A stretch of DNA of 64,000 nucleotides from a bacterium (GTDB lineage Bacteria; Oederibacteriota; Muellerivitia; Muellerivitales; Muellerivitaceae): positions 248,001-312,000 of the forward strand of contig DASZRK010000017.1 of NCBI GenBank assembly GCA_035549195.1, given 5' to 3'. The notes beneath the pieces are model-generated. The model was not told the origin of the DNA. It made no database searches and saw only the letters and a program-made list of their open reading frames with translations. Position 1 is the first letter of the stretch. Each line of letters opens with the position of its first letter. Of this stretch, positions 1 through 64,000 are shown piece after piece. Made by a program: the position numbers and the translations under genes.

Positions 1-127
1 CATCGCCCTTTTGGACCTTTCGGCCCAAGGCCTTCTCTTCTTCCGGGGTGAGCAGGGAGACCCGGGCGATCTCCTTTAAGTAGGTTCCGACCGATTTTTC
101 TTCGGTCGCGAAAGGTAGCTTTTCCAT
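1..127 (-). CDS. Sigma-70 family RNA polymerase sigma factor, N-terminal part only
   Basis: The first 42 codons of a sigma factor are present; the rest lies beyond the left edge. After only about ten residues comes a clear sigma-70 region 1.2 (SVGTYLKEIARVSLLTPEEE, then a K-G-D end), the segment that contacts the promoter discriminator. There is no region 1.1, so it looks more like a group 2 or other alternative sigma than a classic long RpoD, but this cannot be settled from the fragment. The ATG at 127 is preceded by a good Shine-Dalgarno (GAAGGAG). The upstream leader is strikingly AT-rich and holds a perfect inverted repeat. Confidence 0.85.
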   Translation of the reverse strand, partial: MEKLPFATEEKSVGTYLKEIARVSLLTPEEEKALGRKVQKGD

Positions 128-150
128 GATCGTCTCCTTCAAGACACGAT

Positions 151-175
151 TAGATAATTGCTAATCAATTATCTA
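151..175. promoter_or_regulatory. Perfect AT-rich inverted repeat upstream of the sigma-factor gene
   Basis: Two 10-base arms, TAGATAATTG (151-160) and CAATTATCTA (166-175), flank a five-base centre CTAAT. The element lies 24-48 bases upstream of the sigma start codon in a 100-base AT-rich stretch. A second weaker repeat follows (TATCTTT and AAAGATA around 177-200), also enclosing CTAATC. It could be a dyad operator or a leader hairpin; it lacks the GC-rich stem and T-run of a terminator. The rest of 176-370 shows no gene that I can support. Confidence 0.5.
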
Positions 176-370
176 TATATCTTTCTAATCTTATAAAGAT
201 AGTATGAGCCAGTTCATATCAAGTCAATTGAATTATTTGGTTAATCCAAATTACCCAATAAATAGGCCGATTTTATTGGGGCTGGCCCTCAAGGTATAGA
301 CGCAAGGGAGGATAAAAGGGGTCGGAAAAGCCTTTGAACACCGGCTCAGGAGCCTGGATGGGCGTCCGGA

Positions 371-1432
371 TCACTCTTCCCGGACGGCCTTCTCGATCTG
401 TTCTTCGCTTTTGAGGAAGGTCCGGAGGGTATCCAGATAAAGGCCCAAGGAAACCGCCATGGGCAATAAGAAGAAGATGAACCGAAAGAGCAGGGCCGCC
501 ACCAGGGTCTTTTCCAATTCGACCCCCAGAAGACTAAAGACCCCGGCCAGGGCCGCTTCGCTGATCCCTAGTCCTGCGGGCACCGGATTGATGGTGGAGG
601 TCAGGAACATCACCGTAAATCCTAACATGGTCTGCCCCAAGGGCAGGACCACCCCGACCGAACGGAAACAGAAATAAAGGGTCAAGGCGGTAAAGGTCCA
701 ATCCATGGCGCACCAGAAAAAGACCACGAAAAGCTGGAGCCATCCCCGGTGCAGGAATTGGATGGTCCTTTCCAAGTCGTTCCGGATCTCCACCAGTCGC
801 TCACGGCTCGTGTTCTTTCGGAGGACGACCCTCCCCCCCCAACTGCCCGCCTTGATCATGGACCGCAAGACCCATTTGCGGAAGGCTCCGTGGATGAAAA
901 GCAGCAGCATTACGGCCACTAGGGCCACCAGGAAGACCATGAATCCCAGGACGATGGCCTCTTTGCCCCCTCCCACGAATTCCGGGTGCTCCCTGAGGAA
1001 GATCAATCCCCCGAAAGAAAAACAGGCCAAGACCAGGTTGAAGACCATGTTCTGGGCGAAGGAGATCGGCACGGTCACCGAATAAGGAACCTTGTCGTGC
1101 CGGAGGAGGTAGGAACGCAAGGCGATCCCGGCCCATCCACCGGAGGAAACCACGAAGTTGATGGTATAGGAGATGAACATGATGGAAAAAAAACGGGGAA
1201 AAGGGACCCGATGAGGGGTCATCAGAAAAAGCCCGTTGAAGGAAAGGGTGAAGGAGAGATAGGCCGCTCCCGTACAAAGGAGGGCGAAGATCAGATGCTC
1301 GACGTGGATCTGCTGGATATTGTGGAAGAGCTTGGGGAGATCGGTGAAAAAGGCCAGGACCAGGGCCAGGACCATGAACCCCATCAGGAAAAGGGAGAGG
1401 GCCAGGAGGATCTTACGGTTGGGTTTATTCAA
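371..1432 (-). CDS. Lysylphosphatidylglycerol synthase/flippase-type integral membrane protein (UPF0104 family)
   Basis: A 353-residue polytopic inner-membrane protein with about seven to eight hydrophobic segments and the NPVPAGLGISEAAL block near residue 285 that is typical of the LPG_synthase_TM family (MprF N-terminal flippase-like domain, YbhN). Family members move or act on lipids, glycolipids or polyprenyl-linked sugars; the substrate here is unknown. There is no soluble aminoacyltransferase domain, so it is the stand-alone membrane form. The start is a TTG with a GGAG six bases upstream. It is divergent from the capA-like gene with only 34 bases between them. Confidence 0.8.
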   Translation of the reverse strand: MNKPNRKILLALSLFLMGFMVLALVLAFFTDLPKLFHNIQQIHVEHLIFALLCTGAAYLSFTLSFNGLFLMTPHRVPFPRFFSIMFISYTINFVVSSGGWAGIALRSYLLRHDKVPYSVTVPISFAQNMVFNLVLACFSFGGLIFLREHPEFVGGGKEAIVLGFMVFLVALVAVMLLLFIHGAFRKWVLRSMIKAGSWGGRVVLRKNTSRERLVEIRNDLERTIQFLHRGWLQLFVVFFWCAMDWTFTALTLYFCFRSVGVVLPLGQTMLGFTVMFLTSTINPVPAGLGISEAALAGVFSLLGVELEKTLVAALLFRFIFFLLPMAVSLGLYLDTLRTFLKSEEQIEKAVREE

Positions 1433-1454
1433 GACAGGCTCCGGAGGAGTTTGT

Positions 1455-1460
1455 TAGGAT
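1455..1460 (+). promoter_or_regulatory. Candidate -10 element of the capA-like gene, placed for a leaderless transcript
   Basis: TAGGAT (four of six matches to TATAAT) ends six bases before the ATG at 1467, so transcription would begin at or next to the start codon. The nearest Shine-Dalgarno-like sequence (GGAGGAG at 1443) is 17 bases from the ATG, too far to be normal. No good -35 is visible. Confidence 0.35.
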
Positions 1461-1466
1461 ACGGCC

Positions 1467-2762
1467 ATGTTCCCTCGTCGATCCCTCGTTCCGATCCTCT
1501 TGGCCCTAGGCTGGGTCCTGGGCTGCGCGCCCACGCTGAAGAACGGCTCCAAACCGTCCGAGGCCGGTGTTCCCGGCGAAACCATGACCGCCCCTTCCCC
1601 ATCCCCGACCCCGCGGCCGGTTTCCGGCGAGGCGAAAGGCCTGGTGACCCTGGCCTTCACCGGGGACATTATGATGGGCGGTTCTTCGGCCCACAAACTG
1701 AAAACCGAAGGGCCCGATTCTTTTTTCGCGAAGACCGCGCCCCTCTTGAAGCAAGCCGACGTGGTCATGGGCAACCTGGAAGGCCCTTTGGGCCTGACGG
1801 GCAAGAACACCGTCCGCAAGAAATACACCTTCCTGGTGGATCCTTCTTCGGCCCTCGGCCTCGCCCACGCGGGTTACACCCTTTTGACCTTGGCCAACAA
1901 TCACACGATGGATTTCGGCCTCGAGGCCCTTCAAAGCACCCTCCGGGCCCTGGATGAACAGGGCCTGGGACACGCCGGCGCGGGGCAGGACCTGGCCGAA
2001 GCTCGGCGGCCGGCCTGGGTCGAGGTCAAAGGACGGAAGATCGCGGTCTTGGCCTACTCGCTGACCTACCCACAGGAATTCTGGGCCACCAAGGACCGGC
2101 CCGGTTGCGCTCCTGCCGATGGCTACCTGATGAAAGAGGATATCCAGGCCGCCCGGGCGGCGGGCGCCGACCTGGTGATCGTCTGTTGTCATTGGGGCCA
2201 GGAAAAGCACACCCAACTGCGTTATTACCAGCCGACGCTGGCCCACCTGGCCATCGATGCCGGGGCCGACGCCGTGGTCGGGCACCATCCCCACATCTGG
2301 CAAGGGTTGGAGGTCTATAAAGGAAAACCCATCGCCTATGCGATCGGCAACTTCGCCTTTGGGACCCTGACCTCCATCCGGGACAGCGGCATCCTCTATT
2401 TGACCTTCGATGAAAAGGGCCGCTGGACCGGCGGGCAGGTCCTCCCCTTGAACGTCTACAATCACCAGGTGGCTTTCACCCCGAGGCCCATGGGCGACAA
2501 GGACTCGGTACGGTTCTTCCTCTATTTGAAGAAGTTATCGAAGGACGCCGATTTGAGGCTGGTCAAGGACGAGTTCCCCCTCATCCGCTGGGCCACACCC
2601 GAAGGCGAACTCGCGCCCGATGTGGAGGACCTCAAACCGGTCCGGGAAACCCGTCATGGACCGTCCCCGACCCCGGCGCCTCCGTCCCCCACTCCCACCA
2701 TGGACCCGGCCGGGAACCCGCAAGGATCCCTCCCGGGCGTAGGCGGATCCACCGGCCGTTGA
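1467..2762 (+). CDS. CapA family lipoprotein (poly-gamma-glutamate capsule synthesis-like metallophosphatase fold)
   Basis: A 431-residue protein starting with a lipoprotein signal (lipobox VLGC at residues about 17-20), so it is predicted to be lipid-anchored. The catalytic-type domain covers roughly residues 50-340 with the family landmarks FTGDIMMGG, GNLEGPL, LANNHTMDFG, HWGQE and VVGHHPHIWQG, the metal-binding pattern of CapA/PGA_cap proteins. The last 50 residues are Pro/Thr-rich. CapA proteins participate in capsule polymer handling; without capB/capC nearby the polymer is unknown. A rho-independent terminator follows immediately. Confidence 0.85.
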   Translation: MFPRRSLVPILLALGWVLGCAPTLKNGSKPSEAGVPGETMTAPSPSPTPRPVSGEAKGLVTLAFTGDIMMGGSSAHKLKTEGPDSFFAKTAPLLKQADVVMGNLEGPLGLTGKNTVRKKYTFLVDPSSALGLAHAGYTLLTLANNHTMDFGLEALQSTLRALDEQGLGHAGAGQDLAEARRPAWVEVKGRKIAVLAYSLTYPQEFWATKDRPGCAPADGYLMKEDIQAARAAGADLVIVCCHWGQEKHTQLRYYQPTLAHLAIDAGADAVVGHHPHIWQGLEVYKGKPIAYAIGNFAFGTLTSIRDSGILYLTFDEKGRWTGGQVLPLNVYNHQVAFTPRPMGDKDSVRFFLYLKKLSKDADLRLVKDEFPLIRWATPEGELAPDVEDLKPVRETRHGPSPTPAPPSPTPTMDPAGNPQGSLPGVGGSTGR

Positions 2763-2770
2763 AAATAAAA

Positions 2771-2797
2771 AAGCCCCGGGGTCTCCGGGGCTTTTCC
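2771..2797. terminator. Bidirectional terminator between the capA-like and kinase-like genes
   Basis: A nine-base perfect stem AAGCCCCGG / CCGGGGCTT with a five-base loop is followed by TTTT on the plus strand and by TTTTTTATTTTC on the minus strand. It lies between two convergent genes. Confidence 0.85.
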
Positions 2798-2819
2798 TTC
2801 TCTTCGCTCTTCGAACCGA

Positions 2820-5800
2820 CTATTCGATCAGGTCGCCGTCATCCTTCGGCTTTTGCGCCTTGGAAGCGTCCAGTCCGCCCGGCGGTATACCGGGTGCGGG
2901 CGGCTTCGGGGCACCCGCGGGAGGCATGGGTGCGCCGGGAGCGCCCGGCATGGGAGGCTTCGGCGGCATGGGAGGGGCTGCGGGTCTGGGGGGAGCCGAG
3001 GTCTTCATCCCATCCACGTTGTCCATGTCCAAGATCCCTGGAGGGGGTGCGGTCGGCTTCATGGTCGTTGGGACCACCTTGGGCGCCGCTGGAGCACCAG
3101 GAGCCGGGGGGGCACCTGGGGCGGGCGGGACCGGGGGCCTGATCGCGGGGGCCGCCGGGGCTCCGGGCACGGGTGGTTTGGGAACGGTAGGCGCGGCCGC
3201 GCCCGGAACAGGAGGCACAGGCGGCTTGGGAACCACGGGGGCCGGAGCGGGTGGGACCGTGGGACCTGCGCCTGGAACGGTCGGCTTCTTATCGAGCAAT
3301 GAATCCAAAGAACTCGGTTTGGGCGGCGCGGTCACACCGGACGTCGGCGGGGCGGCCGGGATATTTGGACCAGCGCCGGGAACGGGAGGCTTCGGTGCCG
3401 CAGGGGCTCCAGGGGCTGGAGCGGGCGCAGCGGGGACCGGGGGTTTTGCGATGCCAGGAGCGGCCGGAACGCCAGGAACAGCGGGTTTGACCGCGCCGGG
3501 CGTTACATTGACGGGTTGGGATTTCGAGATCAGGGAGTCCAGGAACCCCGCCGCGGGCGACTTGGCGCCGGGGACGGCCGGAGCGCCAGGAACAGCGGGC
3601 TTGGGAGCCGCCGGCATCGCTCCTGGAACGGCGGGCGCGGAAGGCTTGACCAAGCCGGGCGTGACCGGAGGCGCGGGCTTGGCGCCGGGAACGACCGGAG
3701 CGGCGGGCTTGATCCCGCTGGCCGGCATCGCGGTGGTGGGCATCTTGGCGCCGGGGGCGCTGAGGGAAGGCGAGGCCGGGATCGCCACCGATTTGGGCGT
3801 TTCCCCGGGTTTCTTGATCTGCGTCGGGAAGGTCAGGGTGAGCTGGGTCCCAGGATCGACCTTCTCCGCGACCGCGCCGCCACCATGGGCGGCCAGGATG
3901 GTCTTGATGAGGGCGAACTTCAGGCCCGTTCCCGCCAATTGGGGCGAGGCCGGATGCTTCGGGTCGTAGAACTCGTCGAACAACTTGGGCAGGTTCTCGG
4001 TGGCCACAATGAGCCCCGGGTCCTGCACGGTGACCTTCACGCTGTCTCCCAGGGGTTCCACTCCGATGGTGATGCTGGAACCACGAGGGGCGTCCTTGAT
4101 GATCTGCAAGTAGAGGATGTTCCAAAGCTGGTTGAAACGGCGGCGCACGATCGGGACCTTGGGCATGGAACCCTTGGGCTCGACCTTGAGCTTGATGTTC
4201 TTCACGTCGGCCTGGGCCTGGAAGTTGAAGGCCAGCCCCTCGATCTCGGCGGCCAGGTTGACCTCCTCGTGGGTGGAAGTGGCCTGCTCGATCTCGACCT
4301 GGTAGATGTCCAGCAGGTCGTTGATGAATTTTTCCAGCCGCGCGGAGCGGTTGATGACCATTCCCAGGAATTCCTGCTGCTTCTCGTTGATGCCGCCCTG
4401 GGCCGTGCCCAGCGCCGAGGAGACATAGCCCTTGATGATGCCAAGTGTCGTCTTGAGTTCCTCCGACATGGTGCGGATGGCGGCGGCGCGCACCTGGGAG
4501 ACCTGGATGGCCGAGGAAGCGGCCACGGCGGAAAGGAGCTTCGCCTCCATCTCCTTCAATTGACCCTCGAGCTTGTACTGGGTCTGGGTGAGTTGGAGCT
4601 GGGTGTTGGCCTTGTCCTGTTCGGCCGCGGTGACCTGGCCCTTGAGTTTCCCGATCTCGGCCTTGGCCTGCTCGGTCTGGTTGCGCAGCCCCTCGGACAT
4701 GGACTTCAAGGCGTCCAGTTCCTTGAGCTTGTCGTTGAGCTGTTGGTTCTTCTCATTGGCCTCGTTGCGCGCGGCGGAGGCGGCTTGCTGGGCGCTGGAG
4801 ACCTGGGTGGCCGCCTCGCGGGATTTGGCATCGGCTTCGCTCCGGGCCCGGCGGATGGCTTCTTCTTTTTCTTGGGTCGCGGCCTGGCGGTCGCTCTCCA
4901 GTTTCTGCAGCAATGCCGCAGCGGCTTGGACCATCTGACCCACCTCATCCTTGCCGAAGGATTGGGCGGTCTGGGGCGTCAATTCCGCCTGGCCTTCGGC
5001 AGCCTTCAGGACGACCGCACCCGCCTTCTTAAGCGGTCCCAGGATCATCCCCAAGCCGAGGGTGCCCATCAACAGGATCCAACCCAACAGAGCGGCGGCG
5101 GCGAGGAGTACATAACGTCCCGTATCGCTTTGGAACACACGCTGGAACCCCTCCGCTTCACCCTTGGGCCGGGCGGACGGCGCCGCCTTGGGCTGAAGGG
5201 CGCTGAAAGGGACGGAATGAACGAGCCCCCAGGCCTTGATGCCCACCGAATTCCACACCGCGGCCGAGGAGGGTGGATTGGTGTCCCGGCCGCTTTCCTT
5301 GGCCGCGAGGGATTTTTGGATCTTGTCCAGCCAGGGGTCCTGGGTGGGATTGAAAGTGGTCTGGTTCTTGGTCGGAATGGTATCGAAGAAGATCTGTCCC
5401 GACTCCCCGTCCAGGAAGAGCATCTCGCCGTTGTAAGGGTCGGTATTGGGGAAGAAGCGGGAAAGGTTCATCACCGCCTGCACCATGGTCTTGCCGTCCA
5501 GGGCCACGGAAAAGACGAAAGCGGGGAAGTTGAACCGGGTGGTGTAGAAAAGGTCCTCCTTGCCCGGGTTCGCGTGGAATTTTTCCACGATCTTCTTGAA
5601 CTCGTCGGAGGTGCCGTAACTGGTGTCGGCCAGTTGGACGGTGGAGGGGAAGATCTTCTCGCGTTTGCCGTCGAAGCTGAAGACCGCCACGCATTCCAGC
5701 CCATTGGCCGTCTTGAAGAAGCGGTCCAGGTCCTCGTCGCCGTGGTTGGCCACCAGGGTGGGCAGGTTCTTGTAGGTGCTCAGGATGTTGTTCTGAAGGC

Positions 5801-5984
5801 TCGAAGCCAGCGTGCCCAGGTTGGCCGAAAGCGCCGAGATGGAGGCCCCCACCGCCGCGTTGTCCACGGGGGGCGCGGTCTCCACGGGCTTCTCCTGGGA
5901 GGCCATGAAGAAATAGACGCCGGTCAGGGCACAGATCGGAAGGATCGCCACGAGGAAGAGCGTCAGGAAATATTTACTTTTCAC
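2820..5984 (-). CDS. Degenerate sensor histidine kinase with a long proline-rich tail
   Basis: A 1054-residue protein. Order: N-terminal membrane segment (about 5-27), an extracytoplasmic sensor-like region (30-290), a second membrane segment (about 292-316), a HAMP-like linker, a long Ala/Gln/Glu coiled coil (365-490), a HisKA-like helix pair (500-560), a HATPase-like domain (575-722) and a Pro/Ala/Val/Gly tail (723-1054). Key catalytic residues are missing: the HisKA motif reads SEELKTTLG, so the phospho-accepting His is Glu (about 508); the N-box Asn is lost (ILYLQIIKDAP), and the G1 box is DPGL. A partial G2 box (GTGLKFALIK) and the F-box (LFDEFY) remain. It is probably a pseudokinase or scaffold. 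GTG start with AAGGA; third in line after gyrB and gyrA (82-base gap). Confidence 0.75.
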   Translation of the reverse strand: MKSKYFLTLFLVAILPICALTGVYFFMASQEKPVETAPPVDNAAVGASISALSANLGTLASSLQNNILSTYKNLPTLVANHGDEDLDRFFKTANGLECVAVFSFDGKREKIFPSTVQLADTSYGTSDEFKKIVEKFHANPGKEDLFYTTRFNFPAFVFSVALDGKTMVQAVMNLSRFFPNTDPYNGEMLFLDGESGQIFFDTIPTKNQTTFNPTQDPWLDKIQKSLAAKESGRDTNPPSSAAVWNSVGIKAWGLVHSVPFSALQPKAAPSARPKGEAEGFQRVFQSDTGRYVLLAAAALLGWILLMGTLGLGMILGPLKKAGAVVLKAAEGQAELTPQTAQSFGKDEVGQMVQAAAALLQKLESDRQAATQEKEEAIRRARSEADAKSREAATQVSSAQQAASAARNEANEKNQQLNDKLKELDALKSMSEGLRNQTEQAKAEIGKLKGQVTAAEQDKANTQLQLTQTQYKLEGQLKEMEAKLLSAVAASSAIQVSQVRAAAIRTMSEELKTTLGIIKGYVSSALGTAQGGINEKQQEFLGMVINRSARLEKFINDLLDIYQVEIEQATSTHEEVNLAAEIEGLAFNFQAQADVKNIKLKVEPKGSMPKVPIVRRRFNQLWNILYLQIIKDAPRGSSITIGVEPLGDSVKVTVQDPGLIVATENLPKLFDEFYDPKHPASPQLAGTGLKFALIKTILAAHGGGAVAEKVDPGTQLTLTFPTQIKKPGETPKSVAIPASPSLSAPGAKMPTTAMPASGIKPAAPVVPGAKPAPPVTPGLVKPSAPAVPGAMPAAPKPAVPGAPAVPGAKSPAAGFLDSLISKSQPVNVTPGAVKPAVPGVPAAPGIAKPPVPAAPAPAPGAPAAPKPPVPGAGPNIPAAPPTSGVTAPPKPSSLDSLLDKKPTVPGAGPTVPPAPAPVVPKPPVPPVPGAAAPTVPKPPVPGAPAAPAIRPPVPPAPGAPPAPGAPAAPKVVPTTMKPTAPPPGILDMDNVDGMKTSAPPRPAAPPMPPKPPMPGAPGAPMPPAGAPKPPAPGIPPGGLDASKAQKPKDDGDLIE

Positions 5985-6066
5985 TTAAAGTCCTTTTCGA
6001 GTGGGCCGGGGATGGCCCCCGGCTTTGGTGTCGTTGGACGGGCCGGGGAAAGACGGTTTTGCCGCC

Positions 6067-8643
6067 TTATTTCTCCCCGTTACCCTCTTCCTCTTTGGGT
6101 ACGTTCACGACCGCGACCAAGCGGTCACTGTCGCTCATTTTAATCAAACGGACGCCTTGGGCCAAACGTCCCGTGGTCTTGATCTCCCTCACCCGCTGGC
6201 GAATGACCTTGCCTTCCTTGGTCATGACGATGATCTCGTCCCCGTCGCCCACCACCGCGATGCCGACCGCCAAACCGTTCTTGGAGGTCGTCTTGATGTT
6301 GAGGATACCCTTCCCCCCCCTCCCCTGCCGGCGGTATTGCTTCATTTGGGTGCGTTTGCCGTAGCCTTTTTCGGTGGACGTGAGGAGCGTTTTGCCGTCC
6401 TCCACTACCACCATCCCGATGACGGAATCGTTCTTGCCCAAACGGCAGCCCCGGACGCCCTTGCCCGTGCGGCCCACTTCCCGCACCTGCTTCTCCTGGA
6501 AGCGGATGCTCATGCCCTGGCGGGTGGCCAAGAAGATGTCTTGTTTGCCATCGGTGATCTCGGCGGAGACCAGCTTGTCTCCCTTGCCAAGGGTGATGGC
6601 GATGATGCCGCCAGCCCGCGGCTTGTCGAAGGCGGAGAGCGGCGTGTTCTTGATGAGGCCCTGTTCGGTGGCCATCAAGACCGCGCTCTTTTCATTGAAT
6701 TCCTTCACGGAAAGGACCGCCGAAATGGCCTCCCCTTCCCCGAGCTTGAGCACATTGGCCAGGGCCGTTCCCTTGGCGTAACGGGAGGCCTCCGGGATCT
6801 CATAGACCTTCAGCCAATGCACCTTGCCGAAGCTGGTGAAGATGAGCAGGTAGTCGTGGGTGGAGGCCATGTACATGCGCTCGATGAAATCCTCCTCGCG
6901 CATGGTGGCCCCGGCCACGCCCTTCCCCCCCCGTTTCTGCTTGTGATAGGTGTCGATCGGCAGGCGCTTGATGTAGCCTGCGTGGGAGAGGGTGATGACC
7001 ACCTGTTCGTCCTCGATCAGGTCCTCGATCTTCATGTCCTGGGCCTTCCCGATGATCTCGGAACGGCGCGGATCGGCAAACTTGGCCTTGATCTCGGCCA
7101 GTTCGTCCTTGATGACCTGCCAGAGCTTCTTCTCGGACCCCAGGATACCCTTGAGGATCTCGATGGTCTTGAGCAGCTCCTTGTACTCGTCCTCGATCTT
7201 CTTGATCTCGAGGTTGGTGAGCTGCCGCAGCTGCATTTCCAGGATGGCCTGGGCCTGCACGGGCGAAAGGTCAAAGAGCTTGATGAGGGAGGCCTTGGCC
7301 TCCTCGGTGGATTTGCTGGCGCGGATGGTCTTGATGACCTTGTCCAGGTTGTCGACTGCGATGCGCAGGCCCTCGAGGATATGGGCCCGCTTCTCGGCCT
7401 TGTCCAGGTCGAACTTGGTCCGGCGGATGACCACATCCTTGCGGTGTTCCAGGTAATGGTGGAGGAGGCCCTTGAGGTTCAGGACGCGCGGCTGGCCGTT
7501 GACCAGGGCCAGCATGATGATGCCGAAGGACGTGCGCAGGTTCGTCTGCTGGAAAAGGTTGTTGAGGAGCACCTGTCCGTTGGCGTTCTTGGAGACCTCG
7601 ATGACGATCCGCATGCCGTCCCGGTCCGACTCATCGCGCAGGTCCGAGATGCCCTCGATCTTCTTGTCACGGACCAGCTCGGCGATCTTTTCGATGAGCT
7701 GGGCCTTGTTCACCTGGTAGGGGAGCTCGGAGATGATGATCTTTTCCCGGTCCTTCTTGTCGACCTCGATGCCCGCCTTGGCCTGTAGGCGCACACTCCC
7801 CCGTCCCGAGGTATAGGCGTCCACGATGCCGTCCCGGCCGAGGATGTAACCTCCGGTCGGGAAATCAGGCCCCTGGATGAACTTGATGAGGTCCTTGATG
7901 GTGGCCTCGGGGTGGTCGATGAGGTGGAGCAGTCCGTCGATGACCTCGCCCAGGTTGTGGGGAGGGACGTTGGTGGCCATCCCGACCGCGATGCCCGTGG
8001 AACCGTTGACTAAAAAGTTGGGGAAAGCGCAAGGAAGGACGAGGGGTTCTTCCCGGGTGCCGTCGTAGTTGGGGACGAATTCGACCGTGTTCTTGTCGAT
8101 ATCCTTCAGGAGCTCTTCGGCCAGCGCCGACATGCGCACTTCGGTGTAACGTTCGGCGGCGGGCGGATCGCCGTCCACCGACCCGAAGTTCCCCTGTCCA
8201 TCCACCAGCACGTAGCGCATGGAGAAATCCTGCGCCAAGCGCACGATGGTGTCATAGACCGCCACGGTCCCGTGGGGATGGTAGTTCCCCGTCACGTCGC
8301 CGGTGACCTTCGCCGATTTACGGTAGGGTTTGCGGGAGGTCAGCCCCAGGTCGTGCATGCCCATGAAAATGCGGCGATGGACGGGCTTCAAGCCGTCCCG
8401 CACGTCCGGCAAGGCGCGTCCCACGATCACGCTCATGGCGTAATCGAGGTAGGAATCCTTCATCTCATTTTCGATCTCGGTGGGAACGATATGGCCGCGG
8501 TTCATGTCCCCGCCATCGGCGCCATCGGCGGACGCGCCTTTCCCGCCTTGGTCGGGCGGCGGCACTTCCCCGCTCCCCTTCACCGGGGTCTCGGGAACGT
8601 CCTTCTTGGATTCCTTCTCGCTCTTCTTCTTGGGCCTTGCCAT
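6067..8643 (-). CDS. gyrA: DNA gyrase subunit A
   Basis: An 858-residue GyrA, the breakage-reunion subunit that works with GyrB to introduce negative supercoils. The catalytic Tyr is at about residue 166 (AAERYTEVRM). The C-terminal DNA-wrapping domain has a canonical GyrA box (QKRGGKG) and a second copy-like motif (QGRGGKG). The quinolone-determining loop reads HPHGTVAVYD: the positions equivalent to E. coli Asp82 and Ser83 are Thr126 and Val127, while Asp87 is conserved. An extra 46-residue Lys/Gly-rich N-terminus precedes the usual start region; the ATG used has a good AAAGGA, so the extension is probably real. It lies 25 bases after gyrB. Confidence 0.97.
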   Translation of the reverse strand: MARPKKKSEKESKKDVPETPVKGSGEVPPPDQGGKGASADGADGGDMNRGHIVPTEIENEMKDSYLDYAMSVIVGRALPDVRDGLKPVHRRIFMGMHDLGLTSRKPYRKSAKVTGDVTGNYHPHGTVAVYDTIVRLAQDFSMRYVLVDGQGNFGSVDGDPPAAERYTEVRMSALAEELLKDIDKNTVEFVPNYDGTREEPLVLPCAFPNFLVNGSTGIAVGMATNVPPHNLGEVIDGLLHLIDHPEATIKDLIKFIQGPDFPTGGYILGRDGIVDAYTSGRGSVRLQAKAGIEVDKKDREKIIISELPYQVNKAQLIEKIAELVRDKKIEGISDLRDESDRDGMRIVIEVSKNANGQVLLNNLFQQTNLRTSFGIIMLALVNGQPRVLNLKGLLHHYLEHRKDVVIRRTKFDLDKAEKRAHILEGLRIAVDNLDKVIKTIRASKSTEEAKASLIKLFDLSPVQAQAILEMQLRQLTNLEIKKIEDEYKELLKTIEILKGILGSEKKLWQVIKDELAEIKAKFADPRRSEIIGKAQDMKIEDLIEDEQVVITLSHAGYIKRLPIDTYHKQKRGGKGVAGATMREEDFIERMYMASTHDYLLIFTSFGKVHWLKVYEIPEASRYAKGTALANVLKLGEGEAISAVLSVKEFNEKSAVLMATEQGLIKNTPLSAFDKPRAGGIIAITLGKGDKLVSAEITDGKQDIFLATRQGMSIRFQEKQVREVGRTGKGVRGCRLGKNDSVIGMVVVEDGKTLLTSTEKGYGKRTQMKQYRRQGRGGKGILNIKTTSKNGLAVGIAVVGDGDEIIVMTKEGKVIRQRVREIKTTGRLAQGVRLIKMSDSDRLVAVVNVPKEEEGNGEK

Positions 8644-8668
8644 GTCGTTCCTTTGGATCCTTTAAGGG

Positions 8669-11293
<2,625 letters not shown>

Positions 11294-11974
11294 TCAAGCC
11301 AACTCAGGGTCCGTCTGCACCAACAACTTCCGGTAAATGAAGACCGACGCGATCTGCACCAACAGGACGGACCAGAAGACGCCGATACAACAGGCGCAAA
11401 GGCCCGCGATCATCACCCCCAAACAAACAAAACCATAGCCGAACAAATGGCCCTTTTGGCCATCGGTCATCCGGGCGCTCAGGTCGAAGGCCTCCCGGAG
11501 CTTCAATCCCCGGTCCAACATCAGGTAGGGGGCGAACATGTAACGAAGGACCAGGATGACCCCCGGCACCACCAGCAGTAAAAGGCCGAATACGAAAACG
11601 AGACCCAACACCAGGCTCCCGAAAAAATAGGCCCAGGTCTTCCCCAACCCGGGGAAAAGGTCCTCGAACCGCGCGTCCTCCTCGGCCACCAACTTGAGGG
11701 CCACCACGATGATGCCGGCCGTCACCCAATAGGTCACAGGGAGCATCAGGATCAGCCGCAACAGCTCCGCCACGACCTTGAGCCAGGTATATTCGGCGCG
11801 CTTGGCCACAAGCTCGAACCCGCCGCCCAGCAGGTCCAAAGCGAAAAGGATCGCCGCGATGGCCACCATCAGGCCCAAATGCTTGGCGGCGGCGTTCCAG
11901 GCGAAACCCAGGGCTTCCCCAATGGAGAACCCTAGGGGGCCTTCGATCTGTGACTTTGATTTCTTTCCTGCCAT
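11294..11974 (-). CDS. Polytopic membrane protein, unknown function
   Basis: A 226-residue protein with about five hydrophobic segments and the general look of DUF975/glycerophosphodiester-phosphodiesterase-type membrane domains (VPGVILVLRYMFAPYLMLDRGL, a common pattern for that group). I do not recognise a specific function. The ATG has a GAGGGG six bases upstream. It starts nine bases after the dciA stop and ends 36 bases before gyrB, so it sits inside the recF-dciA-gyrB run and is probably co-transcribed. Confidence 0.7.
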   Translation of the reverse strand: MAGKKSKSQIEGPLGFSIGEALGFAWNAAAKHLGLMVAIAAILFALDLLGGGFELVAKRAEYTWLKVVAELLRLILMLPVTYWVTAGIIVVALKLVAEEDARFEDLFPGLGKTWAYFFGSLVLGLVFVFGLLLLVVPGVILVLRYMFAPYLMLDRGLKLREAFDLSARMTDGQKGHLFGYGFVCLGVMIAGLCACCIGVFWSVLLVQIASVFIYRKLLVQTDPELA

Positions 11975-11983
11975 GGAACCCCT

Positions 11984-12310
11984 CTAAATCCGGCCGCCCC
12001 GGGAAAGTCCCAGGGACAGTCCTTGGATACCCAACTCCGGCAGGTCCCGTTGGAGCATTTTCAGGACCTCGCCTTTTCGGTAATTCATCTCCTGCAGCCA
12101 GATGGAGTGGTTGAACTCCAGGTGTACGGTCCGTTTCCTTAGGTCCACCCTTGTCAGCGCCCGGGCGGCCTTCTCCCCCAACGCGGCGCGGCATTTTTGC
12201 TCGACGCGGAAACGATCGTAATCCCCCTTCACGCCCAATTGCTTCAAGGCGCCTTCCAGCAGCTGCCCCAGCTCGAACGTCCCGCCTTCCGGTTTTTTCC
12301 TTCGTCTCAT
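11984..12310 (-). CDS. dciA: DciA-like (DUF721) replicative helicase loader/operator
   Basis: A 108-residue DUF721 protein. In bacteria lacking DnaC/DnaI-type loaders, DciA interacts with DnaB and aids helicase loading at the origin. The DUF721 pattern is visible as LGQLLEGALKQLGV at the N-terminus, a central helix, and WLQEMNYRKGEVLKML followed by the end of the domain. It lies between recF and gyrB, the classic position of this family. The short length means the domain is essentially the whole protein. No dnaC-like gene is seen in the window. Confidence 0.8.
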   Translation of the reverse strand: MRRRKKPEGGTFELGQLLEGALKQLGVKGDYDRFRVEQKCRAALGEKAARALTRVDLRKRTVHLEFNHSIWLQEMNYRKGEVLKMLQRDLPELGIQGLSLGLSRGGRI

Positions 12311-12392
12311 GTTCCCACCGGGCCCGATCCGGACCGGGCCGGGACATTAATGACAAAATATGTGCTTTGTTCCGCGGCCCGCTTCCCTTCCC

Positions 12393-13505
12393 TCAAGGCC
12401 CCGGCCTCTCCATCGCGATCTTTCCCGTCTCGACCCGGAAGACCCGGGCCTTTCCGAGGGCCGCGGAAAAATCCGCCGCGCCCGTGCCCGTCAGGACCGC
12501 CTGGCCCCCTTGTTGGAGCCGTCCCAAAAAAAAAGCCCGGCGCTTGTCATCCAACTCGGCCATCACGTCATCGAAAAGGATCAAGGGCCGGGTCCCACAT
12601 CCTTCCGTCAAAAAAGAAAGTTGCGCCAACTTCAAGGCCAGGGCGCCGGTCCGTTGTTGCCCTTGGCTTCCGAACTTGCGTAGCGGCCGGTCGTTCACGA
12701 AAAGCCCCAGGTCATCCCGGTGCGGGCCCAGCACCGTGGTCCCGCGGGCCATCTCCTCACGCCGCGAAGCCGCGAGGCCTTCACGGAATTTTTCCCGCCA
12801 GCTCTCCGGATCACCGCTCCAAGGGAGCGACGGTTCGTAGCGGACCTCGAAGCGTTCCTGGCCGCCGGTCAGGTCCTTCAAAGCTTGTCCGGCGAAGGCG
12901 CTCAAGCGCTCCGCCACTTGGAGCCGTCGTTCGGTCAAGGCCGCGCCGTGTTGGGCCAGGGCCGAGTCCCAGACCAAAAGCTGTTGATCCAATCCCGCCG
13001 CTTTTTGACGGAGCAAGGCGTTGCGTTGCTTCAAGGTCCTTTCGTACTGCTGCAGATGCGCGACATAACCCGGATCCACCTGGAGGACCGAAAGGTCCAG
13101 GTAACGGCGCCTGAGGGCCGGGGCACCCTTGACCAGGAAGAGATCGTCCGGCGAGAAGACCACCGCCGGGATCCGTCCGAGAAGGGAAGAGAGCTTCTTT
13201 TGTTTTTTCCCGCTCACCCAGAGCGTCTTGTTCTTTCCTTTTTGCAGATCGAGCCGTACCTGCTCCTGGCCTTCTTCCCGTTGGAGGAGACACTCGACCA
13301 CGGCCGTTTCCTGACCGAAGGCGATCATCTCCTCATCGGACGCCGCCCGGAACGACTTGGTCGTGGAAAGACAGTAGAGGGCCTCGAGCACGTTGGTCTT
13401 GCCCTGGGCGTTCGCTCCCAGGAGGAGGTTCAGTTGCGGGTGGAACTCCACCTCCAGGGTTTGGTAATTGCGAAACTGGGAAAGCCGCAGGGAGCAAACA
13501 TGCAC
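12393..13505 (-). CDS. recF: DNA replication and repair protein RecF
   Basis: A 370-residue SMC-like ATPase that loads RecA at single-strand gaps with RecO/RecR. Walker A is GANAQGKT (residues about 30-37), the ABC-type signature is near GSQGQQRTGAL, and Walker B is LILFDDV. The start is a GTG at 13505. It heads the minus-strand run recF-dciA-membrane protein-gyrB-gyrA, equivalent to the recF-gyrB-gyrA order beside many origins, but here it is 21 kb from dnaA. A palindromic ATTATAAT about 110 bases upstream could supply its -10. Confidence 0.96.
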   Translation of the reverse strand: MHVCSLRLSQFRNYQTLEVEFHPQLNLLLGANAQGKTNVLEALYCLSTTKSFRAASDEEMIAFGQETAVVECLLQREEGQEQVRLDLQKGKNKTLWVSGKKQKKLSSLLGRIPAVVFSPDDLFLVKGAPALRRRYLDLSVLQVDPGYVAHLQQYERTLKQRNALLRQKAAGLDQQLLVWDSALAQHGAALTERRLQVAERLSAFAGQALKDLTGGQERFEVRYEPSLPWSGDPESWREKFREGLAASRREEMARGTTVLGPHRDDLGLFVNDRPLRKFGSQGQQRTGALALKLAQLSFLTEGCGTRPLILFDDVMAELDDKRRAFFLGRLQQGGQAVLTGTGAADFSAALGKARVFRVETGKIAMERPGP

Positions 13506-13611
13506 TCATCAGCCTCATTAAAAAATAACGTTGTTAGAGCGCCGGTAGGGCGGGGGCCAGGCACCCCAAATGCCCCGATTTCCAGGGAAAATATGGAAAA
13601 AAGACGGTTTC

Positions 13612-13619
13612 ATTATAAT
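13612..13619. promoter_or_regulatory. ATTATAAT palindromic -10 element in the recF-rsmG gap
   Basis: ATTATAAT reads TATAAT on both strands. On the minus strand it could start a recF transcript with a leader of about 100 bases. On the plus strand it is followed by TAAGGAGG (13623-13630) but no convincing start codon at a suitable distance. No good -35 is seen either way. Apart from this and the parS-like site, the 250-base gap 13506-13755 shows no gene. Confidence 0.4.
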
Positions 13620-13734
13620 CGCTAAGGAGGCGATTTTCATTTCATTTCCAGGCGAAATGGACCCAAGGGGAACAGGGAAACCCATCTGGCTTTAGAGGAA
13701 CAACCGGGTAAAGAGGGGGACTTCAACTCCCCAA

Positions 13735-13750
13735 TGTTCCATGTGGAACA
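13735..13750. other. parS-like centromere site, left copy
   Basis: TGTTCCATGTGGAACA has perfect seven-base arms TGTTCCA/TGGAACA around TG and matches 15 of 16 positions of the parS form TGTTCCACGTGGAACA. It lies just downstream of the rsmG stop. parS is the ParB-binding site used in chromosome segregation, usually near oriC and often near gidA-gidB-parA-parB. The mirror-image copy is at 16529-16544. Confidence 0.75.
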
Positions 13751-13755
13751 GGGGA

Positions 13756-14484
13756 TCAGAGGGGCTTCTTGGAAGGGACCCCGACGGCTCGCGGAAAAGC
13801 CTCGGGAGTTTTCCCCAACTTCTCCACAACGAGCAAAACGCGTGGTTGGGAAAGTCCGGGCAGGCTATAGGGGACCCGTTGAACGATCCGGCCTTGGAGC
13901 GTCTCCAGGGCCCCTTGGGCGCTCGCTTCCTCCGAAAGCTGGTCGGCGGTCATCCAATTCACAAGATATCCACCAACACGCAAAAGAGGCAGGGCGTATT
14001 CCAGGACGACCGGCAGGTCCGCGACCGCCCTGGCGCTCACGCCATCGAGCGCTTCCCGGGCCATGGGATCACGACCTAGGTCTTCCGCCCGGCCGGTCAG
14101 AGTTTGGGCCTTCCATCCCGTCCCTTGGAGGCAATCGTCGAGAGCTTTGGTCTTTTTCGCGACCGAATCCAGAAGAGCGACCTCACGATGGGGGTCCGCA
14201 GCGGCCAAAACCACACCTGGGAAACCACAACCGGTCCCCAGATCCAACCATCGGGCGGGTCCCGGAAGAAGATCCTTGGCCAAAGGCACCGCATAGGCCG
14301 AATCCAAGAGGTGGTAACGCAGGAAATCCTCATCCTGGGTCCAGCGGGTCAGGTTCAGGCTTTTGTTCCAATCGAGCATCTTTTGGGAGAATTGGACCAA
14401 GGAGGGAAGAGAATCGGGAGGAAAGGCCCCTAAAAGACCCGCTCCTTGTAAGGTCTCCTGGAACCGTTCGAAGCTTAGGCTCAA
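13756..14484 (-). CDS. rsmG: 16S rRNA (guanine527-N7)-methyltransferase RsmG
   Basis: A 242-residue GidB/RsmG, the SAM-dependent methyltransferase that makes m7G527 in 16S rRNA. The SAM-binding motif is WLDLGTGCGFPGVVLA (about residues 78-93), preceded by the family block NLTRWTQDEDFLRYHLLDS. The TTG start overlaps the mnmG stop (ATTGA), so the two genes are translationally coupled. Family loss is known to cause low-level streptomycin resistance. A parS-like palindrome lies directly after its stop codon. Confidence 0.95.
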   Translation of the reverse strand: MSLSFERFQETLQGAGLLGAFPPDSLPSLVQFSQKMLDWNKSLNLTRWTQDEDFLRYHLLDSAYAVPLAKDLLPGPARWLDLGTGCGFPGVVLAAADPHREVALLDSVAKKTKALDDCLQGTGWKAQTLTGRAEDLGRDPMAREALDGVSARAVADLPVVLEYALPLLRVGGYLVNWMTADQLSEEASAQGALETLQGRIVQRVPYSLPGLSQPRVLLVVEKLGKTPEAFPRAVGVPSKKPL

Positions 14485-16385
14485 TGGGTCTCTTCCGGGC
14501 TAGGGGTCACGGTCCCTCTTTGTTTGGAAAAACGGCTCAAAGCCAGTAGGAGGACCGCTAGGTCGGATTTAGAAACCCCCTGGATACGGGTGGCTTGGCC
14601 AAAGGTCTCAGGCCGGATCTTATGGAGCTTTTCCCGGGCTTCCCGGGAGAAACCGGTGACTTCCAGATAGGGGAAATCATGGGGGATAGGCTGGGTCTCG
14701 TTGCGGTCCTGGCGTTGGATCTCCAGGCGCTGTTTGCGCAAATAACCCTCGTACTTGAGCTCCACCTCCACCTGGAAGGCCACTTCTGGCTCCAATTGCA
14801 GGTCCTCAGGCAGCCAAGGCCGCATTTGCTCATAGGTGACCCAAGGGCGGCGCAGGATCTGGTCCAGATAGAGCCCTCGGTCCTGGGAAGTGAGCTTCAA
14901 CCCCTCATGGGGGACCGCTTCCGCGGGCAAAAGCCGTGTCCGAAAGCCTTGGAGGCCCTTTTCGACCTTGGCTTTCTTGTCCAAAAGGCCCTCATAGGCC
15001 TCCCGGGGGATCAATCCCAGCTCATGACCCTTTTCCATCAGGCGTAGGTCGGCGTTATCAGGCCGCAAAAGAAGCCGGTATTCGGCCTTGGAGGTGAACA
15101 ACCGATAGGGTTCATCGGTCCCGAGGGTCACCAGGTCATCCACCAGGACCCCGATATAGGCTTCGGTTCTCCCTAAGACCAAGGGCGACTGGCCCTTCAC
15201 GGCCAAAGCGGCGTTGATCCCCGCCATCAAGCCCTGAGCGGCCGCCTCTTCATAGCCCGACGTCCCGTTGATCTGGCCCGCCAAGAAAAGATTCCTCACC
15301 CGATGGGTCTGAAGGCTATGGGAAACCTGGGTCGGAGGGACGAAGTCATATTCCACGGCGTAGCCTGGGCGCACGATCTCCGCGCGTTCCAGCCCCGGAA
15401 TGGTCTTGAGGAAGGCATATTGGGCATCCAAGGGCAGGGAAGTGGAGAGGCCATTGAGGTAGAACTCGTTGGTGGAAAGGCCTTCGGGCTCCAGGAAGAT
15501 CTGGTGGCGCTCCTTATCCGGGAACTTGACCACCTTATCCTCGATCGAGGGGCAGTAACGGGGCCCGATGCCCTTGATCACCCCCGAATAAAGGGGCGAA
15601 CGGGACATGTTGTCCCGGATGGCCTGGTGGGTCTGGCCATTGGTATAGGTGATATAGCAGGCGATCTGGGGTTGCAGGGGGAACTGGGTCGTGAAATGGG
15701 AGAAGGGAAGGGGTTCGGCATCGCCCCATTGGGGTTCGGTCTTGGAAAAGTCGATGGATTCCCGGCGGACCCGTGGGTTGGTCCCGGTCTTCAGGCGCTT
15801 CACCTCGAAGCCCAACTCCCGCAAATGCTGTGGTAACCCCTTGGCGGAAAGTTCTCCGGTGCGGCCGCCTTCGATCCGGGTCTCCCCGATATGCATGAGC
15901 CCATTCAGGAAGGTCCCGGTCGTGATGACGACCGCCTTCGCCCGGATCTCCTCGCCATATTGGGTGAGAACGCCTTGGACCTGGTCGCTCTCCACGATGA
16001 GCCGCTCGACAAGCGCCGCGCGAACGCTTAAGTTCGGTTGGCGAAGCACGGTGTTGCGCATGCGTTGGTTATAAAGTTCCTTGTCGCATTGGGCACGGTA
16101 GCCCCAGACCGCCGGACCTTGGGTTCGGTTGAGGATACGGGATTGGATGGAGGTCTCATCGGTGGCCTTGGCCATCTCACCGCCCAAGGCATCGATCTCG
16201 CGGACCAGGTGGCCTTTGGCCAAACCCCCGATGGCCGGGTTACAGCTCATCTTGGCGACGGTGTCGGGGTTCATGGTGAGAAGGGCGGTGGACAAACCCA
16301 TACGGGCCGCGGCAAGCGCCGCTTCACAGCCGGCGTGACCCGCGCCGACCACGACCACATCGAAAGAGGAATTGGAAAAAGACAC
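14481..16385 (-). CDS. mnmG: tRNA uridine-5-carboxymethylaminomethyl modification enzyme MnmG (GidA)
   Basis: A 634-residue FAD-dependent enzyme that with MnmE modifies the wobble uridine (cmnm5U34) of several tRNAs. The N-terminal dinucleotide fold VVGAGHAGCEAALAAARMG, the motif SCNPAIGGLAKGHLVREIDALGG and the C-terminal GidA-associated helical domain are all present and the length is normal. The start is GTG at 16385. It is followed with a four-base overlap by rsmG. Its partner mnmE lies 2.1 kb away on the same strand. The upstream gap carries the right parS-like site. Confidence 0.97.
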   Translation of the reverse strand: MSFSNSSFDVVVVGAGHAGCEAALAAARMGLSTALLTMNPDTVAKMSCNPAIGGLAKGHLVREIDALGGEMAKATDETSIQSRILNRTQGPAVWGYRAQCDKELYNQRMRNTVLRQPNLSVRAALVERLIVESDQVQGVLTQYGEEIRAKAVVITTGTFLNGLMHIGETRIEGGRTGELSAKGLPQHLRELGFEVKRLKTGTNPRVRRESIDFSKTEPQWGDAEPLPFSHFTTQFPLQPQIACYITYTNGQTHQAIRDNMSRSPLYSGVIKGIGPRYCPSIEDKVVKFPDKERHQIFLEPEGLSTNEFYLNGLSTSLPLDAQYAFLKTIPGLERAEIVRPGYAVEYDFVPPTQVSHSLQTHRVRNLFLAGQINGTSGYEEAAAQGLMAGINAALAVKGQSPLVLGRTEAYIGVLVDDLVTLGTDEPYRLFTSKAEYRLLLRPDNADLRLMEKGHELGLIPREAYEGLLDKKAKVEKGLQGFRTRLLPAEAVPHEGLKLTSQDRGLYLDQILRRPWVTYEQMRPWLPEDLQLEPEVAFQVEVELKYEGYLRKQRLEIQRQDRNETQPIPHDFPYLEVTGFSREAREKLHKIRPETFGQATRIQGVSKSDLAVLLLALSRFSKQRGTVTPSPEETH

Positions 16386-16528
16386 GGCGAAAACTCCCGC
16401 GAAAAAATCTGTGCGTGTTTATAACACAGGCGGGAGGGTGGGGCAACGAAGGGTCCGCGCGGAAAGGACCGCTCGCCGAACACTTCTCCTTGTCCCTGGG
16501 GAACGCCCAGACCCTAGGGCTGGGTCCA

Positions 16529-16544
16529 TGTTCCACATGGAACA
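16529..16544. other. parS-like centromere site, right copy
   Basis: TGTTCCACATGGAACA is the exact reverse complement of the site at 13735-13750, with perfect seven-base arms and 15 of 16 matches to TGTTCCACGTGGAACA. It lies in the gap upstream of mnmG, so the two sites bracket the mnmG-rsmG operon. Its last four bases are the first four of the long inverted repeat that follows. Confidence 0.75.
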
Positions 16545-16574
16545 CAAAGGAATACGCTTGTATTCCTTTGTGTT
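16541..16574. repeat. Perfect 34-base inverted repeat abutting the parS-like site
   Basis: Arms AACACAAAGGAATAC (16541-16555) and GTATTCCTTTGTGTT (16560-16574) are perfectly complementary over 15 bases with a GCTT loop. Neither strand has a T-run after the stem, so it does not look like a terminator. It overlaps the right parS-like site by four bases. The remaining part of the 248-base gap 16386-16633 holds a possible mnmG promoter (TTATAAACAC region on the minus strand) and no gene. Confidence 0.85.
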
Positions 16575-16633
16575 AAAAAGGGTTTTGGATCAAGGGCTTT
16601 TAAGGCCATGCTGGGCCACCAAAAGGGGGAGCG

Positions 16634-17341
16634 ATGCGCCTTTACATCATCCGTCACGCCGAACCCGACTACGAACACAACACCATCACTCCCCAAGGAC
16701 ACCGCGAAGCGAAGGCCCTCGCGCGCCGGTTGAAGGGTGAGGGCCTCACCCATCTTTATAGTTCACCCTTGGGACGGGCGGTGGACACCGCGCGTTACAC
16801 CGCGAAGGCCATCGGCATGAAACCCGTCGTCCTGCCTTGGACCCGCGAATTATCGGACCTGAAGATGGCCCCGGTCCCGCCTTGGGGGAACCTGATGGCC
16901 TGGGACCTGGCGGGCGAGGTCATCCGCCTTGATCGGGAGCAACTGACCCACAGGACATGGCACCGCATCCCGCTTTTCGATCAAAAGAATTTCCGGTCCG
17001 AGATCGCCCGGGTCGGACGGAATTCCGATACCTTCCTCAAGGGGCACGGCTATCGGCGCCAAGGCGGCCGCTACCGGATCCTTAGAAAGAACAAGGACCG
17101 CATCGCGGTCTTTTGCCACGGGGGCTTTGGGCTCACCTGGCTCTCCCATTTGTTGGAGATCCCCCTGCCCCTGATGTGGTCGGGCTTTTGGATGGCCCCT
17201 TCCTCGGTCACGACCGTCCTTTTCGACGAGCGCTCCGTCCAATGGGCCACGCCGCGCTGTTTGGGTTTCTGCGACCTTTCCCACCTGCATATGGCGGGAG
17301 TGAAGCCCTCCACCCACGGCATCAAGGCCAATTTCGATTGA
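16634..17341 (+). CDS. Histidine phosphatase family protein (phosphoglycerate mutase-like)
   Basis: A 235-residue branch-1 histidine phosphatase. The phosphohistidine motif RHAE is at residues 7-10, and the second catalytic region is FCHGGFGLTWL near residue 158. The family covers phosphoglycerate mutases and many small-molecule or protein phosphatases; the substrate here is not predictable. The ATG has GGGGGAG upstream. It stands alone between the parS/inverted-repeat region and a GGDEF gene 115 bases downstream. Confidence 0.85.
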   Translation: MRLYIIRHAEPDYEHNTITPQGHREAKALARRLKGEGLTHLYSSPLGRAVDTARYTAKAIGMKPVVLPWTRELSDLKMAPVPPWGNLMAWDLAGEVIRLDREQLTHRTWHRIPLFDQKNFRSEIARVGRNSDTFLKGHGYRRQGGRYRILRKNKDRIAVFCHGGFGLTWLSHLLEIPLPLMWSGFWMAPSSVTTVLFDERSVQWATPRCLGFCDLSHLHMAGVKPSTHGIKANFD

Positions 17342-17456
17342 GGCCCAAGGGTTTTTCCTTGGAGCGCTAAAAACCTTTTTTAACACAAAGATTTACACAC
17401 CTGAAACCTTTAGGGGGGTGGGGGTCCTAAGATTGGTCCATTGCCCGAGGTCAGTG

Positions 17457-18446
17457 ATGGAACCCAATCCCGGCCACTTCTCCCAGGTCTTTCTCCAGCG
17501 GTCCAAGCCCAGCATCGACCAATTCATCCACAGGCTCCTGGTCCCGGTGGAACCCGTCCCCCCCAGGATGCGCTGCGAGGACGTCTACGGCATCTTCGCC
17601 AACGACCCCTCCATCCAGTCCATCGCGGTGGTGGAGGACGAAGTACCCGTCGGGCTGGTCAATCGCTTCGCCCTCATCGACCGTTTCTCCCGCCGCTTCT
17701 TCCGGGAGCTCTATGAGCGCAAACCCATTTCCACGGTCATGGAACAGGCCCCGCTCATCGTGGAGGACACCATCGGACTGGACGACCTGAGTTCCATCAT
17801 CGCCGATGAGGAGGAGAAGTACCTTTTCGAGGGCTTCATCATCACCCGCGAAGGGAAATACCTGGGGATCGGCACGGGCCAAAGGCTCATCAAGGAAATG
17901 ACCGACCGCAAGCAGGCCCAGCTCTATCATTTGGCCCATCACGACCCCTTGACCGGCCTGCCCAACCGCCTGCTCTTTTACGATCGGCTGACCCAGGCCC
18001 TTTCCCAGGCCGAACGGACCTCCAAGACACTGGCGGTGCTTTTCATCGACCTGGATCATTTCAAGCAGGTCAACGACAGTCTGGGGCATCCCGTGGGGGA
18101 CCTGCTCCTTCGGGAAATGGCCCAATGGATCCAGAATTGCCTCCGGAGCGGGGATACGGTGGCGCGGCAAGGCGGGGACGAGTTCACGGTCATCCTGACG
18201 AATTTGGCCGAGGCCCAGGACGTGGAGAGGGTCGCGGCCAAGATCCTCCAGGTGCTTTCCCAACCCCTACGATTGGGCGAAAAGGAGGTAGGCATCACCT
18301 GCAGTATCGGAGCAAGCCTTTACCCCCGGGACGGGGAGAACATCGATCTTTTGATCCAAAAGGCCGACACGGCGGTCTATCACGCCAAGCAACAGCGCAA
18401 TTGTTTCCGTTATTACCAGGAAGGACTTCCCGTCCTCAAGAAGTAA
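17457..18446 (+). CDS. Diguanylate cyclase (CBS-like N-terminus plus GGDEF domain)
   Basis: A 329-residue cytosolic protein. The C-terminal half (about 165-325) is a GGDEF domain that makes cyclic di-GMP from two GTP; the active site GGDEF is intact, and an inhibitory I-site RSGD lies five residues before it, so product feedback is expected. The N-terminal 150 residues resemble a CBS-pair-like ligand sensor. The ATG at 17457 is preferred because GAGG lies seven bases upstream; an in-frame GTG at 17418 would add 13 unusual residues. With the HD-GYP protein at 45 kb, the window carries both synthesis and breakdown of c-di-GMP. Confidence 0.9.
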   Translation: MEPNPGHFSQVFLQRSKPSIDQFIHRLLVPVEPVPPRMRCEDVYGIFANDPSIQSIAVVEDEVPVGLVNRFALIDRFSRRFFRELYERKPISTVMEQAPLIVEDTIGLDDLSSIIADEEEKYLFEGFIITREGKYLGIGTGQRLIKEMTDRKQAQLYHLAHHDPLTGLPNRLLFYDRLTQALSQAERTSKTLAVLFIDLDHFKQVNDSLGHPVGDLLLREMAQWIQNCLRSGDTVARQGGDEFTVILTNLAEAQDVERVAAKILQVLSQPLRLGEKEVGITCSIGASLYPRDGENIDLLIQKADTAVYHAKQQRNCFRYYQEGLPVLKK

Positions 18447-18518
18447 GGTGGGAGGATTCCCCAGTTCCCGATGCAGGACCCTTCGAGTGTCCCGGTGGGT
18501 CCGGGTGATCCTCCCGGA

Positions 18519-19886
18519 TCATTTCCCTATGCAAAACTTCGTGAAGATGTCCTCGAAGGCGCTCGCCGGTAGGTTGCGGCCCCGGATGCGGCCCACGGCC
18601 AAGGCGGCTTCCCGAAGTTCCTCCGCCCAAAGCTCATAGGGTTCCCCCGCCTTCATCAGACCCTGGAGCTTTTCCAGGGCTTCCAAGGCCCTTTGGGTCT
18701 CGGCGCGATGGCGGGAGGAGGTCAAAAGGATCTCCCCGGCCGAAAGGGGGGCGCGAACGGCCTGGCTTAGGAGCTTCAGGAGCCCTTCCAGCCCTTCCCC
18801 CGTCTTGGACGAGAGAAAAAGGCATCGCTCCTTCTCAAGGCCAGCCCCGGCCCAAGGGTCCTGGGCCTTTGAGATGTCCTTCTTATTAAAAACGAACCAA
18901 GCCCTGTCCCGGGGGAGGGAAGAGCGGCTCAACTCCTCCAGGGCGGGTCCCGGGTCCGAGGAGTCCAGGAGCCAAAGGATCATGTCGGCTTCCTCGATCA
19001 CCTGGCGGCTGCGGCGGATGCCCTCGATCTCCACCTCGTTCCCAGCTTCCCGGATACCCGCCGTATCGAAAAGCCGGACCCGGACCCCTTCGAGCAAGAG
19101 GTCCCCCTCCACCACGTCCCGGGTGGTCCCTGCCACCGGGGTGACAATGGCCCGTTGGACGCCGAGGAGGGCGTTCAAGAGGCTCGACTTCCCGGCGTTG
19201 GGCGGCCCCACCAGGGCCACCTTCAATCCCTCTTTCAGCACCTTGCCCTGCGCGTAACTGAGCAGGAGCTTGCCGAGGTCCCGATGGACCTTTTGGAGTT
19301 CTTCCTCGAACTTGGACCGGTCCAAGGGTGGGATGCCGTCCTCGGAGAACTCGAGCCTGGCTTCGATCTTCAGATAGAGGGACTTCAGCGCCTCCTCCAT
19401 CGGTTCCAGGTGGGCGGCCAAGCCCCCGGTCAATTGGCTCAGGGCCTGGCGCCGCGCCGAATCCCCCTGGGCCGAGACCAAGGCCTCGACGGCCTCCGCC
19501 TGGGTCAGGTCCATCCGGCCGTTCAGGAAGGCGCGATAGGTGAATTCCCCCGGATCCGCCGCCCGGGCCCCTTCCCGAAGGAGAAGGTCCAAGAGCCCCC
19601 GCAAGAGGGAAGGGCTCCCATGGGCATGTAGCTCCACCACGTCCTCGGCGGTATAGCTGTGGGGTTGGGGCATGACCAGGAGCAGGCCCTCGTCCAGGAT
19701 CTCGCCGGTCCGGGGGTCCTTGAACTTGCCGAAGAGCATTTGACGCCGCGCTTCGATCGGCCCTTTGGAAGCGAAGACCTTCCCGGCAATGGCGAACGCC
19801 CGGGAGCCCGACAGGCGCAGGACGCCCAAGCCTCCCATGCCCGGCGGTGTTGCGATGGCAGCAATGGTGTCGTTCAATTCATACAT
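18519..19886 (-). CDS. mnmE: tRNA modification GTPase MnmE (TrmE)
   Basis: A 455-residue GTPase that partners MnmG in making cmnm5U34 in tRNA. The N-terminal folate-binding domain begins NDTIAAIATPPGMGGLGVLR; the G domain carries GPPNAGKSSLLNALL (about 225-239), a DTAG motif (LFDTAGIRE) and NKKD; the C-terminus ends FCIGK, the family hallmark whose Cys is catalytically important. It is convergent with the GGDEF gene. The 72-base gap 18447-18518 shows only a weak GGGAGGAT/ATCCTCCC pairing. Confidence 0.97.
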   Translation of the reverse strand: MYELNDTIAAIATPPGMGGLGVLRLSGSRAFAIAGKVFASKGPIEARRQMLFGKFKDPRTGEILDEGLLLVMPQPHSYTAEDVVELHAHGSPSLLRGLLDLLLREGARAADPGEFTYRAFLNGRMDLTQAEAVEALVSAQGDSARRQALSQLTGGLAAHLEPMEEALKSLYLKIEARLEFSEDGIPPLDRSKFEEELQKVHRDLGKLLLSYAQGKVLKEGLKVALVGPPNAGKSSLLNALLGVQRAIVTPVAGTTRDVVEGDLLLEGVRVRLFDTAGIREAGNEVEIEGIRRSRQVIEEADMILWLLDSSDPGPALEELSRSSLPRDRAWFVFNKKDISKAQDPWAGAGLEKERCLFLSSKTGEGLEGLLKLLSQAVRAPLSAGEILLTSSRHRAETQRALEALEKLQGLMKAGEPYELWAEELREAALAVGRIRGRNLPASAFEDIFTKFCIGK

Positions 19887-19911
19887 GGGCCCATTTCACC
19901 TCTAAAAACCA

Positions 19912-19942
19912 AAAGGCTTCCGGCTTGGGGCCGGAAGCCTTT
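19912..19942 (-). terminator. Terminator after jag (minus strand)
   Basis: A 13-base perfect stem AAAGGCTTCCGGC / GCCGGAAGCCTTT with a five-base loop. Reading on the minus strand it is followed by TGGTTTTTAG, so it would end the rpmH-rnpA-yidD-yidC-jag transcript upstream of mnmE. Confidence 0.8.
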
Positions 19943-19985
19943 AAAGTCCTGCGACCAAGAGTCGGCTGCGGGCTTGTATCCGCCT

Positions 19986-21149
19986 TTACACCCGATTCCC
20001 AATGTCATCGTCCAGGTCCGGTTCCTTGGGCACCATGTTACCCGGTTGTGGCTGGTCGTCCGTGTGGGCCGGTTCCTCGATCTGGGCTACGGCCGCCACC
20101 GGCTGATTAGGCACGACCGGTTGCGTCTCGTCCAGGTCGACCGAAGCCTTCGAAGTTTCCGTGGAGGGAACCCCTTCAGGCTTGGGCTCGGCCTTCACCT
20201 TGGGGACGATCACCACCTTGCGGCGCAGGCCTTCCCCGCGGCTTTCGGTCGTGACGTGCTCGTGGTCCTTCAAGGTCAAGTGCACGATGCGGCGGTCCTT
20301 GGAGCTCATGGGCCTCATCGGGACTTCCACACCCGTCTCCTTGGCCTTCTGGGCCAGGTTCTGGGCCAGTTCGCGGAGCTTGTCCTTCTGGCGTTCCAGG
20401 TAGTTCTCCACGTCCACGACCACGATGCTCTTCTCATCGCCCGTGATGCGTTGGGTCGTCTTGGAGACCAGGTATTGGAGGGATTCCAACGTGTGCCCGT
20501 GGCGCCCGATGAGGGTGCCGCTGGACGGTCCTTCGATATTCAGGACCGTGTTCCCGTCCTCGTCCTTCCTCATCCTCACCTTATCGGGCAGGCCCATACC
20601 GCGCAGCAGGCGGCTCAGGACCCCTTCGGCGAAGGCCGGCACCGCTTGGGGCTTCAACGAAATGCGGACCACCGCCGGTTTGGAACCCAGCCCCAGGAAG
20701 CCGCGGCTTCCCTCTTCCTTCACCTCGGTCTTCAGGTCGGCCTGGCTCACGTTGAAACGGCGGGAAGCCTCTTCCAAGGCCTCCTCGACGCTGCGTCCGC
20801 TCACTTCGACCCAGGAATTGCCCCGGGGAGCTCCTTCGGGACGTTCGGTCCTTTCATGGCGTTCGTGCCGTTCCGGCCTCCCGCCTCCGTGGGAACGGTT
20901 CCCCCGGTCGTAATTCCCGCCCGAGTGGCTCCGGTCGCTGCGGCCATAGCCTGGCCGGTCGTTACGGCGGGGTTCGCTGTGACGGTGTTCACCGGACTCG
21001 TGGCGGGAATTCCCGCCGCGGTAGTTGCCCCGGTCCTGGGAGTCCCGGTGGCGGTTGCCGCCATGGCCCCCCTGGCCGCCTTTATAACCACCACCCCGGT
21101 TGCCGCCCGAGGACCTGCCGATACCCTGTTGATTTGAATAATTTCTCAT
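19986..21149 (-). CDS. jag: Jag/KhpB RNA-binding protein with an arginine/glycine-rich N-terminal region
   Basis: A 387-residue KhpB (SpoIIIJ-associated Jag) protein. Residues 1-110 are a low-complexity Arg/Gly/His/Asn/Ser region not usual in the short Firmicutes form. A Jag_N domain follows (about 112-165, GFLGLGSKPAVV), then a KH domain with the GRHG loop near 214-218, an R3H domain (about 248-318, RRIVHLTL and the RRKVVIVP end) and an acidic/Pro tail. KhpB binds RNA globally, often with KhpA. The ATG overlaps the yidC stop by four bases (ATGA), so translation is coupled to the insertase gene. Confidence 0.93.
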   Translation of the reverse strand: MRNYSNQQGIGRSSGGNRGGGYKGGQGGHGGNRHRDSQDRGNYRGGNSRHESGEHRHSEPRRNDRPGYGRSDRSHSGGNYDRGNRSHGGGRPERHERHERTERPEGAPRGNSWVEVSGRSVEEALEEASRRFNVSQADLKTEVKEEGSRGFLGLGSKPAVVRISLKPQAVPAFAEGVLSRLLRGMGLPDKVRMRKDEDGNTVLNIEGPSSGTLIGRHGHTLESLQYLVSKTTQRITGDEKSIVVVDVENYLERQKDKLRELAQNLAQKAKETGVEVPMRPMSSKDRRIVHLTLKDHEHVTTESRGEGLRRKVVIVPKVKAEPKPEGVPSTETSKASVDLDETQPVVPNQPVAAVAQIEEPAHTDDQPQPGNMVPKEPDLDDDIGNRV

Positions 21150-22879
21150 GCTTTTCCACCCTCTTCTTTCTTCAATGCTCGTTGGATCTCCCGGTTCACC
21201 ACTTTTTGCTGGATCATCGAAAGCACGTTGGTCACCACCCAATAGACCAGCAGCCCGGAGGGCCAATCCTTGGAGACGAACGTGAGGACGACCGGCATCA
21301 TCCACATCAGCATCTTTTGTTGGCCGGCGGCCTGGGTGGCCATCTGGCCCGACACCTTCTGTTGGATGATCATGGTCCCACCCATCAGAAGGGAAAACAC
21401 GAAGAACGGATCCTTGAGCGTCAGGTCGTGCAACCAGAGGAAGGACGCCCCGCGCAGTTCGATGCAATGGCCCAGGGTCGCGTAAAGGGCCCAGAAGATC
21501 GGGATCTGGAACAGCATGGGCAGGCATCCGCCCAGGGGATTGATACCGGCCTCCTGGAAGATGCGCATCTGTTCCTGCTGCTGTTTTTGTTTGTCGTCGG
21601 GATACTTCCGTTTCAAGGCGTCGATCTTGGGTTGGACCTCCTTCATCTTGCGGGAGGTCATGGCCATGCTTTTGTAGCTGTTGTGGGTGGGGAGCCAGAG
21701 GACCAGCTTGACCACCACCGACAGGAAGATGATGGCCAAGCCCCAATTGTGGCCGATGGTGTAGAACCACTTGAGGAGCTTGAGCATATAGACGCTGATG
21801 AACCCGAAGGTGCCGAAATCGATCACGCCTTCCAGGTGGAGGTTCAGGCTCTTCAACAACTCGTATTCCTGCGGGCCGATGAAGGCCTGTAGCTTCACAT
21901 GGAAGCCTTGACCCTTGGAAAGGGCCGGGGCGTTGAAGATGAGCTGGGGCCTGGGGTCATAGAGGCTGGGGTCCAACCCCGGGTGCGGATCGTCAGGAGT
22001 GGGGAGTTTATAGGCATTGAACTCGCGGACCACCTTCACCGAAGCGCTGCCGGAGGAAGGGTCCGGGATCAGGGCCCCCATGAAGAACTGATTGGCCAAG
22101 GCGGTCCATTCGACCGGGCCGGCGATCTCCACCGACTCCTTGGATTTCTTCGCGTTCTGGGAATCGATCCTGTTGCCCGTCAAGGTCGTCACCCGAAGGC
22201 CCGTGGTGCGGGAATTGGTGCCGGTCGCTTCTTCCGTGCCCATGTTGTCCGCCCATTGGATGGCCAAGGGCCCGGCGGCCAGGGCCTGGCTCCCCGCCTG
22301 GTCGGCGGCGATGTCCAATCCCACCAGGTAGCTGCCGTCCTTGAAGGAGAAGGTCTTGGTCAACACCGCTCCCGAGGCGTCCCGCCCGCGGAAGACCAGC
22401 CGGGAGGGTTCGGATCCCTTGGAAAGCTTCCCCTCGCCACCTTCCACCTGGAACCGGACCTTGTTCCAATCGCCGTTGCCATAGACCACGGAGAATGGTT
22501 TGGGGCGGGCCGGGTCGTTGTTGACCAGGTCGACGGGTTTCTTGGTCAGCCGGTTGGGGTACTTCTTGAGCTCGAAGGAGGTCAGTACCGCGCCCTCGTT
22601 GGAGAAGACCGCGGTATAGAGGTCGGTCTCGACCGTGACCGACCGGGCGGGGACATCGACGGCCTTGGGGGACGTTTTTTGGAAGGAGCCCTTCTCGGCG
22701 GTCGCTGAAGTCGAAAGGACCGCCTGGGTGGAGGAGTGGCCAGTGGTCTGGCCCGCCGAAGGGGTCGCCGACCCAGGGTGGGCGGCCGACGGGGACGGTT
22801 GGGGCATGAAGAACTGGCCGATCGCCAGGACGGCCATGCAGGAAATGAGGAACAGAACGAGGCGCGTGTTGTTATCCAA
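21146..22879 (-). CDS. yidC: Membrane protein insertase YidC
   Basis: A 577-residue YidC of the Gram-negative type: an N-terminal membrane anchor, a large periplasmic beta-rich domain (about 60-350) and a C-terminal five-helix insertase core (HNWGLAIIFLSVVVKLVLWLP, then GGCLPMLFQIPIFWALY and the end WVVTNVLSMIQQ). It inserts proteins into the inner membrane with or without SecYEG. The start is a TTG with GGGGGGA upstream. It is flanked by yidD and jag in the conserved rpmH-rnpA-yidD-yidC-jag order. Confidence 0.97.
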   Translation of the reverse strand: MDNNTRLVLFLISCMAVLAIGQFFMPQPSPSAAHPGSATPSAGQTTGHSSTQAVLSTSATAEKGSFQKTSPKAVDVPARSVTVETDLYTAVFSNEGAVLTSFELKKYPNRLTKKPVDLVNNDPARPKPFSVVYGNGDWNKVRFQVEGGEGKLSKGSEPSRLVFRGRDASGAVLTKTFSFKDGSYLVGLDIAADQAGSQALAAGPLAIQWADNMGTEEATGTNSRTTGLRVTTLTGNRIDSQNAKKSKESVEIAGPVEWTALANQFFMGALIPDPSSGSASVKVVREFNAYKLPTPDDPHPGLDPSLYDPRPQLIFNAPALSKGQGFHVKLQAFIGPQEYELLKSLNLHLEGVIDFGTFGFISVYMLKLLKWFYTIGHNWGLAIIFLSVVVKLVLWLPTHNSYKSMAMTSRKMKEVQPKIDALKRKYPDDKQKQQQEQMRIFQEAGINPLGGCLPMLFQIPIFWALYATLGHCIELRGASFLWLHDLTLKDPFFVFSLLMGGTMIIQQKVSGQMATQAAGQQKMLMWMMPVVLTFVSKDWPSGLLVYWVVTNVLSMIQQKVVNREIQRALKKEEGGKA

Positions 22880-22895
22880 AAAGATCCCCCCGGAT

Positions 22896-23117
22896 TTAAT
22901 GAACGGGGTGGAATCCTCCGGAGGAAGCGGGGTGGCAACGGCTCAAACGCTTCAGGCCCATCCACAGGCCTTTCCCGGCACCATAGCGTTCAACAGCTTG
23001 GCGGGTATATTCCGAGCAAGTGGGCGTAAACCGGCAGGAAGGGGGGAGGTAAGGCGAAACGACGAGTTGATACCCCTTGATGAGGAGAAGAAGCCCCTGC
23101 TGAAAGAGTTTGTCCAT
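22896..23117 (-). CDS. yidD: Membrane protein insertion efficiency factor YidD
   Basis: A 73-residue YidD, a small amphipathic protein that helps YidC-dependent insertion. Diagnostic features are YQLVVSPYLPPSCRFTPTCSEY with its two Cys residues, RLSRCHP with the third Cys, and the GGFHPVH end (normally GGxDPVP). It begins two bases after the rnpA stop and ends 16 bases before yidC. Confidence 0.95.
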   Translation of the reverse strand: MDKLFQQGLLLLIKGYQLVVSPYLPPSCRFTPTCSEYTRQAVERYGAGKGLWMGLKRLSRCHPASSGGFHPVH

Positions 23118-23119
23118 GC

Positions 23120-23485
23120 TTAAGTTCCCTGCTTCGTCCGGGGAAGGAGGCCCGACCGCACGGCCAGGGCGAGGAAGGACTGCTTGAGCTCGCCAAAGGA
23201 CCGAAGGGCGCTACCGCGTTTGGGGATCAGGACGACCTGATAACCCCCGCGGAACCTCTCCTTTTCCACCCGGTATAGTTCTCGAAGACGCCGCTTGAGG
23301 CGGTTGCGCAGGTAGGCCTTGCCTAAGGCCCGACTCAACGAAACGCCGAATTTCCGAAGGGCGGCATCCTCTTTGAACTGTACGTAAAAGATCAAATTCC
23401 CATCTTCCAACTTGCGGCACTGCTGAAAAACGGCCCTGAAATCCCTGGAACTCCTCAGACGTTCCGCTTTCTCGAATTTCGGCAA
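23120..23485 (-). CDS. rnpA: Ribonuclease P protein component
   Basis: A 121-residue RnpA, the protein cofactor of RNase P, which matures the 5' end of tRNAs. It has the conserved RNRLKRRLRELYR motif (about residues 62-74) and the Phe/Lys-rich start RLRSSRDFRAVF. The best start is a TTG; a GGAGG lies about 14 bases upstream, a longer spacing than usual. It lies 30 bases after rpmH. The RNase P RNA gene itself is not in the window. Confidence 0.93.
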   Translation of the reverse strand: MPKFEKAERLRSSRDFRAVFQQCRKLEDGNLIFYVQFKEDAALRKFGVSLSRALGKAYLRNRLKRRLRELYRVEKERFRGGYQVVLIPKRGSALRSFGELKQSFLALAVRSGLLPRTKQGT

Positions 23486-23515
23486 AGAAGGACCGTTCCT
23501 CCCGGGAAGACCCGG

Positions 23516-23653
23516 TTACTGAACGCTGACCTTGGCGCGTCCCTTCTTACGGCGGGAGCTCAAGACCCGGCGGCCGCCAACGGTCTTCATACGGCTGCGA
23601 AAACCGTGGACTTTCTGGCGCTTACGACGGTTCGGCTGGTAAGTTCTTTTCAT
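23516..23653 (-). CDS. rpmH: 50S ribosomal protein L34
   Basis: A 45-residue protein starting [20 protein letters not shown] and ending [10 protein letters not shown], with the canonical GFRSRM and [13 protein letters not shown] blocks of L34. It is the first gene of the minus-strand rpmH-rnpA-yidD-yidC-jag operon. TATCTT at 23674-23679 (minus strand) is a possible -10. The gene is 11 kb from dnaA, whereas the two are adjacent in many bacteria. Confidence 0.97.
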
Positions 23654-24085
23654 GAATGAAAGACCGATCCTTAAAGATAGTGAGGGGCACAAAGCCCGGG
23701 AAGTGAGACCGACGAAAGAGTGCTGATTCTATCCCATGCTTTTCGAAATGGCTAACGAAAGGGCGCGAAAGGGAACGATAATAAAGAAGGATCCTCTCTC
23801 GACCACCATCCCTGGTGGAGTACAGAAGCGGGAAGCGCATTTTTCCTTTTTTCATTCCTGATCCGTTCTGGCGATGCCCGGAAGGACTTCTGGTCGGGCT
23901 CATCGGATCCTTCAAGCCAAAAGGATGCCTTTCCACTTTAGGTTCTCTATTTGGCATCTATTTTGTCTTTCATATTATTTAACAATTGATTTATGGTTAA
24001 AATTTGGGTTTTAACGCTTGAAAAACGATTAACCTGGAGAGAAACTTAAAACGTTTTAAACACCCTCATTCGTGGAGGTCCAAAT
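23654..24085. other. 432-base divergent intergenic region between rpmH and the HTH gene
   Basis: It must hold the rpmH operon promoter (minus) and the HTH-gene promoter (plus). A small hairpin CCACCATCCCTGGTGG is near 23802-23817. The last 120 bases are strongly AT-rich and include the perfect palindrome at 24046-24059. I see no DnaA boxes and no convincing small gene. Confidence 0.6.
24046..24059. promoter_or_regulatory. Perfect 14-base palindrome upstream of the HTH gene, candidate operator
   Basis: TTAAAACGTTTTAA is fully self-complementary and lies 27-40 bases before the ATG of the Fis-type HTH protein. Such a position suits autoregulation or binding by another dimeric factor. A related but imperfect GGTTTTAACG lies about 40 bases further upstream. 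Confidence 0.5.
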
Positions 24086-24703
24086 ATGGCCTTCAAAATC
24101 CCTTCCGCTGTTCCCAGGTCCCAGTGGACCCAAGGTCTGTCCACCTTGTCCAAGCTTTGGCAAAAAGGTCTTCTCCCCGACGACTTGCGGCGACATTACT
24201 TCCTTCATTGGTTCGTGACCTACCAAGGGAACATCATCCAGACAGCGAAGGCCCTGGATATCCACCGCAACACCATTCAAGGCCACTTCCTCGACCTGGG
24301 CTATTCCAAACGATCGGTCAAGCTCCGCCATGCCTGGCAGGTCCTGACGGACCGAAAAGGCGCCGACTTCAAGGCCAGGTTCAACCGGTTCTACGTTCAA
24401 GTCGGACGACGTCCTCAATTCTCGCCAGCCGAGAACTCGGCCCTGGTCGACCTTTGGCAGATCAAGTTCCCCTTCAAGACCCTCACCCCCCATTACCTAC
24501 TTTGGGCCATCCGTTCCAAGAAGCCGAAGGATTGGGTCCAAAGAAAGTTGGGCTATTCCTACCGGCACCGTGCCCGTTTGCTCAGCCATGTCCTTCGCCC
24601 CAAGAGCCGGGACGGCTTTTGGCTCTCGCCCCTGCGGCCGAAGGTGGAAGAGGTCTATTCCCGCCGCTACCGCACGGTCCTTTCGCGCCGCAAGGGGCGT
24701 TGA
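24086..24703 (+). CDS. Uncharacterised protein with a Fis-type helix-turn-helix
   Basis: A 205-residue basic protein. Residues about 36-75 match the Fis/HTH_8 pattern: a helix HYFLHWFVTYQGN, then IIQTAKALDIHRNTI and QGHFLDLGY, as in NtrC/Fis C-terminal DNA-binding domains. The rest, including a Trp/Arg-rich C-terminal half (RHRARLLSHVL, SRRYRTVLSRRKGR), is not familiar. Unlike NtrC proteins there is no AAA+ domain. The ATG has a GGAGG. It is divergent from rpmH and 52 bases upstream of cobU. A nucleoid protein or local regulator is possible, but function is unknown. Confidence 0.6.
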   Translation: MAFKIPSAVPRSQWTQGLSTLSKLWQKGLLPDDLRRHYFLHWFVTYQGNIIQTAKALDIHRNTIQGHFLDLGYSKRSVKLRHAWQVLTDRKGADFKARFNRFYVQVGRRPQFSPAENSALVDLWQIKFPFKTLTPHYLLWAIRSKKPKDWVQRKLGYSYRHRARLLSHVLRPKSRDGFWLSPLRPKVEEVYSRRYRTVLSRRKGR

Positions 24704-24755
24704 GTTTCCTTTTCTTCTCGGATGAAAATTCCGGCGGCCGGTGGTAAAAAAAACC

Positions 24756-25295
24756 ATGGCCCCTATGCTCCAACTCATCCTCGGCGGCGCCCGTTCGGGA
24801 AAATCCCGTTTTGCCCTGCACCAAGGGGGGGAGGACGCCTTCCCGGAAAAGATCTTCCTCGCGACCGCTTCCGCCGGTGACGAGGAAATGTCGTCCCGCA
24901 TCGAACGGCACAAACGCGAAAGACCCTCCGGATGGACGACCCTGGAGGAACCTTACCACCTAAAGAAGGCGCTCGTTCGGTCCGCTTCCCATGAGGACAG
25001 TTTGGTGGTCGTGGATTGCGTAACACTTTGGATCTCCAACCTCCTTTGTGGAATGGGCGGGAAAAAGTTGACCGCCGCCGAAACCGAATCCGAGGTCGTG
25101 GCTTTGCTCGGCGCTTTGTCGTCCTTGAAAGGGAACTTGCGGATCGTCTCCAATGAGGTCGGGCTGGGTTTGGTCCCGGACAATCCATTGGGACGCCAAT
25201 TCCGGGACCTGCAAGGCCTCTTCAACCAAAACGTGGCCAAGGCGGCCCGCGAGGTCTTCCTGATCACCGCAGGGATCCCCCAAAAATTGAAGTGA
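24756..25295 (+). CDS. cobU: Adenosylcobinamide kinase / adenosylcobinamide-phosphate guanylyltransferase
   Basis: A 179-residue CobU/CobP that phosphorylates adenosylcobinamide and transfers GMP to it during assembly of the B12 nucleotide loop. The P-loop is GGARSGKSRFA near the N-terminus, followed by the ATAS and RIERHKRERP blocks (the latter holds the guanylylated His) and VVVDCVTLWISNLL. SNEVGLGLVP and the R-Q-F-R-D-L-Q-G-L block complete the family pattern. The start could be 24756 or nine bases later; a GTG at 24741 is less likely. It opens the plus-strand cobalamin gene run. Confidence 0.93.
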   Translation: MAPMLQLILGGARSGKSRFALHQGGEDAFPEKIFLATASAGDEEMSSRIERHKRERPSGWTTLEEPYHLKKALVRSASHEDSLVVVDCVTLWISNLLCGMGGKKLTAAETESEVVALLGALSSLKGNLRIVSNEVGLGLVPDNPLGRQFRDLQGLFNQNVAKAAREVFLITAGIPQKLK

Positions 25296-25381
25296 CATTT
25301 AGACCCATAAATATTTTCAATTCCATGGTTCGCCGTCCTTAGAATGGTCCTTTCGATCACCCCACCCAGGACGGACGAGCC

Positions 25382-26470
25382 ATGAACCTTCAAAAGATCC
25401 TTTCCTCCATCCCATCCCTCGATGCCCGGGCCATGAAAAAGGCCGAGCATCGGCAAAGCCAGCTGACCAAGCCCGCCGGAAGCTTGGGCCGCCTGGAGGC
25501 TATCGCCATCCAGGTGGCGGGCATCACCCGTCAAGCGGTCCCCACCCTGGGGAAGAAAAGGGTCATCCTTTGCGCGGCCGACCACGGTGTGACGCAAGAA
25601 GGCGTTTCCGCTTTTCCATCGGCCGTGACGCCCATGATGGTCCTGAACTTCCTTGCCGGCGGCGCGGCCATCAACGCCCTCGCCCGGCAGGCGGGTGCGG
25701 AGGTCCAAGTGGTGGACCTGGGCGTTGCCTCGGACCTGCCCAAGCATCCCAAACTCCTTTCCAAGAGGATCGCCCCGGGGACCCGGAACTTCCGGCAAGG
25801 TCCTGCCATGACCCCGGCGGAGTGTGAAAAGGCCCTGGCCGTCGGCCTTCAGTTGGCCGCCCAGGCCAAAAAGGACAAGGTCACCTTCGTCGTGCTCGGT
25901 GAAATGGGCATCGGCAACACCACGTCGGCCGCCGCCTTGATGGCGGGGCTCCTTCCTTGCGCCGTGGAGGACGTGACGGGCTTCGGCACCGGCATCGACC
26001 GCACCCAGTGGCTCAACAAATGCCGGGTGATCCACGAATCGATCAAGCGCCACCGGCCCATGCCCGACCATCCCCTGGAAGCCCTTCAAAGGGTCGGCGG
26101 GCTCGAGATCGCCGCCCTCACCGGAGTGGTCCTGGGTTGCGCCAAGGCCCGCATCCCCGTGGTGGTGGACGGCTTCATCACTTCCTCGGCTTTCCTCGTC
26201 GCCTACCGTGCGAACCCCAAGGTCAAGGACTTCGCCTTCTTCTCCCACCGTTCGGAGGAACCGGGTCATTCCAAGTTCTACGAAATGCTGGGGGTGGAAC
26301 CCCTCCTGGAGATGAAGATGCGGCTGGGCGAGGGGACCGGCGGGGCCTTGGCCCTGAACCTCCTGGAGAGCGCCTTGCGGGCCCACGCCGAGATGGCGAC
26401 CTTCCAAAGCGCCAAGGTGCCCGGGAAGAATAAGGCCCAACGAACGGCCGTGGAAAAGAAACGAAGCTGA
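25382..26470 (+). CDS. cobT: Nicotinate-nucleotide-dimethylbenzimidazole phosphoribosyltransferase
   Basis: A 362-residue CobT, which makes alpha-ribazole phosphate from nicotinate mononucleotide and 5,6-dimethylbenzimidazole (or another base) for the B12 lower ligand. Seen are the LTKPAGSLGRLE start block, CAADHGVTQEGVSAFPSAVT, GEMGIGNTTSAAAL, and the C-terminal RLGEGTGGALAL with the catalytic Glu. A TAGAAT-like -10 lies near 25340, so it may have its own promoter in the 86-base gap after cobU. It is followed after nine bases by the LOG-family gene. Confidence 0.96.
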   Translation: MNLQKILSSIPSLDARAMKKAEHRQSQLTKPAGSLGRLEAIAIQVAGITRQAVPTLGKKRVILCAADHGVTQEGVSAFPSAVTPMMVLNFLAGGAAINALARQAGAEVQVVDLGVASDLPKHPKLLSKRIAPGTRNFRQGPAMTPAECEKALAVGLQLAAQAKKDKVTFVVLGEMGIGNTTSAAALMAGLLPCAVEDVTGFGTGIDRTQWLNKCRVIHESIKRHRPMPDHPLEALQRVGGLEIAALTGVVLGCAKARIPVVVDGFITSSAFLVAYRANPKVKDFAFFSHRSEEPGHSKFYEMLGVEPLLEMKMRLGEGTGGALALNLLESALRAHAEMATFQSAKVPGKNKAQRTAVEKKRS

Positions 26471-26479
26471 AGGTTTCCG

Positions 26480-27022
26480 ATGAAAAGCATCTGCGTCTAT
26501 TGCGGCTCCAACCCGGGGTCGAACCCCCTTTATTCCCACCACGCCCAAAAACTGGGCCAGGTCCTGGCCCTCCTGAAGATCACCCTGGTCTATGGCGGCT
26601 CCCACCTGGGGCTCATGGGACTGTTGGCCGACTCGGCCCTTGAGAACGGCGGGCGGGTCATCGGGGTCATCCCCCGGACCTTGGTCGACCAGGAGAGGGC
26701 CCATCCTTCCTTGAGCGAGTTGGAAGTGGTCGCCAATATGCACGAACGAAAGCGGCGCATGTGCGACCTGGCGGAGGGTTTCATCGCGCTTCCCGGCGGC
26801 TTCGGCACCCTGGAAGAGGTCCTGGAGCAGGCCACTTGGAGCCAGTTGGGCCTCCAGAAGAAACCCGTGGGCTTCCTCAATTCGGGCGGGTATTACTCGC
26901 GCCTCTTCGATTTCCTGGAACACGCCGCCCGGGAGGGGTTCTTGAGCCGGGATTTCCTTTATTCCTGCGTCATCGCCGAGGATCCCCTGGCGTTGGTGGG
27001 GAAACTGACGAAAATGGGGTGA
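26480..27022 (+). CDS. LOG family protein (nucleoside 5'-monophosphate phosphoribohydrolase-like)
   Basis: A 180-residue Rossmann-fold protein of the LOG (lonely guy) family with the signature PGGFGTLEEVLE and a YCGSNPG start. Characterised members release a base from cytokinin riboside or nucleoside monophosphates. It sits between cobT and cobS with gaps of nine and one bases, so it is co-expressed with B12 nucleotide-loop genes. A role in supplying or recycling a base or ribose phosphate for the lower ligand is an inference from position only. Confidence 0.85.
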   Translation: MKSICVYCGSNPGSNPLYSHHAQKLGQVLALLKITLVYGGSHLGLMGLLADSALENGGRVIGVIPRTLVDQERAHPSLSELEVVANMHERKRRMCDLAEGFIALPGGFGTLEEVLEQATWSQLGLQKKPVGFLNSGGYYSRLFDFLEHAAREGFLSRDFLYSCVIAEDPLALVGKLTKMG

Positions 27023-27023
27023 C

Positions 27024-27770
27024 ATGAACCCCTTACTCCTCGCGCTCTCGACCCTGACCCTTCTTCCCGTCTCCCCCAAGCAATGGCGGCCCTCGGAAGT
27101 CCGGCTGTCGGCCGCTTTTTATCCTTTGGTCGGAGCCCTTTTGGGGGCTCTCTTCGCCCTCGCCTCCAAGGTCCAACTCGCCCATGACCTGAGGACCATC
27201 CTGGTCCTCTTGGCCTGGGTGCTGGCCACCGGTGCCTTCCATTTGGATGGGCTGAGCGATTGTTTGGACGGATTCTTCGGCGGCAGGGACCCCAAGGACC
27301 GCCGGCGCATCATGAAGGACCCCTCCGTCGGCGCCTATGGGGTGACCGGGATCGTCCTCGTGCTGGTCCTGAAAGCGATGCTCCTGTCCCGCCTGCTCTC
27401 CGAACCCGGCGATTGGAAGTACCTGATCCTCATCCCCTGGGCCGCCCGTTGGGGCGTGACCTTGGCCTGTACCTTCTTCCGATCCCCGCCCGGGGACAAG
27501 GGCCTGGGTTCCCAAGTGCTCGGCTTGGAGGGCTATGGCCTCGCGATCCCGACCTTCGTGAGCCTGGCCGGCGGTTGGTGGCTTTTGCGGGCGCCGTCCT
27601 TGGGATATTTCCTGGCCGCCGGTCTGGTGGCCATGGCGGTCGGTCTGCTGTCCCGTGCCCGCATCCAAGGGCTCACAGGCGACGGCATGGGTGCCATCAT
27701 CGAGACCTCGGAGGTCGCCCTCCTTTTCCTGGCCTGCGCCAATTTCTCGAAAGGATGGATGCCTTTCTGA
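27024..27770 (+). CDS. cobS: Adenosylcobinamide-GDP ribazoletransferase (cobalamin synthase)
   Basis: A 248-residue integral membrane CobS that joins adenosylcobinamide-GDP to alpha-ribazole (phosphate) to complete the B12 nucleotide loop. The metal/substrate motif FHLDGLSDCLDGFFGG followed by DPSVGAYGV is clear, and there are about six membrane segments. It begins one base after the LOG gene stop and its TGA overlaps the cbiX ATG (TGATG), which indicates tight coupling. Confidence 0.95.
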   Translation: MNPLLLALSTLTLLPVSPKQWRPSEVRLSAAFYPLVGALLGALFALASKVQLAHDLRTILVLLAWVLATGAFHLDGLSDCLDGFFGGRDPKDRRRIMKDPSVGAYGVTGIVLVLVLKAMLLSRLLSEPGDWKYLILIPWAARWGVTLACTFFRSPPGDKGLGSQVLGLEGYGLAIPTFVSLAGGWWLLRAPSLGYFLAAGLVAMAVGLLSRARIQGLTGDGMGAIIETSEVALLFLACANFSKGWMPF

Positions 27771-28162
27771 TGGGCCCCAGGACCGTTCTCATCGTCAGCC
27801 ACGGCAGCCGGGAAACCTCCGCCAACCGGGAATTTGTCCGGTTGGTGGCGAAGTACCGTGAACGCCATCCCCGTTGGAAGGTCGGCCACGCCTATCTGGA
27901 TGTGGTGGGCCCCACGATCCACCAGGGACTGGCCCATCTGGCCCACGATATGGAGAAAGGGACCATCGAAGTCCTTCCTTATTTTCTTTTCCGGGCCAAG
28001 CATGTGAAGAAGGACATCCCGGCCATCCTCGCGGCTTTCCAAAAAGAGCGGCCCGGGATCAAGGTCCATTTGGCAAAGCCCCTTGGGGACGATCCTCGTT
28101 TATTGCATATCCTCGATCAACGCCTCCCGCCGACCCGCAAAAACAAAAGCCGGAAGGGCTGA
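27770..28162 (+). CDS. cbiX: Sirohydrochlorin cobaltochelatase, small CbiX form
   Basis: A 130-residue CbiX-type chelatase, which inserts cobalt (or, in SirB relatives, iron) into sirohydrochlorin. Metal-binding His positions are seen in IVSHGSRE at the N-terminus and PYFLFRAKHVKKDIP near residue 75. Its length fits the small homodimeric CbiX-S form. The ATG at 27770 overlaps the cobS stop; an upstream ATG at 27755 is possible. No other corrin-ring genes are present, so its role in an otherwise salvage-type cluster is unclear. The TGA lies in the loop of the btuB terminator. Confidence 0.87.
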   Translation: MGPRTVLIVSHGSRETSANREFVRLVAKYRERHPRWKVGHAYLDVVGPTIHQGLAHLAHDMEKGTIEVLPYFLFRAKHVKKDIPAILAAFQKERPGIKVHLAKPLGDDPRLLHILDQRLPPTRKNKSRKG

Positions 28163-28174
28163 CCCTTCCGGCTT
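28147..28174 (-). terminator. Terminator of btuB, overlapping the cbiX stop
   Basis: A perfect 12-base stem AAGCCGGAAGGG / CCCTTCCGGCTT with loop CTGA. On the minus strand it is followed by TTTTGTTTTTGC, so it ends the btuB message. The loop contains the TGA stop of the convergent cbiX gene. Confidence 0.85.
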
Positions 28175-28201
28175 ATCCCCCTCTTGGAAGCCACCACCCT
28201 G

Positions 28202-30169
28202 TTATAAGGAAACCTTGGTCCCCAGATAGATCGAAAGACCCGGGGTCCCATAGCCCAGGATCTCCTCGTACCTGTCGTCGAAGAGATTGTTCACCCGGCC
28301 GAAGAACTTGAGATGTTCGTCCACCGCATAGGAAGCGGCCAGGTTCACGAGCGCGTAGGACGACATCACGACGGTTTTGGCCGGATAAAAGGAGAAGTCC
28401 AGGTCCGGGCGTTCGCCCACATAGGCCACATTGATCCCGGTCTCCAGGGCGCTCCACCGATAATCGGCACTCACGTCCGCACGGCTCTGGGGACGGCGGA
28501 TGAGCTGGGTCCCGGTGTCCAGGTCCACGGCCCAGGTATAGGTGTAATCGGCCCGCAGGTGCAGGTCCTTCAACGGCTCGGACGAAAGGAAGGTCTCCCA
28601 TCCGAGGGTCTGGGCCTTGCTCACGTTGAAATATTCCCCATAGGGCGGAGTGGCGGTGGATTCGAAGTCGATCAAGTCCGAGAAGTCCGTATGGAAATAG
28701 GTCACTCCCACTTTGAGGGAGTCATGGGCGATCGGCTGTTCCACGCCCAGGTCCCATCCCTCGCTGGTCTCGGCCAGGAGCCCCGTGTTGCCGTAGGGGG
28801 AATAAAGCTGGTAGATGGAGGGTGCCTTGAACCCGGTGCCGTAGGTGGCCTTCCATTTGGTCCCCAGGCCCGGGACGAAATAACAGGCCGCGGCGCGGTA
28901 GGTGAGCTTTTGGCCGAAAGAACTGACCGCGTCCAATCGCCCGCCCAAGGTGGCGAAGAAACGCCCATCGATCGAGGTTTGGCTCTCGGCGAAATAACTT
29001 CCGGTGGTCGTGACCTGGTCGATGAAGGTGTTGGAAAGGCCGTAGCCATAATCGGTGGTGTCGTCCTCCCGGCCCCATTCCTGTTGGCCCTGGATCCCCG
29101 CCACCAGGGTCTCGCCTTTCACGACCTCCACATTGTTCTGCCAATGGGCCTCCACCATCTGCCCCTCGAAGACGCCCCGTTCATAATGGGAATTGGGATA
29201 AGCGACCGGATCGACGATGTCATCGGTGAATTTCTGCAGGTCATCCGTATAGGAAGCCCCCAGCTCCTGTTCCCAAGCTCCTTGGAACAGCTTGAGATGG
29301 ACCTGGTCACCCAGCGTCCATTGCCGCTCCTCCACGAAATAATTGGGATCGTCGCCGAAAGGACCGCTGGTGGCCGCCACATTGGTGCGGGACTGGCTGT
29401 AACGGGCGGTAAATCCGTCCCTGAGGTCCTGGACGCCGTTCAATCCCAGCCTCAAGGAGGCCGTGGTGTTGGCGTCCTGGCTGTTCACGCTGTTCCCGTC
29501 GGACCGGTCGGCGGAAGGAAAACCCTGGGTATCGAAGCGGGAGACCGAGAGGGCGGCGGTGCCCAGGTCATTGCCCGCCGAGGCGCTGGCCGCCTCCCGG
29601 AAGCTGTGGTAAGCCCCTCCCTCGAAAAGGAAGGAACCCTTGGGCGCGCCTTCCCCCATTTCGCTGATGATGTTGACCACCCCCGCGGTGGCGTTGGACC
29701 CGTAAACGGTGCTCAAAGGGCCCCGAACCACCTCGATGCGGCGGATGTCGTCGCAAAAGAACTGGTCCAAAGCATCGAACTGGCGCCCGATGGACATGGG
29801 ATTGTTCAGGGGGATGCCATCCAGGAGCACCAGGGTATGGCCCGCGTCGGCGCCCCGGGTGAAAAGGCCCACGTTCTCGCCCGGCGCCCCATTCTGGAGC
29901 AGCGTCAAGCCCGGGACCCCTTCCAAGGCCTTGAGGGCCGTGTCCGCCTGGCGTTGCTCGATGTCCTTGGCGGTGATGACGGTCATGGAGTTGGCGACCT
30001 GGGACACGGGCGTATCCAGCCGGTTGGCGGTGACCACCACTTCCGGCAGCACGGCCGCGGAGGGAAGGGTATCGCCCATGGGTTCGATGGCGGGATCGGC
30101 CCAAAGGCCGGAAGAAACTGCGGTCAGAAGAACGGAAGACAGCACGGCACGGCGAAGAACTGGATGCAT
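28202..30169 (-). CDS. btuB: TonB-dependent outer-membrane receptor, vitamin B12 type
   Basis: A 655-residue outer-membrane receptor with a signal peptide, a TonB-box-like stretch PEVVVTA (about residues 44-50), a plug domain (VITAKDIEQRQADTALKALEGVPGL, VLLDGIPLN, RRIEVVRGPLSTVYGSNATAGVVNI) and a C-terminal 22-strand barrel. The plug sequence is BtuB/CirA-like, and the upstream cobalamin riboswitch plus the surrounding B12 genes assign the ligand. It transports corrinoids with energy from TonB-ExbBD, which are not in the window. Confidence 0.92.
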   Translation of the reverse strand: MHPVLRRAVLSSVLLTAVSSGLWADPAIEPMGDTLPSAAVLPEVVVTANRLDTPVSQVANSMTVITAKDIEQRQADTALKALEGVPGLTLLQNGAPGENVGLFTRGADAGHTLVLLDGIPLNNPMSIGRQFDALDQFFCDDIRRIEVVRGPLSTVYGSNATAGVVNIISEMGEGAPKGSFLFEGGAYHSFREAASASAGNDLGTAALSVSRFDTQGFPSADRSDGNSVNSQDANTTASLRLGLNGVQDLRDGFTARYSQSRTNVAATSGPFGDDPNYFVEERQWTLGDQVHLKLFQGAWEQELGASYTDDLQKFTDDIVDPVAYPNSHYERGVFEGQMVEAHWQNNVEVVKGETLVAGIQGQQEWGREDDTTDYGYGLSNTFIDQVTTTGSYFAESQTSIDGRFFATLGGRLDAVSSFGQKLTYRAAACYFVPGLGTKWKATYGTGFKAPSIYQLYSPYGNTGLLAETSEGWDLGVEQPIAHDSLKVGVTYFHTDFSDLIDFESTATPPYGEYFNVSKAQTLGWETFLSSEPLKDLHLRADYTYTWAVDLDTGTQLIRRPQSRADVSADYRWSALETGINVAYVGERPDLDFSFYPAKTVVMSSYALVNLAASYAVDEHLKFFGRVNNLFDDRYEEILGYGTPGLSIYLGTKVSL

Positions 30170-30278
30170 GGCCCACTCCCCGAGGCGGACGGCGGGATCG
30201 GGAGGGCAAAAGGGAGGAAAAACGGGGAAAGACCGGTTTTCCGCTTCTTATTCCCGAAGAAGCCGTCGAAATTTCCCA

Positions 30279-30420
30279 GGGCCGGTCTCCTGACTTGGGG
30301 CATCCCACCCTCCCGGCCTTCCCATCCGCGACGCGGATAGTGACTTGGGAGGAAAACTTCACCCCTTACAGTGGCGGGTCCGTGCCGGATTCACACCGGC
30401 TTCCCGAACACCCTGTGATG
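30279..30420 (-). promoter_or_regulatory. Cobalamin riboswitch (B12 element) in the btuB leader
   Basis: On the minus strand the region contains the B12 box core GCCGGTGTGAATCCGGC followed by the universal GCCACTG (30369-30375) and ends with AAGTCAGGAGACCGGCC, all hallmarks of the cobalamin aptamer. It lies about 110 bases before the btuB ATG. In the following leader TTTCCCCG could pair with the CGGGGAG Shine-Dalgarno region, suggesting translational control; that pairing is an inference. Adenosylcobalamin or another corrinoid would repress btuB. Confidence 0.95.
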
Positions 30421-30427
30421 TGCGCTT

Positions 30428-30456
30428 GTTCTACGCTTGGCGGAAAGACTTGTCAA
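30428..30456 (-). promoter_or_regulatory. Promoter of the riboswitch-btuB transcript
   Basis: On the minus strand a perfect -35 TTGACA (30451-30456) is followed after exactly 17 bases by TAGAAC (30428-30433). Transcription would begin near 30421, right at the start of the aptamer. It lies between the btuF-like stop and the riboswitch. Confidence 0.75.
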
Positions 30457-30472
30457 ACAAAAATCCGTCCCG

Positions 30473-31354
30473 TCATTTTTGGCGGGCCTTCTCGAAAATA
30501 TCGCAAAGATATTCGGCCAGGTTCGCCATGGTGGGCCCCGGGATCAGGTAATCCTCGTTGGTGAAACAATAGACCCGGTGTTCACGCACGGCCTTCAGGA
30601 CAGGAAGGGTGTCCCACACCCGGGTCTCGTCCTCGACCCCGCCGGACTTCAGATGCGCCTCGGCCAGGGCGTTGACGATGACCTCCGGGTCCCGTTTGAT
30701 CATTTGTTCCTTGGAGACAAGGGGATAAACGACGGGAGCATCGGACAGGATGTTCCGGCCTCCCGCCCATCCGATCAGTTCGTCCACGAAATTCCTGGGG
30801 CCCACCCCGTAGATCTGCTGCAGGCTCCCCGGGTTCCGGTCCACCACGAAAAGGACCGAGATGGGTTCGCGCCCCGCCGCCCGCCGCTTCACCGCCTCCA
30901 ACCTCTTTTGAAGGCGGTCCTTCGCGCGCTCGGCGTCCTTCTCCCGGCCCAGCGTCCTTCCCAAAAGGTCATAGGCGGCCAGCACATCCTCGATGGTCTG
31001 GCAGTCCAGCACCAGCACCGGCACCTTCAGGACCTTCAGGTTATCCACCGCCTTGCCGTGGAACTTCAGGGCCAGCACCAGGTCCGGCTTGAGGGAGACG
31101 ATCTTCTCATAGTTGGGATCGATCCATCCCCCGACCTTCTCCTTTTGACGGGCGGCGGGCGGGAACTTGCAGAAGTCGGTGACACCGACCAGGAGGTCCT
31201 GGGCGCCGATGTCATAAACGATCTGGGTCAGGTTGGGCGCCATGGAGATGATGCGTCGGGGAAGAGGGGCCGGTTCCTTGGCCCAGCCAAGGGCCGCGAC
31301 GCCCAGAGAGAGCCAGGCCGCGAGGGCCATCCGGAGCGTGAATGGGATTTTCAT
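30473..31354 (-). CDS. btuF: Secreted cobalamin ABC transporter substrate-binding protein
   Basis: A 293-residue periplasmic binding protein of the BtuF/FhuD helical-backbone class, with a signal peptide ending near residue 24 (LGWA) and the start block RRIISMAPNLTQIVYDIGAQDLLVGVTDFCKFP. It would deliver corrinoids to the BtuC-BtuD transporter encoded nearby. The ATG at 31354 gives a proper signal sequence; longer forms add an implausible N-terminus. It is divergent from the CWC gene with only 24 bases between the start codons, and its own promoter lies inside that gap and the CWC coding start. Confidence 0.9.
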   Translation of the reverse strand: MKIPFTLRMALAAWLSLGVAALGWAKEPAPLPRRIISMAPNLTQIVYDIGAQDLLVGVTDFCKFPPAARQKEKVGGWIDPNYEKIVSLKPDLVLALKFHGKAVDNLKVLKVPVLVLDCQTIEDVLAAYDLLGRTLGREKDAERAKDRLQKRLEAVKRRAAGREPISVLFVVDRNPGSLQQIYGVGPRNFVDELIGWAGGRNILSDAPVVYPLVSKEQMIKRDPEVIVNALAEAHLKSGGVEDETRVWDTLPVLKAVREHRVYCFTNEDYLIPGPTMANLAEYLCDIFEKARQK

Positions 31355-31361
31355 GGGGCCC

Positions 31362-31390
31362 AGTGTACAATCCGGCCTATGGCATTGCAA
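31362..31390. promoter_or_regulatory. Overlapping divergent promoters sharing a TGTACA core, both placed for leaderless mRNAs
   Basis: Plus strand: TACAAT (31366-31371) ends seven bases before the CWC ATG (31379). Minus strand: TACACT (31362-31367) ends seven bases before the btuF ATG (31354) and is preceded at 17 bases by TTGCAA (31385-31390). The two -10 elements overlap by two bases around TGTACA. Neither start codon has a Shine-Dalgarno. Only one polymerase could occupy the site at a time. Confidence 0.6.
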
Positions 31391-31570
31391 AACCAGCCCG
31401 AGACCAAGACCTGCGGCCGTTGCGGCGGAAAATTCCCCTGTCACGCCAAGACCGGCGGATGCTGGTGCGAAAAGCTTCCGGCCCTTCCCAAAAGCATCCC
31501 CGATTGCGACTGTCTTTGTCCCGCCTGCCTGGAGAAGGAATTGAAGGCCCAGGGGACCGAAAGGCCCTGA
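31379..31570 (+). CDS. Small cysteine-rich CWC-family protein
   Basis: A 63-residue protein with nine Cys residues in the pattern CGRCGGKFPC, GGCWCEKLP and CDCLCPACLEKEL, matching the Cys-rich CWC family, which probably binds metal. Its function is not established. It reads from an apparently leaderless start and its TGA overlaps the ATG of the signal-less BtuF-like gene (TGATG). The position between two BtuF-type genes suggests a link with corrinoid or cobalt handling, but this is inference. Confidence 0.75.
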   Translation: MALQNQPETKTCGRCGGKFPCHAKTGGCWCEKLPALPKSIPDCDCLCPACLEKELKAQGTERP

Positions 31571-32490
31571 TGGGACCCTTGCGCATCGCCTCGTTTCTTC
31601 CGGCCGCCACCGAGATGGTCTTTGCCCTGGGGTTGGGTGACCGGTTGGTCGGTGTCTCCCATGAATGCGACTATCCGCCCCAAGCCAAGGAAAAACCGGT
31701 CGTGGTGCGATGCGCCATGGACCTGGCTTCCTTGGACCTAAAACAGATCGACGAGACCGTCCGGAAAAGGGTCGGACAGGGCGGGAGCGTTTACGCCGTG
31801 GATGAGGTCGCCATACGGCAGCTTTCCCCCACCCTCATCATCACCCAGGACCTTTGCCAAGTCTGCGCCCCCTCGGGCAACGAAGCCACCCAGGTCCTCC
31901 GGGCCCTTTCCCCCGAGCCGGAGTTCCTCTGGCAGACGCCTCATTCCTTCCAGGATGTCCTGAACGACACCCAGGCCTTGGGGGAAAGGACCGGGACCGC
32001 CGATAGGGCCCAGGCTTTGGTGCGGGAGATGCGGCAAAGGGTCCAAGCGGTCCAACGCGCCACCTCGGACCTGCCGCCCGTGAAGGTCTTCTTCATGGAA
32101 TGGTTGGACCCTGTTTTTTGTGGCGGCCATTGGGTGCCCGAGATGATCGAATGGGCGGGGGGCCGTGACGAGATCGCGAAGGCTGGAATGGATTCGGTCC
32201 GGATCACCTGGGAAAAGGTCCTGGAATGGGACCCGGAAGTGCTGGTCGTCTCGCCTTGCGGTTTCAATGCCCGTCAGGCCTTGGAGCAAGCGCGTCTTTT
32301 GACGGATAGAAAAGGATGGCAAGAATTGAAAGCCGTCCAGGACAAACGGGTCTTCGCCGTGGACGCCAACAGCTATTTCGCCAAACCGGGTCCGCGGCTC
32401 GCGGACGGAGTGGAGCTCCTGGGCCATCTTTTCCATCCCTTCTCCGTGCCCTGGACGGGTCCGGCGGAGGCTTTCTTCCCCCTTCTTTAG
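31570..32490 (+). CDS. BtuF-like cobalamin-binding protein lacking a signal peptide
   Basis: A 306-residue BtuF-class binding protein starting directly MGPLRIASFLPAATEMVFALG, without any signal sequence, so it should be cytoplasmic. It has the two-lobe pattern (SHECDYPP, then VFFMEWLDPVFCGGHWVPEMIEWAGG and a WDPEVLVVSPCGF block). Homologues annotated as cobalamin-binding proteins occur in many phyla without a clear role. It is translationally coupled to the CWC gene and its stop overlaps the convergent btuC stop by four bases. Confidence 0.85.
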   Translation: MGPLRIASFLPAATEMVFALGLGDRLVGVSHECDYPPQAKEKPVVVRCAMDLASLDLKQIDETVRKRVGQGGSVYAVDEVAIRQLSPTLIITQDLCQVCAPSGNEATQVLRALSPEPEFLWQTPHSFQDVLNDTQALGERTGTADRAQALVREMRQRVQAVQRATSDLPPVKVFFMEWLDPVFCGGHWVPEMIEWAGGRDEIAKAGMDSVRITWEKVLEWDPEVLVVSPCGFNARQALEQARLLTDRKGWQELKAVQDKRVFAVDANSYFAKPGPRLADGVELLGHLFHPFSVPWTGPAEAFFPLL

Positions 32491-33500
32491 ATCCCTTTCA
32501 TGGGCTTGCGGTTGAACAAAAGCCATAGAAGGACCGGCACGCCCAAGAGGGCGGTCAGGACCCCCACGGGCACCTCGGTGGGGCCGAAGAAGGACCGGGC
32601 CACCGTGTCGCAGACCATCAAAAAAGCCGCCCCTCCCAAGGTCGCACAGGGCATCAAGTAGCGGTGGTCATTGCCGATCCAAAGCCGGTAGATATGGGGA
32701 ACGATGAGCCCCACGAAAGCGATGGGGCCGGTCAGGGCCACCACCGCGCTGGTCATCAAGGACGCCATTCCCAAGCTGGCCCCGATCAAAAGGTCCGTCC
32801 GGACCCCCTTCACCCTGGCCCACTCCTCGCCGGCGGAAAGCAGGTTGAGGCCCCGGGCCTGGGCCAAAAGCGTCAGGAAACCCAGGAAAAGCCAGCTGGC
32901 CAGGCGGCCCACGGTGGCCATTTCCACCATGTCCAGGCTCCCGATCATCCAATGAATCATGGCATAGGCCTGGGTGAAGTCCGCGATGTAGTAACCCAAG
33001 AGCACCAGGGCGTTGAAGAAATAGTTCACCGCCACTCCCGCCAACAAAAAAGTCACCGTCGAATAGGACCGCAGGCCCGAAGCCATCGAATGGACCAGGA
33101 AAAGGGAAAGGATCGCCCCCAGGAACGAGAAAAAGGTGATGAAGGAGAAACCGTGGACCGTCGTGGTCCATCCCAGGAGGATCGCCAACACCGCGCCGAA
33201 GGAACTGCCGCCGGCGACCCCCAGCGTGAAGGGGCAGGCCAAGGGATTACGGAGCACCGCCTGGAACACAACACCCGCGCAAGCCATGGCCGCTCCCGCC
33301 AGGGCCGCCAAGAGTTCCCGGGGAAGACGCACGCTGAAAAAGACCTGGGCATCCTGGTTGTCCGGGGCCGGAGGCCAGGTCAGGAAGACCTTTCCATAGG
33401 CCAGGGTGGTCGGCCCGATGAAAGGACAGACCGCCAGCACGATCAGGAAAAGAAGGATCGTGAAAAGGAGGACCCGGCCGGGATGGTGGGAATGGATCAT
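32487..33500 (-). CDS. btuC: Cobalamin ABC transporter permease, FecCD/BtuC family
   Basis: A 337-residue permease with about ten membrane helices and family motifs RLPRELLAALAGAAMACAGVVFQAVLRNPLACPFTLGVAGGSSFGA and GPIAFVGLIVPHIYRLWIG. It forms the channel of the BtuCD importer. The ATG overlaps the btuD stop (ATGA), so the two are coupled, with btuD first. The gene order btuD-btuC and the flanking btuF genes support cobalamin as substrate rather than iron-siderophore, although the families are close. Confidence 0.9.
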   Translation of the reverse strand: MIHSHHPGRVLLFTILLFLIVLAVCPFIGPTTLAYGKVFLTWPPAPDNQDAQVFFSVRLPRELLAALAGAAMACAGVVFQAVLRNPLACPFTLGVAGGSSFGAVLAILLGWTTTVHGFSFITFFSFLGAILSLFLVHSMASGLRSYSTVTFLLAGVAVNYFFNALVLLGYYIADFTQAYAMIHWMIGSLDMVEMATVGRLASWLFLGFLTLLAQARGLNLLSAGEEWARVKGVRTDLLIGASLGMASLMTSAVVALTGPIAFVGLIVPHIYRLWIGNDHRYLMPCATLGGAAFLMVCDTVARSFFGPTEVPVGVLTALLGVPVLLWLLFNRKPMKGI

Positions 33501-34294
33501 GAGCGGGCTTCCTTATATTTGGGGACAAAGACCGGAATGGCCTTGCCATGGCGAAGACGGTCCACCTCCACCCCCAAGGTCCTTTTGATCAAGGAAGCCG
33601 TCAGTACTTTTCGCGGTCCGCCATCGGCCAGGATCTTTCCTTCCTTCATCAGGACCAACCGGTCCAGGAAACGGCCGGCCATGTTGAGCTCGTGGGTCGC
33701 CACGACGACCGTCAACCCTTCCTCGCGGTGGAGCTTCCGGATGATCTCGAAAAGCAGGACCTGATGGGAGAGGTCCAAGGAAAGCGTCGGTTCATCCAGG
33801 AGGAGGAGCTGCGGCGTCTGGGCCAGGGCGGAAGCCAGGAGGACCCGTTGCCGCTCGCCCCCGGATAGCTCCTGGAACCAACGATCCTTGAACTTTGCGG
33901 CGTCGCAGAGCGCCAGGGCCCTTTCGCAGATCTCGTGGTCCTTCGTTCCCATCGGACCGAAGGATCCCAAATAAGGATGACGGCCCATCTCCACGATCTG
34001 GAACACCTTCAAGGGGAACGGGAAGTGGTGGGATTGGGGGACATAGGCGATGCGCTGGGCCTTTTCCCGCGCCCTCAGGTCCCGCAGGGACCTTCCCTCC
34101 CAAAGGACCTCGCCCCGGTCGGGATGAAGGAGACCCGCCATCAAACGGACGAGAGTGGATTTTCCGGCACCGTTCGAGCCCAAGAGCCCGACCAATTCCC
34201 GCTCGGCGACCGTGAGGGAAAGGGGACCTAGTCCGAACGCCCCGGCGGCGGGATAGCGAAAGGAAATTTTGTTGAGTTCGATGCGACGCGTCAT
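33497..34294 (-). CDS. btuD: Cobalamin ABC transporter ATP-binding protein
   Basis: A 265-residue ABC ATPase with Walker A GSNGAGKST, Q-loop YVPQS, signature LSGGERQR, Walker B LLLLDEPT and a switch His (VVATHELN). It is of the FepC/BtuD type and powers the BtuC permease. The ATG at 34294 is chosen because GAGGG lies five bases upstream; an upstream extension would not align with the family. It is the gene closest to the left side of the origin. Confidence 0.9.
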   Translation of the reverse strand: MTRRIELNKISFRYPAAGAFGLGPLSLTVAERELVGLLGSNGAGKSTLVRLMAGLLHPDRGEVLWEGRSLRDLRAREKAQRIAYVPQSHHFPFPLKVFQIVEMGRHPYLGSFGPMGTKDHEICERALALCDAAKFKDRWFQELSGGERQRVLLASALAQTPQLLLLDEPTLSLDLSHQVLLFEIIRKLHREEGLTVVVATHELNMAGRFLDRLVLMKEGKILADGGPRKVLTASLIKRTLGVEVDRLRHGKAIPVFVPKYKEARS

Positions 34295-34384
34295 GTTCCC
34301 TCGAAGGGTCCGTAAATTCCCGGCCAGTTCAGGTCGGTGAAGAACGAAAGTCAAGTTCTTCCTCCGTCCGGAGCCGGAGGACAT

Positions 34385-34951
34385 TGAAAGGGTTCAAGAA
34401 AAAAATTTTGTCTTTCGACGTTTCTGTTGATGGATTTTTTGGGCCCGCGAACCACAATTCCCTTGACTAAAAATAAAAAAGATTTAAAAGAGGTGAAGCA
34501 GTCGCGATCCTCACAAACTTACGACCCCAACCCAAAAATTTTTTCGCAGATCCCGCTGTCCTGGGAGCGCGAAAAAATTTTTTTCGTCTCGGGCGGAACG
34601 CGATTGTGATTTTGTGGATTCCTGTGGATAGCTTGTGCGCCGGTCCTTGGACCGGGGTAAAAAGACCGATGCTTCAAGGTGAAATCCCAAGCCTCCTTCC
34701 AGGGGCAAGGGAGGGGGCCTTGTCTTCATTTATCGATGGGTCTTTTTTTCCTCGATTTAACGGACGATCCGGGCCCGTTTTGGGGCAAATTTATCCACAA
34801 GATTATGCACCGATGTGAATAATGTTCCTCCTCCCCGGTTCGTGGGAGTCCCAGACCCCTGGGGATAAGCAGGGGATAAAATTTCAGGTTCTCTGGAAAA
34901 CCCACCAATATAAGGGTTTTCAGGGCTTTTGAGCCCCTAGGAGGTTTGTGG
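34385..34951. other. oriC: Candidate chromosomal origin, left part (DnaA boxes and AT-rich unwinding region)
   Basis: The gap upstream of dnaA has an AT-rich part (34395-34500, and A/T runs near 34540-34590) and a cluster of DnaA boxes: TTATCCACA at 34791-34799 (perfect), TGTGAATAA at 34814-34822 (matches TTATNCACA on the minus strand), and one-mismatch boxes at 34623-34631, 34803-34811 and 34860-34868, with weaker ones at 34613 and 34871. Gene orientation switches from mostly leftward to mostly rightward around here. Confidence 0.8.
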
Positions 34952-36340
34952 ATGACTACTTCAGCCGACCTTTGGGACCGTTGTCTCGAGAACCTTAAAA
35001 AAGACCTGAATCGCCAAAGTTTCGAGACTTGGTTCAAACCCACCAAAGGCACCGTTTCTGAAGAGAAGACCCTTAAGGTCATCGTTCCCAATGAGTTCTT
35101 CCGGGATTGGATCCGCGACCATTACCAGCCCCAGATCCGCAAGGCCCTGGAAACCCTCCACCCGGTCCAGTTGGAGATCCAATTCGAGATCGAACCGACC
35201 TCCCCTTCCAAGACCCTTGCCGAACCTGTCGCCCCTTCGGCCCAATTGGAGATCATCGAAAAACCCAGGCTTTCCATGCCTACCGGTTCCCGTCCGGCGG
35301 GGGATTCGGAGTTCGTCCTCAACAATAAGTTCAATTTCGAAAGTTTCGTGGTGGGCAACAGCAATCGCTTCGCCCACGCCGCCTGTCTAGCCGTAGCGGA
35401 GTCTCCCGCCCGTTCCTACAATCCCTTGTTCATCTATGGAGGAGTAGGGCTCGGCAAGACCCATCTTTTACAGGCCATCGGCAATTTCGTCGTGGAACAG
35501 AACCCCCAGATCCGGGTCCTCTATATTTCCTCCGAAAAATTCATGAACGACTTCATCCAGGCCATTCAATCGGGCCGTCAACAGGACTTCCGCAACAAAT
35601 ACCGCACAGTGGACGTGCTCCTGATCGACGACATCCAGTTCTGGGAAGGCAAGGAAGCCACCCAGGAAGAGTTCTTCCACACCTTCAACGTGCTCTATGA
35701 GGCCCAAAAGCAGATCGTGGCCACCTCCGACAGCCATCCCAAGGAGATCAAGCTGGAGGAGCGGCTCAAGAACCGTTTCGAAATGGGCCTGATCACCGAC
35801 ATCCAGGAACCCGACCTGGAGACCCGCATCGCCATCCTCCGCAAGAAAGCGGAGACCGAGGGCATCCTGGTCCCCAACGAGGTGACCGCCTTCATCGCCA
35901 ATCACGCCAAGGCCAATATCCGGGAACTGGAAGGTTCCCTCCTTCGGGTCATCGCCTTCGGGTCCTTGACCCGCCAGGAGATCTCCATTGACCTGGCCCG
36001 GGAGGTCCTGAAGGATTCCCTTCCCAAGGACGAACGCCCCATCTCGGTGGATTCCATCCAACGGGTCGTCGCCGACCGTTACCACTGCAAATACAGCGAT
36101 ATGAAGTCCAAGAAGCGTACCAAACAGATCGCTTTCCCGCGGCAGATCGCCATGTTCCTTTCCCGGGAACTGACCCACCACTCCCTGAGCGAGATCGGCG
36201 CGGCTTTCGGCGGTAAGGACCACACCACGATCATCCACGCCTATGAAAAGATCGAGGACCTGCTGACGACCGACATTACCCTGCTGGCCGAGGTCAACAG
36301 CCTCAAGAAACAACTTCTCGAAGGCAATTACTCCCTCTAG
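34952..36340 (+). CDS. dnaA: Chromosomal replication initiator protein DnaA
   Basis: A 462-residue AAA+ initiator. Domain I (about 1-85, SFETWFKPTKG), a short linker domain II, the AAA+ core with Walker A YGGVGLGKTHLLQA (about 163-176), Walker B LLIDDIQFWEGKEATQEEFFHTFN and sensor regions, and domain IV with the DNA-binding signature GGKDHTTIIHAYEKI near residue 425. It binds DnaA boxes and opens oriC. The ATG has AGGAGG seven bases upstream; a TTG two codons earlier is less likely. DnaA-box-like sequences lie on both sides of the gene. Confidence 0.98.
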   Translation: MTTSADLWDRCLENLKKDLNRQSFETWFKPTKGTVSEEKTLKVIVPNEFFRDWIRDHYQPQIRKALETLHPVQLEIQFEIEPTSPSKTLAEPVAPSAQLEIIEKPRLSMPTGSRPAGDSEFVLNNKFNFESFVVGNSNRFAHAACLAVAESPARSYNPLFIYGGVGLGKTHLLQAIGNFVVEQNPQIRVLYISSEKFMNDFIQAIQSGRQQDFRNKYRTVDVLLIDDIQFWEGKEATQEEFFHTFNVLYEAQKQIVATSDSHPKEIKLEERLKNRFEMGLITDIQEPDLETRIAILRKKAETEGILVPNEVTAFIANHAKANIRELEGSLLRVIAFGSLTRQEISIDLAREVLKDSLPKDERPISVDSIQRVVADRYHCKYSDMKSKKRTKQIAFPRQIAMFLSRELTHHSLSEIGAAFGGKDHTTIIHAYEKIEDLLTTDITLLAEVNSLKKQLLEGNYSL

Positions 36341-36728
36341 ATCCCCGCCGTTTTTTCCTTCTTCACGTCTTTCCCGCGATCCAAGTCCTTCCCTTGTCCA
36401 CATTCCATCCGGAAATTCCCTTTCTCTCGCGGAAGGACCCGATAGAGGGAAGGGTCATGACACGGGTTTTCCACCGAGTTATCCAAAAAGGTCCGGGATA
36501 GGTTGGGAACACCGGGGACAAACCCGCATTGTGGTTGCGGGCATGTGGATTTGGCCTATAATACCCACAATTTATTCCCAGGATTTTTACCCGTTTCTTC
36601 CCATATTTTTCGGTCAAAACGGGTCTTCGCCCACATTTCCACCAAGCCAACTACTACTACTCTTTTAAGATCATTGAATCTTTTAAAAAGAAGAAGCCTC
36701 TTAACCGGGGTCCAAAGGAGCTTCAAAA
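36341..36728. other. dnaA-dnaN intergenic region with DnaA-box-like sites and the dnaN promoter
   Basis: This 388-base gap has one-mismatch DnaA boxes TTGTCCACA (36394-36402) and TTATCCAAA (36479-36487) and a weaker TGTGGATTT (36544). A TATAAT at 36557-36562 with TTGCGG 16 bases upstream is a good dnaN promoter. An AT-rich, A/G-run leader precedes the dnaN Shine-Dalgarno (AAAGGAG). It may be the second half of a bipartite origin. Confidence 0.65.
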
Positions 36729-37847
36729 ATGAAAGTTGTCCTGAATCGGGCGGATCTTTTGAAAGGCATTTCGACCGTTCAAAGCGCGGTCGCGGCCAAG
36801 AACACCATGCCCATCCTGGCGAACGTTCTTTTGGAAGCGAAGGATAAGAAACTGGAATTCGTAGCGACGGACCTGGATATGGGGATCCGTTGTAGTGTCC
36901 AAGCTGAGGTGGTCGAAAAAGGAAGTATTACGATCAATGCGAAAAAGCTATCGGATATCGTGAGGGAATTGCCGGAAGCTTCGGTCGACCTGGAGATCGA
37001 TGACAACCACAAGATGATACTGGTCTGCCAAAAATCCAATTTCAAGATTCATGGATTGCCCAAGGATGATTTTCCGATCCTTCCGGATGTTAAAAAGGAC
37101 AGGATCTTCAAGTTGAAAGGGGCCCTGCTCCAGGAAATGATCCGAAAGACCATCTTTGCCGTTTCGACCGACGAGACCCGTTATGTCCTCAATGGGGTTT
37201 TCTTCCAGGTGGAAGGGGGAAAGATACGGATGGTGGCCACCGATGGCCATCGTTTGGCCTTCATCCAGAAGAAACTCGAAGGTAAGACCGATGAAAAATG
37301 CAATGTCATCATCCCGACCAAGACCCTGAACGAATTAACGAAGGTCATTTCGGACCTCGGCAAGGATAAAGAGGACGACTTGATGGTCGAGATCGTGGCC
37401 ACCGACAACCAGGTCAAATTCATCGTGGAAGGGGTCGAGATCGTTTCCCGCCTGATCGAAGGCCAATTCCCCAATTATGAGCAGGTCATCCCCAAGGAAA
37501 CGGACAAGAAGATCGAGGCTTCCACGGGTGAGCTCTCCGCCGCGACGCGCCGTGTGAAGGTCCTGACCTCCGAAAAGTCCAATTCGGTCCGCTACCACTT
37601 GAAGGGGTCCAAGTTGACCATTTCCTCCAAGACGCCGGATATGGGCGAGGCCAAGGAAGAAATGGACGTGAACTTCAAGGGGGACGAGATCAGCATCGCC
37701 TATAACGCCCAATATGTCCTGGATGTCCTGAAAAACGTGGGGACCGACACCATTCAACTCGAGCTGACACAGCCCTTGAGCCCGGGGATCATCCGGCCCA
37801 AGGGGGATACGGATTATCTTTGTGTCATCATGCCCATGAGGGTCTGA
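36729..37847 (+). CDS. dnaN: DNA polymerase III beta subunit (sliding clamp)
   Basis: A 372-residue beta clamp of normal length with three clamp domains; landmarks are ATDLDMGIRC, VSTDETRYVLNGVFF, VATDGHRLAF and the C-terminal IRPKGDTDYLCVIMPMRV. It encircles DNA and tethers polymerases and repair factors through short QLxLF-type motifs, one of which is seen at the C-terminus of the nuclease at 62 kb. It has its own promoter and terminator, so it can be expressed separately from dnaA. Confidence 0.98.
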   Translation: MKVVLNRADLLKGISTVQSAVAAKNTMPILANVLLEAKDKKLEFVATDLDMGIRCSVQAEVVEKGSITINAKKLSDIVRELPEASVDLEIDDNHKMILVCQKSNFKIHGLPKDDFPILPDVKKDRIFKLKGALLQEMIRKTIFAVSTDETRYVLNGVFFQVEGGKIRMVATDGHRLAFIQKKLEGKTDEKCNVIIPTKTLNELTKVISDLGKDKEDDLMVEIVATDNQVKFIVEGVEIVSRLIEGQFPNYEQVIPKETDKKIEASTGELSAATRRVKVLTSEKSNSVRYHLKGSKLTISSKTPDMGEAKEEMDVNFKGDEISIAYNAQYVLDVLKNVGTDTIQLELTQPLSPGIIRPKGDTDYLCVIMPMRV

Positions 37848-37872
37848 ACGCAAAAACTTGAACGGAAAAAAG

Positions 37873-37902
37873 AAAAGCCCTGGTATCCCCGGGGCTTTTT
37901 TA
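37873..37902 (+). terminator. Terminator of dnaN
   Basis: An 11-base stem AAAAGCCCTGG / CCGGGGCTTTT (one T-G wobble) with a five-base loop is followed by T residues. It separates dnaN from the convergent zinc-finger gene. Confidence 0.85.
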
Positions 37903-37924
37903 TTTCAGGGCATTCGACCGAAGG

Positions 37925-38113
37925 TCAGCTTTCATATCCGGTCGGGACCCGATCGTGATCCAAGCTTTTTGCGGTGATCAGGGCCAAGTGGAAAATGCAG
38001 TCCGGGCAATAGTAGAGATGACGTTCGATCATCCCTTTTTCCGGATGCTTGATCTTTTTCTCCCGGAAATCCGCTAATTTGGCGCGGACCTCTTTGCATC
38101 TCATCTCTTCCAT
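37925..38113 (-). CDS. Solo zf-HC2 (anti-sigma-type zinc finger) protein
   Basis: A 62-residue protein with the zf-HC2 pattern of anti-sigma factor N-termini: CKEVRAKLADFREKKI, then ERHLYYCPDCIFHLAL (His-x3-Cys-x2-Cys). It has no membrane segment or sensor domain, unlike normal anti-sigma factors. The ATG at 38113 is chosen because GAGGTGG lies just upstream. No sigma gene is adjacent. It may bind a sigma factor or simply bind zinc; function is unknown. The 250-base gap 38114-38366 shows no gene. Confidence 0.65.
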   Translation of the reverse strand: MEEMRCKEVRAKLADFREKKIKHPEKGMIERHLYYCPDCIFHLALITAKSLDHDRVPTGYES

Positions 38114-38366
38114 GACCCACCTCGTGAACGGAACCAACGAACAAAAGCCGTTCTATCCTCGGAAAGAACGGTCGACCCACCCCATAAAAGGGCATTACCT
38201 GTGCCATTTGCTCGAAGAACGTGCAACCCGGATATTCCGGGCGGACTTCCGCCTAAAAACCTTCCGAAAATCACTTCCATGGGCTTTTTTCGGCCTGTTG
38301 GGTCGCAAAGAGGGGAAAGGGGAAATTCAAAACTGCCAAAAGCGTAAAAGTTCAGACAGAAGGGGA

Positions 38367-40745
38367 TCAGTGGATCACGAGCAACTTGAGGGTCTTGGTG
38401 CCTTCCAAAACGCCTTGGGCATTGCGTCCCTCCACATGGACCAGATAAAGACCGCTGGCCACCGCGGAACAATCCCAGGCCGTGTCCTGGGTCCCCGCTA
38501 GACCCTGTCTTTGGGCCACGAGTTCTCCCGCTAGGTCGTAAACACGTAGGGTCAGCGTCCAATCGGGATGGCTGGATGAAAAGACCGCATGGTTGTCCCC
38601 GCCGACACTTGGAAGGCGGTTGGGTTGCGCCCAGACCCAATCCCCGGTCCGGTCCCCATGAGGGGCGACCAGGATGCCCTGGGTGATGTCGCTGGAACCC
38701 CCCGTTCCGTCGGACCAATGGGCTTGGACCTCGTAATGTCCCGCGGATACCCCGACCCCGGCGTCATTGGTCCCATCCCAGATGAGGGTGACGGGAGAAG
38801 TGGAACTGGACACGATCAGGGTGACGGCGCTATTCGAACCATCCGTTCCATGGGGATCCACTACCGAAGCGCTCAGGGTGAAGCCGGTCATTTGGGCTCC
38901 CGTGGCGTCATCGGTGTAAGCCAGGAGATGCCGCACCGATTCGCCGGCCTCGTTGAATACCTGCACCAAGACCCGGGCCAGGGAGCGGCTGATCCGGGCT
39001 TCCCGGGTGACGGTCGTGACCGATCCCATGGGATCCACGTTCTCCAGTTTGATGTGATAGACCCCATTGGTCAGGGGATCGCCCTGGGCGTTCAGGCCCT
39101 TCCAAGAGGCCAAGTAGGTGCCTTGGCTGTAAAGGTCGATCCAGCTGCCGTCCCCCGCCAGACGGCGGATGGGTCCGCCCAAAAGGTCCAAACGGTCGAT
39201 GGGTTCAGGGGCCCGGAAAGAGGTTAGGTCCTCGATCCATTCCCCGGCTTCGTTATAGACGCCGATCTTCACGAGATAAGCACCGGGGGTCGCGGTGGCG
39301 GTCCCTGTCGGGGTGGAAGTCCCGGTCCGGGTGGCGGTCGGGGTCGGTGTACCGGTCGGGGTGGAGGTTCCCGTGGATGTGGGTGTCCCTGTCGAAGTAA
39401 AGGTCGGGGTCCTGGTCGGGGAATCGGTGGGACTTGCGGTCGGGGTCGTTGTTGTCGTCCAAGTGGGACTGGGTGTTGAGGTGTTGGTTGCCGACGGGGT
39501 CGGAGTGGATGTGGGCGTGGGGCTATCGGTGGGGGTCGGGCTCGGGGTCTTCGTTGCCGTGTGGGTCGGCGTGGGTGTGATGGGACACAATCCGGTGAAG
39601 ACCTGGGCGACCCCTCCCGTATAGTCCACGCCGTAAAGTTCGCCATGGTAAAAGGTCAAAGCCTCCGGATGCCCGACGCTGGAGGTCAGGGCGGGACCGT
39701 TCGCCGTATAACCCGGGCTCCCGTTGCCCACGACAGTGGTGATGATGCCCGTCGTCATGTCCACCATCCGGATCCGGTTATTGAGGTCATCGGTCAGGAA
39801 AAGGTTCCCGTCGCAGCCGGTGGCGATGCCATCGGGCCCGCTGTTGTCGGCCAGGGTGGCGGGTCCGCCGTCGCCGGAAAAACCGGAATGGCCCGTGCCG
39901 GCCACCGTTCGGAGGGCGTGGGTGCCCACCATCATTTCCCGCACGGCGTAATTCCCCGGATCGGCGATGAAAAGGTTCCCTGCCGGGTCGAAGGATAGGC
40001 GCTGGGGAAGTTCGAACGTGGCCAGTATGGCCGGGCCCCCATCGCCGGTGAACCCCGAAGCCCCGGTCCCGGCCACGGTCGTGATCGTGTTCGTGCCTTT
40101 GACGATCTCCCGAACGACGTTATTGGACGAATCGGCGATGAAAAGGTCCCCGGCGGTGTCGAAGGCCAGACCGTAGGGTCCGTAAAGTTCGGCCGAAAGG
40201 GCGGGACCCCCGTCCCCTGAATAACCCGCGATCCCGTTGGTCACGCCGCCGGAGATGGAAACGGTCCCCGCGACGGTGGAGATATCCCCGGTGAGGGAAT
40301 CGATCATCCGGACCACGTTGTTGTAGTAGTCCCCGATATAAAGGTTGTCGTTCGAATCCACCGCCAGCCCGGCCGGGTAGTTGAGCATGGCCTGGTCGGC
40401 GGGACCCCCGTCCCCGGAAAAACCGCAGGCACCCCAGAGCGTACCGCCGATGAGGGTGGTCGACCCGGCATAGGTGGTAATGGTGCCGGTCCCGGCCGCC
40501 ACCTTCCGGATCACGCAATTGTTCGCGTCCGCGATGTAGAGGTTTCCCTTGGAGTCGAAGACCAGGTCGTCCGGGGTGCTGAACTGGGCCAAGGTCGCCG
40601 GCCCGCCGTCCCCGGAGTACCAGTTGAGCAGGGTGGAAGGGCCCGATCCCGCGATGGTGGTGATGGTCTGGGCATGCAGGGGTAAAGTCCCCGCCAGGAC
40701 GAACGGCAACGATAGGATGCAGGCCCGAGGACCCAAGCGCCGCAT
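38367..40745 (-). CDS. Secreted NHL-repeat protein with a Thr/Pro linker and FlgD-like Ig domains
   Basis: A 792-residue exported protein: signal peptide (1-25, ending HAQ), an NHL-type beta-propeller (about 27-390) with repeated motifs such as [15 protein letters not shown] and GYSGDGGPA, a low-complexity Thr/Pro/Ser stretch (about 393-490), and C-terminal Ig-like/FlgD-type domains ending [11 protein letters not shown]. Such ends often serve as secretion or surface-anchoring modules, as in type IX-like systems, but no such system is seen here. The Thr/Pro linker produces a visible DNA repeat at 39290-39580. Its binding partner is unknown. Confidence 0.8.
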
Positions 40746-40822
40746 GGGTGAAAGTCCTTCCTCTTTTCTGGGTTATAGACGGGAAATACGCCTTTTCTTA
40801 CGGAGGAAAGGAAGTTCCTTGA

Positions 40823-40852
40823 TTGGAAGAACCCCCGAAAAAACCTTAAAAT
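40823..40852 (+). promoter_or_regulatory. Promoter of the helicase-exonuclease gene, placed for a leaderless mRNA
   Basis: TTGGAA (40823-40828) and TAAAAT (40847-40852) are 18 bases apart, and the -10 ends six bases before the ATG at 40859. No Shine-Dalgarno precedes the ATG. Confidence 0.5.
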
Positions 40853-40858
40853 CCGCCC

Positions 40859-43858
40859 ATGACTTTCCGAGTTCTTCCCAAGAAAAACGATGTCTTTTCC
40901 GACCTTCTCCAGCGGTTAAGGTCCCGCGAGGATCTCAAGGACCGCATCCAGCATGTGGAGAGCCTGCCGGCCCTGCCCGCTCGATTCCAGAACTGGCCCC
41001 AAGGCCTCTCCAAGGACCTGGTCAAGGTCCTGGAGGCGTCCGGCTACGGGGCTCTTTGGACCCACCAGGCGAAAGCTTTCGAGCTGATCCAAAAAGGTTC
41101 CCATGTAGCGATCACCACGCCGACGGCTTCCGGCAAGACGCTCTGTTTCAATCTGCCCGTCCTTCAATCGTTCCTGGAAAGGCCCAAGACCCGGGCCCTT
41201 TACCTCTATCCGATGAAGGCCCTGGCCCAGGACCAGCTCAAGACCTTGCAAGAATGGATGGGACGGCTCCAAGCGGGCAAGCTCCCCGTTTTCTCCGCCG
41301 AGATCTACGACGGCGATACCCCCACCGGGGTGCGCGCCAAGATCCGCAAGAATCCACCCAATATCCTTTTGACCAACCCGGACATGTTGCACCTGGGTAT
41401 CCTGGCCTTCCATGACGGCTGGGCGGAGTTCTTCCGCAACCTCGAATACGTGGTGGTGGACGAGGCCCACAGCTACCGGGGCATCTTCGGGTCCCATGTA
41501 GCCCACGTGCTCCGGCGCCTACGGCGCATCGCCGCCCATTACGGCGCGAACCCGCGGTTCATCACCTGCTCGGCGACCCTGGGGAATCCGGACGAATTCC
41601 TGACCCGCCTGACCGGGTTGCCCTTCGAGATCGTGAGCGAGACCGGGGCCCCCACCAACCCCAAGACCTTCGTGCTCTGGAACCCTGACACGGCCTCGCC
41701 CTACACCGAGGCGGTGACGCTGCTGATCGAATGCCTCAAGGCGGGGATGAAGACCATCGTTTTCACCAAGGCCCGCAAGATCACGGAATTGATCAGTCTC
41801 TGGATCACCCAGGCCCGGCCCGAATGGGCGGCCCAGATCAAGAGCTACCGGGCCGGCTACCTGCCCGAGGAAAGGCGCGAGATCGAGGCCAAGCTTTTCA
41901 AGGACGAGCTCAAGGCGGTCATCTCCACCTCCGCCTTGGAGGTGGGGATCGACGTGGGCGGGTTGGATGCCTGCATCCTGGTGGGTTATCCGGGAACCAT
42001 GATCTCCACCTGGCAGAGGTCCGGGCGGGTGGGCCGCGGCGAGACCCCGTCCGTGGTCTTCCTCGTCGGCATGGCCGACGCCATGGACCAGTATTGGATG
42101 AAGCATCCGAAGAAATTCTTCACCATGAAGCCCGAGTCCCTCATGGTGGGCTTCGAGAACGAATCCATCGCCCGCTCGCATCTGCGCTGCGCGGCTTCCG
42201 AGATCCCCCTGACCCCCGAGGACCGCAGTTACTATGGAAAGGTCCTGATGGACCAGCTGCTGCCTGAAATGGTGAAAGAAGGGGAGGTGCTGGAGTCGGC
42301 CCAGGGGGGAAAGTGGCTGGTGACGGACAAGAACCCCCAGCGGGGTATCAGTATCCGGGACATGGGGGAAGGCTATCAGATCATCACCCAGGAGGCGGGG
42401 GAACTCATCGGTACCATCGATGGGCACCGGGCCTTCCGGGACTGCCATCCGGGCGCGGTCTACCTGCACCAGGGCGTGCAGTATGTGGTGAAGGATTTCC
42501 AGTGGGAACAACACAAGATCCTGGTCTCGGACGAACCAGTGGACTACTACACCCAGGTCAATTATGAGGAAGAGACGGAGATCCTGGAGGACATCCAGAA
42601 GCGGCCCTTGGGGCCCACGGCCTCCCAATCCACGATCCACTGGGGAAAGGTCCGCATCACCCAACGCTTCATCAATTATGAGGTGCACCGCATCGTTGAC
42701 CGGTCCCTGGTCTCCACCTATCCCCTGACCCTGCCGCCCCTCACCTTCGAGACCCGGGCCCTCTGGATGGTCCTACCCGATTGGATCCAACGGAACCTGG
42801 CCGACCGGGAGAAGAAGGTGCATTTCATGGGCGGCCTCCACGCGGCCGAACACGGCACCATCGCCATGATGCCCCTCCACGTGGTCTGCGACCGATGGGA
42901 CCTGGGCGGTATTTCCACGCCCGCCCATCCACAGGTGCCCCAGCCCGTCATCTTCATCTATGACGGCTATCCGGGGGGCGTGGGGCTCACCGAGAGGGCT
43001 TATGAGACCATGGAGGAACTGCTCACGACCACCTTCGAGATGGTCCGGGACTGCGAATGCGAGGAAGGCTGCCCTTCCTGCGTGCAGAGCCCCAAATGCG
43101 GGAGCGGGAACCACCCGCTCGACAAGCGGGGGGCCCTCTTGATTCTGGGGCACCTCCTGGGCCGCTCCGACTTCAAACCCCGGGCCCTGGGGTCCGGGGA
43201 GCCATCCTCGTTCGCGCCCGTCCCGGAAAGGCCGCAGGCCCCGCGGGAGCGATCGGCCCCTCCCCCGCCCAAGGCCGCACCGGGACCCCGCATCGACCAG
43301 GGCCCTCCCCCCGCCAGGACGGGTCCCGTGGTCTTCGACATCGAGACCCAGTTCCTTTCCAGCGAGATCAGCGGGGGTTGGAACAACCTGCCGGGCATGC
43401 GGGTCTCCTGCGCGGTGCTTTACGACGTGGATCAGGGGAAGTTCTATACCTACCTGGAGGACACGGTGCAGGACCTGATTCTGCACCTGAAGGCCGCCGA
43501 CCGGGTCATCGGGTTCAATTCGATCCACTTCGATTACGGCGTGCTCCAGGGCTACACCCATTCCAACCTGAAGGACCTTCCTTCGCTCGACCTGATGCAG
43601 GACCTCCACAAGAAGCTCAAGCACCGTCTTTCCCTGGCCCACCTGGCCGAGCACACGTTGGGCGGAGCGGAAAAGAGCGCCGACGGCCTCCTGGCGGTCA
43701 AATGGTGGAGGGAGGGGAAATACGACATGGTCATCGACTATTGCCGGCAGGACGTTCAGCTCACCCATGACCTTTGGAAATTCGGCAAGGAAAAGGGCTA
43801 CGTCCTCTTCAAACACAAGCAATCGGGTGAGATCGTGAAATGCCCGGTTTCCTGGTAG
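40859..43858 (+). CDS. MrfA-like DEAD/DEAH helicase fused to a DEDDy-type 3'-5' exonuclease
   Basis: A 999-residue fusion. Residues about 60-420 are a superfamily 2 helicase: Walker A TPTASGKT (about 87-94), DEAH (about 201-204), SATLGNP, and motif VI QRSGRVGRG (about 386-394). A DUF1998-type region follows, with a four-Cys cluster CECEEGCPSCVQSPKC (about 732-747), as in Bacillus MrfA (YprA). After a Pro-rich linker (780-822) comes a nuclease with VVFDIET, VIGFNSIHFDYGVL and YCRQD, the DEDDy active-site set. In Bacillus, MrfA and the nuclease MrfB are separate proteins that repair mitomycin damage; here both activities appear in one chain. Confidence 0.88.
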   Translation: MTFRVLPKKNDVFSDLLQRLRSREDLKDRIQHVESLPALPARFQNWPQGLSKDLVKVLEASGYGALWTHQAKAFELIQKGSHVAITTPTASGKTLCFNLPVLQSFLERPKTRALYLYPMKALAQDQLKTLQEWMGRLQAGKLPVFSAEIYDGDTPTGVRAKIRKNPPNILLTNPDMLHLGILAFHDGWAEFFRNLEYVVVDEAHSYRGIFGSHVAHVLRRLRRIAAHYGANPRFITCSATLGNPDEFLTRLTGLPFEIVSETGAPTNPKTFVLWNPDTASPYTEAVTLLIECLKAGMKTIVFTKARKITELISLWITQARPEWAAQIKSYRAGYLPEERREIEAKLFKDELKAVISTSALEVGIDVGGLDACILVGYPGTMISTWQRSGRVGRGETPSVVFLVGMADAMDQYWMKHPKKFFTMKPESLMVGFENESIARSHLRCAASEIPLTPEDRSYYGKVLMDQLLPEMVKEGEVLESAQGGKWLVTDKNPQRGISIRDMGEGYQIITQEAGELIGTIDGHRAFRDCHPGAVYLHQGVQYVVKDFQWEQHKILVSDEPVDYYTQVNYEEETEILEDIQKRPLGPTASQSTIHWGKVRITQRFINYEVHRIVDRSLVSTYPLTLPPLTFETRALWMVLPDWIQRNLADREKKVHFMGGLHAAEHGTIAMMPLHVVCDRWDLGGISTPAHPQVPQPVIFIYDGYPGGVGLTERAYETMEELLTTTFEMVRDCECEEGCPSCVQSPKCGSGNHPLDKRGALLILGHLLGRSDFKPRALGSGEPSSFAPVPERPQAPRERSAPPPPKAAPGPRIDQGPPPARTGPVVFDIETQFLSSEISGGWNNLPGMRVSCAVLYDVDQGKFYTYLEDTVQDLILHLKAADRVIGFNSIHFDYGVLQGYTHSNLKDLPSLDLMQDLHKKLKHRLSLAHLAEHTLGGAEKSADGLLAVKWWREGKYDMVIDYCRQDVQLTHDLWKFGKEKGYVLFKHKQSGEIVKCPVSW

Positions 43859-43916
43859 GGCTTCAAGCCCATGGCGCATCTGTGATACCCTAAGTTCCTC
43901 TTTTCAAGGAAACCCC

Positions 43917-44690
43917 ATGACCAACCCGATCATCCTCCAAGCCGTGAAGGACCTTTCGTCCCCCCTGGCCGAGCGCCGTGAGCAAGCCCTGCGGGCCCTG
44001 ACCGCGAACCCCGCCGAGGCGTCGCCGGAGCTTTTGGCCATCCTGGAAAAGGTGTTGGCCGTGCCCGTGAGCGCGCCGGTGGCCTTGAGCGACTGGTCCT
44101 GGTTCCTGGCGGCCTATCTCTTGGCCCAGTTCCGCGACAAAAGGGCCCTACCCATCCTCCTGAAGCAGTTCTCCTTGCCGGCCGAGCACTTGGACCGCCT
44201 CTTCGGGGACATCCTGGCGGAGGACCTGCCCAGGCTCCTCGCCACCCTGACCCATGACGATCCAACCCCCTTGAAGGACCTGATCGGGGACGGGACCATG
44301 CACGACGCGGTGCGCGCATCGGCCCTTTGGGGTTACACCCTCCAGGCTTCCGTCGGCACGGTGCCGATGGAGGAGGCCCAGGCCTTTTTCCGGGAGCTTT
44401 TTGGGAGCCTTCCCCGCCGCCGGTCCTATGTCTGGACCTCGCTCATCGCCGGTTGCGCGGCCCTGCACGTCAAAGATCTTCGCCGGGATGTGCTGCGCGC
44501 CTACGAGGAAGGGCTGCTGGACGCGAACGCCTATTCGATGAAGGAAGTCCTCAAGGAATGGGCCCTGACGCCCGAGGAGAGCCGCAAGCGGTTGGCCGAG
44601 GAAAGTGGCGGGCTCATCAAGGACGTTTTCGAGGAGATCGAATTCTGGCCTTGGGAAGAGGAAGCGGGCCAACAGGCCCGCGAGGAATAG
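43917..44690 (+). CDS. DUF1186 family protein
   Basis: A 257-residue helical-repeat (HEAT-like) protein of the DUF1186 type, with the family run LLAQFRDKRALPILLKQFSLPAEHLDRLFGDILAEDLPRLLATL and a repeat-like C-terminal half. The SEC-C metal-binding tail found in some relatives is absent. Function is unknown. It follows the helicase-nuclease gene by 58 bases, with its own AAGGAAA before the ATG, and is followed three bases later by the thioesterase gene. Confidence 0.75.
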   Translation: MTNPIILQAVKDLSSPLAERREQALRALTANPAEASPELLAILEKVLAVPVSAPVALSDWSWFLAAYLLAQFRDKRALPILLKQFSLPAEHLDRLFGDILAEDLPRLLATLTHDDPTPLKDLIGDGTMHDAVRASALWGYTLQASVGTVPMEEAQAFFRELFGSLPRRRSYVWTSLIAGCAALHVKDLRRDVLRAYEEGLLDANAYSMKEVLKEWALTPEESRKRLAEESGGLIKDVFEEIEFWPWEEEAGQQAREE

Positions 44691-44693
44691 GCC

Positions 44694-45104
44694 ATGGCGA
44701 AAAAAGCACGCACCAGGGTCTCGGTCGACCTTCCCATCATGTCCTTCGAGACCGATTACCAGGGCATCGTCAACAACACGGAGTTCGTCCGTTTCATCGA
44801 GAGGGTGCGCTATGCCCTCTCCAAGAAACTGGGCCTTACCTTCAAGCAGGTCCGTTCAGCCAAGCTCTGGACGGTCATGGCCCGGGTGGAGATCAACTAC
44901 GTCTCCCCGGGGCGTTTCGAGGATGTGATGGTCGGGACCGGTTGGGTGGAAAGGGTCGGGCGGAGCTCCCTGACCTTGGGCTATGAGTTCCGGCTCAAAG
45001 GCACCCGGCGGCTCATTGCCGATGCCAAGCAGGTGATGGTCTTCGTGGACACGGTGCACCTCAAACCGACCCCGATCCCGCCAAAGCTCCGCCGCAAGCT
45101 CTGA
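44694..45104 (+). CDS. Hotdog-fold acyl-CoA thioesterase (4HBT/YbgC type)
   Basis: A 136-residue thioesterase of the 4-hydroxybenzoyl-CoA/YbgC group. The active-site segment ETDYQGIVNNTEFVRFIE keeps the catalytic Asp in the T-D-x-x-G frame, though the usual VVYH is IVNN. It would hydrolyse an acyl-CoA or acyl-carrier thioester; the substrate is not predictable. It is co-transcribed with DUF1186. After its stop, a stem GGAAAGCC/GGCTTTCC without a T-run is seen near 45113-45140. Confidence 0.82.
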   Translation: MAKKARTRVSVDLPIMSFETDYQGIVNNTEFVRFIERVRYALSKKLGLTFKQVRSAKLWTVMARVEINYVSPGRFEDVMVGTGWVERVGRSSLTLGYEFRLKGTRRLIADAKQVMVFVDTVHLKPTPIPPKLRRKL

Positions 45105-45236
45105 CCTTCCCTGGAAAGCCGCCGTTAATTGGGCTTTCCGGCCCTTGTAAAGGCCCATGCTTCAAGGGTATTTTAAACCTCGTCCCCGGACATTCTTCCT
45201 TCGCCTTCCGGTCCATCCCATCCAAAGGCTCCCATC

Positions 45237-46439
45237 ATGGCAACCATCAACGCCAAAGGCCTCCAAGAGCAACTCCTGGCCCTCAATAGGATCGGCATCG
45301 CCCTCTCCAAAGAGCAGGACCTCAACCAGCTCCTGACCCTCATCCTTTCCGAGAGCCGCCAATTCACGAACGCCGAAGCGGGAAGCCTTTACGTGCGCGA
45401 GGGGAACCAGCTGCGCTTCGCCGTGTCCCAGAACGAAGTTCTGGAGGCCCGCAAAAAGGCGGAGATGAAGGCCTTGAAGAAGCCCTTGGAAGTGGTCCCG
45501 GCCACCTTCACCGGTTTCTATGTCTCCCTGGACAAGAGCTCCATCTCGGGCTACGTGGGCACCACCGGCAAGGTGCTGAACATCCCCGACTCCTACAAGA
45601 TCCCCTCTTCCAAGGAATACAAGTTCAACCGTTCCTTCGACGAGAAGAACAACTACCGCACCAAGAGCCAGTTGGTGGTGCCCATGAAGGACACCCAGGG
45701 AAACGTGGTAGGGGTCATCCAGCTCCTCAACGCCCGCAAGAAGAAGAACATCGTTCCCTTCGATAAGCACTACGAGAACCTGGTGCTATCCCTCGCCAGC
45801 CAGGCCGCCATCGCCATCAAGAACACCCTCCTGACCCAGGAACTGAAGGAAGCCTACCTGGACACCATCTTTCGCCTGTCCGTGGCCGCCGAATACAAGG
45901 ACGACGACACCGCGGCCCACATCAACCGCATGAGCCGCTACTCGGCCATCCTGGCCGAGGGATTGGGGCTTTCCGTGGCCGAGGTGGAGAACATCCGCTA
46001 CGCCTCGCCCATGCACGACATCGGGAAGCTGGGCGTGCCTGACTCGATCCTCATGAAACCCGGCAAGCTCACGCCGGAGGAGTTCAAGGAGATGCAGAAC
46101 CACACCATCTTCGGCGCCAAGATCCTCGAGAACGCCAAGGCCGAGCTTTTGAAGATCTCCGAGGAGATCGCTCTCACCCACCACGAGAAGTGGGATGGAT
46201 CGGGTTATCCCCGGGGCCTACGGGGCGAGGGCATCCCCTTGAGCGGCCGTATCGTGGCCCTGGCCGACGTGTTCGACGCCCTCACTTCCAAAAGATGCTA
46301 CAAACCGGCTTTCCCGCTGGAAGAGGCCATGAAGATCATCAAGGAAGGGAACGGCCGCCATTTCGACCCGAACGTGGTGACGGCCTTCACCAATAGCATC
46401 GAGAAGATCCTGGCGGTCAAGGCCCAGTTCGGCAATTGA
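45237..46439 (+). CDS. GAF and HD-GYP domain protein, probable cyclic di-GMP phosphodiesterase
   Basis: A 400-residue cytosolic protein. The N-terminal GAF domain (about 15-195) binds an unknown ligand; the C-terminal HD-GYP domain (about 210-385) carries HINRMSRYSAILAE, HDIGKLGVPDSIL, HHEKWDGSGYPRGLRGEGIP and LADVFDALTS, so both the HD and the GYP residues are intact. Such enzymes degrade cyclic di-GMP to GMP or pGpG. It complements the GGDEF cyclase at 17.5 kb. It stands alone, with the start of the next gene one base after its stop. Confidence 0.92.
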   Translation: MATINAKGLQEQLLALNRIGIALSKEQDLNQLLTLILSESRQFTNAEAGSLYVREGNQLRFAVSQNEVLEARKKAEMKALKKPLEVVPATFTGFYVSLDKSSISGYVGTTGKVLNIPDSYKIPSSKEYKFNRSFDEKNNYRTKSQLVVPMKDTQGNVVGVIQLLNARKKKNIVPFDKHYENLVLSLASQAAIAIKNTLLTQELKEAYLDTIFRLSVAAEYKDDDTAAHINRMSRYSAILAEGLGLSVAEVENIRYASPMHDIGKLGVPDSILMKPGKLTPEEFKEMQNHTIFGAKILENAKAELLKISEEIALTHHEKWDGSGYPRGLRGEGIPLSGRIVALADVFDALTSKRCYKPAFPLEEAMKIIKEGNGRHFDPNVVTAFTNSIEKILAVKAQFGN

Positions 46440-48545
46440 TTGAAACCCAACGTGCGATCCGATCCTTCGACCGGCTTCAAAGCCAGGATCCGATATAACG
46501 CTTGGCCTTTTTTCCTTTTTTTCCTGGCTTCTAATTCGGTCCTAGCCTATTCATCCCTTTCACTGACCGTGAAACTGGCGGTCTTCGTCTTTGGGCTGAT
46601 CCTGCCCCTTTTCGTTGCCATCAAGGCTATTCGGGACGAAAACCGGGATGAACGTGCTCCGGGCACAGGATCCTTCCGGGAGTCCCTGGTCCCCGTCCTT
46701 CCCATGGGATGTCTTTTGTTCCTTTTGGGCCTACTTTTTTTTACCCGGTTCTATCGTTTGACCTCCTTCCCTTTTTGGCTGGTGGGTGACGAAGGTATCG
46801 AAGGATCGTTCGCTCGGCAATTAATGGACAGGTGGGATGGCCGGTTGCTTTGGGGAGAAGGCCAGATCGAACCGTTATTTGTTTGGATCCTGGCCTTATT
46901 GTTCAAGATCTTTGGACCTTCGCTGGAGCTGCTCCGGATGATCCCGGCGTTCTGTTCGGTCCTGACGGTGCTCCTGGGTTATGCCGCTCTTCGGCAATTT
47001 TTTCCCCGTTCCTTGAGCATTCTTTTTTCAGCCTTCGCCGCGTTCCAATTTTGGTCCTTGATCTATGCCAGGCTTTGTATCACCGAGGACCTGGTGTTCC
47101 CGTTAATGGCCCTGGTTTTCCTGTTCCTGGGCCGGGTCCTCCGGTCCGGTCCTGGCGCGAGAGAACGGTGGTTGTTCCTCCTGGGCCTGACCGTGGGGAT
47201 CGGGGCTTGGAGCTATACCGCTTGGGGGGCTTTGGTCCTGGGGATGTCATGTTTCGTGGCCTGGGAATATGGTTGGAAAAAAAGGATGTTTTTATCCTTG
47301 GCCTGTTACTTCACACCGATGATTTTGATCCTTTTGCCCTTGCTGGGTGCGCGGTTGACACCCGCTGGAATGGCTTATATCGGCAGTATTTTTTCTCCGG
47401 GTCATTTGGCACAGGGCCTGGCGAAATACCTGATCGGTCTCTTCTGGTATGGATTCGGGACGGTCCCCTATGGACCGGCCTGGGGAGGGATGTTGAACAG
47501 CGTCATGGGCTCCCTTGCCTTGACCGGTTCCCTCGAACTTTTTTCGCAGAAACGTTATGGGTGGCTGGGAGGTTTGGTCGGTTCCATCCTTCTGGGTTTA
47601 CTTCCTGGGATCCTGGCATCAGGAATGGACATGAACCGGATCCAGTTGGCTTTCCCGGCCGTGATGCTCCTGGCTTTTTGGGGGTCGCTGTCCCTTATTC
47701 CTGAAAGGATGGGGACCTGGCGTTGGGCCGGATTCGTAGGTTGGGTCCTTTTATCCGGTGCATTGGACCTTTACCACTATACGGGCCCTTACGTGGACAC
47801 CTCCGTATTACCGGAGGATAAAAAACAGTGGAGGTCGGTCGAATATGCGAACGCCTACCGTTATCTAAAGGAGCGGAGCAGGTCTGAAGGGCCGCTTTAT
47901 GTGATGAACGACCTCAACCTGGATTACGACAACAAAACATTGGATCTGGCCTGTTATCCCTTCGACGCCGAACAAAACAAGAACCTTTCCGGATCCAGGG
48001 TCAAGACCTTGGCCCTCCTGACCAACCTTTATTACAGCCCATTCCTGAAGGCGCGTTTTCCCGGGAGCCAATGGATTTGGCTCAAATCCGGAACCCAATA
48101 TTTCCAATCGAATTTCTGTTTGGGCTTCATCCCTGTTTCCGGATTCACGGATGGTTCATTGGATGAATGGCAAAAGGCCCTGTCGGTCTTCCATCGGGCC
48201 AATATCGAATCGAAAAATAAGACCCTATCGGTCCATTGGGACGATATCGCAATGGAACTTTCCTCCTCCGGACGGTTTTTTTTTCGGGATCCCTTCCTGA
48301 GGTCGGTCCTTTGGGAAAGGGTGGCGATGTACGAACTTTCCGATCAGCACTATTCCCGGGCGGTGGAGGCTTACCGGAAATCGATCCAGGAAGGCTATCC
48401 GGCACGCCACCTATTCTGGAACATGGGGTTGGCCCTGGAGGAGGAAGGGAAGACCGACGATGCCAAGGCCGCTTTTGAGAAGGCCAAGAAGCCCTCCCCC
48501 CATCATCGGTTCATTTCCGAGGACCTTTCCTTCGTCCAACGCTGA
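46440..48545 (+). CDS. Polytopic glycosyltransferase-like membrane protein (GT39/ArnT type) with a C-terminal TPR
   Basis: A 701-residue protein with about ten membrane segments. The first extracytoplasmic loop has DEGIEGSFARQLMDRWDGRLLWGEG, the position of the catalytic Asp-Glu in polyprenyl-sugar-dependent GT39/GT83 enzymes. After the membrane part (to about 450) comes a soluble domain ending in tetratricopeptide-like repeats (SRAVEAYRKSIQEGYPARHLFWNMGLALEE). The start is uncertain: TTG at 46440 or GTG at 46452. The base composition looks less GC-rich than its neighbours, with many T-runs, which may reflect membrane content or transfer. Confidence 0.7.
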   Translation: MKPNVRSDPSTGFKARIRYNAWPFFLFFLASNSVLAYSSLSLTVKLAVFVFGLILPLFVAIKAIRDENRDERAPGTGSFRESLVPVLPMGCLLFLLGLLFFTRFYRLTSFPFWLVGDEGIEGSFARQLMDRWDGRLLWGEGQIEPLFVWILALLFKIFGPSLELLRMIPAFCSVLTVLLGYAALRQFFPRSLSILFSAFAAFQFWSLIYARLCITEDLVFPLMALVFLFLGRVLRSGPGARERWLFLLGLTVGIGAWSYTAWGALVLGMSCFVAWEYGWKKRMFLSLACYFTPMILILLPLLGARLTPAGMAYIGSIFSPGHLAQGLAKYLIGLFWYGFGTVPYGPAWGGMLNSVMGSLALTGSLELFSQKRYGWLGGLVGSILLGLLPGILASGMDMNRIQLAFPAVMLLAFWGSLSLIPERMGTWRWAGFVGWVLLSGALDLYHYTGPYVDTSVLPEDKKQWRSVEYANAYRYLKERSRSEGPLYVMNDLNLDYDNKTLDLACYPFDAEQNKNLSGSRVKTLALLTNLYYSPFLKARFPGSQWIWLKSGTQYFQSNFCLGFIPVSGFTDGSLDEWQKALSVFHRANIESKNKTLSVHWDDIAMELSSSGRFFFRDPFLRSVLWERVAMYELSDQHYSRAVEAYRKSIQEGYPARHLFWNMGLALEEEGKTDDAKAAFEKAKKPSPHHRFISEDLSFVQR

Positions 48546-48570
48546 GCGAATATCCACCCGAATTTCATTT

Positions 48571-48579
48571 TGATACAAT
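48571..48579 (+). promoter_or_regulatory. Extended -10 promoter of the SulP gene
   Basis: TGATACAAT is a TGn-extended -10 (TACAAT at 48574-48579). Transcription from about 48586 would give a leader of some 27 bases with GGAAG ahead of the ATG. Confidence 0.5.
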
Positions 48580-48612
48580 CTATTGAATCCTTTTCCTCCG
48601 GGAAGACGCCAA

Positions 48613-50238
48613 ATGTTCATCCCCAAATCCATCATCTGCCTCCGTGACTACTCCTGGAAACAATTCCGCTCGGACCTGGCCGCCGGCATCGTGGTCGGAT
48701 TGGTGGCCTTGCCCCTGGCCATGGCCTTCTCCATCGCCTGCGGCCTGCCGCCGGAGCGGGGTCTTTATACGGCGGTGGTGGCGGGGTTCCTCATCTCGGC
48801 CTTGAGCGGGAGCCGGGTGGCCATCGGCGGCCCTACCGGCGCTTTCATCGTGATCGTGGCGGGCATCGTCGCCAAATATGGCTATAGCGGCCTGGCCATG
48901 GCCACCGGTATGGCGGGCCTCATCCTCATCGTCATGGGCCTGGCCCGCATGGGCACCCTGGTCAAATACATCCCCTACCCGGTCATCACCGGCTTCACCT
49001 CGGGCATCGCGGTGGTCATTTTCAGTACCCAGGTGAAGGACTTCTTCGGGCTACGCATGACCTCGGTCCCCGCCGATTTTCTGGAGAAATGGACGGCCTT
49101 TGCGGCGGCTTTCCCGACCCTGAACCCCTTCGCGGTGGGCCTGGGTCTTTTCACCATCCTCTGTGTCTTTCTCTGGCCCAGGCAATGGAAGGTGCCGGGA
49201 TCCGTCGTGGCCCTGGGTGCCACTTCCCTGGCGGCCGCCTGGGGCCATTGGCCGGTGGAGACCATCGGCACCCGGTTCGGCGGGATCCCCCAGGGTTTGC
49301 CCCATCCCCAGTTCGTCTTCGATTCCTGGGCCCAGGCCAAGGCGCTCCTTCCCTCGGCCTTCACGGTCGCGGCCCTGGCCGCCATCGAGTCGCTCCTCTG
49401 CGCGGTCGTGGCCGACGGCATGATCGGGAGCCGACACAAGTCGAACATGGAGCTGGTGGCCCAGGGGGTCGCGAACTGCCTGTCCCCGGTCTTCGGCGGG
49501 ATCCCGGCGACCGGCGCCATCGCCCGCACCGCCACCAACGTGCGGAACGGCGGACGCACCCCCATGGCCGGCATGATCCACGCGGTGGTTCTTTTCCTCA
49601 TCCTGCTTTCCGCGGGGCCCTTGGCCGCCCATATCCCCTTGGCCGCCTTGGCGGGGATCCTGGTGGTGGTCTGTTACCACATGTCCGAATGGCATTCCTT
49701 CAAGTTCATCCTTACCGGTCCCTCGACCGACATCCTGGTGCTCCTGACGACCTTCCTCTTGACGGTCTTCGTGGACCTGACCGTCGCGGTCGGGGTCGGG
49801 ATGGTCCTGGCGGCCTTCCTTTTCATGCGCAACGTGGCGGCCCTGGGCCAGGTGAAGGCTTTGACCCATGAGAACGAGGCGGAACGCAGCGAAGAATTCC
49901 CGGCTCCGCCGGGGGTGGAAGTTTACGCGGTCAACGGGAGTTTCTCCTTCGGGGCCGCGGAGCGGATGATGGACGTGGAACAGTCCCTTTTCAAAGCACC
50001 GAAAGCCCTGGTGCTCGATATGGCCGGCGTTTTCTATATGGACGCCACGGGGTTGAAGACGGTGCGGGATATCCGACAACGATGCCAATCGCGGGGGACC
50101 CGGCTCCTGTTGGCCGGGGTGCAATCCCAACCCTATGAAGTTCTGACCAAGGCGAAAAAGGTGGAGAAGATCGGCCGGGAGAATTTCAAACCAAGCTTGA
50201 GGAAGGCGCTGGAAGACCTGGCCGCCCATCCGGCGTGA
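48613..50238 (+). CDS. SulP family anion transporter with STAS domain
   Basis: A 541-residue SulP/SLC26 transporter. The membrane part (about 20-410) has the family blocks DLAAGIVVGLVALPLAMAFSIA, GPTGAFIVIVAGIV and GGIPATGAIARTATNVRNGGRTP; the C-terminal STAS domain (about 430-540) includes LVLDMAGVFYMDATGLKTV. Relatives carry sulfate, bicarbonate or dicarboxylates; the substrate cannot be told. The ATG at 48613 is chosen over an upstream TTG because of the spacing to GGAAG. The NTF2-like gene follows after nine bases. Confidence 0.92.
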   Translation: MFIPKSIICLRDYSWKQFRSDLAAGIVVGLVALPLAMAFSIACGLPPERGLYTAVVAGFLISALSGSRVAIGGPTGAFIVIVAGIVAKYGYSGLAMATGMAGLILIVMGLARMGTLVKYIPYPVITGFTSGIAVVIFSTQVKDFFGLRMTSVPADFLEKWTAFAAAFPTLNPFAVGLGLFTILCVFLWPRQWKVPGSVVALGATSLAAAWGHWPVETIGTRFGGIPQGLPHPQFVFDSWAQAKALLPSAFTVAALAAIESLLCAVVADGMIGSRHKSNMELVAQGVANCLSPVFGGIPATGAIARTATNVRNGGRTPMAGMIHAVVLFLILLSAGPLAAHIPLAALAGILVVVCYHMSEWHSFKFILTGPSTDILVLLTTFLLTVFVDLTVAVGVGMVLAAFLFMRNVAALGQVKALTHENEAERSEEFPAPPGVEVYAVNGSFSFGAAERMMDVEQSLFKAPKALVLDMAGVFYMDATGLKTVRDIRQRCQSRGTRLLLAGVQSQPYEVLTKAKKVEKIGRENFKPSLRKALEDLAAHPA

Positions 50239-50247
50239 GGTAGAACC

Positions 50248-50607
50248 ATGTATCCCCATGTGAACGCCCAGGAATTCGCCAAGGATTGGATCAAGGCCTG
50301 GAATAGCCACGACCTGAACGCCATCCTCTCCCATTACGCAGAGGATGTTCAGTTCACGTCGCCCTTCATCGTGCGGCTGATGAACGAACCGACGGGTACC
50401 ATCCACGGCAAGGATAAGCTGAAACCCTATTTTGAGAAGGGTTTAAAGGCCTATCCGGACCTGAAGTTCGAGTTGGCCGAGGTCTTGGAAGGGGTTTCCA
50501 GCGTGACCCTCTACTATAAAAGCGTGAAGGGTCTAATGGCCGCCGAGGTCATGTTCTTGAACGAGAAGGGATTGGTCCAACGGGTCGTGGCCCACTACAA
50601 CGCCTGA
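50248..50607 (+). CDS. NTF2-like/SnoaL-type small protein
   Basis: A 119-residue protein of the nuclear transport factor 2-like superfamily: the start FAKDWIKAWNSHDLNAILSHYAEDVQF and the HGKDKLKPYFEKGL block are typical of SnoaL-like domains. It has no signal peptide. Members range from isomerases to binding proteins, so no reaction can be assigned. It is the last gene of the plus-strand run and is convergent with the methyltransferase. Confidence 0.8.
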   Translation: MYPHVNAQEFAKDWIKAWNSHDLNAILSHYAEDVQFTSPFIVRLMNEPTGTIHGKDKLKPYFEKGLKAYPDLKFELAEVLEGVSSVTLYYKSVKGLMAAEVMFLNEKGLVQRVVAHYNA

Positions 50608-50618
50608 CCAGGGCGGGA

Positions 50619-51566
50619 TCAGGCATCCTTGGTCAGGTAAAGATTGTAATCGTAGGTGAAGGAAGGCAGCCCGGGGAAACGCAATAGGCCTTCCCGGCCA
50701 TGCTTGAAGAGATAGTAAAGCTTGGGACGGGGCCGGCCCTCCTCCACCGCCTTTTCCACCGAGCTTTCCCCGTGGCGGCGTCCCTGGAATTCTCCCTCCC
50801 AACCCTTCTTTTGGGGCCAATAGCCCAGCACGCGGAAGGCCCTTTTCAATCCCGTGCCGTAGGTCCGCAGGATCCGCAAGCCCGACCTTTCAGTCAGGGC
50901 CTGTAAGGAGCGGGGTGAAAAGAAGAGAAGGTGCCCGTCCACGCTGGCGCCCCGTTGTCCGGTGGCGTCGAAGTAGTTCTTGAAACTGCGGCGGTTCACG
51001 GCGCCGTTGGGCACGGCCAGGTAGAGGGTCCCTCCGGGCTTGAGGATGCGCCCCGCTTCCTTCAGGGCCACCGCCGGGTCGGTCACGTGTTCCAGGACAT
51101 TGTTGAAATGGATGAAGTCGAAGAAATCCTTCGGGAAACGGGTCCTTTCCAGGGGCTTGTTGCGCACGTCCAGGCCCAGCTCCCGGCGGGCGTATCCGGC
51201 GGCGTCCCGGCCCATCTCCTGTCCATAAAACTCCCATCCGCAGTTTTGCCGGATGCCGCTCAAGAAAAAACCCGTGGCGCAACCGATGTCCAGGAAGCGC
51301 CCCTTGGGCTTGATCGCCCGCAGTGTCCGGGCCCAGTACCAGCCCTTGCCTTCTTCGTTGCGGCGGTTGAAGTTGTAATAGCCCGAATGGTAATAGGCCT
51401 CGATCTGCCTTTGGGTGGGCATGGGATCGATCCAGGAGAAACCACAGGAAGGGCATTCCACGATCCGGCGTTTGTCCCCCTTCAAGAAGGAAGTGGGGCA
51501 GTATTCCCTGGGGGCGATCTTGGAGTCGCAGGCGGGACAGGTCTTGGTGGAAGCCACGGTCCTCAT
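50619..51566 (-). CDS. Class I SAM-dependent methyltransferase with an N-terminal zinc-ribbon-like motif
   Basis: A 315-residue protein. Residues about 10-45 have two Cys pairs (CPAC and CPSC) as in the zinc-binding methyltransferases that often work in sugar or O-antigen modification. The SAM motif FLDIGCATGFFLSGI (about 93-107) and DFIHFNNVLEHVTDPAVALKEAGRILKPGG are typical of Methyltransf_11/23. The ATG at 51566 overlaps the ydeI-like stop by four bases. It is the last gene of a tightly packed minus-strand operon. Confidence 0.85.
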   Translation of the reverse strand: MRTVASTKTCPACDSKIAPREYCPTSFLKGDKRRIVECPSCGFSWIDPMPTQRQIEAYYHSGYYNFNRRNEEGKGWYWARTLRAIKPKGRFLDIGCATGFFLSGIRQNCGWEFYGQEMGRDAAGYARRELGLDVRNKPLERTRFPKDFFDFIHFNNVLEHVTDPAVALKEAGRILKPGGTLYLAVPNGAVNRRSFKNYFDATGQRGASVDGHLLFFSPRSLQALTERSGLRILRTYGTGLKRAFRVLGYWPQKKGWEGEFQGRRHGESSVEKAVEEGRPRPKLYYLFKHGREGLLRFPGLPSFTYDYNLYLTKDA

Positions 51567-52147
51567 CCCTGGACCATCCCGAAACGCTTGTTCTGGGCGG
51601 TCATCTTCACGAAATAGGCCAACCGGGTCCTGCGGGTGTGGGGCAAGCGGGTCATGGTGATCCAGCCTACCCGGATGCGTTGGTAAGCCAACGGAAATCC
51701 CTCGAAATTCTTCCAGGCCCCGGCCCGGACCAGGGCGTTCCTCACATAGGCGGGGACCCGGAAGGGTTCCACATGCTTGATCCGGCCCCGGTGGAGCTTG
51801 GCCCCGCCCCGCAAGGTCCCTTCCAGGGAGGCCAACCCGGCCGGGGTCATGCGCTTTTCCCGGATGAGCCGCATGGCCCGGTGCTTGTTCAGCTCCGAGA
51901 CGGGGGAGCCTTTCTTGCGCGGCGAGAAGCGCTGGCAGTAGCGGTCCTTGTCCAGGGTCTTGACCGTGGAGTCGATCCAGCCGAAGCACATGGCCTCGTC
52001 CACCGCGTCGTTGTAGGAGATGCGGGGTTTCGCGCTGTGCTTCTTGTAATAGATGAGCCAGATCTCCCGGGCGGTCCCGTGGTGCTTCTTCAGCCAGGAC
52101 CGCCAGTCCTTGACCTTATGGACGTAGAGGGTTTTGGTGATCCTCAT
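51563..52147 (-). CDS. YdeI/OmpD-associated family protein
   Basis: A 194-residue protein of the YdeI/OmpD-associated (bacteriocin-protection) family: HGTAREIWLIYYKKHSAKPRISYNDAVDEAMCFGWIDST followed by CQRFSPRKKGSPVSELNKHRA is diagnostic. The biochemical role is unclear. The ATG overlaps the trmO-like stop by one base (TGATG) and its stop overlaps the methyltransferase start, so three genes are translationally chained. Confidence 0.9.
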   Translation of the reverse strand: MRITKTLYVHKVKDWRSWLKKHHGTAREIWLIYYKKHSAKPRISYNDAVDEAMCFGWIDSTVKTLDKDRYCQRFSPRKKGSPVSELNKHRAMRLIREKRMTPAGLASLEGTLRGGAKLHRGRIKHVEPFRVPAYVRNALVRAGAWKNFEGFPLAYQRIRVGWITMTRLPHTRRTRLAYFVKMTAQNKRFGMVQG

Positions 52148-52581
52148 CAGGACCCGTATCTCCGAAGCGGGTCGGTTTCCAGCTTGTCCAATTTCCTGAC
52201 CCAATGGGGGATCTTGAACCCCTTCACCGAATCCCTCTTCGTGTAGGGTTTCAGGTCCAGCACCGGCGTTCCGTCCCAGACATCGAGCCCTTCGACGAAT
52301 AGGACGTTCCCCTGATGCTTGACCAGCTTCAGGACGGTGAGGCCCAGGGGATTCGGTCGATGGGCGGTGCGGGTGGCGAGGAACCCGATGGAAGGGAACT
52401 TCAGACGGCTCTTGGGTTTGATGAGCAGGTCGGGCTTGTGGGCCCGATCCATCCAGAAGAGGGCGAGGATATGGGAAAAGCCCTCCAGGCCCGTGAGCCC
52501 TTTCGCCCACTTTGGGTCCACCAGGATCCGGCCCTGGAGGGCCAGGCCGATGGGTTTTAAGGGCGACCGTTTTGTTTTCAT
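52147..52581 (-). CDS. TsaA/TrmO family protein, putative tRNA m6t6A37 methyltransferase
   Basis: A 144-residue TsaA-domain protein. The run GFLATRTAHRPNPLGLTVLKLVK followed by VEGLDVWDGTPVLDLKPYTKRD matches TrmO, which N6-methylates t6A37 in certain tRNAs using SAM. The upstream block GLEGFSHILALFWMDRA also fits. It lacks the extra C-terminal domain of E. coli TrmO, so it is a short version. A strong AGGAGGAG precedes the ATG, directly after the glycoside hydrolase stop. Confidence 0.85.
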   Translation of the reverse strand: MKTKRSPLKPIGLALQGRILVDPKWAKGLTGLEGFSHILALFWMDRAHKPDLLIKPKSRLKFPSIGFLATRTAHRPNPLGLTVLKLVKHQGNVLFVEGLDVWDGTPVLDLKPYTKRDSVKGFKIPHWVRKLDKLETDPLRRYGS

Positions 52582-52589
52582 AGCTCCTC

Positions 52590-54485
52590 CTATTTCACCC
52601 GGAATTTCAGGTCCTTGATGAGCATCTTGCCCGTGCCCTGGTTCCCGGGAAGATAGAACTGCACGTCCGAAAGGGCCTGCAGGTCCAGGACCTGGTTTCC
52701 CTTCTGGTTGCCCCAGGAATTCCGCAATTCCAATTCGGACAGGTCCACCCCGTAGTCCGCCCACTTGCCCGTACCCGTGAAGGCGGGGAAGGAGTAGGAC
52801 TCGCCATCGGCCCCGCTCTTCCCGTCATACTGGGCCTGTCCGGGCGCCGCGCAGCCCGATTCGCTCATAAAGACCGAGAAGTGCACGTCCTTGGGGACGA
52901 AGGCCTGGAAGGTGAAATGGTGGTAGCCTCGAAGGTCCACCGTGCCCCAAGCCACCAGGGGTTCGATGTTGCTGGGGATGGAGGCCCCGCAACCCCAACC
53001 CGTGCCGGTCGAATATTCCAGCTCGATGGTCCCGGAGGTGGTGTTGGCGACGGCCTTCCCGCCGGTCGCGTTGTCGCCCCAGGTGTCCACGTGGGCGGTG
53101 GTGTCGATCCTCAGGTAATCCCGGACATCGGGAACTTTCGCGTTCGGGTCGGCCTTTCGGTATTCGGGTCCCTTGGGTTCCACGAAGGCGGTGGGAAGGG
53201 GCACCTTCGACCCTTTGTGGATGGCGGTCGCCCGTTGGTTGAGCTTCGCGTGGGCCCGGGTCAGCAGGTCGTAGGGTTTGTCGTGGATATCGACCAGGCC
53301 ATAGTCCTGGTCCTCGCCGTCGAAGCGCCCTTGCGGAGACTCGTCGGACCACTCGAACCAGTGCATTCCCACCATATAAGGAAGCTCCAGGACGCCTTTG
53401 GCGAAGCGCTCCAGATGCTCCACCCGGTCCTTTTGGGTGGGGACGGATACGTCGGCGCCATGGGTATTGGGGTCCCCGCTCTGGTTTTCCATGGCGCTGT
53501 AGGAATACTCGGTGAGGAGCAGGGGCTTCTTGGTCATGGCGTGGAAGTTGTCCAAAAGCTGTTGTGGAACGTCCCCCGATTTGGAATAGACGTTCACCGA
53601 GACCACATCGCAGTAACGGCCGCAGGCCTCCACCACCTCCCAGGGATTTTCGCCGGCGAAGCGGACGCCCAGGACCAGATGGTGTGGGTCCACTTCCCGC
53701 AGGGCCTGGGTCGTCACGGCGAAATAACGGTCGGCCACGACCCCCGCCCAGGCGTCGGCCTCGGTCTTTTGAGCGCGGGTCCTCACCGACAGGGTCACGG
53801 GCCCTTCCAATCCATCGAAGGACTTGAGCTTAAGTCCCCAGGCATCATCGAAGGCGTCGATATTTTGGTGATAACGGTCCTCAAAGAACTTTTTGAGGGC
53901 CTGCTTGTTCTCGTTGTCGATCCCTGAAAGGGCGTATTTTTCCAAGAGGGACCTTTGTCCCTCGGCCTTCCAGCCGAAATCCCCCCACCAGGGCATCTCG
54001 TTATCCAGGAAATAACCGATCAGGTAGGGATCCTCCTTATAAGGAAGGGCCTTTTGGGCGTTGGCCCGGGCGGTCCGCTCGAAATCGGGGGTGAAGACCG
54101 AGAGCAGCACGTCGTCCCAGATCTTTCCACGGCCGATATAGAGCATGAAGGTATAGGGGAACTTTTGCTTCAGGACGGCCTCGTCGGACCAGCAACCCAC
54201 CGAGTTGAATCCCCATTCCTTGAGCCGGGTGAAGACGGACCGGACCCAGGCTTTCTTGTCCCCGTGGTACTGGTTGGGGACCGGGTTGTAATAGTCGTCG
54301 TTGGGGGCCCGGTAGGATTGGTCCCCGATGGCGTTGACGCCCATGGAGAGGAAAGGCTTGCCCGAGGGGGTGACGAACCAGGCCTTGCCCTTTTCCCAGT
54401 TGACGGTGAAAAAAGAGGCCGCCGGCACCGGATCGGGGATGAAAAGACAGCCCAGGAGTAAATAAAACGTTAACAGTTTGCGCAT
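52590..54485 (-). CDS. Secreted glycoside hydrolase (clan GH-A-like, agarase-type) with a C-terminal binding module
   Basis: A 631-residue exported protein with a signal peptide ending near residue 23 (VPAA). A TIM-barrel glycosidase follows: GYFLDNEMPWWGD (likely acid/base Glu near 164) and PLLLTEYSYSAM (likely nucleophile near 327). The WFVTPSGKPFLSMGVNAIGD start is common in proteins annotated as beta-agarase-like. The last 170 residues look like a beta-sandwich carbohydrate-binding domain. Substrate is unknown. The ATG at 54485 gives the signal peptide. It heads the minus-strand operon. Confidence 0.8.
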   Translation of the reverse strand: MRKLLTFYLLLGCLFIPDPVPAASFFTVNWEKGKAWFVTPSGKPFLSMGVNAIGDQSYRAPNDDYYNPVPNQYHGDKKAWVRSVFTRLKEWGFNSVGCWSDEAVLKQKFPYTFMLYIGRGKIWDDVLLSVFTPDFERTARANAQKALPYKEDPYLIGYFLDNEMPWWGDFGWKAEGQRSLLEKYALSGIDNENKQALKKFFEDRYHQNIDAFDDAWGLKLKSFDGLEGPVTLSVRTRAQKTEADAWAGVVADRYFAVTTQALREVDPHHLVLGVRFAGENPWEVVEACGRYCDVVSVNVYSKSGDVPQQLLDNFHAMTKKPLLLTEYSYSAMENQSGDPNTHGADVSVPTQKDRVEHLERFAKGVLELPYMVGMHWFEWSDESPQGRFDGEDQDYGLVDIHDKPYDLLTRAHAKLNQRATAIHKGSKVPLPTAFVEPKGPEYRKADPNAKVPDVRDYLRIDTTAHVDTWGDNATGGKAVANTTSGTIELEYSTGTGWGCGASIPSNIEPLVAWGTVDLRGYHHFTFQAFVPKDVHFSVFMSESGCAAPGQAQYDGKSGADGESYSFPAFTGTGKWADYGVDLSELELRNSWGNQKGNQVLDLQALSDVQFYLPGNQGTGKMLIKDLKFRVK

Positions 54486-54681
54486 GGGGCCCTCCAAGGA
54501 ATTAGGGGCAGTATAAACCTTTCCCTCTTCTTCCCGGCCTTCCCGGTTCAATTGACGGCCCTGGATGGGGCGGGGATAATGGGCCGCTTTTCCGGGGCCC
54601 CGCTGCAGGGGCCTTGGCCATCCCGGGCCTTCCACTCATTTCAACGGACGAAGGACCGGAAAAACCCTTAAGGAGTTCGAC

Positions 54682-55317
54682 ATGAAGAAATGGTTCGCTT
54701 TGGCCGTCCTGTTCGCCGTTTCGCCTTTGTTCGCCGCCGATGACGCCGCCCCTGCCGCTGCCGCTCCCGTGGCCCAGAAGGTCATGAAGAAGTCGAGCGC
54801 CGGCAGCGAAGAGGCCGGTATCAAGGCCACCTTCGAGAAATTCTCCAAGGCCTGGGCCGACGGAGATGCCAAGGCCCGCGCCGCCTGTTTCACCACCGAT
54901 GCGACCTTGATCAATCCCTTTGGTGTGGCCGCCAACGGCCGCGGGGAGATCGAGAAGCTCTTCGAGGCAGAGAATAAGACCATCGCCAACGGCACGACCC
55001 ACGTCTTCGATAATTTCAAGTTCGTCCGCATCATGGGCAATATGTACCTGGTCGATTGCGATGGGACCGTCTCGGGCTTGAAGGACCCCGCGGGCAATCC
55101 GGCTCCCGACGTGAAGCTTCACGTTTTTGGCGTGGTCGTGAACCGCACGGGCGTTTGGCAAATGAGGGCCGCCCGTCCGGCGATCTACGCCCCCATGCCG
55201 GGCGCTCCCGCCGCGGCCGCCGCTCCCATGGGCGAGGCTCCCGCCGCTCCTCCGGCCACCGACATCACCGCTCCGCCCGCCGAGGACGCCCCGGCGCTGG
55301 ACAAGGAAAAAAAGTAA
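54682..55317 (+). CDS. Exported SnoaL/DUF4440-like protein with an Ala/Pro-rich tail
   Basis: A 211-residue protein with a signal peptide (about 1-19, SPLFAAD), a SnoaL/NTF2-like domain (about 45-160: IKATFEKFSKAWADGDAKARAACFTTDATLINPFGV) and a low-complexity Ala/Pro tail (about 170-205). Such domains act as small binding or ketosteroid-isomerase-like proteins; no catalytic set is obvious. It is divergent from the glycoside hydrolase, with AAGGAG before its ATG, and ends in a strong terminator, so it is monocistronic. Confidence 0.8.
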   Translation: MKKWFALAVLFAVSPLFAADDAAPAAAAPVAQKVMKKSSAGSEEAGIKATFEKFSKAWADGDAKARAACFTTDATLINPFGVAANGRGEIEKLFEAENKTIANGTTHVFDNFKFVRIMGNMYLVDCDGTVSGLKDPAGNPAPDVKLHVFGVVVNRTGVWQMRAARPAIYAPMPGAPAAAAAPMGEAPAAPPATDITAPPAEDAPALDKEKK

Positions 55318-55332
55318 ACCTAGTCGGCTTCC

Positions 55333-55366
55333 AAGCCCCTTCCGGGTCACCGGAGGGGGCTTTTTT
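55333..55366 (+). terminator. Terminator after the exported SnoaL-like gene
   Basis: A 13-base stem AAGCCCCTTCCGG / CCGGAGGGGGCTT (one T-G wobble), a four-base loop and six T residues. Confidence 0.88.
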
Positions 55367-55414
55367 ATTTTCCCCACCTTGACGCCCCCCACCATTTTCA
55401 GGACCCCCTCCCGT

Positions 55415-55420
55415 TATAAT
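55415..55420 (+). promoter_or_regulatory. -10 element of the thiO-like gene
   Basis: A perfect TATAAT. Transcription would begin near 55427, which excludes an earlier in-frame start at 55379 and supports the TTG at 55454. No good -35 at 16-18 bases. Confidence 0.6.
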
Positions 55421-55453
55421 GCTCCTCTTTCACAGACCCAAGCGGGGGGCGCT

Positions 55454-56593
55454 TTGTCCAAGCAACGCATCGTCATCGTGGGCGGCGGGGTCATCGGTCT
55501 TTCCATCGCCGACCATTGCCGTCTCAAGGGACATTCGGTGGTCCTCCTGGACCGGGGTCCCTTCGCCCGGGAAGCCTCCTGGGCCGGCGCCGGGTTCCTC
55601 GACCTGCGCAGCGCCGCGCGGGTGGGCGGCGAATTCTTCTCGCTTTGCCGCTCGTCCTACGATCTTTTCCCCGAATGGACGGCCCGGCTCAAGAAGGAGA
55701 GCGGCACCGATCCCGAATTGATCCACTCCGGGAGCCTGGACGTGGCCTTCAACGACGCCGAGGAGGCCGCCCTCCAAAAAATGGAGAACAACCTCCGCGC
55801 TTTCCACCTGCAGGGGGAACGATGGTCCCCGGCTGAGGTCCGCAAGCGTGAACCCGCCCTTTCCGCGGAAGCCCGGTCCATTCTTTTTTTCGCGAAGACC
55901 AGCCAGGTCCGGCCGCCCCGCCTCACCCGGGCCCTCGTCCAAAGCCTGCAAAAAGGGGGCGCCATCCTGCGGGAAGTGGAACCCGTGGAGCGGTTCCTGA
56001 CCCAAGGCCGGAAAGTGACGGGGGTCAAAACGTCCCAAGGGATCCTGGAAGGGGACAGCATCGTCTTGGCGGCGGGCGCCTGGTCGGGGGGCTTGCTCCG
56101 GGAGGCCGGGAAGGACCTGGTCCAAAAACCTTTTCGGGGACAGGTGGTCATGTACCGGGCCCAGCCGGGCACCCTGAAGCACATCCTCTTCACGGGGGTG
56201 GAGAAGGGATTCACTTATATGGTGCCCCGGGCCGACGGCCATATCTATGTGGGAAGCACGCTGGAGGACGCCGGCTTCGAAAAGACCACCACGCCGGAGG
56301 GCCTCACCAAGCTCAAGACCGGGGCCCACAAGCTGGTGCCGGGCCTCTCCCAACAATGGATCGAGGATACATGGGCGGGCCTGCGGCCCGGGTCCCTCGA
56401 TGGCTGGCCCTACCTGGGACGGGTGCCGGGCTTCGATAATCTCTGGGCCGCCACGGGTCATTTCACCCATGGACTCCTTTTCTCGGCGGTGACCGGGCGC
56501 CTCATGGCCCAGGCCCTTTCGGGCGAAAGGACCGACCTGGACCTCAGCCCCTATGCCTTGGACCGGGAGCCCCATCCGGTCGCCGGCCTTTAA
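55454..56593 (+). CDS. thiO: FAD-dependent glycine oxidase-like amino acid oxidase (ThiO type)
   Basis: A 379-residue DAO-family flavoprotein. The N-terminal FAD-binding fold is RIVIVGGGVIGLSIADHC; the central substrate domain and the C-terminal GLRPGSLDGWPYLGRVPGFDNLWAATGHFTHG block (FAD closure) match ThiO, which makes dehydroglycine for thiazole synthesis. No other thiamine genes are nearby, so another D-amino-acid or glycine oxidase role is possible. The start is a TTG at 55454, with GGGGGG upstream and the TATAAT in a consistent place. Confidence 0.8.
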   Translation: MSKQRIVIVGGGVIGLSIADHCRLKGHSVVLLDRGPFAREASWAGAGFLDLRSAARVGGEFFSLCRSSYDLFPEWTARLKKESGTDPELIHSGSLDVAFNDAEEAALQKMENNLRAFHLQGERWSPAEVRKREPALSAEARSILFFAKTSQVRPPRLTRALVQSLQKGGAILREVEPVERFLTQGRKVTGVKTSQGILEGDSIVLAAGAWSGGLLREAGKDLVQKPFRGQVVMYRAQPGTLKHILFTGVEKGFTYMVPRADGHIYVGSTLEDAGFEKTTTPEGLTKLKTGAHKLVPGLSQQWIEDTWAGLRPGSLDGWPYLGRVPGFDNLWAATGHFTHGLLFSAVTGRLMAQALSGERTDLDLSPYALDREPHPVAGL

Positions 56594-56630
56594 AAAAGAC
56601 CTGGTTCCAGCCTAAATCACGAAACAAGAA

Positions 56631-56660
56631 TTCAAACTTCAAAAAAGCTTGGCCTATAAT
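56631..56660 (+). promoter_or_regulatory. Promoter of hldD
   Basis: TTCAAA (56631-56636) and TATAAT (56655-56660) are separated by 18 bases. The -10 sits in TTGGCCTATAAT, the same 12-base string as in the dnaN promoter. Confidence 0.65.
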
Positions 56661-56695
56661 GCGCTTTTCCGCTTCACCCCCTCCGAAGGAAGACC

Positions 56696-57652
56696 ATGAG
56701 CCTCATCATTACCGGAGCCTACGGTTTCATCGGAGCCCGGGTCGTGCGGGCCCTCCTGGACAAGGGCCAGAAGGACCTGATCCTCGTCGATAAGGCCGAC
56801 CACCGCGCCCGTTCCTGCGCGAAGGGCCTGGAAAACCTGCCCTTCCTGGATCGCGAGAAGTTCCTGGCCGAACTCCCCCATCTCAAAGGCGTGACCGCCA
56901 TCCTGCACTTGGGCGCCTGCACCGACACCGGCAACCATGACCAGGCCTATATGTGGCGGATGAACACGGACTACACCAAGGCCGTCTGGGAATGGTGCGC
57001 GAAGAATGGGGTTCCGCTGGTCTATGCCTCCTCCGGCGCGACCTATGGCAAGGGCGACGAGGGTTACTCCGACGCCCACCCGGACATTCCCCGCTACCAA
57101 CCCCTGAATGTTTATGGTAAGAGCAAGCATGAGTTCGACCTTTGGGCCTTGGAACAAAAGGCGGCTCCGCCCCGTTGGTACGGGCTCAAGTTCTTCAATG
57201 TCTATGGCATGGATGAGAACCATAAGGGCCGCATGGCCTCGCCCATCTTCCACGGCTACCACGAGATCCGGAAGACCGGGAAGCAGACCCTTTTCCGGTC
57301 CCACAAGGAAGGCATCCGCGACGGGGAGCAGAAGCGGGATTTCATCTTCGTCGACGACATCGTGAAGCTCTGTCTTTTCTGCCTGGAAAAGGCCCCGGCT
57401 TCGGGCATCTACAACTGCGGCACGGGCCAAGCCCGTACTTTCCTCGACGTCTCCAAGGCCCTGTTCCAGGCCCTGGGGTTGGAGCAAAGGATCGAATGGG
57501 TGGATACCCCCGAGAAGTTCCGGGCGGGTTACCAGTATTTTACGCAGGCGGATATGAGCAAGATGAGGACCGCCGGTTACCAGGACCCGTTCCTGGCGGT
57601 GGAAGAAGGGGTCGCGAAATACGTTCAATGGTTGAAGAAAGACCAGAACTGA
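56696..57652 (+). CDS. hldD: ADP-L-glycero-D-manno-heptose 6-epimerase
   Basis: A 318-residue NAD(P)-dependent SDR epimerase that makes ADP-L-glycero-D-manno-heptose for the LPS inner core. The dinucleotide motif is [13 protein letters not shown], and the HldD pattern is clear: [32 protein letters not shown] (catalytic Tyr and Lys) and [18 protein letters not shown]. This supports an LPS-bearing outer membrane. The GGAAG before the ATG is suitable. purC follows after 14 bases and may be co-transcribed. Confidence 0.95.
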
Positions 57653-57666
57653 AATTAGGAGAGACC

Positions 57667-58578
57667 ATGGCTTCGAACGTCGTCCTTCAGACCAATATCC
57701 CGGGCGTGCTCGCTCCCAAACGGGGCAAGGTTCGGGACATCTACGACCTGGGCGATAAGCTGCTCATCGTGGTGACGGACCGCATCTCGGCCTTCGACGT
57801 CATCCTGCCGAACGGCATCCCCGACAAGGGCGTGGTCCTGAACCAGATCTCCGCCTATTGGTTCAAGAAAATGGAGGGGGTCGTTCCCAACCATATCATC
57901 TCCATGGACATCTCCACCCTGCCCGAGGCCTTCCAGAAGGCCAAGGACCAGTTGGAAGGCCGTTCCATGATCGTGAAGAAGGCCAAGCCCCTGCCGGCCG
58001 AGTGCATCGTGCGCGGCTACCTGACCGGGTCGGGCCTCAAGGAATACCAGAAGACCGGCAAGGTCTGCGGCATTGAGTTGCCCAAGGGCCTCGTCGAGTC
58101 CTCCCGGATCTCGGAGCCCATCTTCACCCCCTCCACCAAGGCCGAACAGGGCCACGACGTGAACATTTCCTTCGACGAGATGAGGAAGATCCTGAACGAT
58201 GACGGGCTGGCCGAGAAGGTGAAGGAAGTGAGCCTGGAGATCTACCGCCGGGGCCGGGACCTGGCGGACGCCAAGGGGATCCTGATCGCCGATACCAAGT
58301 TCGAGTTCGGCCTCCTGAACGGCCACCTCATCCTCATCGACGAGGTCATGACCCCGGACTCCTCCCGCTTTTGGCCCAAGGCCGATTACAAGGAAGGGGT
58401 GTCCCAGAAGAGCTTCGACAAGCAGTTCGTGAGGGATTATTTGGAGACCTTGAAGGATTGGAACAAGACCCCGCCGGGACCCGAATTGCCCGCCGAGATC
58501 GTCCAAAAGACCCGGGAGAAATACGTCGAGGCCTTCGAGCGGGTGACCGGGAACAAGTTCGGGAACTTCAACTTTTAG
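57667..58578 (+). CDS. purC: Phosphoribosylaminoimidazole-succinocarboxamide synthase
   Basis: A 303-residue PurC of the longer eukaryote/Proteobacteria-like type, which joins aspartate to CAIR in purine synthesis. Landmarks are [43 protein letters not shown] and [13 protein letters not shown]. The ATG at 57667 is chosen because GGAGA lies just upstream; an upstream in-frame start would fall inside hldD. No other purine genes are present in the window. Confidence 0.95.
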
Positions 58579-58645
58579 CTTCCGGCGTTCCAAAAGCCGC
58601 AAAAGCGGGTAGAATAAAAACCGTTCCAAGACCAGGAGGCAAGCT

Positions 58646-59173
58646 TTGAACCCACCGGGCCCACCGTTCAATTTCCATGCGTTCCTGACCCATCTTTGGG
58701 CCCTTTTGGTCTCCGAACCTTGGCCTTGGTGGGCCGCCGGGGCGGGGATCGGTTTTGCGGCTTTGGGGTTGGCTTGGTTCACCGGCGCCCGGTTGGGCGT
58801 GACCGGCGGCTACGCGGCCGGACTTTCCAAGGCCGGCTTGGACAAGCCCCAGTCCGGCGACTGGAAGTTCTGGTTCATCCTGGGCATTCCCCTAGGGGCT
58901 TTCTTGGCCAATATCGGCCATTGGGGCTGGACCCTCACCTATGGCCGCCTGGACGCGGTCACCTTCGGCATCCTTCCCCTGAAGATCGTCTGGCTGCTGG
59001 TGAGCGGCTTCCTGGTGGGCTTCGGCGCCCGATGGGCCGGCGGCTGCGTGAGCGGCCATAGCCTCATGGGCATCCCCCAGGGCAACAAGATGTCCATCGT
59101 GGTCACCCTGGGCTTCCTGGCTTCCGGCATCGTGGTCACGAACCTCCTGTTCACCTACTTAAGGATCCTCTGA
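58646..59173 (+). CDS. YeeE/YedE family sulfur-transport membrane protein, first subunit
   Basis: A 175-residue membrane protein of the YeeE/YedE (DUF395) family, linked to thiosulfate or other sulfur-compound uptake. About four membrane segments are seen, with the conserved Cys motif GARWAGGCVSGHSLMG. The TTG start is supported by AGGAGG six bases upstream. Its TGA overlaps the ATG of the second subunit (TGATG), so together they form the split two-gene version of the transporter. Confidence 0.88.
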   Translation: MNPPGPPFNFHAFLTHLWALLVSEPWPWWAAGAGIGFAALGLAWFTGARLGVTGGYAAGLSKAGLDKPQSGDWKFWFILGIPLGAFLANIGHWGWTLTYGRLDAVTFGILPLKIVWLLVSGFLVGFGARWAGGCVSGHSLMGIPQGNKMSIVVTLGFLASGIVVTNLLFTYLRIL

Positions 59174-59709
59174 TGGCCCTTAAAAAGACGACCTCCAAAC
59201 CAAAGGCCACGAAGAAGGCCGCCGGTCCCGACAGCCGGTCCAAATGGGTCTTCCTCCTTTTCGGAGGCCTCTTTGGCTATATGCTCTCCAAGGCCAGCGC
59301 CACCGACTACGACACCATCATCGATATGTTCCGTCCCACCAATCTCCATGTGGACCGCACGCCCTCGGGCTGGTATTGGCACCTGGAGGCCCTCCGGCTC
59401 TACGGCGTCCTGGGGATGGCGGTGGCCGTGATCGCCTTGGGGCTCTTCCTGCTCCAGCGCTCGAAAAAACCCACCTGGACCGGGAAACCCCTGGACTGGG
59501 AATCGCAGACCTGGAACCCGGACCGCATCCTGGGCTCCTTCGTTTTCGGCGCCGGTTGGGCCCTGTCCGGGGTCTGCCCGGGCACCGCCCTGGCGCAGGT
59601 CGGCGAGGGCAAGGTCGTGGCCTTCTTCACCGTGGCCGGTATCGTGGCGGGGGTCTGGGCCTACCAGAAATTCAAGGGTCCGTCCTCGAACAAAGAACAG
59701 GTTTGCTGA
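59173..59709 (+). CDS. YeeE/YedE-like sulfur-transport membrane protein, second subunit (DUF6691 type)
   Basis: A 178-residue partner of the preceding gene, with a Lys-rich N-terminal stretch, about four membrane segments and the second conserved Cys motif FGAGWALSGVCPGTALAQ. In single-chain YeeE both halves are joined; here they are coupled by a TGATG overlap. The substrate is probably thiosulfate or a related sulfur compound, by family. The C-terminus overlaps the start region of the PAP2 gene. Confidence 0.85.
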   Translation: MALKKTTSKPKATKKAAGPDSRSKWVFLLFGGLFGYMLSKASATDYDTIIDMFRPTNLHVDRTPSGWYWHLEALRLYGVLGMAVAVIALGLFLLQRSKKPTWTGKPLDWESQTWNPDRILGSFVFGAGWALSGVCPGTALAQVGEGKVVAFFTVAGIVAGVWAYQKFKGPSSNKEQVC

Positions 59710-60446
59710 AGATCCGCCTCCCTTATTTCCTGCTGGCCGCTTTTTTCCTTCTATTTCCCCTGGCGCTCGGCGCGGAGCCTTTCCGTTCCCCCGATCCGGA
59801 CACCAGCCTGGCCCATTTCCCGGCCAAGTGTCTCGACGACCTTCCCAACCTCCTGGCGCCGGAGAACATCCCGGTCCTGGGCGTGGGAGCTGTCCTGACC
59901 GCCGGCGACTGGGTCTTCTTCGACCCACAGAACGCCATTGCCCAAGATCTGAGGGACTGGGACACGCCGGGCCTTTTCGACTTCGGGAATTTTTATGGGG
60001 AAGGCTGGGTGGAGGGTGGGACGGCGGTCGGGGGATGGGGCCTGGGAGCCTTGACGGACGATCCCCGGCTCCAGGAGTTCGGGCGGGACGCCGGCGAATC
60101 CCTCTTGATGGCGACCGTGGTGGTGACCGTCCTGAAATATCCCGTGGGCCGGGAAAGGCCGGACGGTTCGAACGCCTTTTCCTTTCCCTCGGGGCATTCC
60201 ATCACGGCCTTCTGCTTCGCGCCCGTCGTGGCGCAATATGGGGGATGGGAACTGGGAGTGCCCGCCTACGCCTTGGCGACGGTCACGGCCCTCGCCCGGG
60301 TGGAGGGATACCACCACTACCTATCGGATGTGATCGGCGGGGCGACGCTGGGCATCCTCATCGGCCAAGCGGTGGTCCATCGGCCGAAGGACCTCCAACT
60401 GGGCCTGGCCCCCGGTGCCTTCCAGGTCACCTGGAGATTCGATTGA
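59703..60446 (+). CDS. PAP2 family phosphatase, exported
   Basis: A 247-residue PAP2 acid phosphatase with a signal-like N-terminus (LPYFLLAAFFLLFPLALGA). The three active-site blocks are KYPVGRERPDG, FSFPSGHSITAFC and RVEGYHHYLSDVIGG, all intact. Substrates in the family include lipid phosphates and undecaprenyl diphosphate. The start is uncertain: a TTG at 59703, inside the end of the previous gene, has no convincing Shine-Dalgarno. It is convergent with the peptidase gene, with a 16-base gap. Confidence 0.82.
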   Translation: MLKIRLPYFLLAAFFLLFPLALGAEPFRSPDPDTSLAHFPAKCLDDLPNLLAPENIPVLGVGAVLTAGDWVFFDPQNAIAQDLRDWDTPGLFDFGNFYGEGWVEGGTAVGGWGLGALTDDPRLQEFGRDAGESLLMATVVVTVLKYPVGRERPDGSNAFSFPSGHSITAFCFAPVVAQYGGWELGVPAYALATVTALARVEGYHHYLSDVIGGATLGILIGQAVVHRPKDLQLGLAPGAFQVTWRFD

Positions 60447-60462
60447 ACTTGCGGACCGCGGG

Positions 60463-62199
60463 CTAGGCCAGCTTCTCCAGACGGTCCAGTTCCTTCCCGA
60501 CCTCTTCCATCAGCGGTTCGATGATCGCCAGGCTGAAGTCGAAGCGGATACCGGCGGTTTTGAAGATCTCCGGCAGGGTCCGGCTGCCTCCCACCGAAAG
60601 ACCCTGTTTATAGAGCCGGACGCCTTCCTTGGGATCCTTCCGATAGTTCTTCCAGACCTGGAGCGCCCCCAATTGGGCGATGCCGTATTCGATGTAATAG
60701 AAGGGAAGCTCGAAGATATGGAGCTGGCGGTGCCAGAGGGAGGCCCGCACTTCCTCCAATCCGGTCCAATCCTCGGCCCCGCCCAAGCGCTTGCGCAACG
60801 ATACCCAGGCGTCGGTCCTCTCTTGGCGGCCATGGCCGGGGTTCGCATAGATCCAGTGTTGGAAGGCGTCCACCGTGGCGATCCAGGGTAGCAGGCCGAT
60901 GACGTTCTCCAGGTGGGTGATGCAGGAACGGGCCGCTTCCCTGGCATCGGGATAGAACTCGCTCAAATAAGGATTGCCCATCAGCTCCATGCTCATGGAC
61001 GCCACCTCGCAGAATTCCATGGGGGCGTGCCGGTAAAAGGAAAAGGGAAGGCCCCGGGAAGCGACCCCATGCATGGCGTGGCCGCTCTCGTGAAGCAAGG
61101 TCCGCACATCGTGGTCCAACCCCACCGCGTTCATGAAGATGAAGGGGAGGCGCGTCTCTTCCAGCGTGGTGTTATAGCCGCCGGGGGCCTTGCCCTTGCG
61201 GGAGTCCAGGTCGAGCAACCCCAGGTCCCGCATTTGCCGGAAATTCCTGCCGAATTCGGGGTCCACCTTCTCCAAGATCCTTCCGCAACCCTCCACCAGG
61301 CGGTCCGTTCCCTCGAAAGGCTTGAGGGGGTTCTTCCCGTTGGGGTCCACCGACAGGTCCCAGGGTTTCAGGACGGAGAGCCCCAGTTTTTTCGCGCGCT
61401 TCTCCTGGATCTTGAGGACCAGGGGCCGGATGGCCTTTTCGGCGCTTTCATGGAAGGCCTGGCAATCCTTGGGGGAATAGTCGAAGCGTTCCTTCCGGCG
61501 GAAGACGTAATCCCGGTAATTCTCGAACCCGGCGTTCTTGCCCACTTGGACCCGGAGCTTGAGCATGGCGTCGAAAAGGTCCTCAAAAGCGTCCTTTTCC
61601 TGCAGCCGGCGCTCGGCCGTCAGGCTCCAGGCCTCCTCCCGGACCTTTCGGTCGGTGGATTCCAGGTAGCGGCCCATTTGTTGGAGGGTCTGTTCACGGC
61701 CGTCGTAATGCACCATCAGCGAACCGGTCAGTTTTTGGTATTGCTGGGAAAGTTTTCCCAGTTCGGTCTCCAAGGGGATGTTCTCTTCCCGGTAAAGCTG
61801 GAACTCGTTCTCCACCGAACGGTCGAAAAGGAAGAAATCGTCGCGGGGAAGCTCGGCGCGGTAAGGGCATTCCTTGTACTTGCGCAGGAGCTCGAAACCC
61901 CGGGGTTTGGCGGGCTCCTCCACCCTCTCCAGGAATTCCAGGTAGGCCTTCTCGCAAGCCGGGTCGTCGGTGGCGCAGGTCATGCGCACGTAACGGATGG
62001 ATCCGGCCTCGCCCAGGCAGTCCTGGAACTCGCCCCAGTCCTTGAGCCAGCGCTTCAGATCCTCCACCGAGCCCAGGGACCGGTCCCGCAGTTCATCGAA
62101 GAGGGGCTCCACCTGCTTCCAGTCGCCCAGGTCCGCGCCCGAAGGGACATAGGCGCGCGGGAATTCGTGCGGCAGGGTCTTGGGATCGAGAAGGGTCAT
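60463..62199 (-). CDS. M3 family oligoendopeptidase (PepF-like)
   Basis: A 578-residue zinc metallopeptidase of family M3. The zinc motif HESGH is at about 370-374 with the third ligand Glu near 398 (EFCEVASMSMEL). The N-terminal helical region and the C-terminal PFYYIEYGIAQLGALQVW block match oligoendopeptidase F-type enzymes, which cut short peptides in the cytoplasm. No signal peptide is seen. It is divergent from the RecB-like nuclease gene. Confidence 0.93.
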   Translation of the reverse strand: MTLLDPKTLPHEFPRAYVPSGADLGDWKQVEPLFDELRDRSLGSVEDLKRWLKDWGEFQDCLGEAGSIRYVRMTCATDDPACEKAYLEFLERVEEPAKPRGFELLRKYKECPYRAELPRDDFFLFDRSVENEFQLYREENIPLETELGKLSQQYQKLTGSLMVHYDGREQTLQQMGRYLESTDRKVREEAWSLTAERRLQEKDAFEDLFDAMLKLRVQVGKNAGFENYRDYVFRRKERFDYSPKDCQAFHESAEKAIRPLVLKIQEKRAKKLGLSVLKPWDLSVDPNGKNPLKPFEGTDRLVEGCGRILEKVDPEFGRNFRQMRDLGLLDLDSRKGKAPGGYNTTLEETRLPFIFMNAVGLDHDVRTLLHESGHAMHGVASRGLPFSFYRHAPMEFCEVASMSMELMGNPYLSEFYPDAREAARSCITHLENVIGLLPWIATVDAFQHWIYANPGHGRQERTDAWVSLRKRLGGAEDWTGLEEVRASLWHRQLHIFELPFYYIEYGIAQLGALQVWKNYRKDPKEGVRLYKQGLSVGGSRTLPEIFKTAGIRFDFSLAIIEPLMEEVGKELDRLEKLA

Positions 62200-62291
62200 G
62201 GGATTTCCTTGGTGCGGGGTTGGGCAACTCTAACAGAGGGCGGGGGAAAAAAGGAGGGGTGCCTTGGTTCGACTTTCCAAATCATGCCCGA

Positions 62292-62297
62292 TATAAT
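62292..62297 (+). promoter_or_regulatory. -10 element of the RecB-like nuclease gene, placed for a leaderless mRNA
   Basis: A perfect TATAAT ends six bases before the GTG at 62304. No Shine-Dalgarno lies between, so the transcript should begin at the start codon. Confidence 0.65.
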
Positions 62298-62303
62298 CGA
62301 CCC

Positions 62304-63305
62304 GTGACCCTTTATTCTTATTCCCGCATCAACACCTTCTTCACCTGTCCCTCGCAATTCGAACACCGCTACATCAAACGGACCCCTTCCCCGGTCCCGG
62401 AGGGCATCGAGCTCTTCCTGGGCAGCCGTTTCCACGAGACCATGGAGCATCTCTATGGCCTCATCCCGGAACGGGTGCCGACGGTCAACGAACTGCTTAA
62501 TTTCTTCCAGAAGCACTGGCAGAACCACTTGGTCGAGGCCCAGGACACCCAAAAACGGAAGGGTTTTGACGCTCCTTTGCGCATCGTGAACGAGGGCCAG
62601 TCGATCGAGGACTATTTCCAGAAGGGCCAGCTTTTCGTCGAGAACTACTACCATAACTACCAGCCCTTCGACCAGGACGTGACCGAGGGCATCGAAATGA
62701 AGGTCATCTTCAACCTGGACCCCAAGGGCCAGTACAAGATGCAGGGTTACATCGACCGCGTGGCCCGGGAACCGGATGGGACCTACGTCATCCACGACTA
62801 CAAGACCAGTTCCCGCAAGATGTCGGCGGAGGACGTGAAGTTCGAGGACCAATTGGCCCTCTACCAGGCCGGACTCCTCCAGAATCCCAAGTTCGGGCCC
62901 AAGGCCAAGTTCCGCCAGGTCTGGCATTTCGTGGCCTTCGAGAAGGACCAGGTGGTGGACGAACGGGGCCCCGAAGCCATCGCCAAGCTCCAGGAACGCT
63001 ATATCGGCAAGATCAAGACCATCGAAAGCGCCCGTAGTTTTCCGACCAAGACCAGCGCCCTCTGCGGTTGGTGCGAGTTCCTAAGCCTTTGCCCCGACGG
63101 CCAACAGGCCGTGGCCAACCGGAAGAAGAAAAAGGAAGAGGGAGCCCCGGGCGCCCCGCCCGAGGAGCAAGCCCTGCCGGCCGCGCCCGTCATTCCGGCC
63201 CTACCGGCCGAAACACCCGTGCCGGCCTTGGCCGCCGCCCCTGCCCTTCTTCCCAAGAAGAAGGGGAAGGCCGTGGTCTCCCAGGATCAGCTTCAGCTCT
63301 TCTAG
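62304..63305 (+). CDS. PD-(D/E)XK nuclease (RecB/Cas4-like) with a C-terminal clamp-binding-like motif
   Basis: A 333-residue nuclease. It starts TLYSYSRINTFFTCPSQFEHRYI, then GSRFHETMEHLY (motif with His), GYIDRVARE with the catalytic Asp, HDYKTSS (D-x-K) and EDQLALYQAGL, and a Cys cluster CGWCEFLSLCP of the iron-sulfur type near residue 255. The whole is like RecB-family/AddB C-terminal nuclease domains standing alone. A low-complexity Ala/Pro tail ends in QLQLF, a match to the beta-clamp pentapeptide. The GTG start has no Shine-Dalgarno but a TATAAT at the right distance. Confidence 0.83.
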   Translation: MTLYSYSRINTFFTCPSQFEHRYIKRTPSPVPEGIELFLGSRFHETMEHLYGLIPERVPTVNELLNFFQKHWQNHLVEAQDTQKRKGFDAPLRIVNEGQSIEDYFQKGQLFVENYYHNYQPFDQDVTEGIEMKVIFNLDPKGQYKMQGYIDRVAREPDGTYVIHDYKTSSRKMSAEDVKFEDQLALYQAGLLQNPKFGPKAKFRQVWHFVAFEKDQVVDERGPEAIAKLQERYIGKIKTIESARSFPTKTSALCGWCEFLSLCPDGQQAVANRKKKKEEGAPGAPPEEQALPAAPVIPALPAETPVPALAAAPALLPKKKGKAVVSQDQLQLF

Positions 63306-63315
63306 AACGTCCCGG

Positions 63316-63540
63316 AAAATAAAAAACCCTCCCCCGCTGCCGCTCATAGGGGAAGTTCCCCCTATGGACCCCCTCACAAACCTTTAAGGGGCAGAGCCCC
63401 TTGGACCCCCGGTCCCGAAAATAAAACGACCGGTTCCGCTGCCGCTCATAGGGGAAGTTCCCCCTATGGACCCCTGGACAAACCTTAAGGGGGCCAAGCC
63501 CCCTTAAAAACCCGGGGGCGGAAATAAAAAACCCTCCCCC
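63316..63540. repeat. 102-base tandem repeat with hairpins between convergent genes
   Basis: Two full copies (from about 63316 and 63418) and the start of a third (63522) have a period of 102-103 bases. The block from CGCTGCCGCTCATAGGGG to the GGACCCC end (38 bases, starting 63335 and 63437) is identical. Each copy has one hairpin CATAGGGG/CCCCTATG and a second GGGGC/GCCCC type, preceded by AAATAAAA. There is no open reading frame that I accept in 63306-63614. Confidence 0.8.
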
Positions 63541-63557
63541 GCTGTCGCGAGGGAGGG
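63522..63557 (-). terminator. Terminator of the HEAT-repeat gene (minus strand)
   Basis: A seven-base stem CCCTCCC (63532-63538) / GGGAGGG (63551-63557) is followed on the minus strand by TTTTTTATTT. It starts the third repeat copy, which suggests the repeats derive from a duplicated terminator. Confidence 0.7.
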
Positions 63558-63614
63558 GATTTCCCCCGGCGGAAGATGGGCAGTCCCTCCGCCGGAACGA
63601 GATCCGGGACCCGC

Positions 63615-64000
63615 TTACATCGCCTGGATCCTTTCGTGGATGATGCCGTCCAAGGTCTCCTGCAGGGGTTGGTTCTTCTCCTCCATCATGGATTCCAGGA
63701 AGGTCCAAACCTCGGGCCGGTCCAGCTTGGCCAGGGCCTTGATGGCCTCCAGGCGCATGGGCAGGGGGTAGTTCTTGCCGCGCAGGAGCGATTTCTTGCG
63801 CGCGATCTCCTCGAGGAATTCCAAGGCGCCCTCGCCTTTCAGTTCGCCCGCCGCCCGACAGACCGCCATGAGGAATTCCTCATGACCCGGGCCCCGGGAT
63901 TCCCGGATCTTGGCCGACTTAAGGAGCAGGGGCAGCCCCGCCGAGAATCCGATGCGGCCCATCACGTCCGCCGCCCGCGCGGCGATCTCCTCCGAATCGT
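63615..64000 (-). CDS. HEAT-repeat-like protein, C-terminal part only
   Basis: The last 128 or so codons of a helical-repeat protein that continues past the right edge. The visible part has repeated amphipathic helices (EEFLMAVCRAAGELKGEGALEFL, then MRLEAIKALAKLDRPEVWTFLESMM) as in HEAT or phycobilisome-lyase-like repeats. No catalytic motif is seen. The real start is outside the window. It ends 57 bases before a minus-strand terminator. Confidence 0.7.
   Translation of the reverse strand, partial: DSEEIAARAADVMGRIGFSAGLPLLLKSAKIRESRGPGHEEFLMAVCRAAGELKGEGALEFLEEIARKKSLLRGKNYPLPMRLEAIKALAKLDRPEVWTFLESMMEEKNQPLQETLDGIIHERIQAM

Follow-up and report, generated by a model that had tools for sequence, protein, structure and literature searches.

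How are two divergent genes expressed when only 24 bases separate their start codons? The question is raised by a putative vitamin B12 uptake locus in a 64,000-nucleotide stretch of bacterial DNA (the window), in which btuF (30473..31354, minus strand; ATG at 31354-31352) faces away from a gene for a 63-amino-acid Cys_rich_CWC protein (PF14375), the CWC gene (31379..31570, plus strand; ATG at 31379-31381). The first-pass annotation had placed two leaderless promoters in this gap and had read them as a mutually exclusive switch between the secreted BtuF and the pair formed by CWC and a cytosolic BtuF. Here, the gap is compared among nine genomes drawn from two families; several of these genomes are incomplete. 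Besides the genome under study (G000), they comprise eight relatives, designated by G-numbers below, that were obtained when btuF2 and btuF were used as queries against 98 relatives: seven belong to the family of G000, and the eighth, G008, to a sister family of the same order.

The intergenic gap and its gene neighbourhood

The product of btuF is a secreted BtuF-like binding protein that matches Peripla_BP_2 and has BtuF as its top NCBIfam match, at a score under the cut-off of that model. On the opposite strand, btuF2 (31570..32490, plus) encodes a BtuF-like binding protein without a signal peptide and is presumed to be co-transcribed with CWC; the CWC stop codon ends on the first base of btuF2, which makes a single operon of the two genes probable. 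Vitamin B12 would be the ligand of both BtuF and BtuF2. Furthermore, the locus encodes a BtuD-like ATPase next to a BtuC-like permease (btuDC; btuC at 32487..33500, minus strand) and a BtuB-type TonB-dependent receptor (28202..30169, minus strand) behind a cobalamin riboswitch (RF00174; 30263..30430, minus strand; 100 bits in Rfam), which itself lies downstream of btuF. The btuC gene converges on btuF2, and their stops overlap by 4 bp (32487-32490), a junction where 1-2 kb are present instead in relatives including G001 and G006. No space is left for a terminator between these two genes, so the btuDC and CWC-btuF2 transcripts should overlap.

Within the gap, the candidate -10 element of CWC-btuF2, TACAAT (31366..31371, plus strand), overlaps by two bases with that of btuF, TACACT (31362..31367, minus strand). 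Their union forms a 10-bp core, AGTGTACAAT (31362..31371, shared by both strands), with TGTACA (31364-31369) at its centre. Each hexamer ends seven bases before its own ATG, and in this respect the earlier description of the gap is correct to the base. The sequence likewise confirms the TTGCAA proposed as the -35 element of btuF (31385..31390, minus strand), which is located within the first CWC codons at a spacer of exactly 17 bases from TACACT, as well as the 24-base distance between the starts and the absence of a Shine-Dalgarno motif before both ATGs in this genome. Because the two -10 elements share two bases, RNA polymerase would bind in either direction but only one molecule at a time. 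The predicted start sites, placed 12 bases from each -12 position, are 23 bp apart, or 25 bp if both coincide with the ATG. A consensus promoter scan listed neither the plus nor the minus promoter, as the hexamers fall below its threshold.

In a single genome such a layout is weak evidence, since it is expected by chance about as often as it is seen. With the intergenic composition of this genome, TANNNT is found exactly seven bases before both ends in 0.41% of random 24-bp gaps, and in 1.4% when 5-8 bases are allowed. The pattern CAT-N7-AnnnTAnnnT-N7-ATG or its N6 version occurs 0-2 times per family genome, compared to 0-2 times for a reversed control pattern, with counts in G000 of 2 (N7) and 1 (N6). 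In another double-leaderless layout of this genome (G000:C2:315379-315408), the two ATGs enclose a long, almost perfect palindrome, GTTAACTATATAGTTAAC.

Conservation of the shared core

The core is positioned directly before CWC in all nine CWC-btuF2 loci. It reads AGTGTACAAT in seven of them and differs by one base in G006 (AGTGTAGAAT) and in G002 (CGTGTACAAT). The plus hexamer is TACAAT in eight genomes and TAGAAT in one, while the minus hexamer is TACACT in eight and TACACG in G002, which has lost not only this final T but also the minus -35. Mean pairwise identity amounts to 95.6% over the core, compared to 29.1% over the 41 upstream columns and 33.8% over the six bases before the start. 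The conserved block begins and ends exactly where the overlapping hexamers do, and identity beyond it is at random level. Near-invariance extends to positions that depart from the promoter consensus, namely position 3 of both hexamers and position 5 of the minus hexamer, all of them C. Among 10-mers upstream of neighbouring orthologues, compared in small samples, only those of dnaA (DnaA box-like), dnaN and btuB approach the conservation of the core.

A generic genome motif was considered as an explanation of AGTGTACAAT and rejected. The sequence occurs once in the 3.2 Mb of G000 and once in G004, both times at the btuF/CWC locus, and of 12 further copies in other family genomes, most appear to be in coding sequence (10 within stop-free spans of at least 250 amino acids, five in one conserved protein). 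In G005, the body of the CWC gene (L121:1080-1215) is overwritten by a REP-like palindrome, a repeat that has about 70 matches in the G005 genome, with the core promoter and the ATG left intact. Outside the order, CWC was not found beside btuF2 in the contig loci examined. Taken together, the shared core is taken as real on account of its conservation in nine genomes against flanks at random level, and the comparative evidence supports the earlier proposal of divergent promoters sharing one core: the predicted promoter is real by this measure.

Leader lengths on the two strands

On the plus strand, TA[CG]AAT and the CWC ATG are separated by 7 bases in seven genomes and by 6 bases in the other two, and this spacer lacks a Shine-Dalgarno motif in all nine. 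The CWC ATG occupies the same place in each of the nine, and in most of them the encoded N-termini are similar. A start further upstream is excluded by in-frame stops just before the ATG in G001, G006 and G007, by which the CWC start is fixed. A plus-strand -35 is absent from seven genomes; only G002 and G004 carry TTGGAA at 16 bp, which suggests that lineages may differ in their preferred direction. In the same two genomes (L118, L120) the 6-base spacing coincides with this TTGGAA.

How common such starts are in G000 was assessed on 424 kb of contig C17, in which a simple gene caller gave 212 first-in-unit genes. In eight of these, the start codon is preceded by TANAAT at a distance of 6 bases, compared to 0-1 genes at neighbouring distances, whereas Shine-Dalgarno-like motifs prevail (118 of 212 genes; 34 in the control). 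About 5% of C17 genes seem leaderless, with TANAAT 6 bases from the ATG; these genes favour a distance of 6 rather than 7 bases, and their spacer is C-rich, often with CCCC before the ATG. The 6-7-base distance between -10 and ATG, the missing Shine-Dalgarno motif and the existence of leaderless genes in G000 together indicate that the CWC-btuF2 mRNA is very probably leaderless and that this is a conserved trait. Among signal-less BtuF2 homologues of unrelated phyla, TANNNT is found 5-8 bases before the ATG in 14 of 53 (L064-L066, L069, L071-L073, L076, L080, L088, L089, L103, L109 and L114), for example TATAAT-7 in Dadabacteria and TAGATT-6 in Gemmatimonadetes. This pattern suggests repeated leaderless expression of BtuF2 homologues across phyla.

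On the minus strand, TTG is found at exactly 17 bp from TACACT in seven of the nine genomes. This -35 overlaps with the CWC coding sequence, and an independent constraint on it is for that reason weakly shown, with CAA used for six of six Gln codons covering it (p about 0.01, judged against local codon usage). The distance from the minus -10 to the btuF start is 7 bases in G000 only and 33-54 bases in the relatives, mostly with a Shine-Dalgarno-like motif. In G008, btuF is replaced by cobB, whose product is a cobyrinate a,c-diamide synthase (above the NCBIfam cut-off) and thus again belongs to B12 metabolism; its start lies 76 bases from the minus -10, and the promoter elements are kept as TTGAAA-17-TACACT. 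A -10 element next to the btuF start codon is not conserved in homologues. Comparison of TACACT ACGGGCACTGGATTCCAACAGGTGGGGGCCCGC ATG in G004 with TACACT GGGCCCC ATG in G000 makes it look as if btuF of G000 has lost about 25 bp of leader, including the Shine-Dalgarno motif, relative to a G004-like state.

From this arrangement, btuF is probably leaderless in G000, a prediction limited to this genome. Of the two leaderless mRNAs proposed by the first-pass annotation, the plus transcript is upheld by TA[CG]AAT-N6/7-ATG without a Shine-Dalgarno motif in all nine genomes, while the adjacent -10 of btuF is confined to G000. The 24-base gap is not conserved among the relatives, in which BtuF starts at a different distance from the same -10; a differing start in homologues is an outcome that the first-pass annotation had itself named as contradicting its model. 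The double-leaderless layout is a local, derived state, given that the minus start lies 7 bases from its -10 only in G000 and 33-76 bases away elsewhere.

Regulation, competing readings and significance

In the window, Rfam detects no riboswitch other than the one before btuB, and in the relatives none separates the core from btuF or CWC. The btuB riboswitch is preceded by its own promoter-like TTGACA-17-TAGAAC, with TTGACA and the 17-bp spacer present in seven of seven genomes. Riboswitch control of the divergent pair was rejected on these grounds: the riboswitch precedes btuB alone, with its own promoter, which leaves btuF and CWC-btuF2 outside its reach. The same promoter makes it unlikely that btuB is transcribed only by read-through from btuF. 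G006 has a second cobalamin riboswitch just upstream of btuD (L122 6573-6733) that is absent from G000.

The reading preferred here, with a probability of roughly 0.7, is that the gap functions as a conserved bidirectional sigma70-type promoter with a leaderless CWC-btuF2 output, and that btuF has become leaderless locally. Plus transcription would begin at the CWC ATG or one base earlier, yielding a leaderless CWC-btuF2 mRNA, a state that would have been kept in the family and in the one sister-family genome. In the other direction, TTG...-17-TACACT would normally give a btuF transcript whose leader, about 25-50 nt long, mostly contains a Shine-Dalgarno-like motif; in G000, which is without about 25 bp of that leader, btuF would probably be leaderless too. 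The likely role would be a low, coupled basal expression of the periplasmic and cytosolic B12-binding proteins, with the riboswitch governing only btuB from a separate promoter.

The main rival adds an overlapping operator, in which a dimeric regulator would bind the near-palindrome A(G/T)TGTACA(A/C)T and repress or steer transcription both ways, with B12 as one conceivable signal. Such a site would account for the nearly palindromic core, for its occurrence as a single copy at this locus in G000 and G004, for the invariance of the non-consensus C/G positions of both -10 elements beyond what a plain promoter needs, and for a conservation no lower than that of the dnaA-upstream 10-mer, which resembles a DnaA box, and of the btuB-upstream 10-mers at the same loci. 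However, 10 bp would be short for an operator, no regulator gene is seen at the locus, and no regulon is visible, as 424 kb of G000 contain no further intergenic KTGTACAM. Moreover, the palindrome is broken in G006 (TGTAGA) and at its outer base in G002, whereas the plus -10 stays, and the operator is best regarded as a tentative possibility. It is unlikely that the 24-bp sequence holds everything needed to control two leaderless mRNAs and has a core that is also read by a regulator balancing the periplasmic and cytosolic B12-binding proteins, outside the riboswitch.

That only the plus promoter is real appears doubtful. The minus TACACT would then be a by-product of symmetry, and btuF would be driven from within its leader in the relatives, or by read-through from btuDC. 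The position of the plus start, locked in nine of nine genomes next to a variable minus start, would fit, as would the convergence of btuDC on btuF2 through the overlapping stops in G000, and the minus -35, being in coding sequence, is explicable by a conserved FQ/LQ peptide. Against this, AGTG beyond the plus -10 is conserved in 8-9 of nine genomes and is not a TGn extended -10, the TTG keeps its exact 17-bp distance in seven, and G008 has another divergent gene yet retains the minus elements. The mutually exclusive switch between two leaderless mRNAs, producing either the secreted BtuF or the CWC/cytosolic BtuF pair, is improbable. Its geometry is present in G000, and steric exclusion is to be expected, as opposing polymerases cannot bind together at overlapping, opposed -10 elements (PMC12825309), but among the nine genomes only G000 has a 24-bp gap and a predicted leaderless btuF, and neither an activator, a regulator nor a second state was found. 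Bidirectional promoters of Escherichia coli show basal transcription too weak to compete, although activating one side can repress the other (PMC12825309; PMC10268837). With no known activator at this locus, coupled low-level expression is simpler than a switch. Finally, a symmetric motif that arose between the start codons by accident would agree with the chance frequency of the layout in one genome, but is contradicted by the nine-genome conservation and scarcely credible.

The bidirectional promoter proposed here resembles those described by Warman, Grainger and colleagues (PMC12825309; PMC10268837) in its opposed, overlapping -10 hexamers, here with a core in nine of nine genomes, in the simultaneous occupancy that is not expected, and in the implied start spacing of 23 bp, which together with 18 and 10 bp is among the common spacings of that class (PMC12825309). 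It differs in that start codons are located at the predicted start sites, for CWC in nine genomes and for both genes in G000, and in a core that is near-invariant between genera, whereas the studied examples are from E. coli and Salmonella. Leaderless genes of Deinococcus carry a -10 motif, most often TACACT, 6-7 bp before the open reading frame (PMC12340547). The locus shares TANNNT 6-7 bases before the start and the missing Shine-Dalgarno motif with the leaderless genes of Deinococcus-Thermus (PMC12340547) and Mycobacterium tuberculosis (PMC3898074). Unlike in those systems, such starts are a minority mode here (roughly 5% of genes) in a genome that uses Shine-Dalgarno motifs, and a divergent partner shares the same bases. 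Known cobalamin riboswitch control of B12 uptake (RF00174) is recognizable in the same gene cluster, where the riboswitch precedes btuB, but here it lies downstream of btuF and not before btuF or CWC-btuF2. A literature search of open papers gave no matching case of a leaderless bidirectional promoter.

By its sequence features, the locus is a strongly conserved case of an already known class of bidirectional promoters, so far studied mainly in the two enterobacteria named above. The core has been kept nearly unchanged across several genera in spite of random flanks and the exchange of one partner gene, an argument for firing in two directions being selected and not incidental. The locus furthermore joins bidirectional initiation to predicted leaderless translation, and the leadered btuF of the relatives and the predicted leaderless btuF of G000 would form a natural pair for the effect of leader loss on expression.
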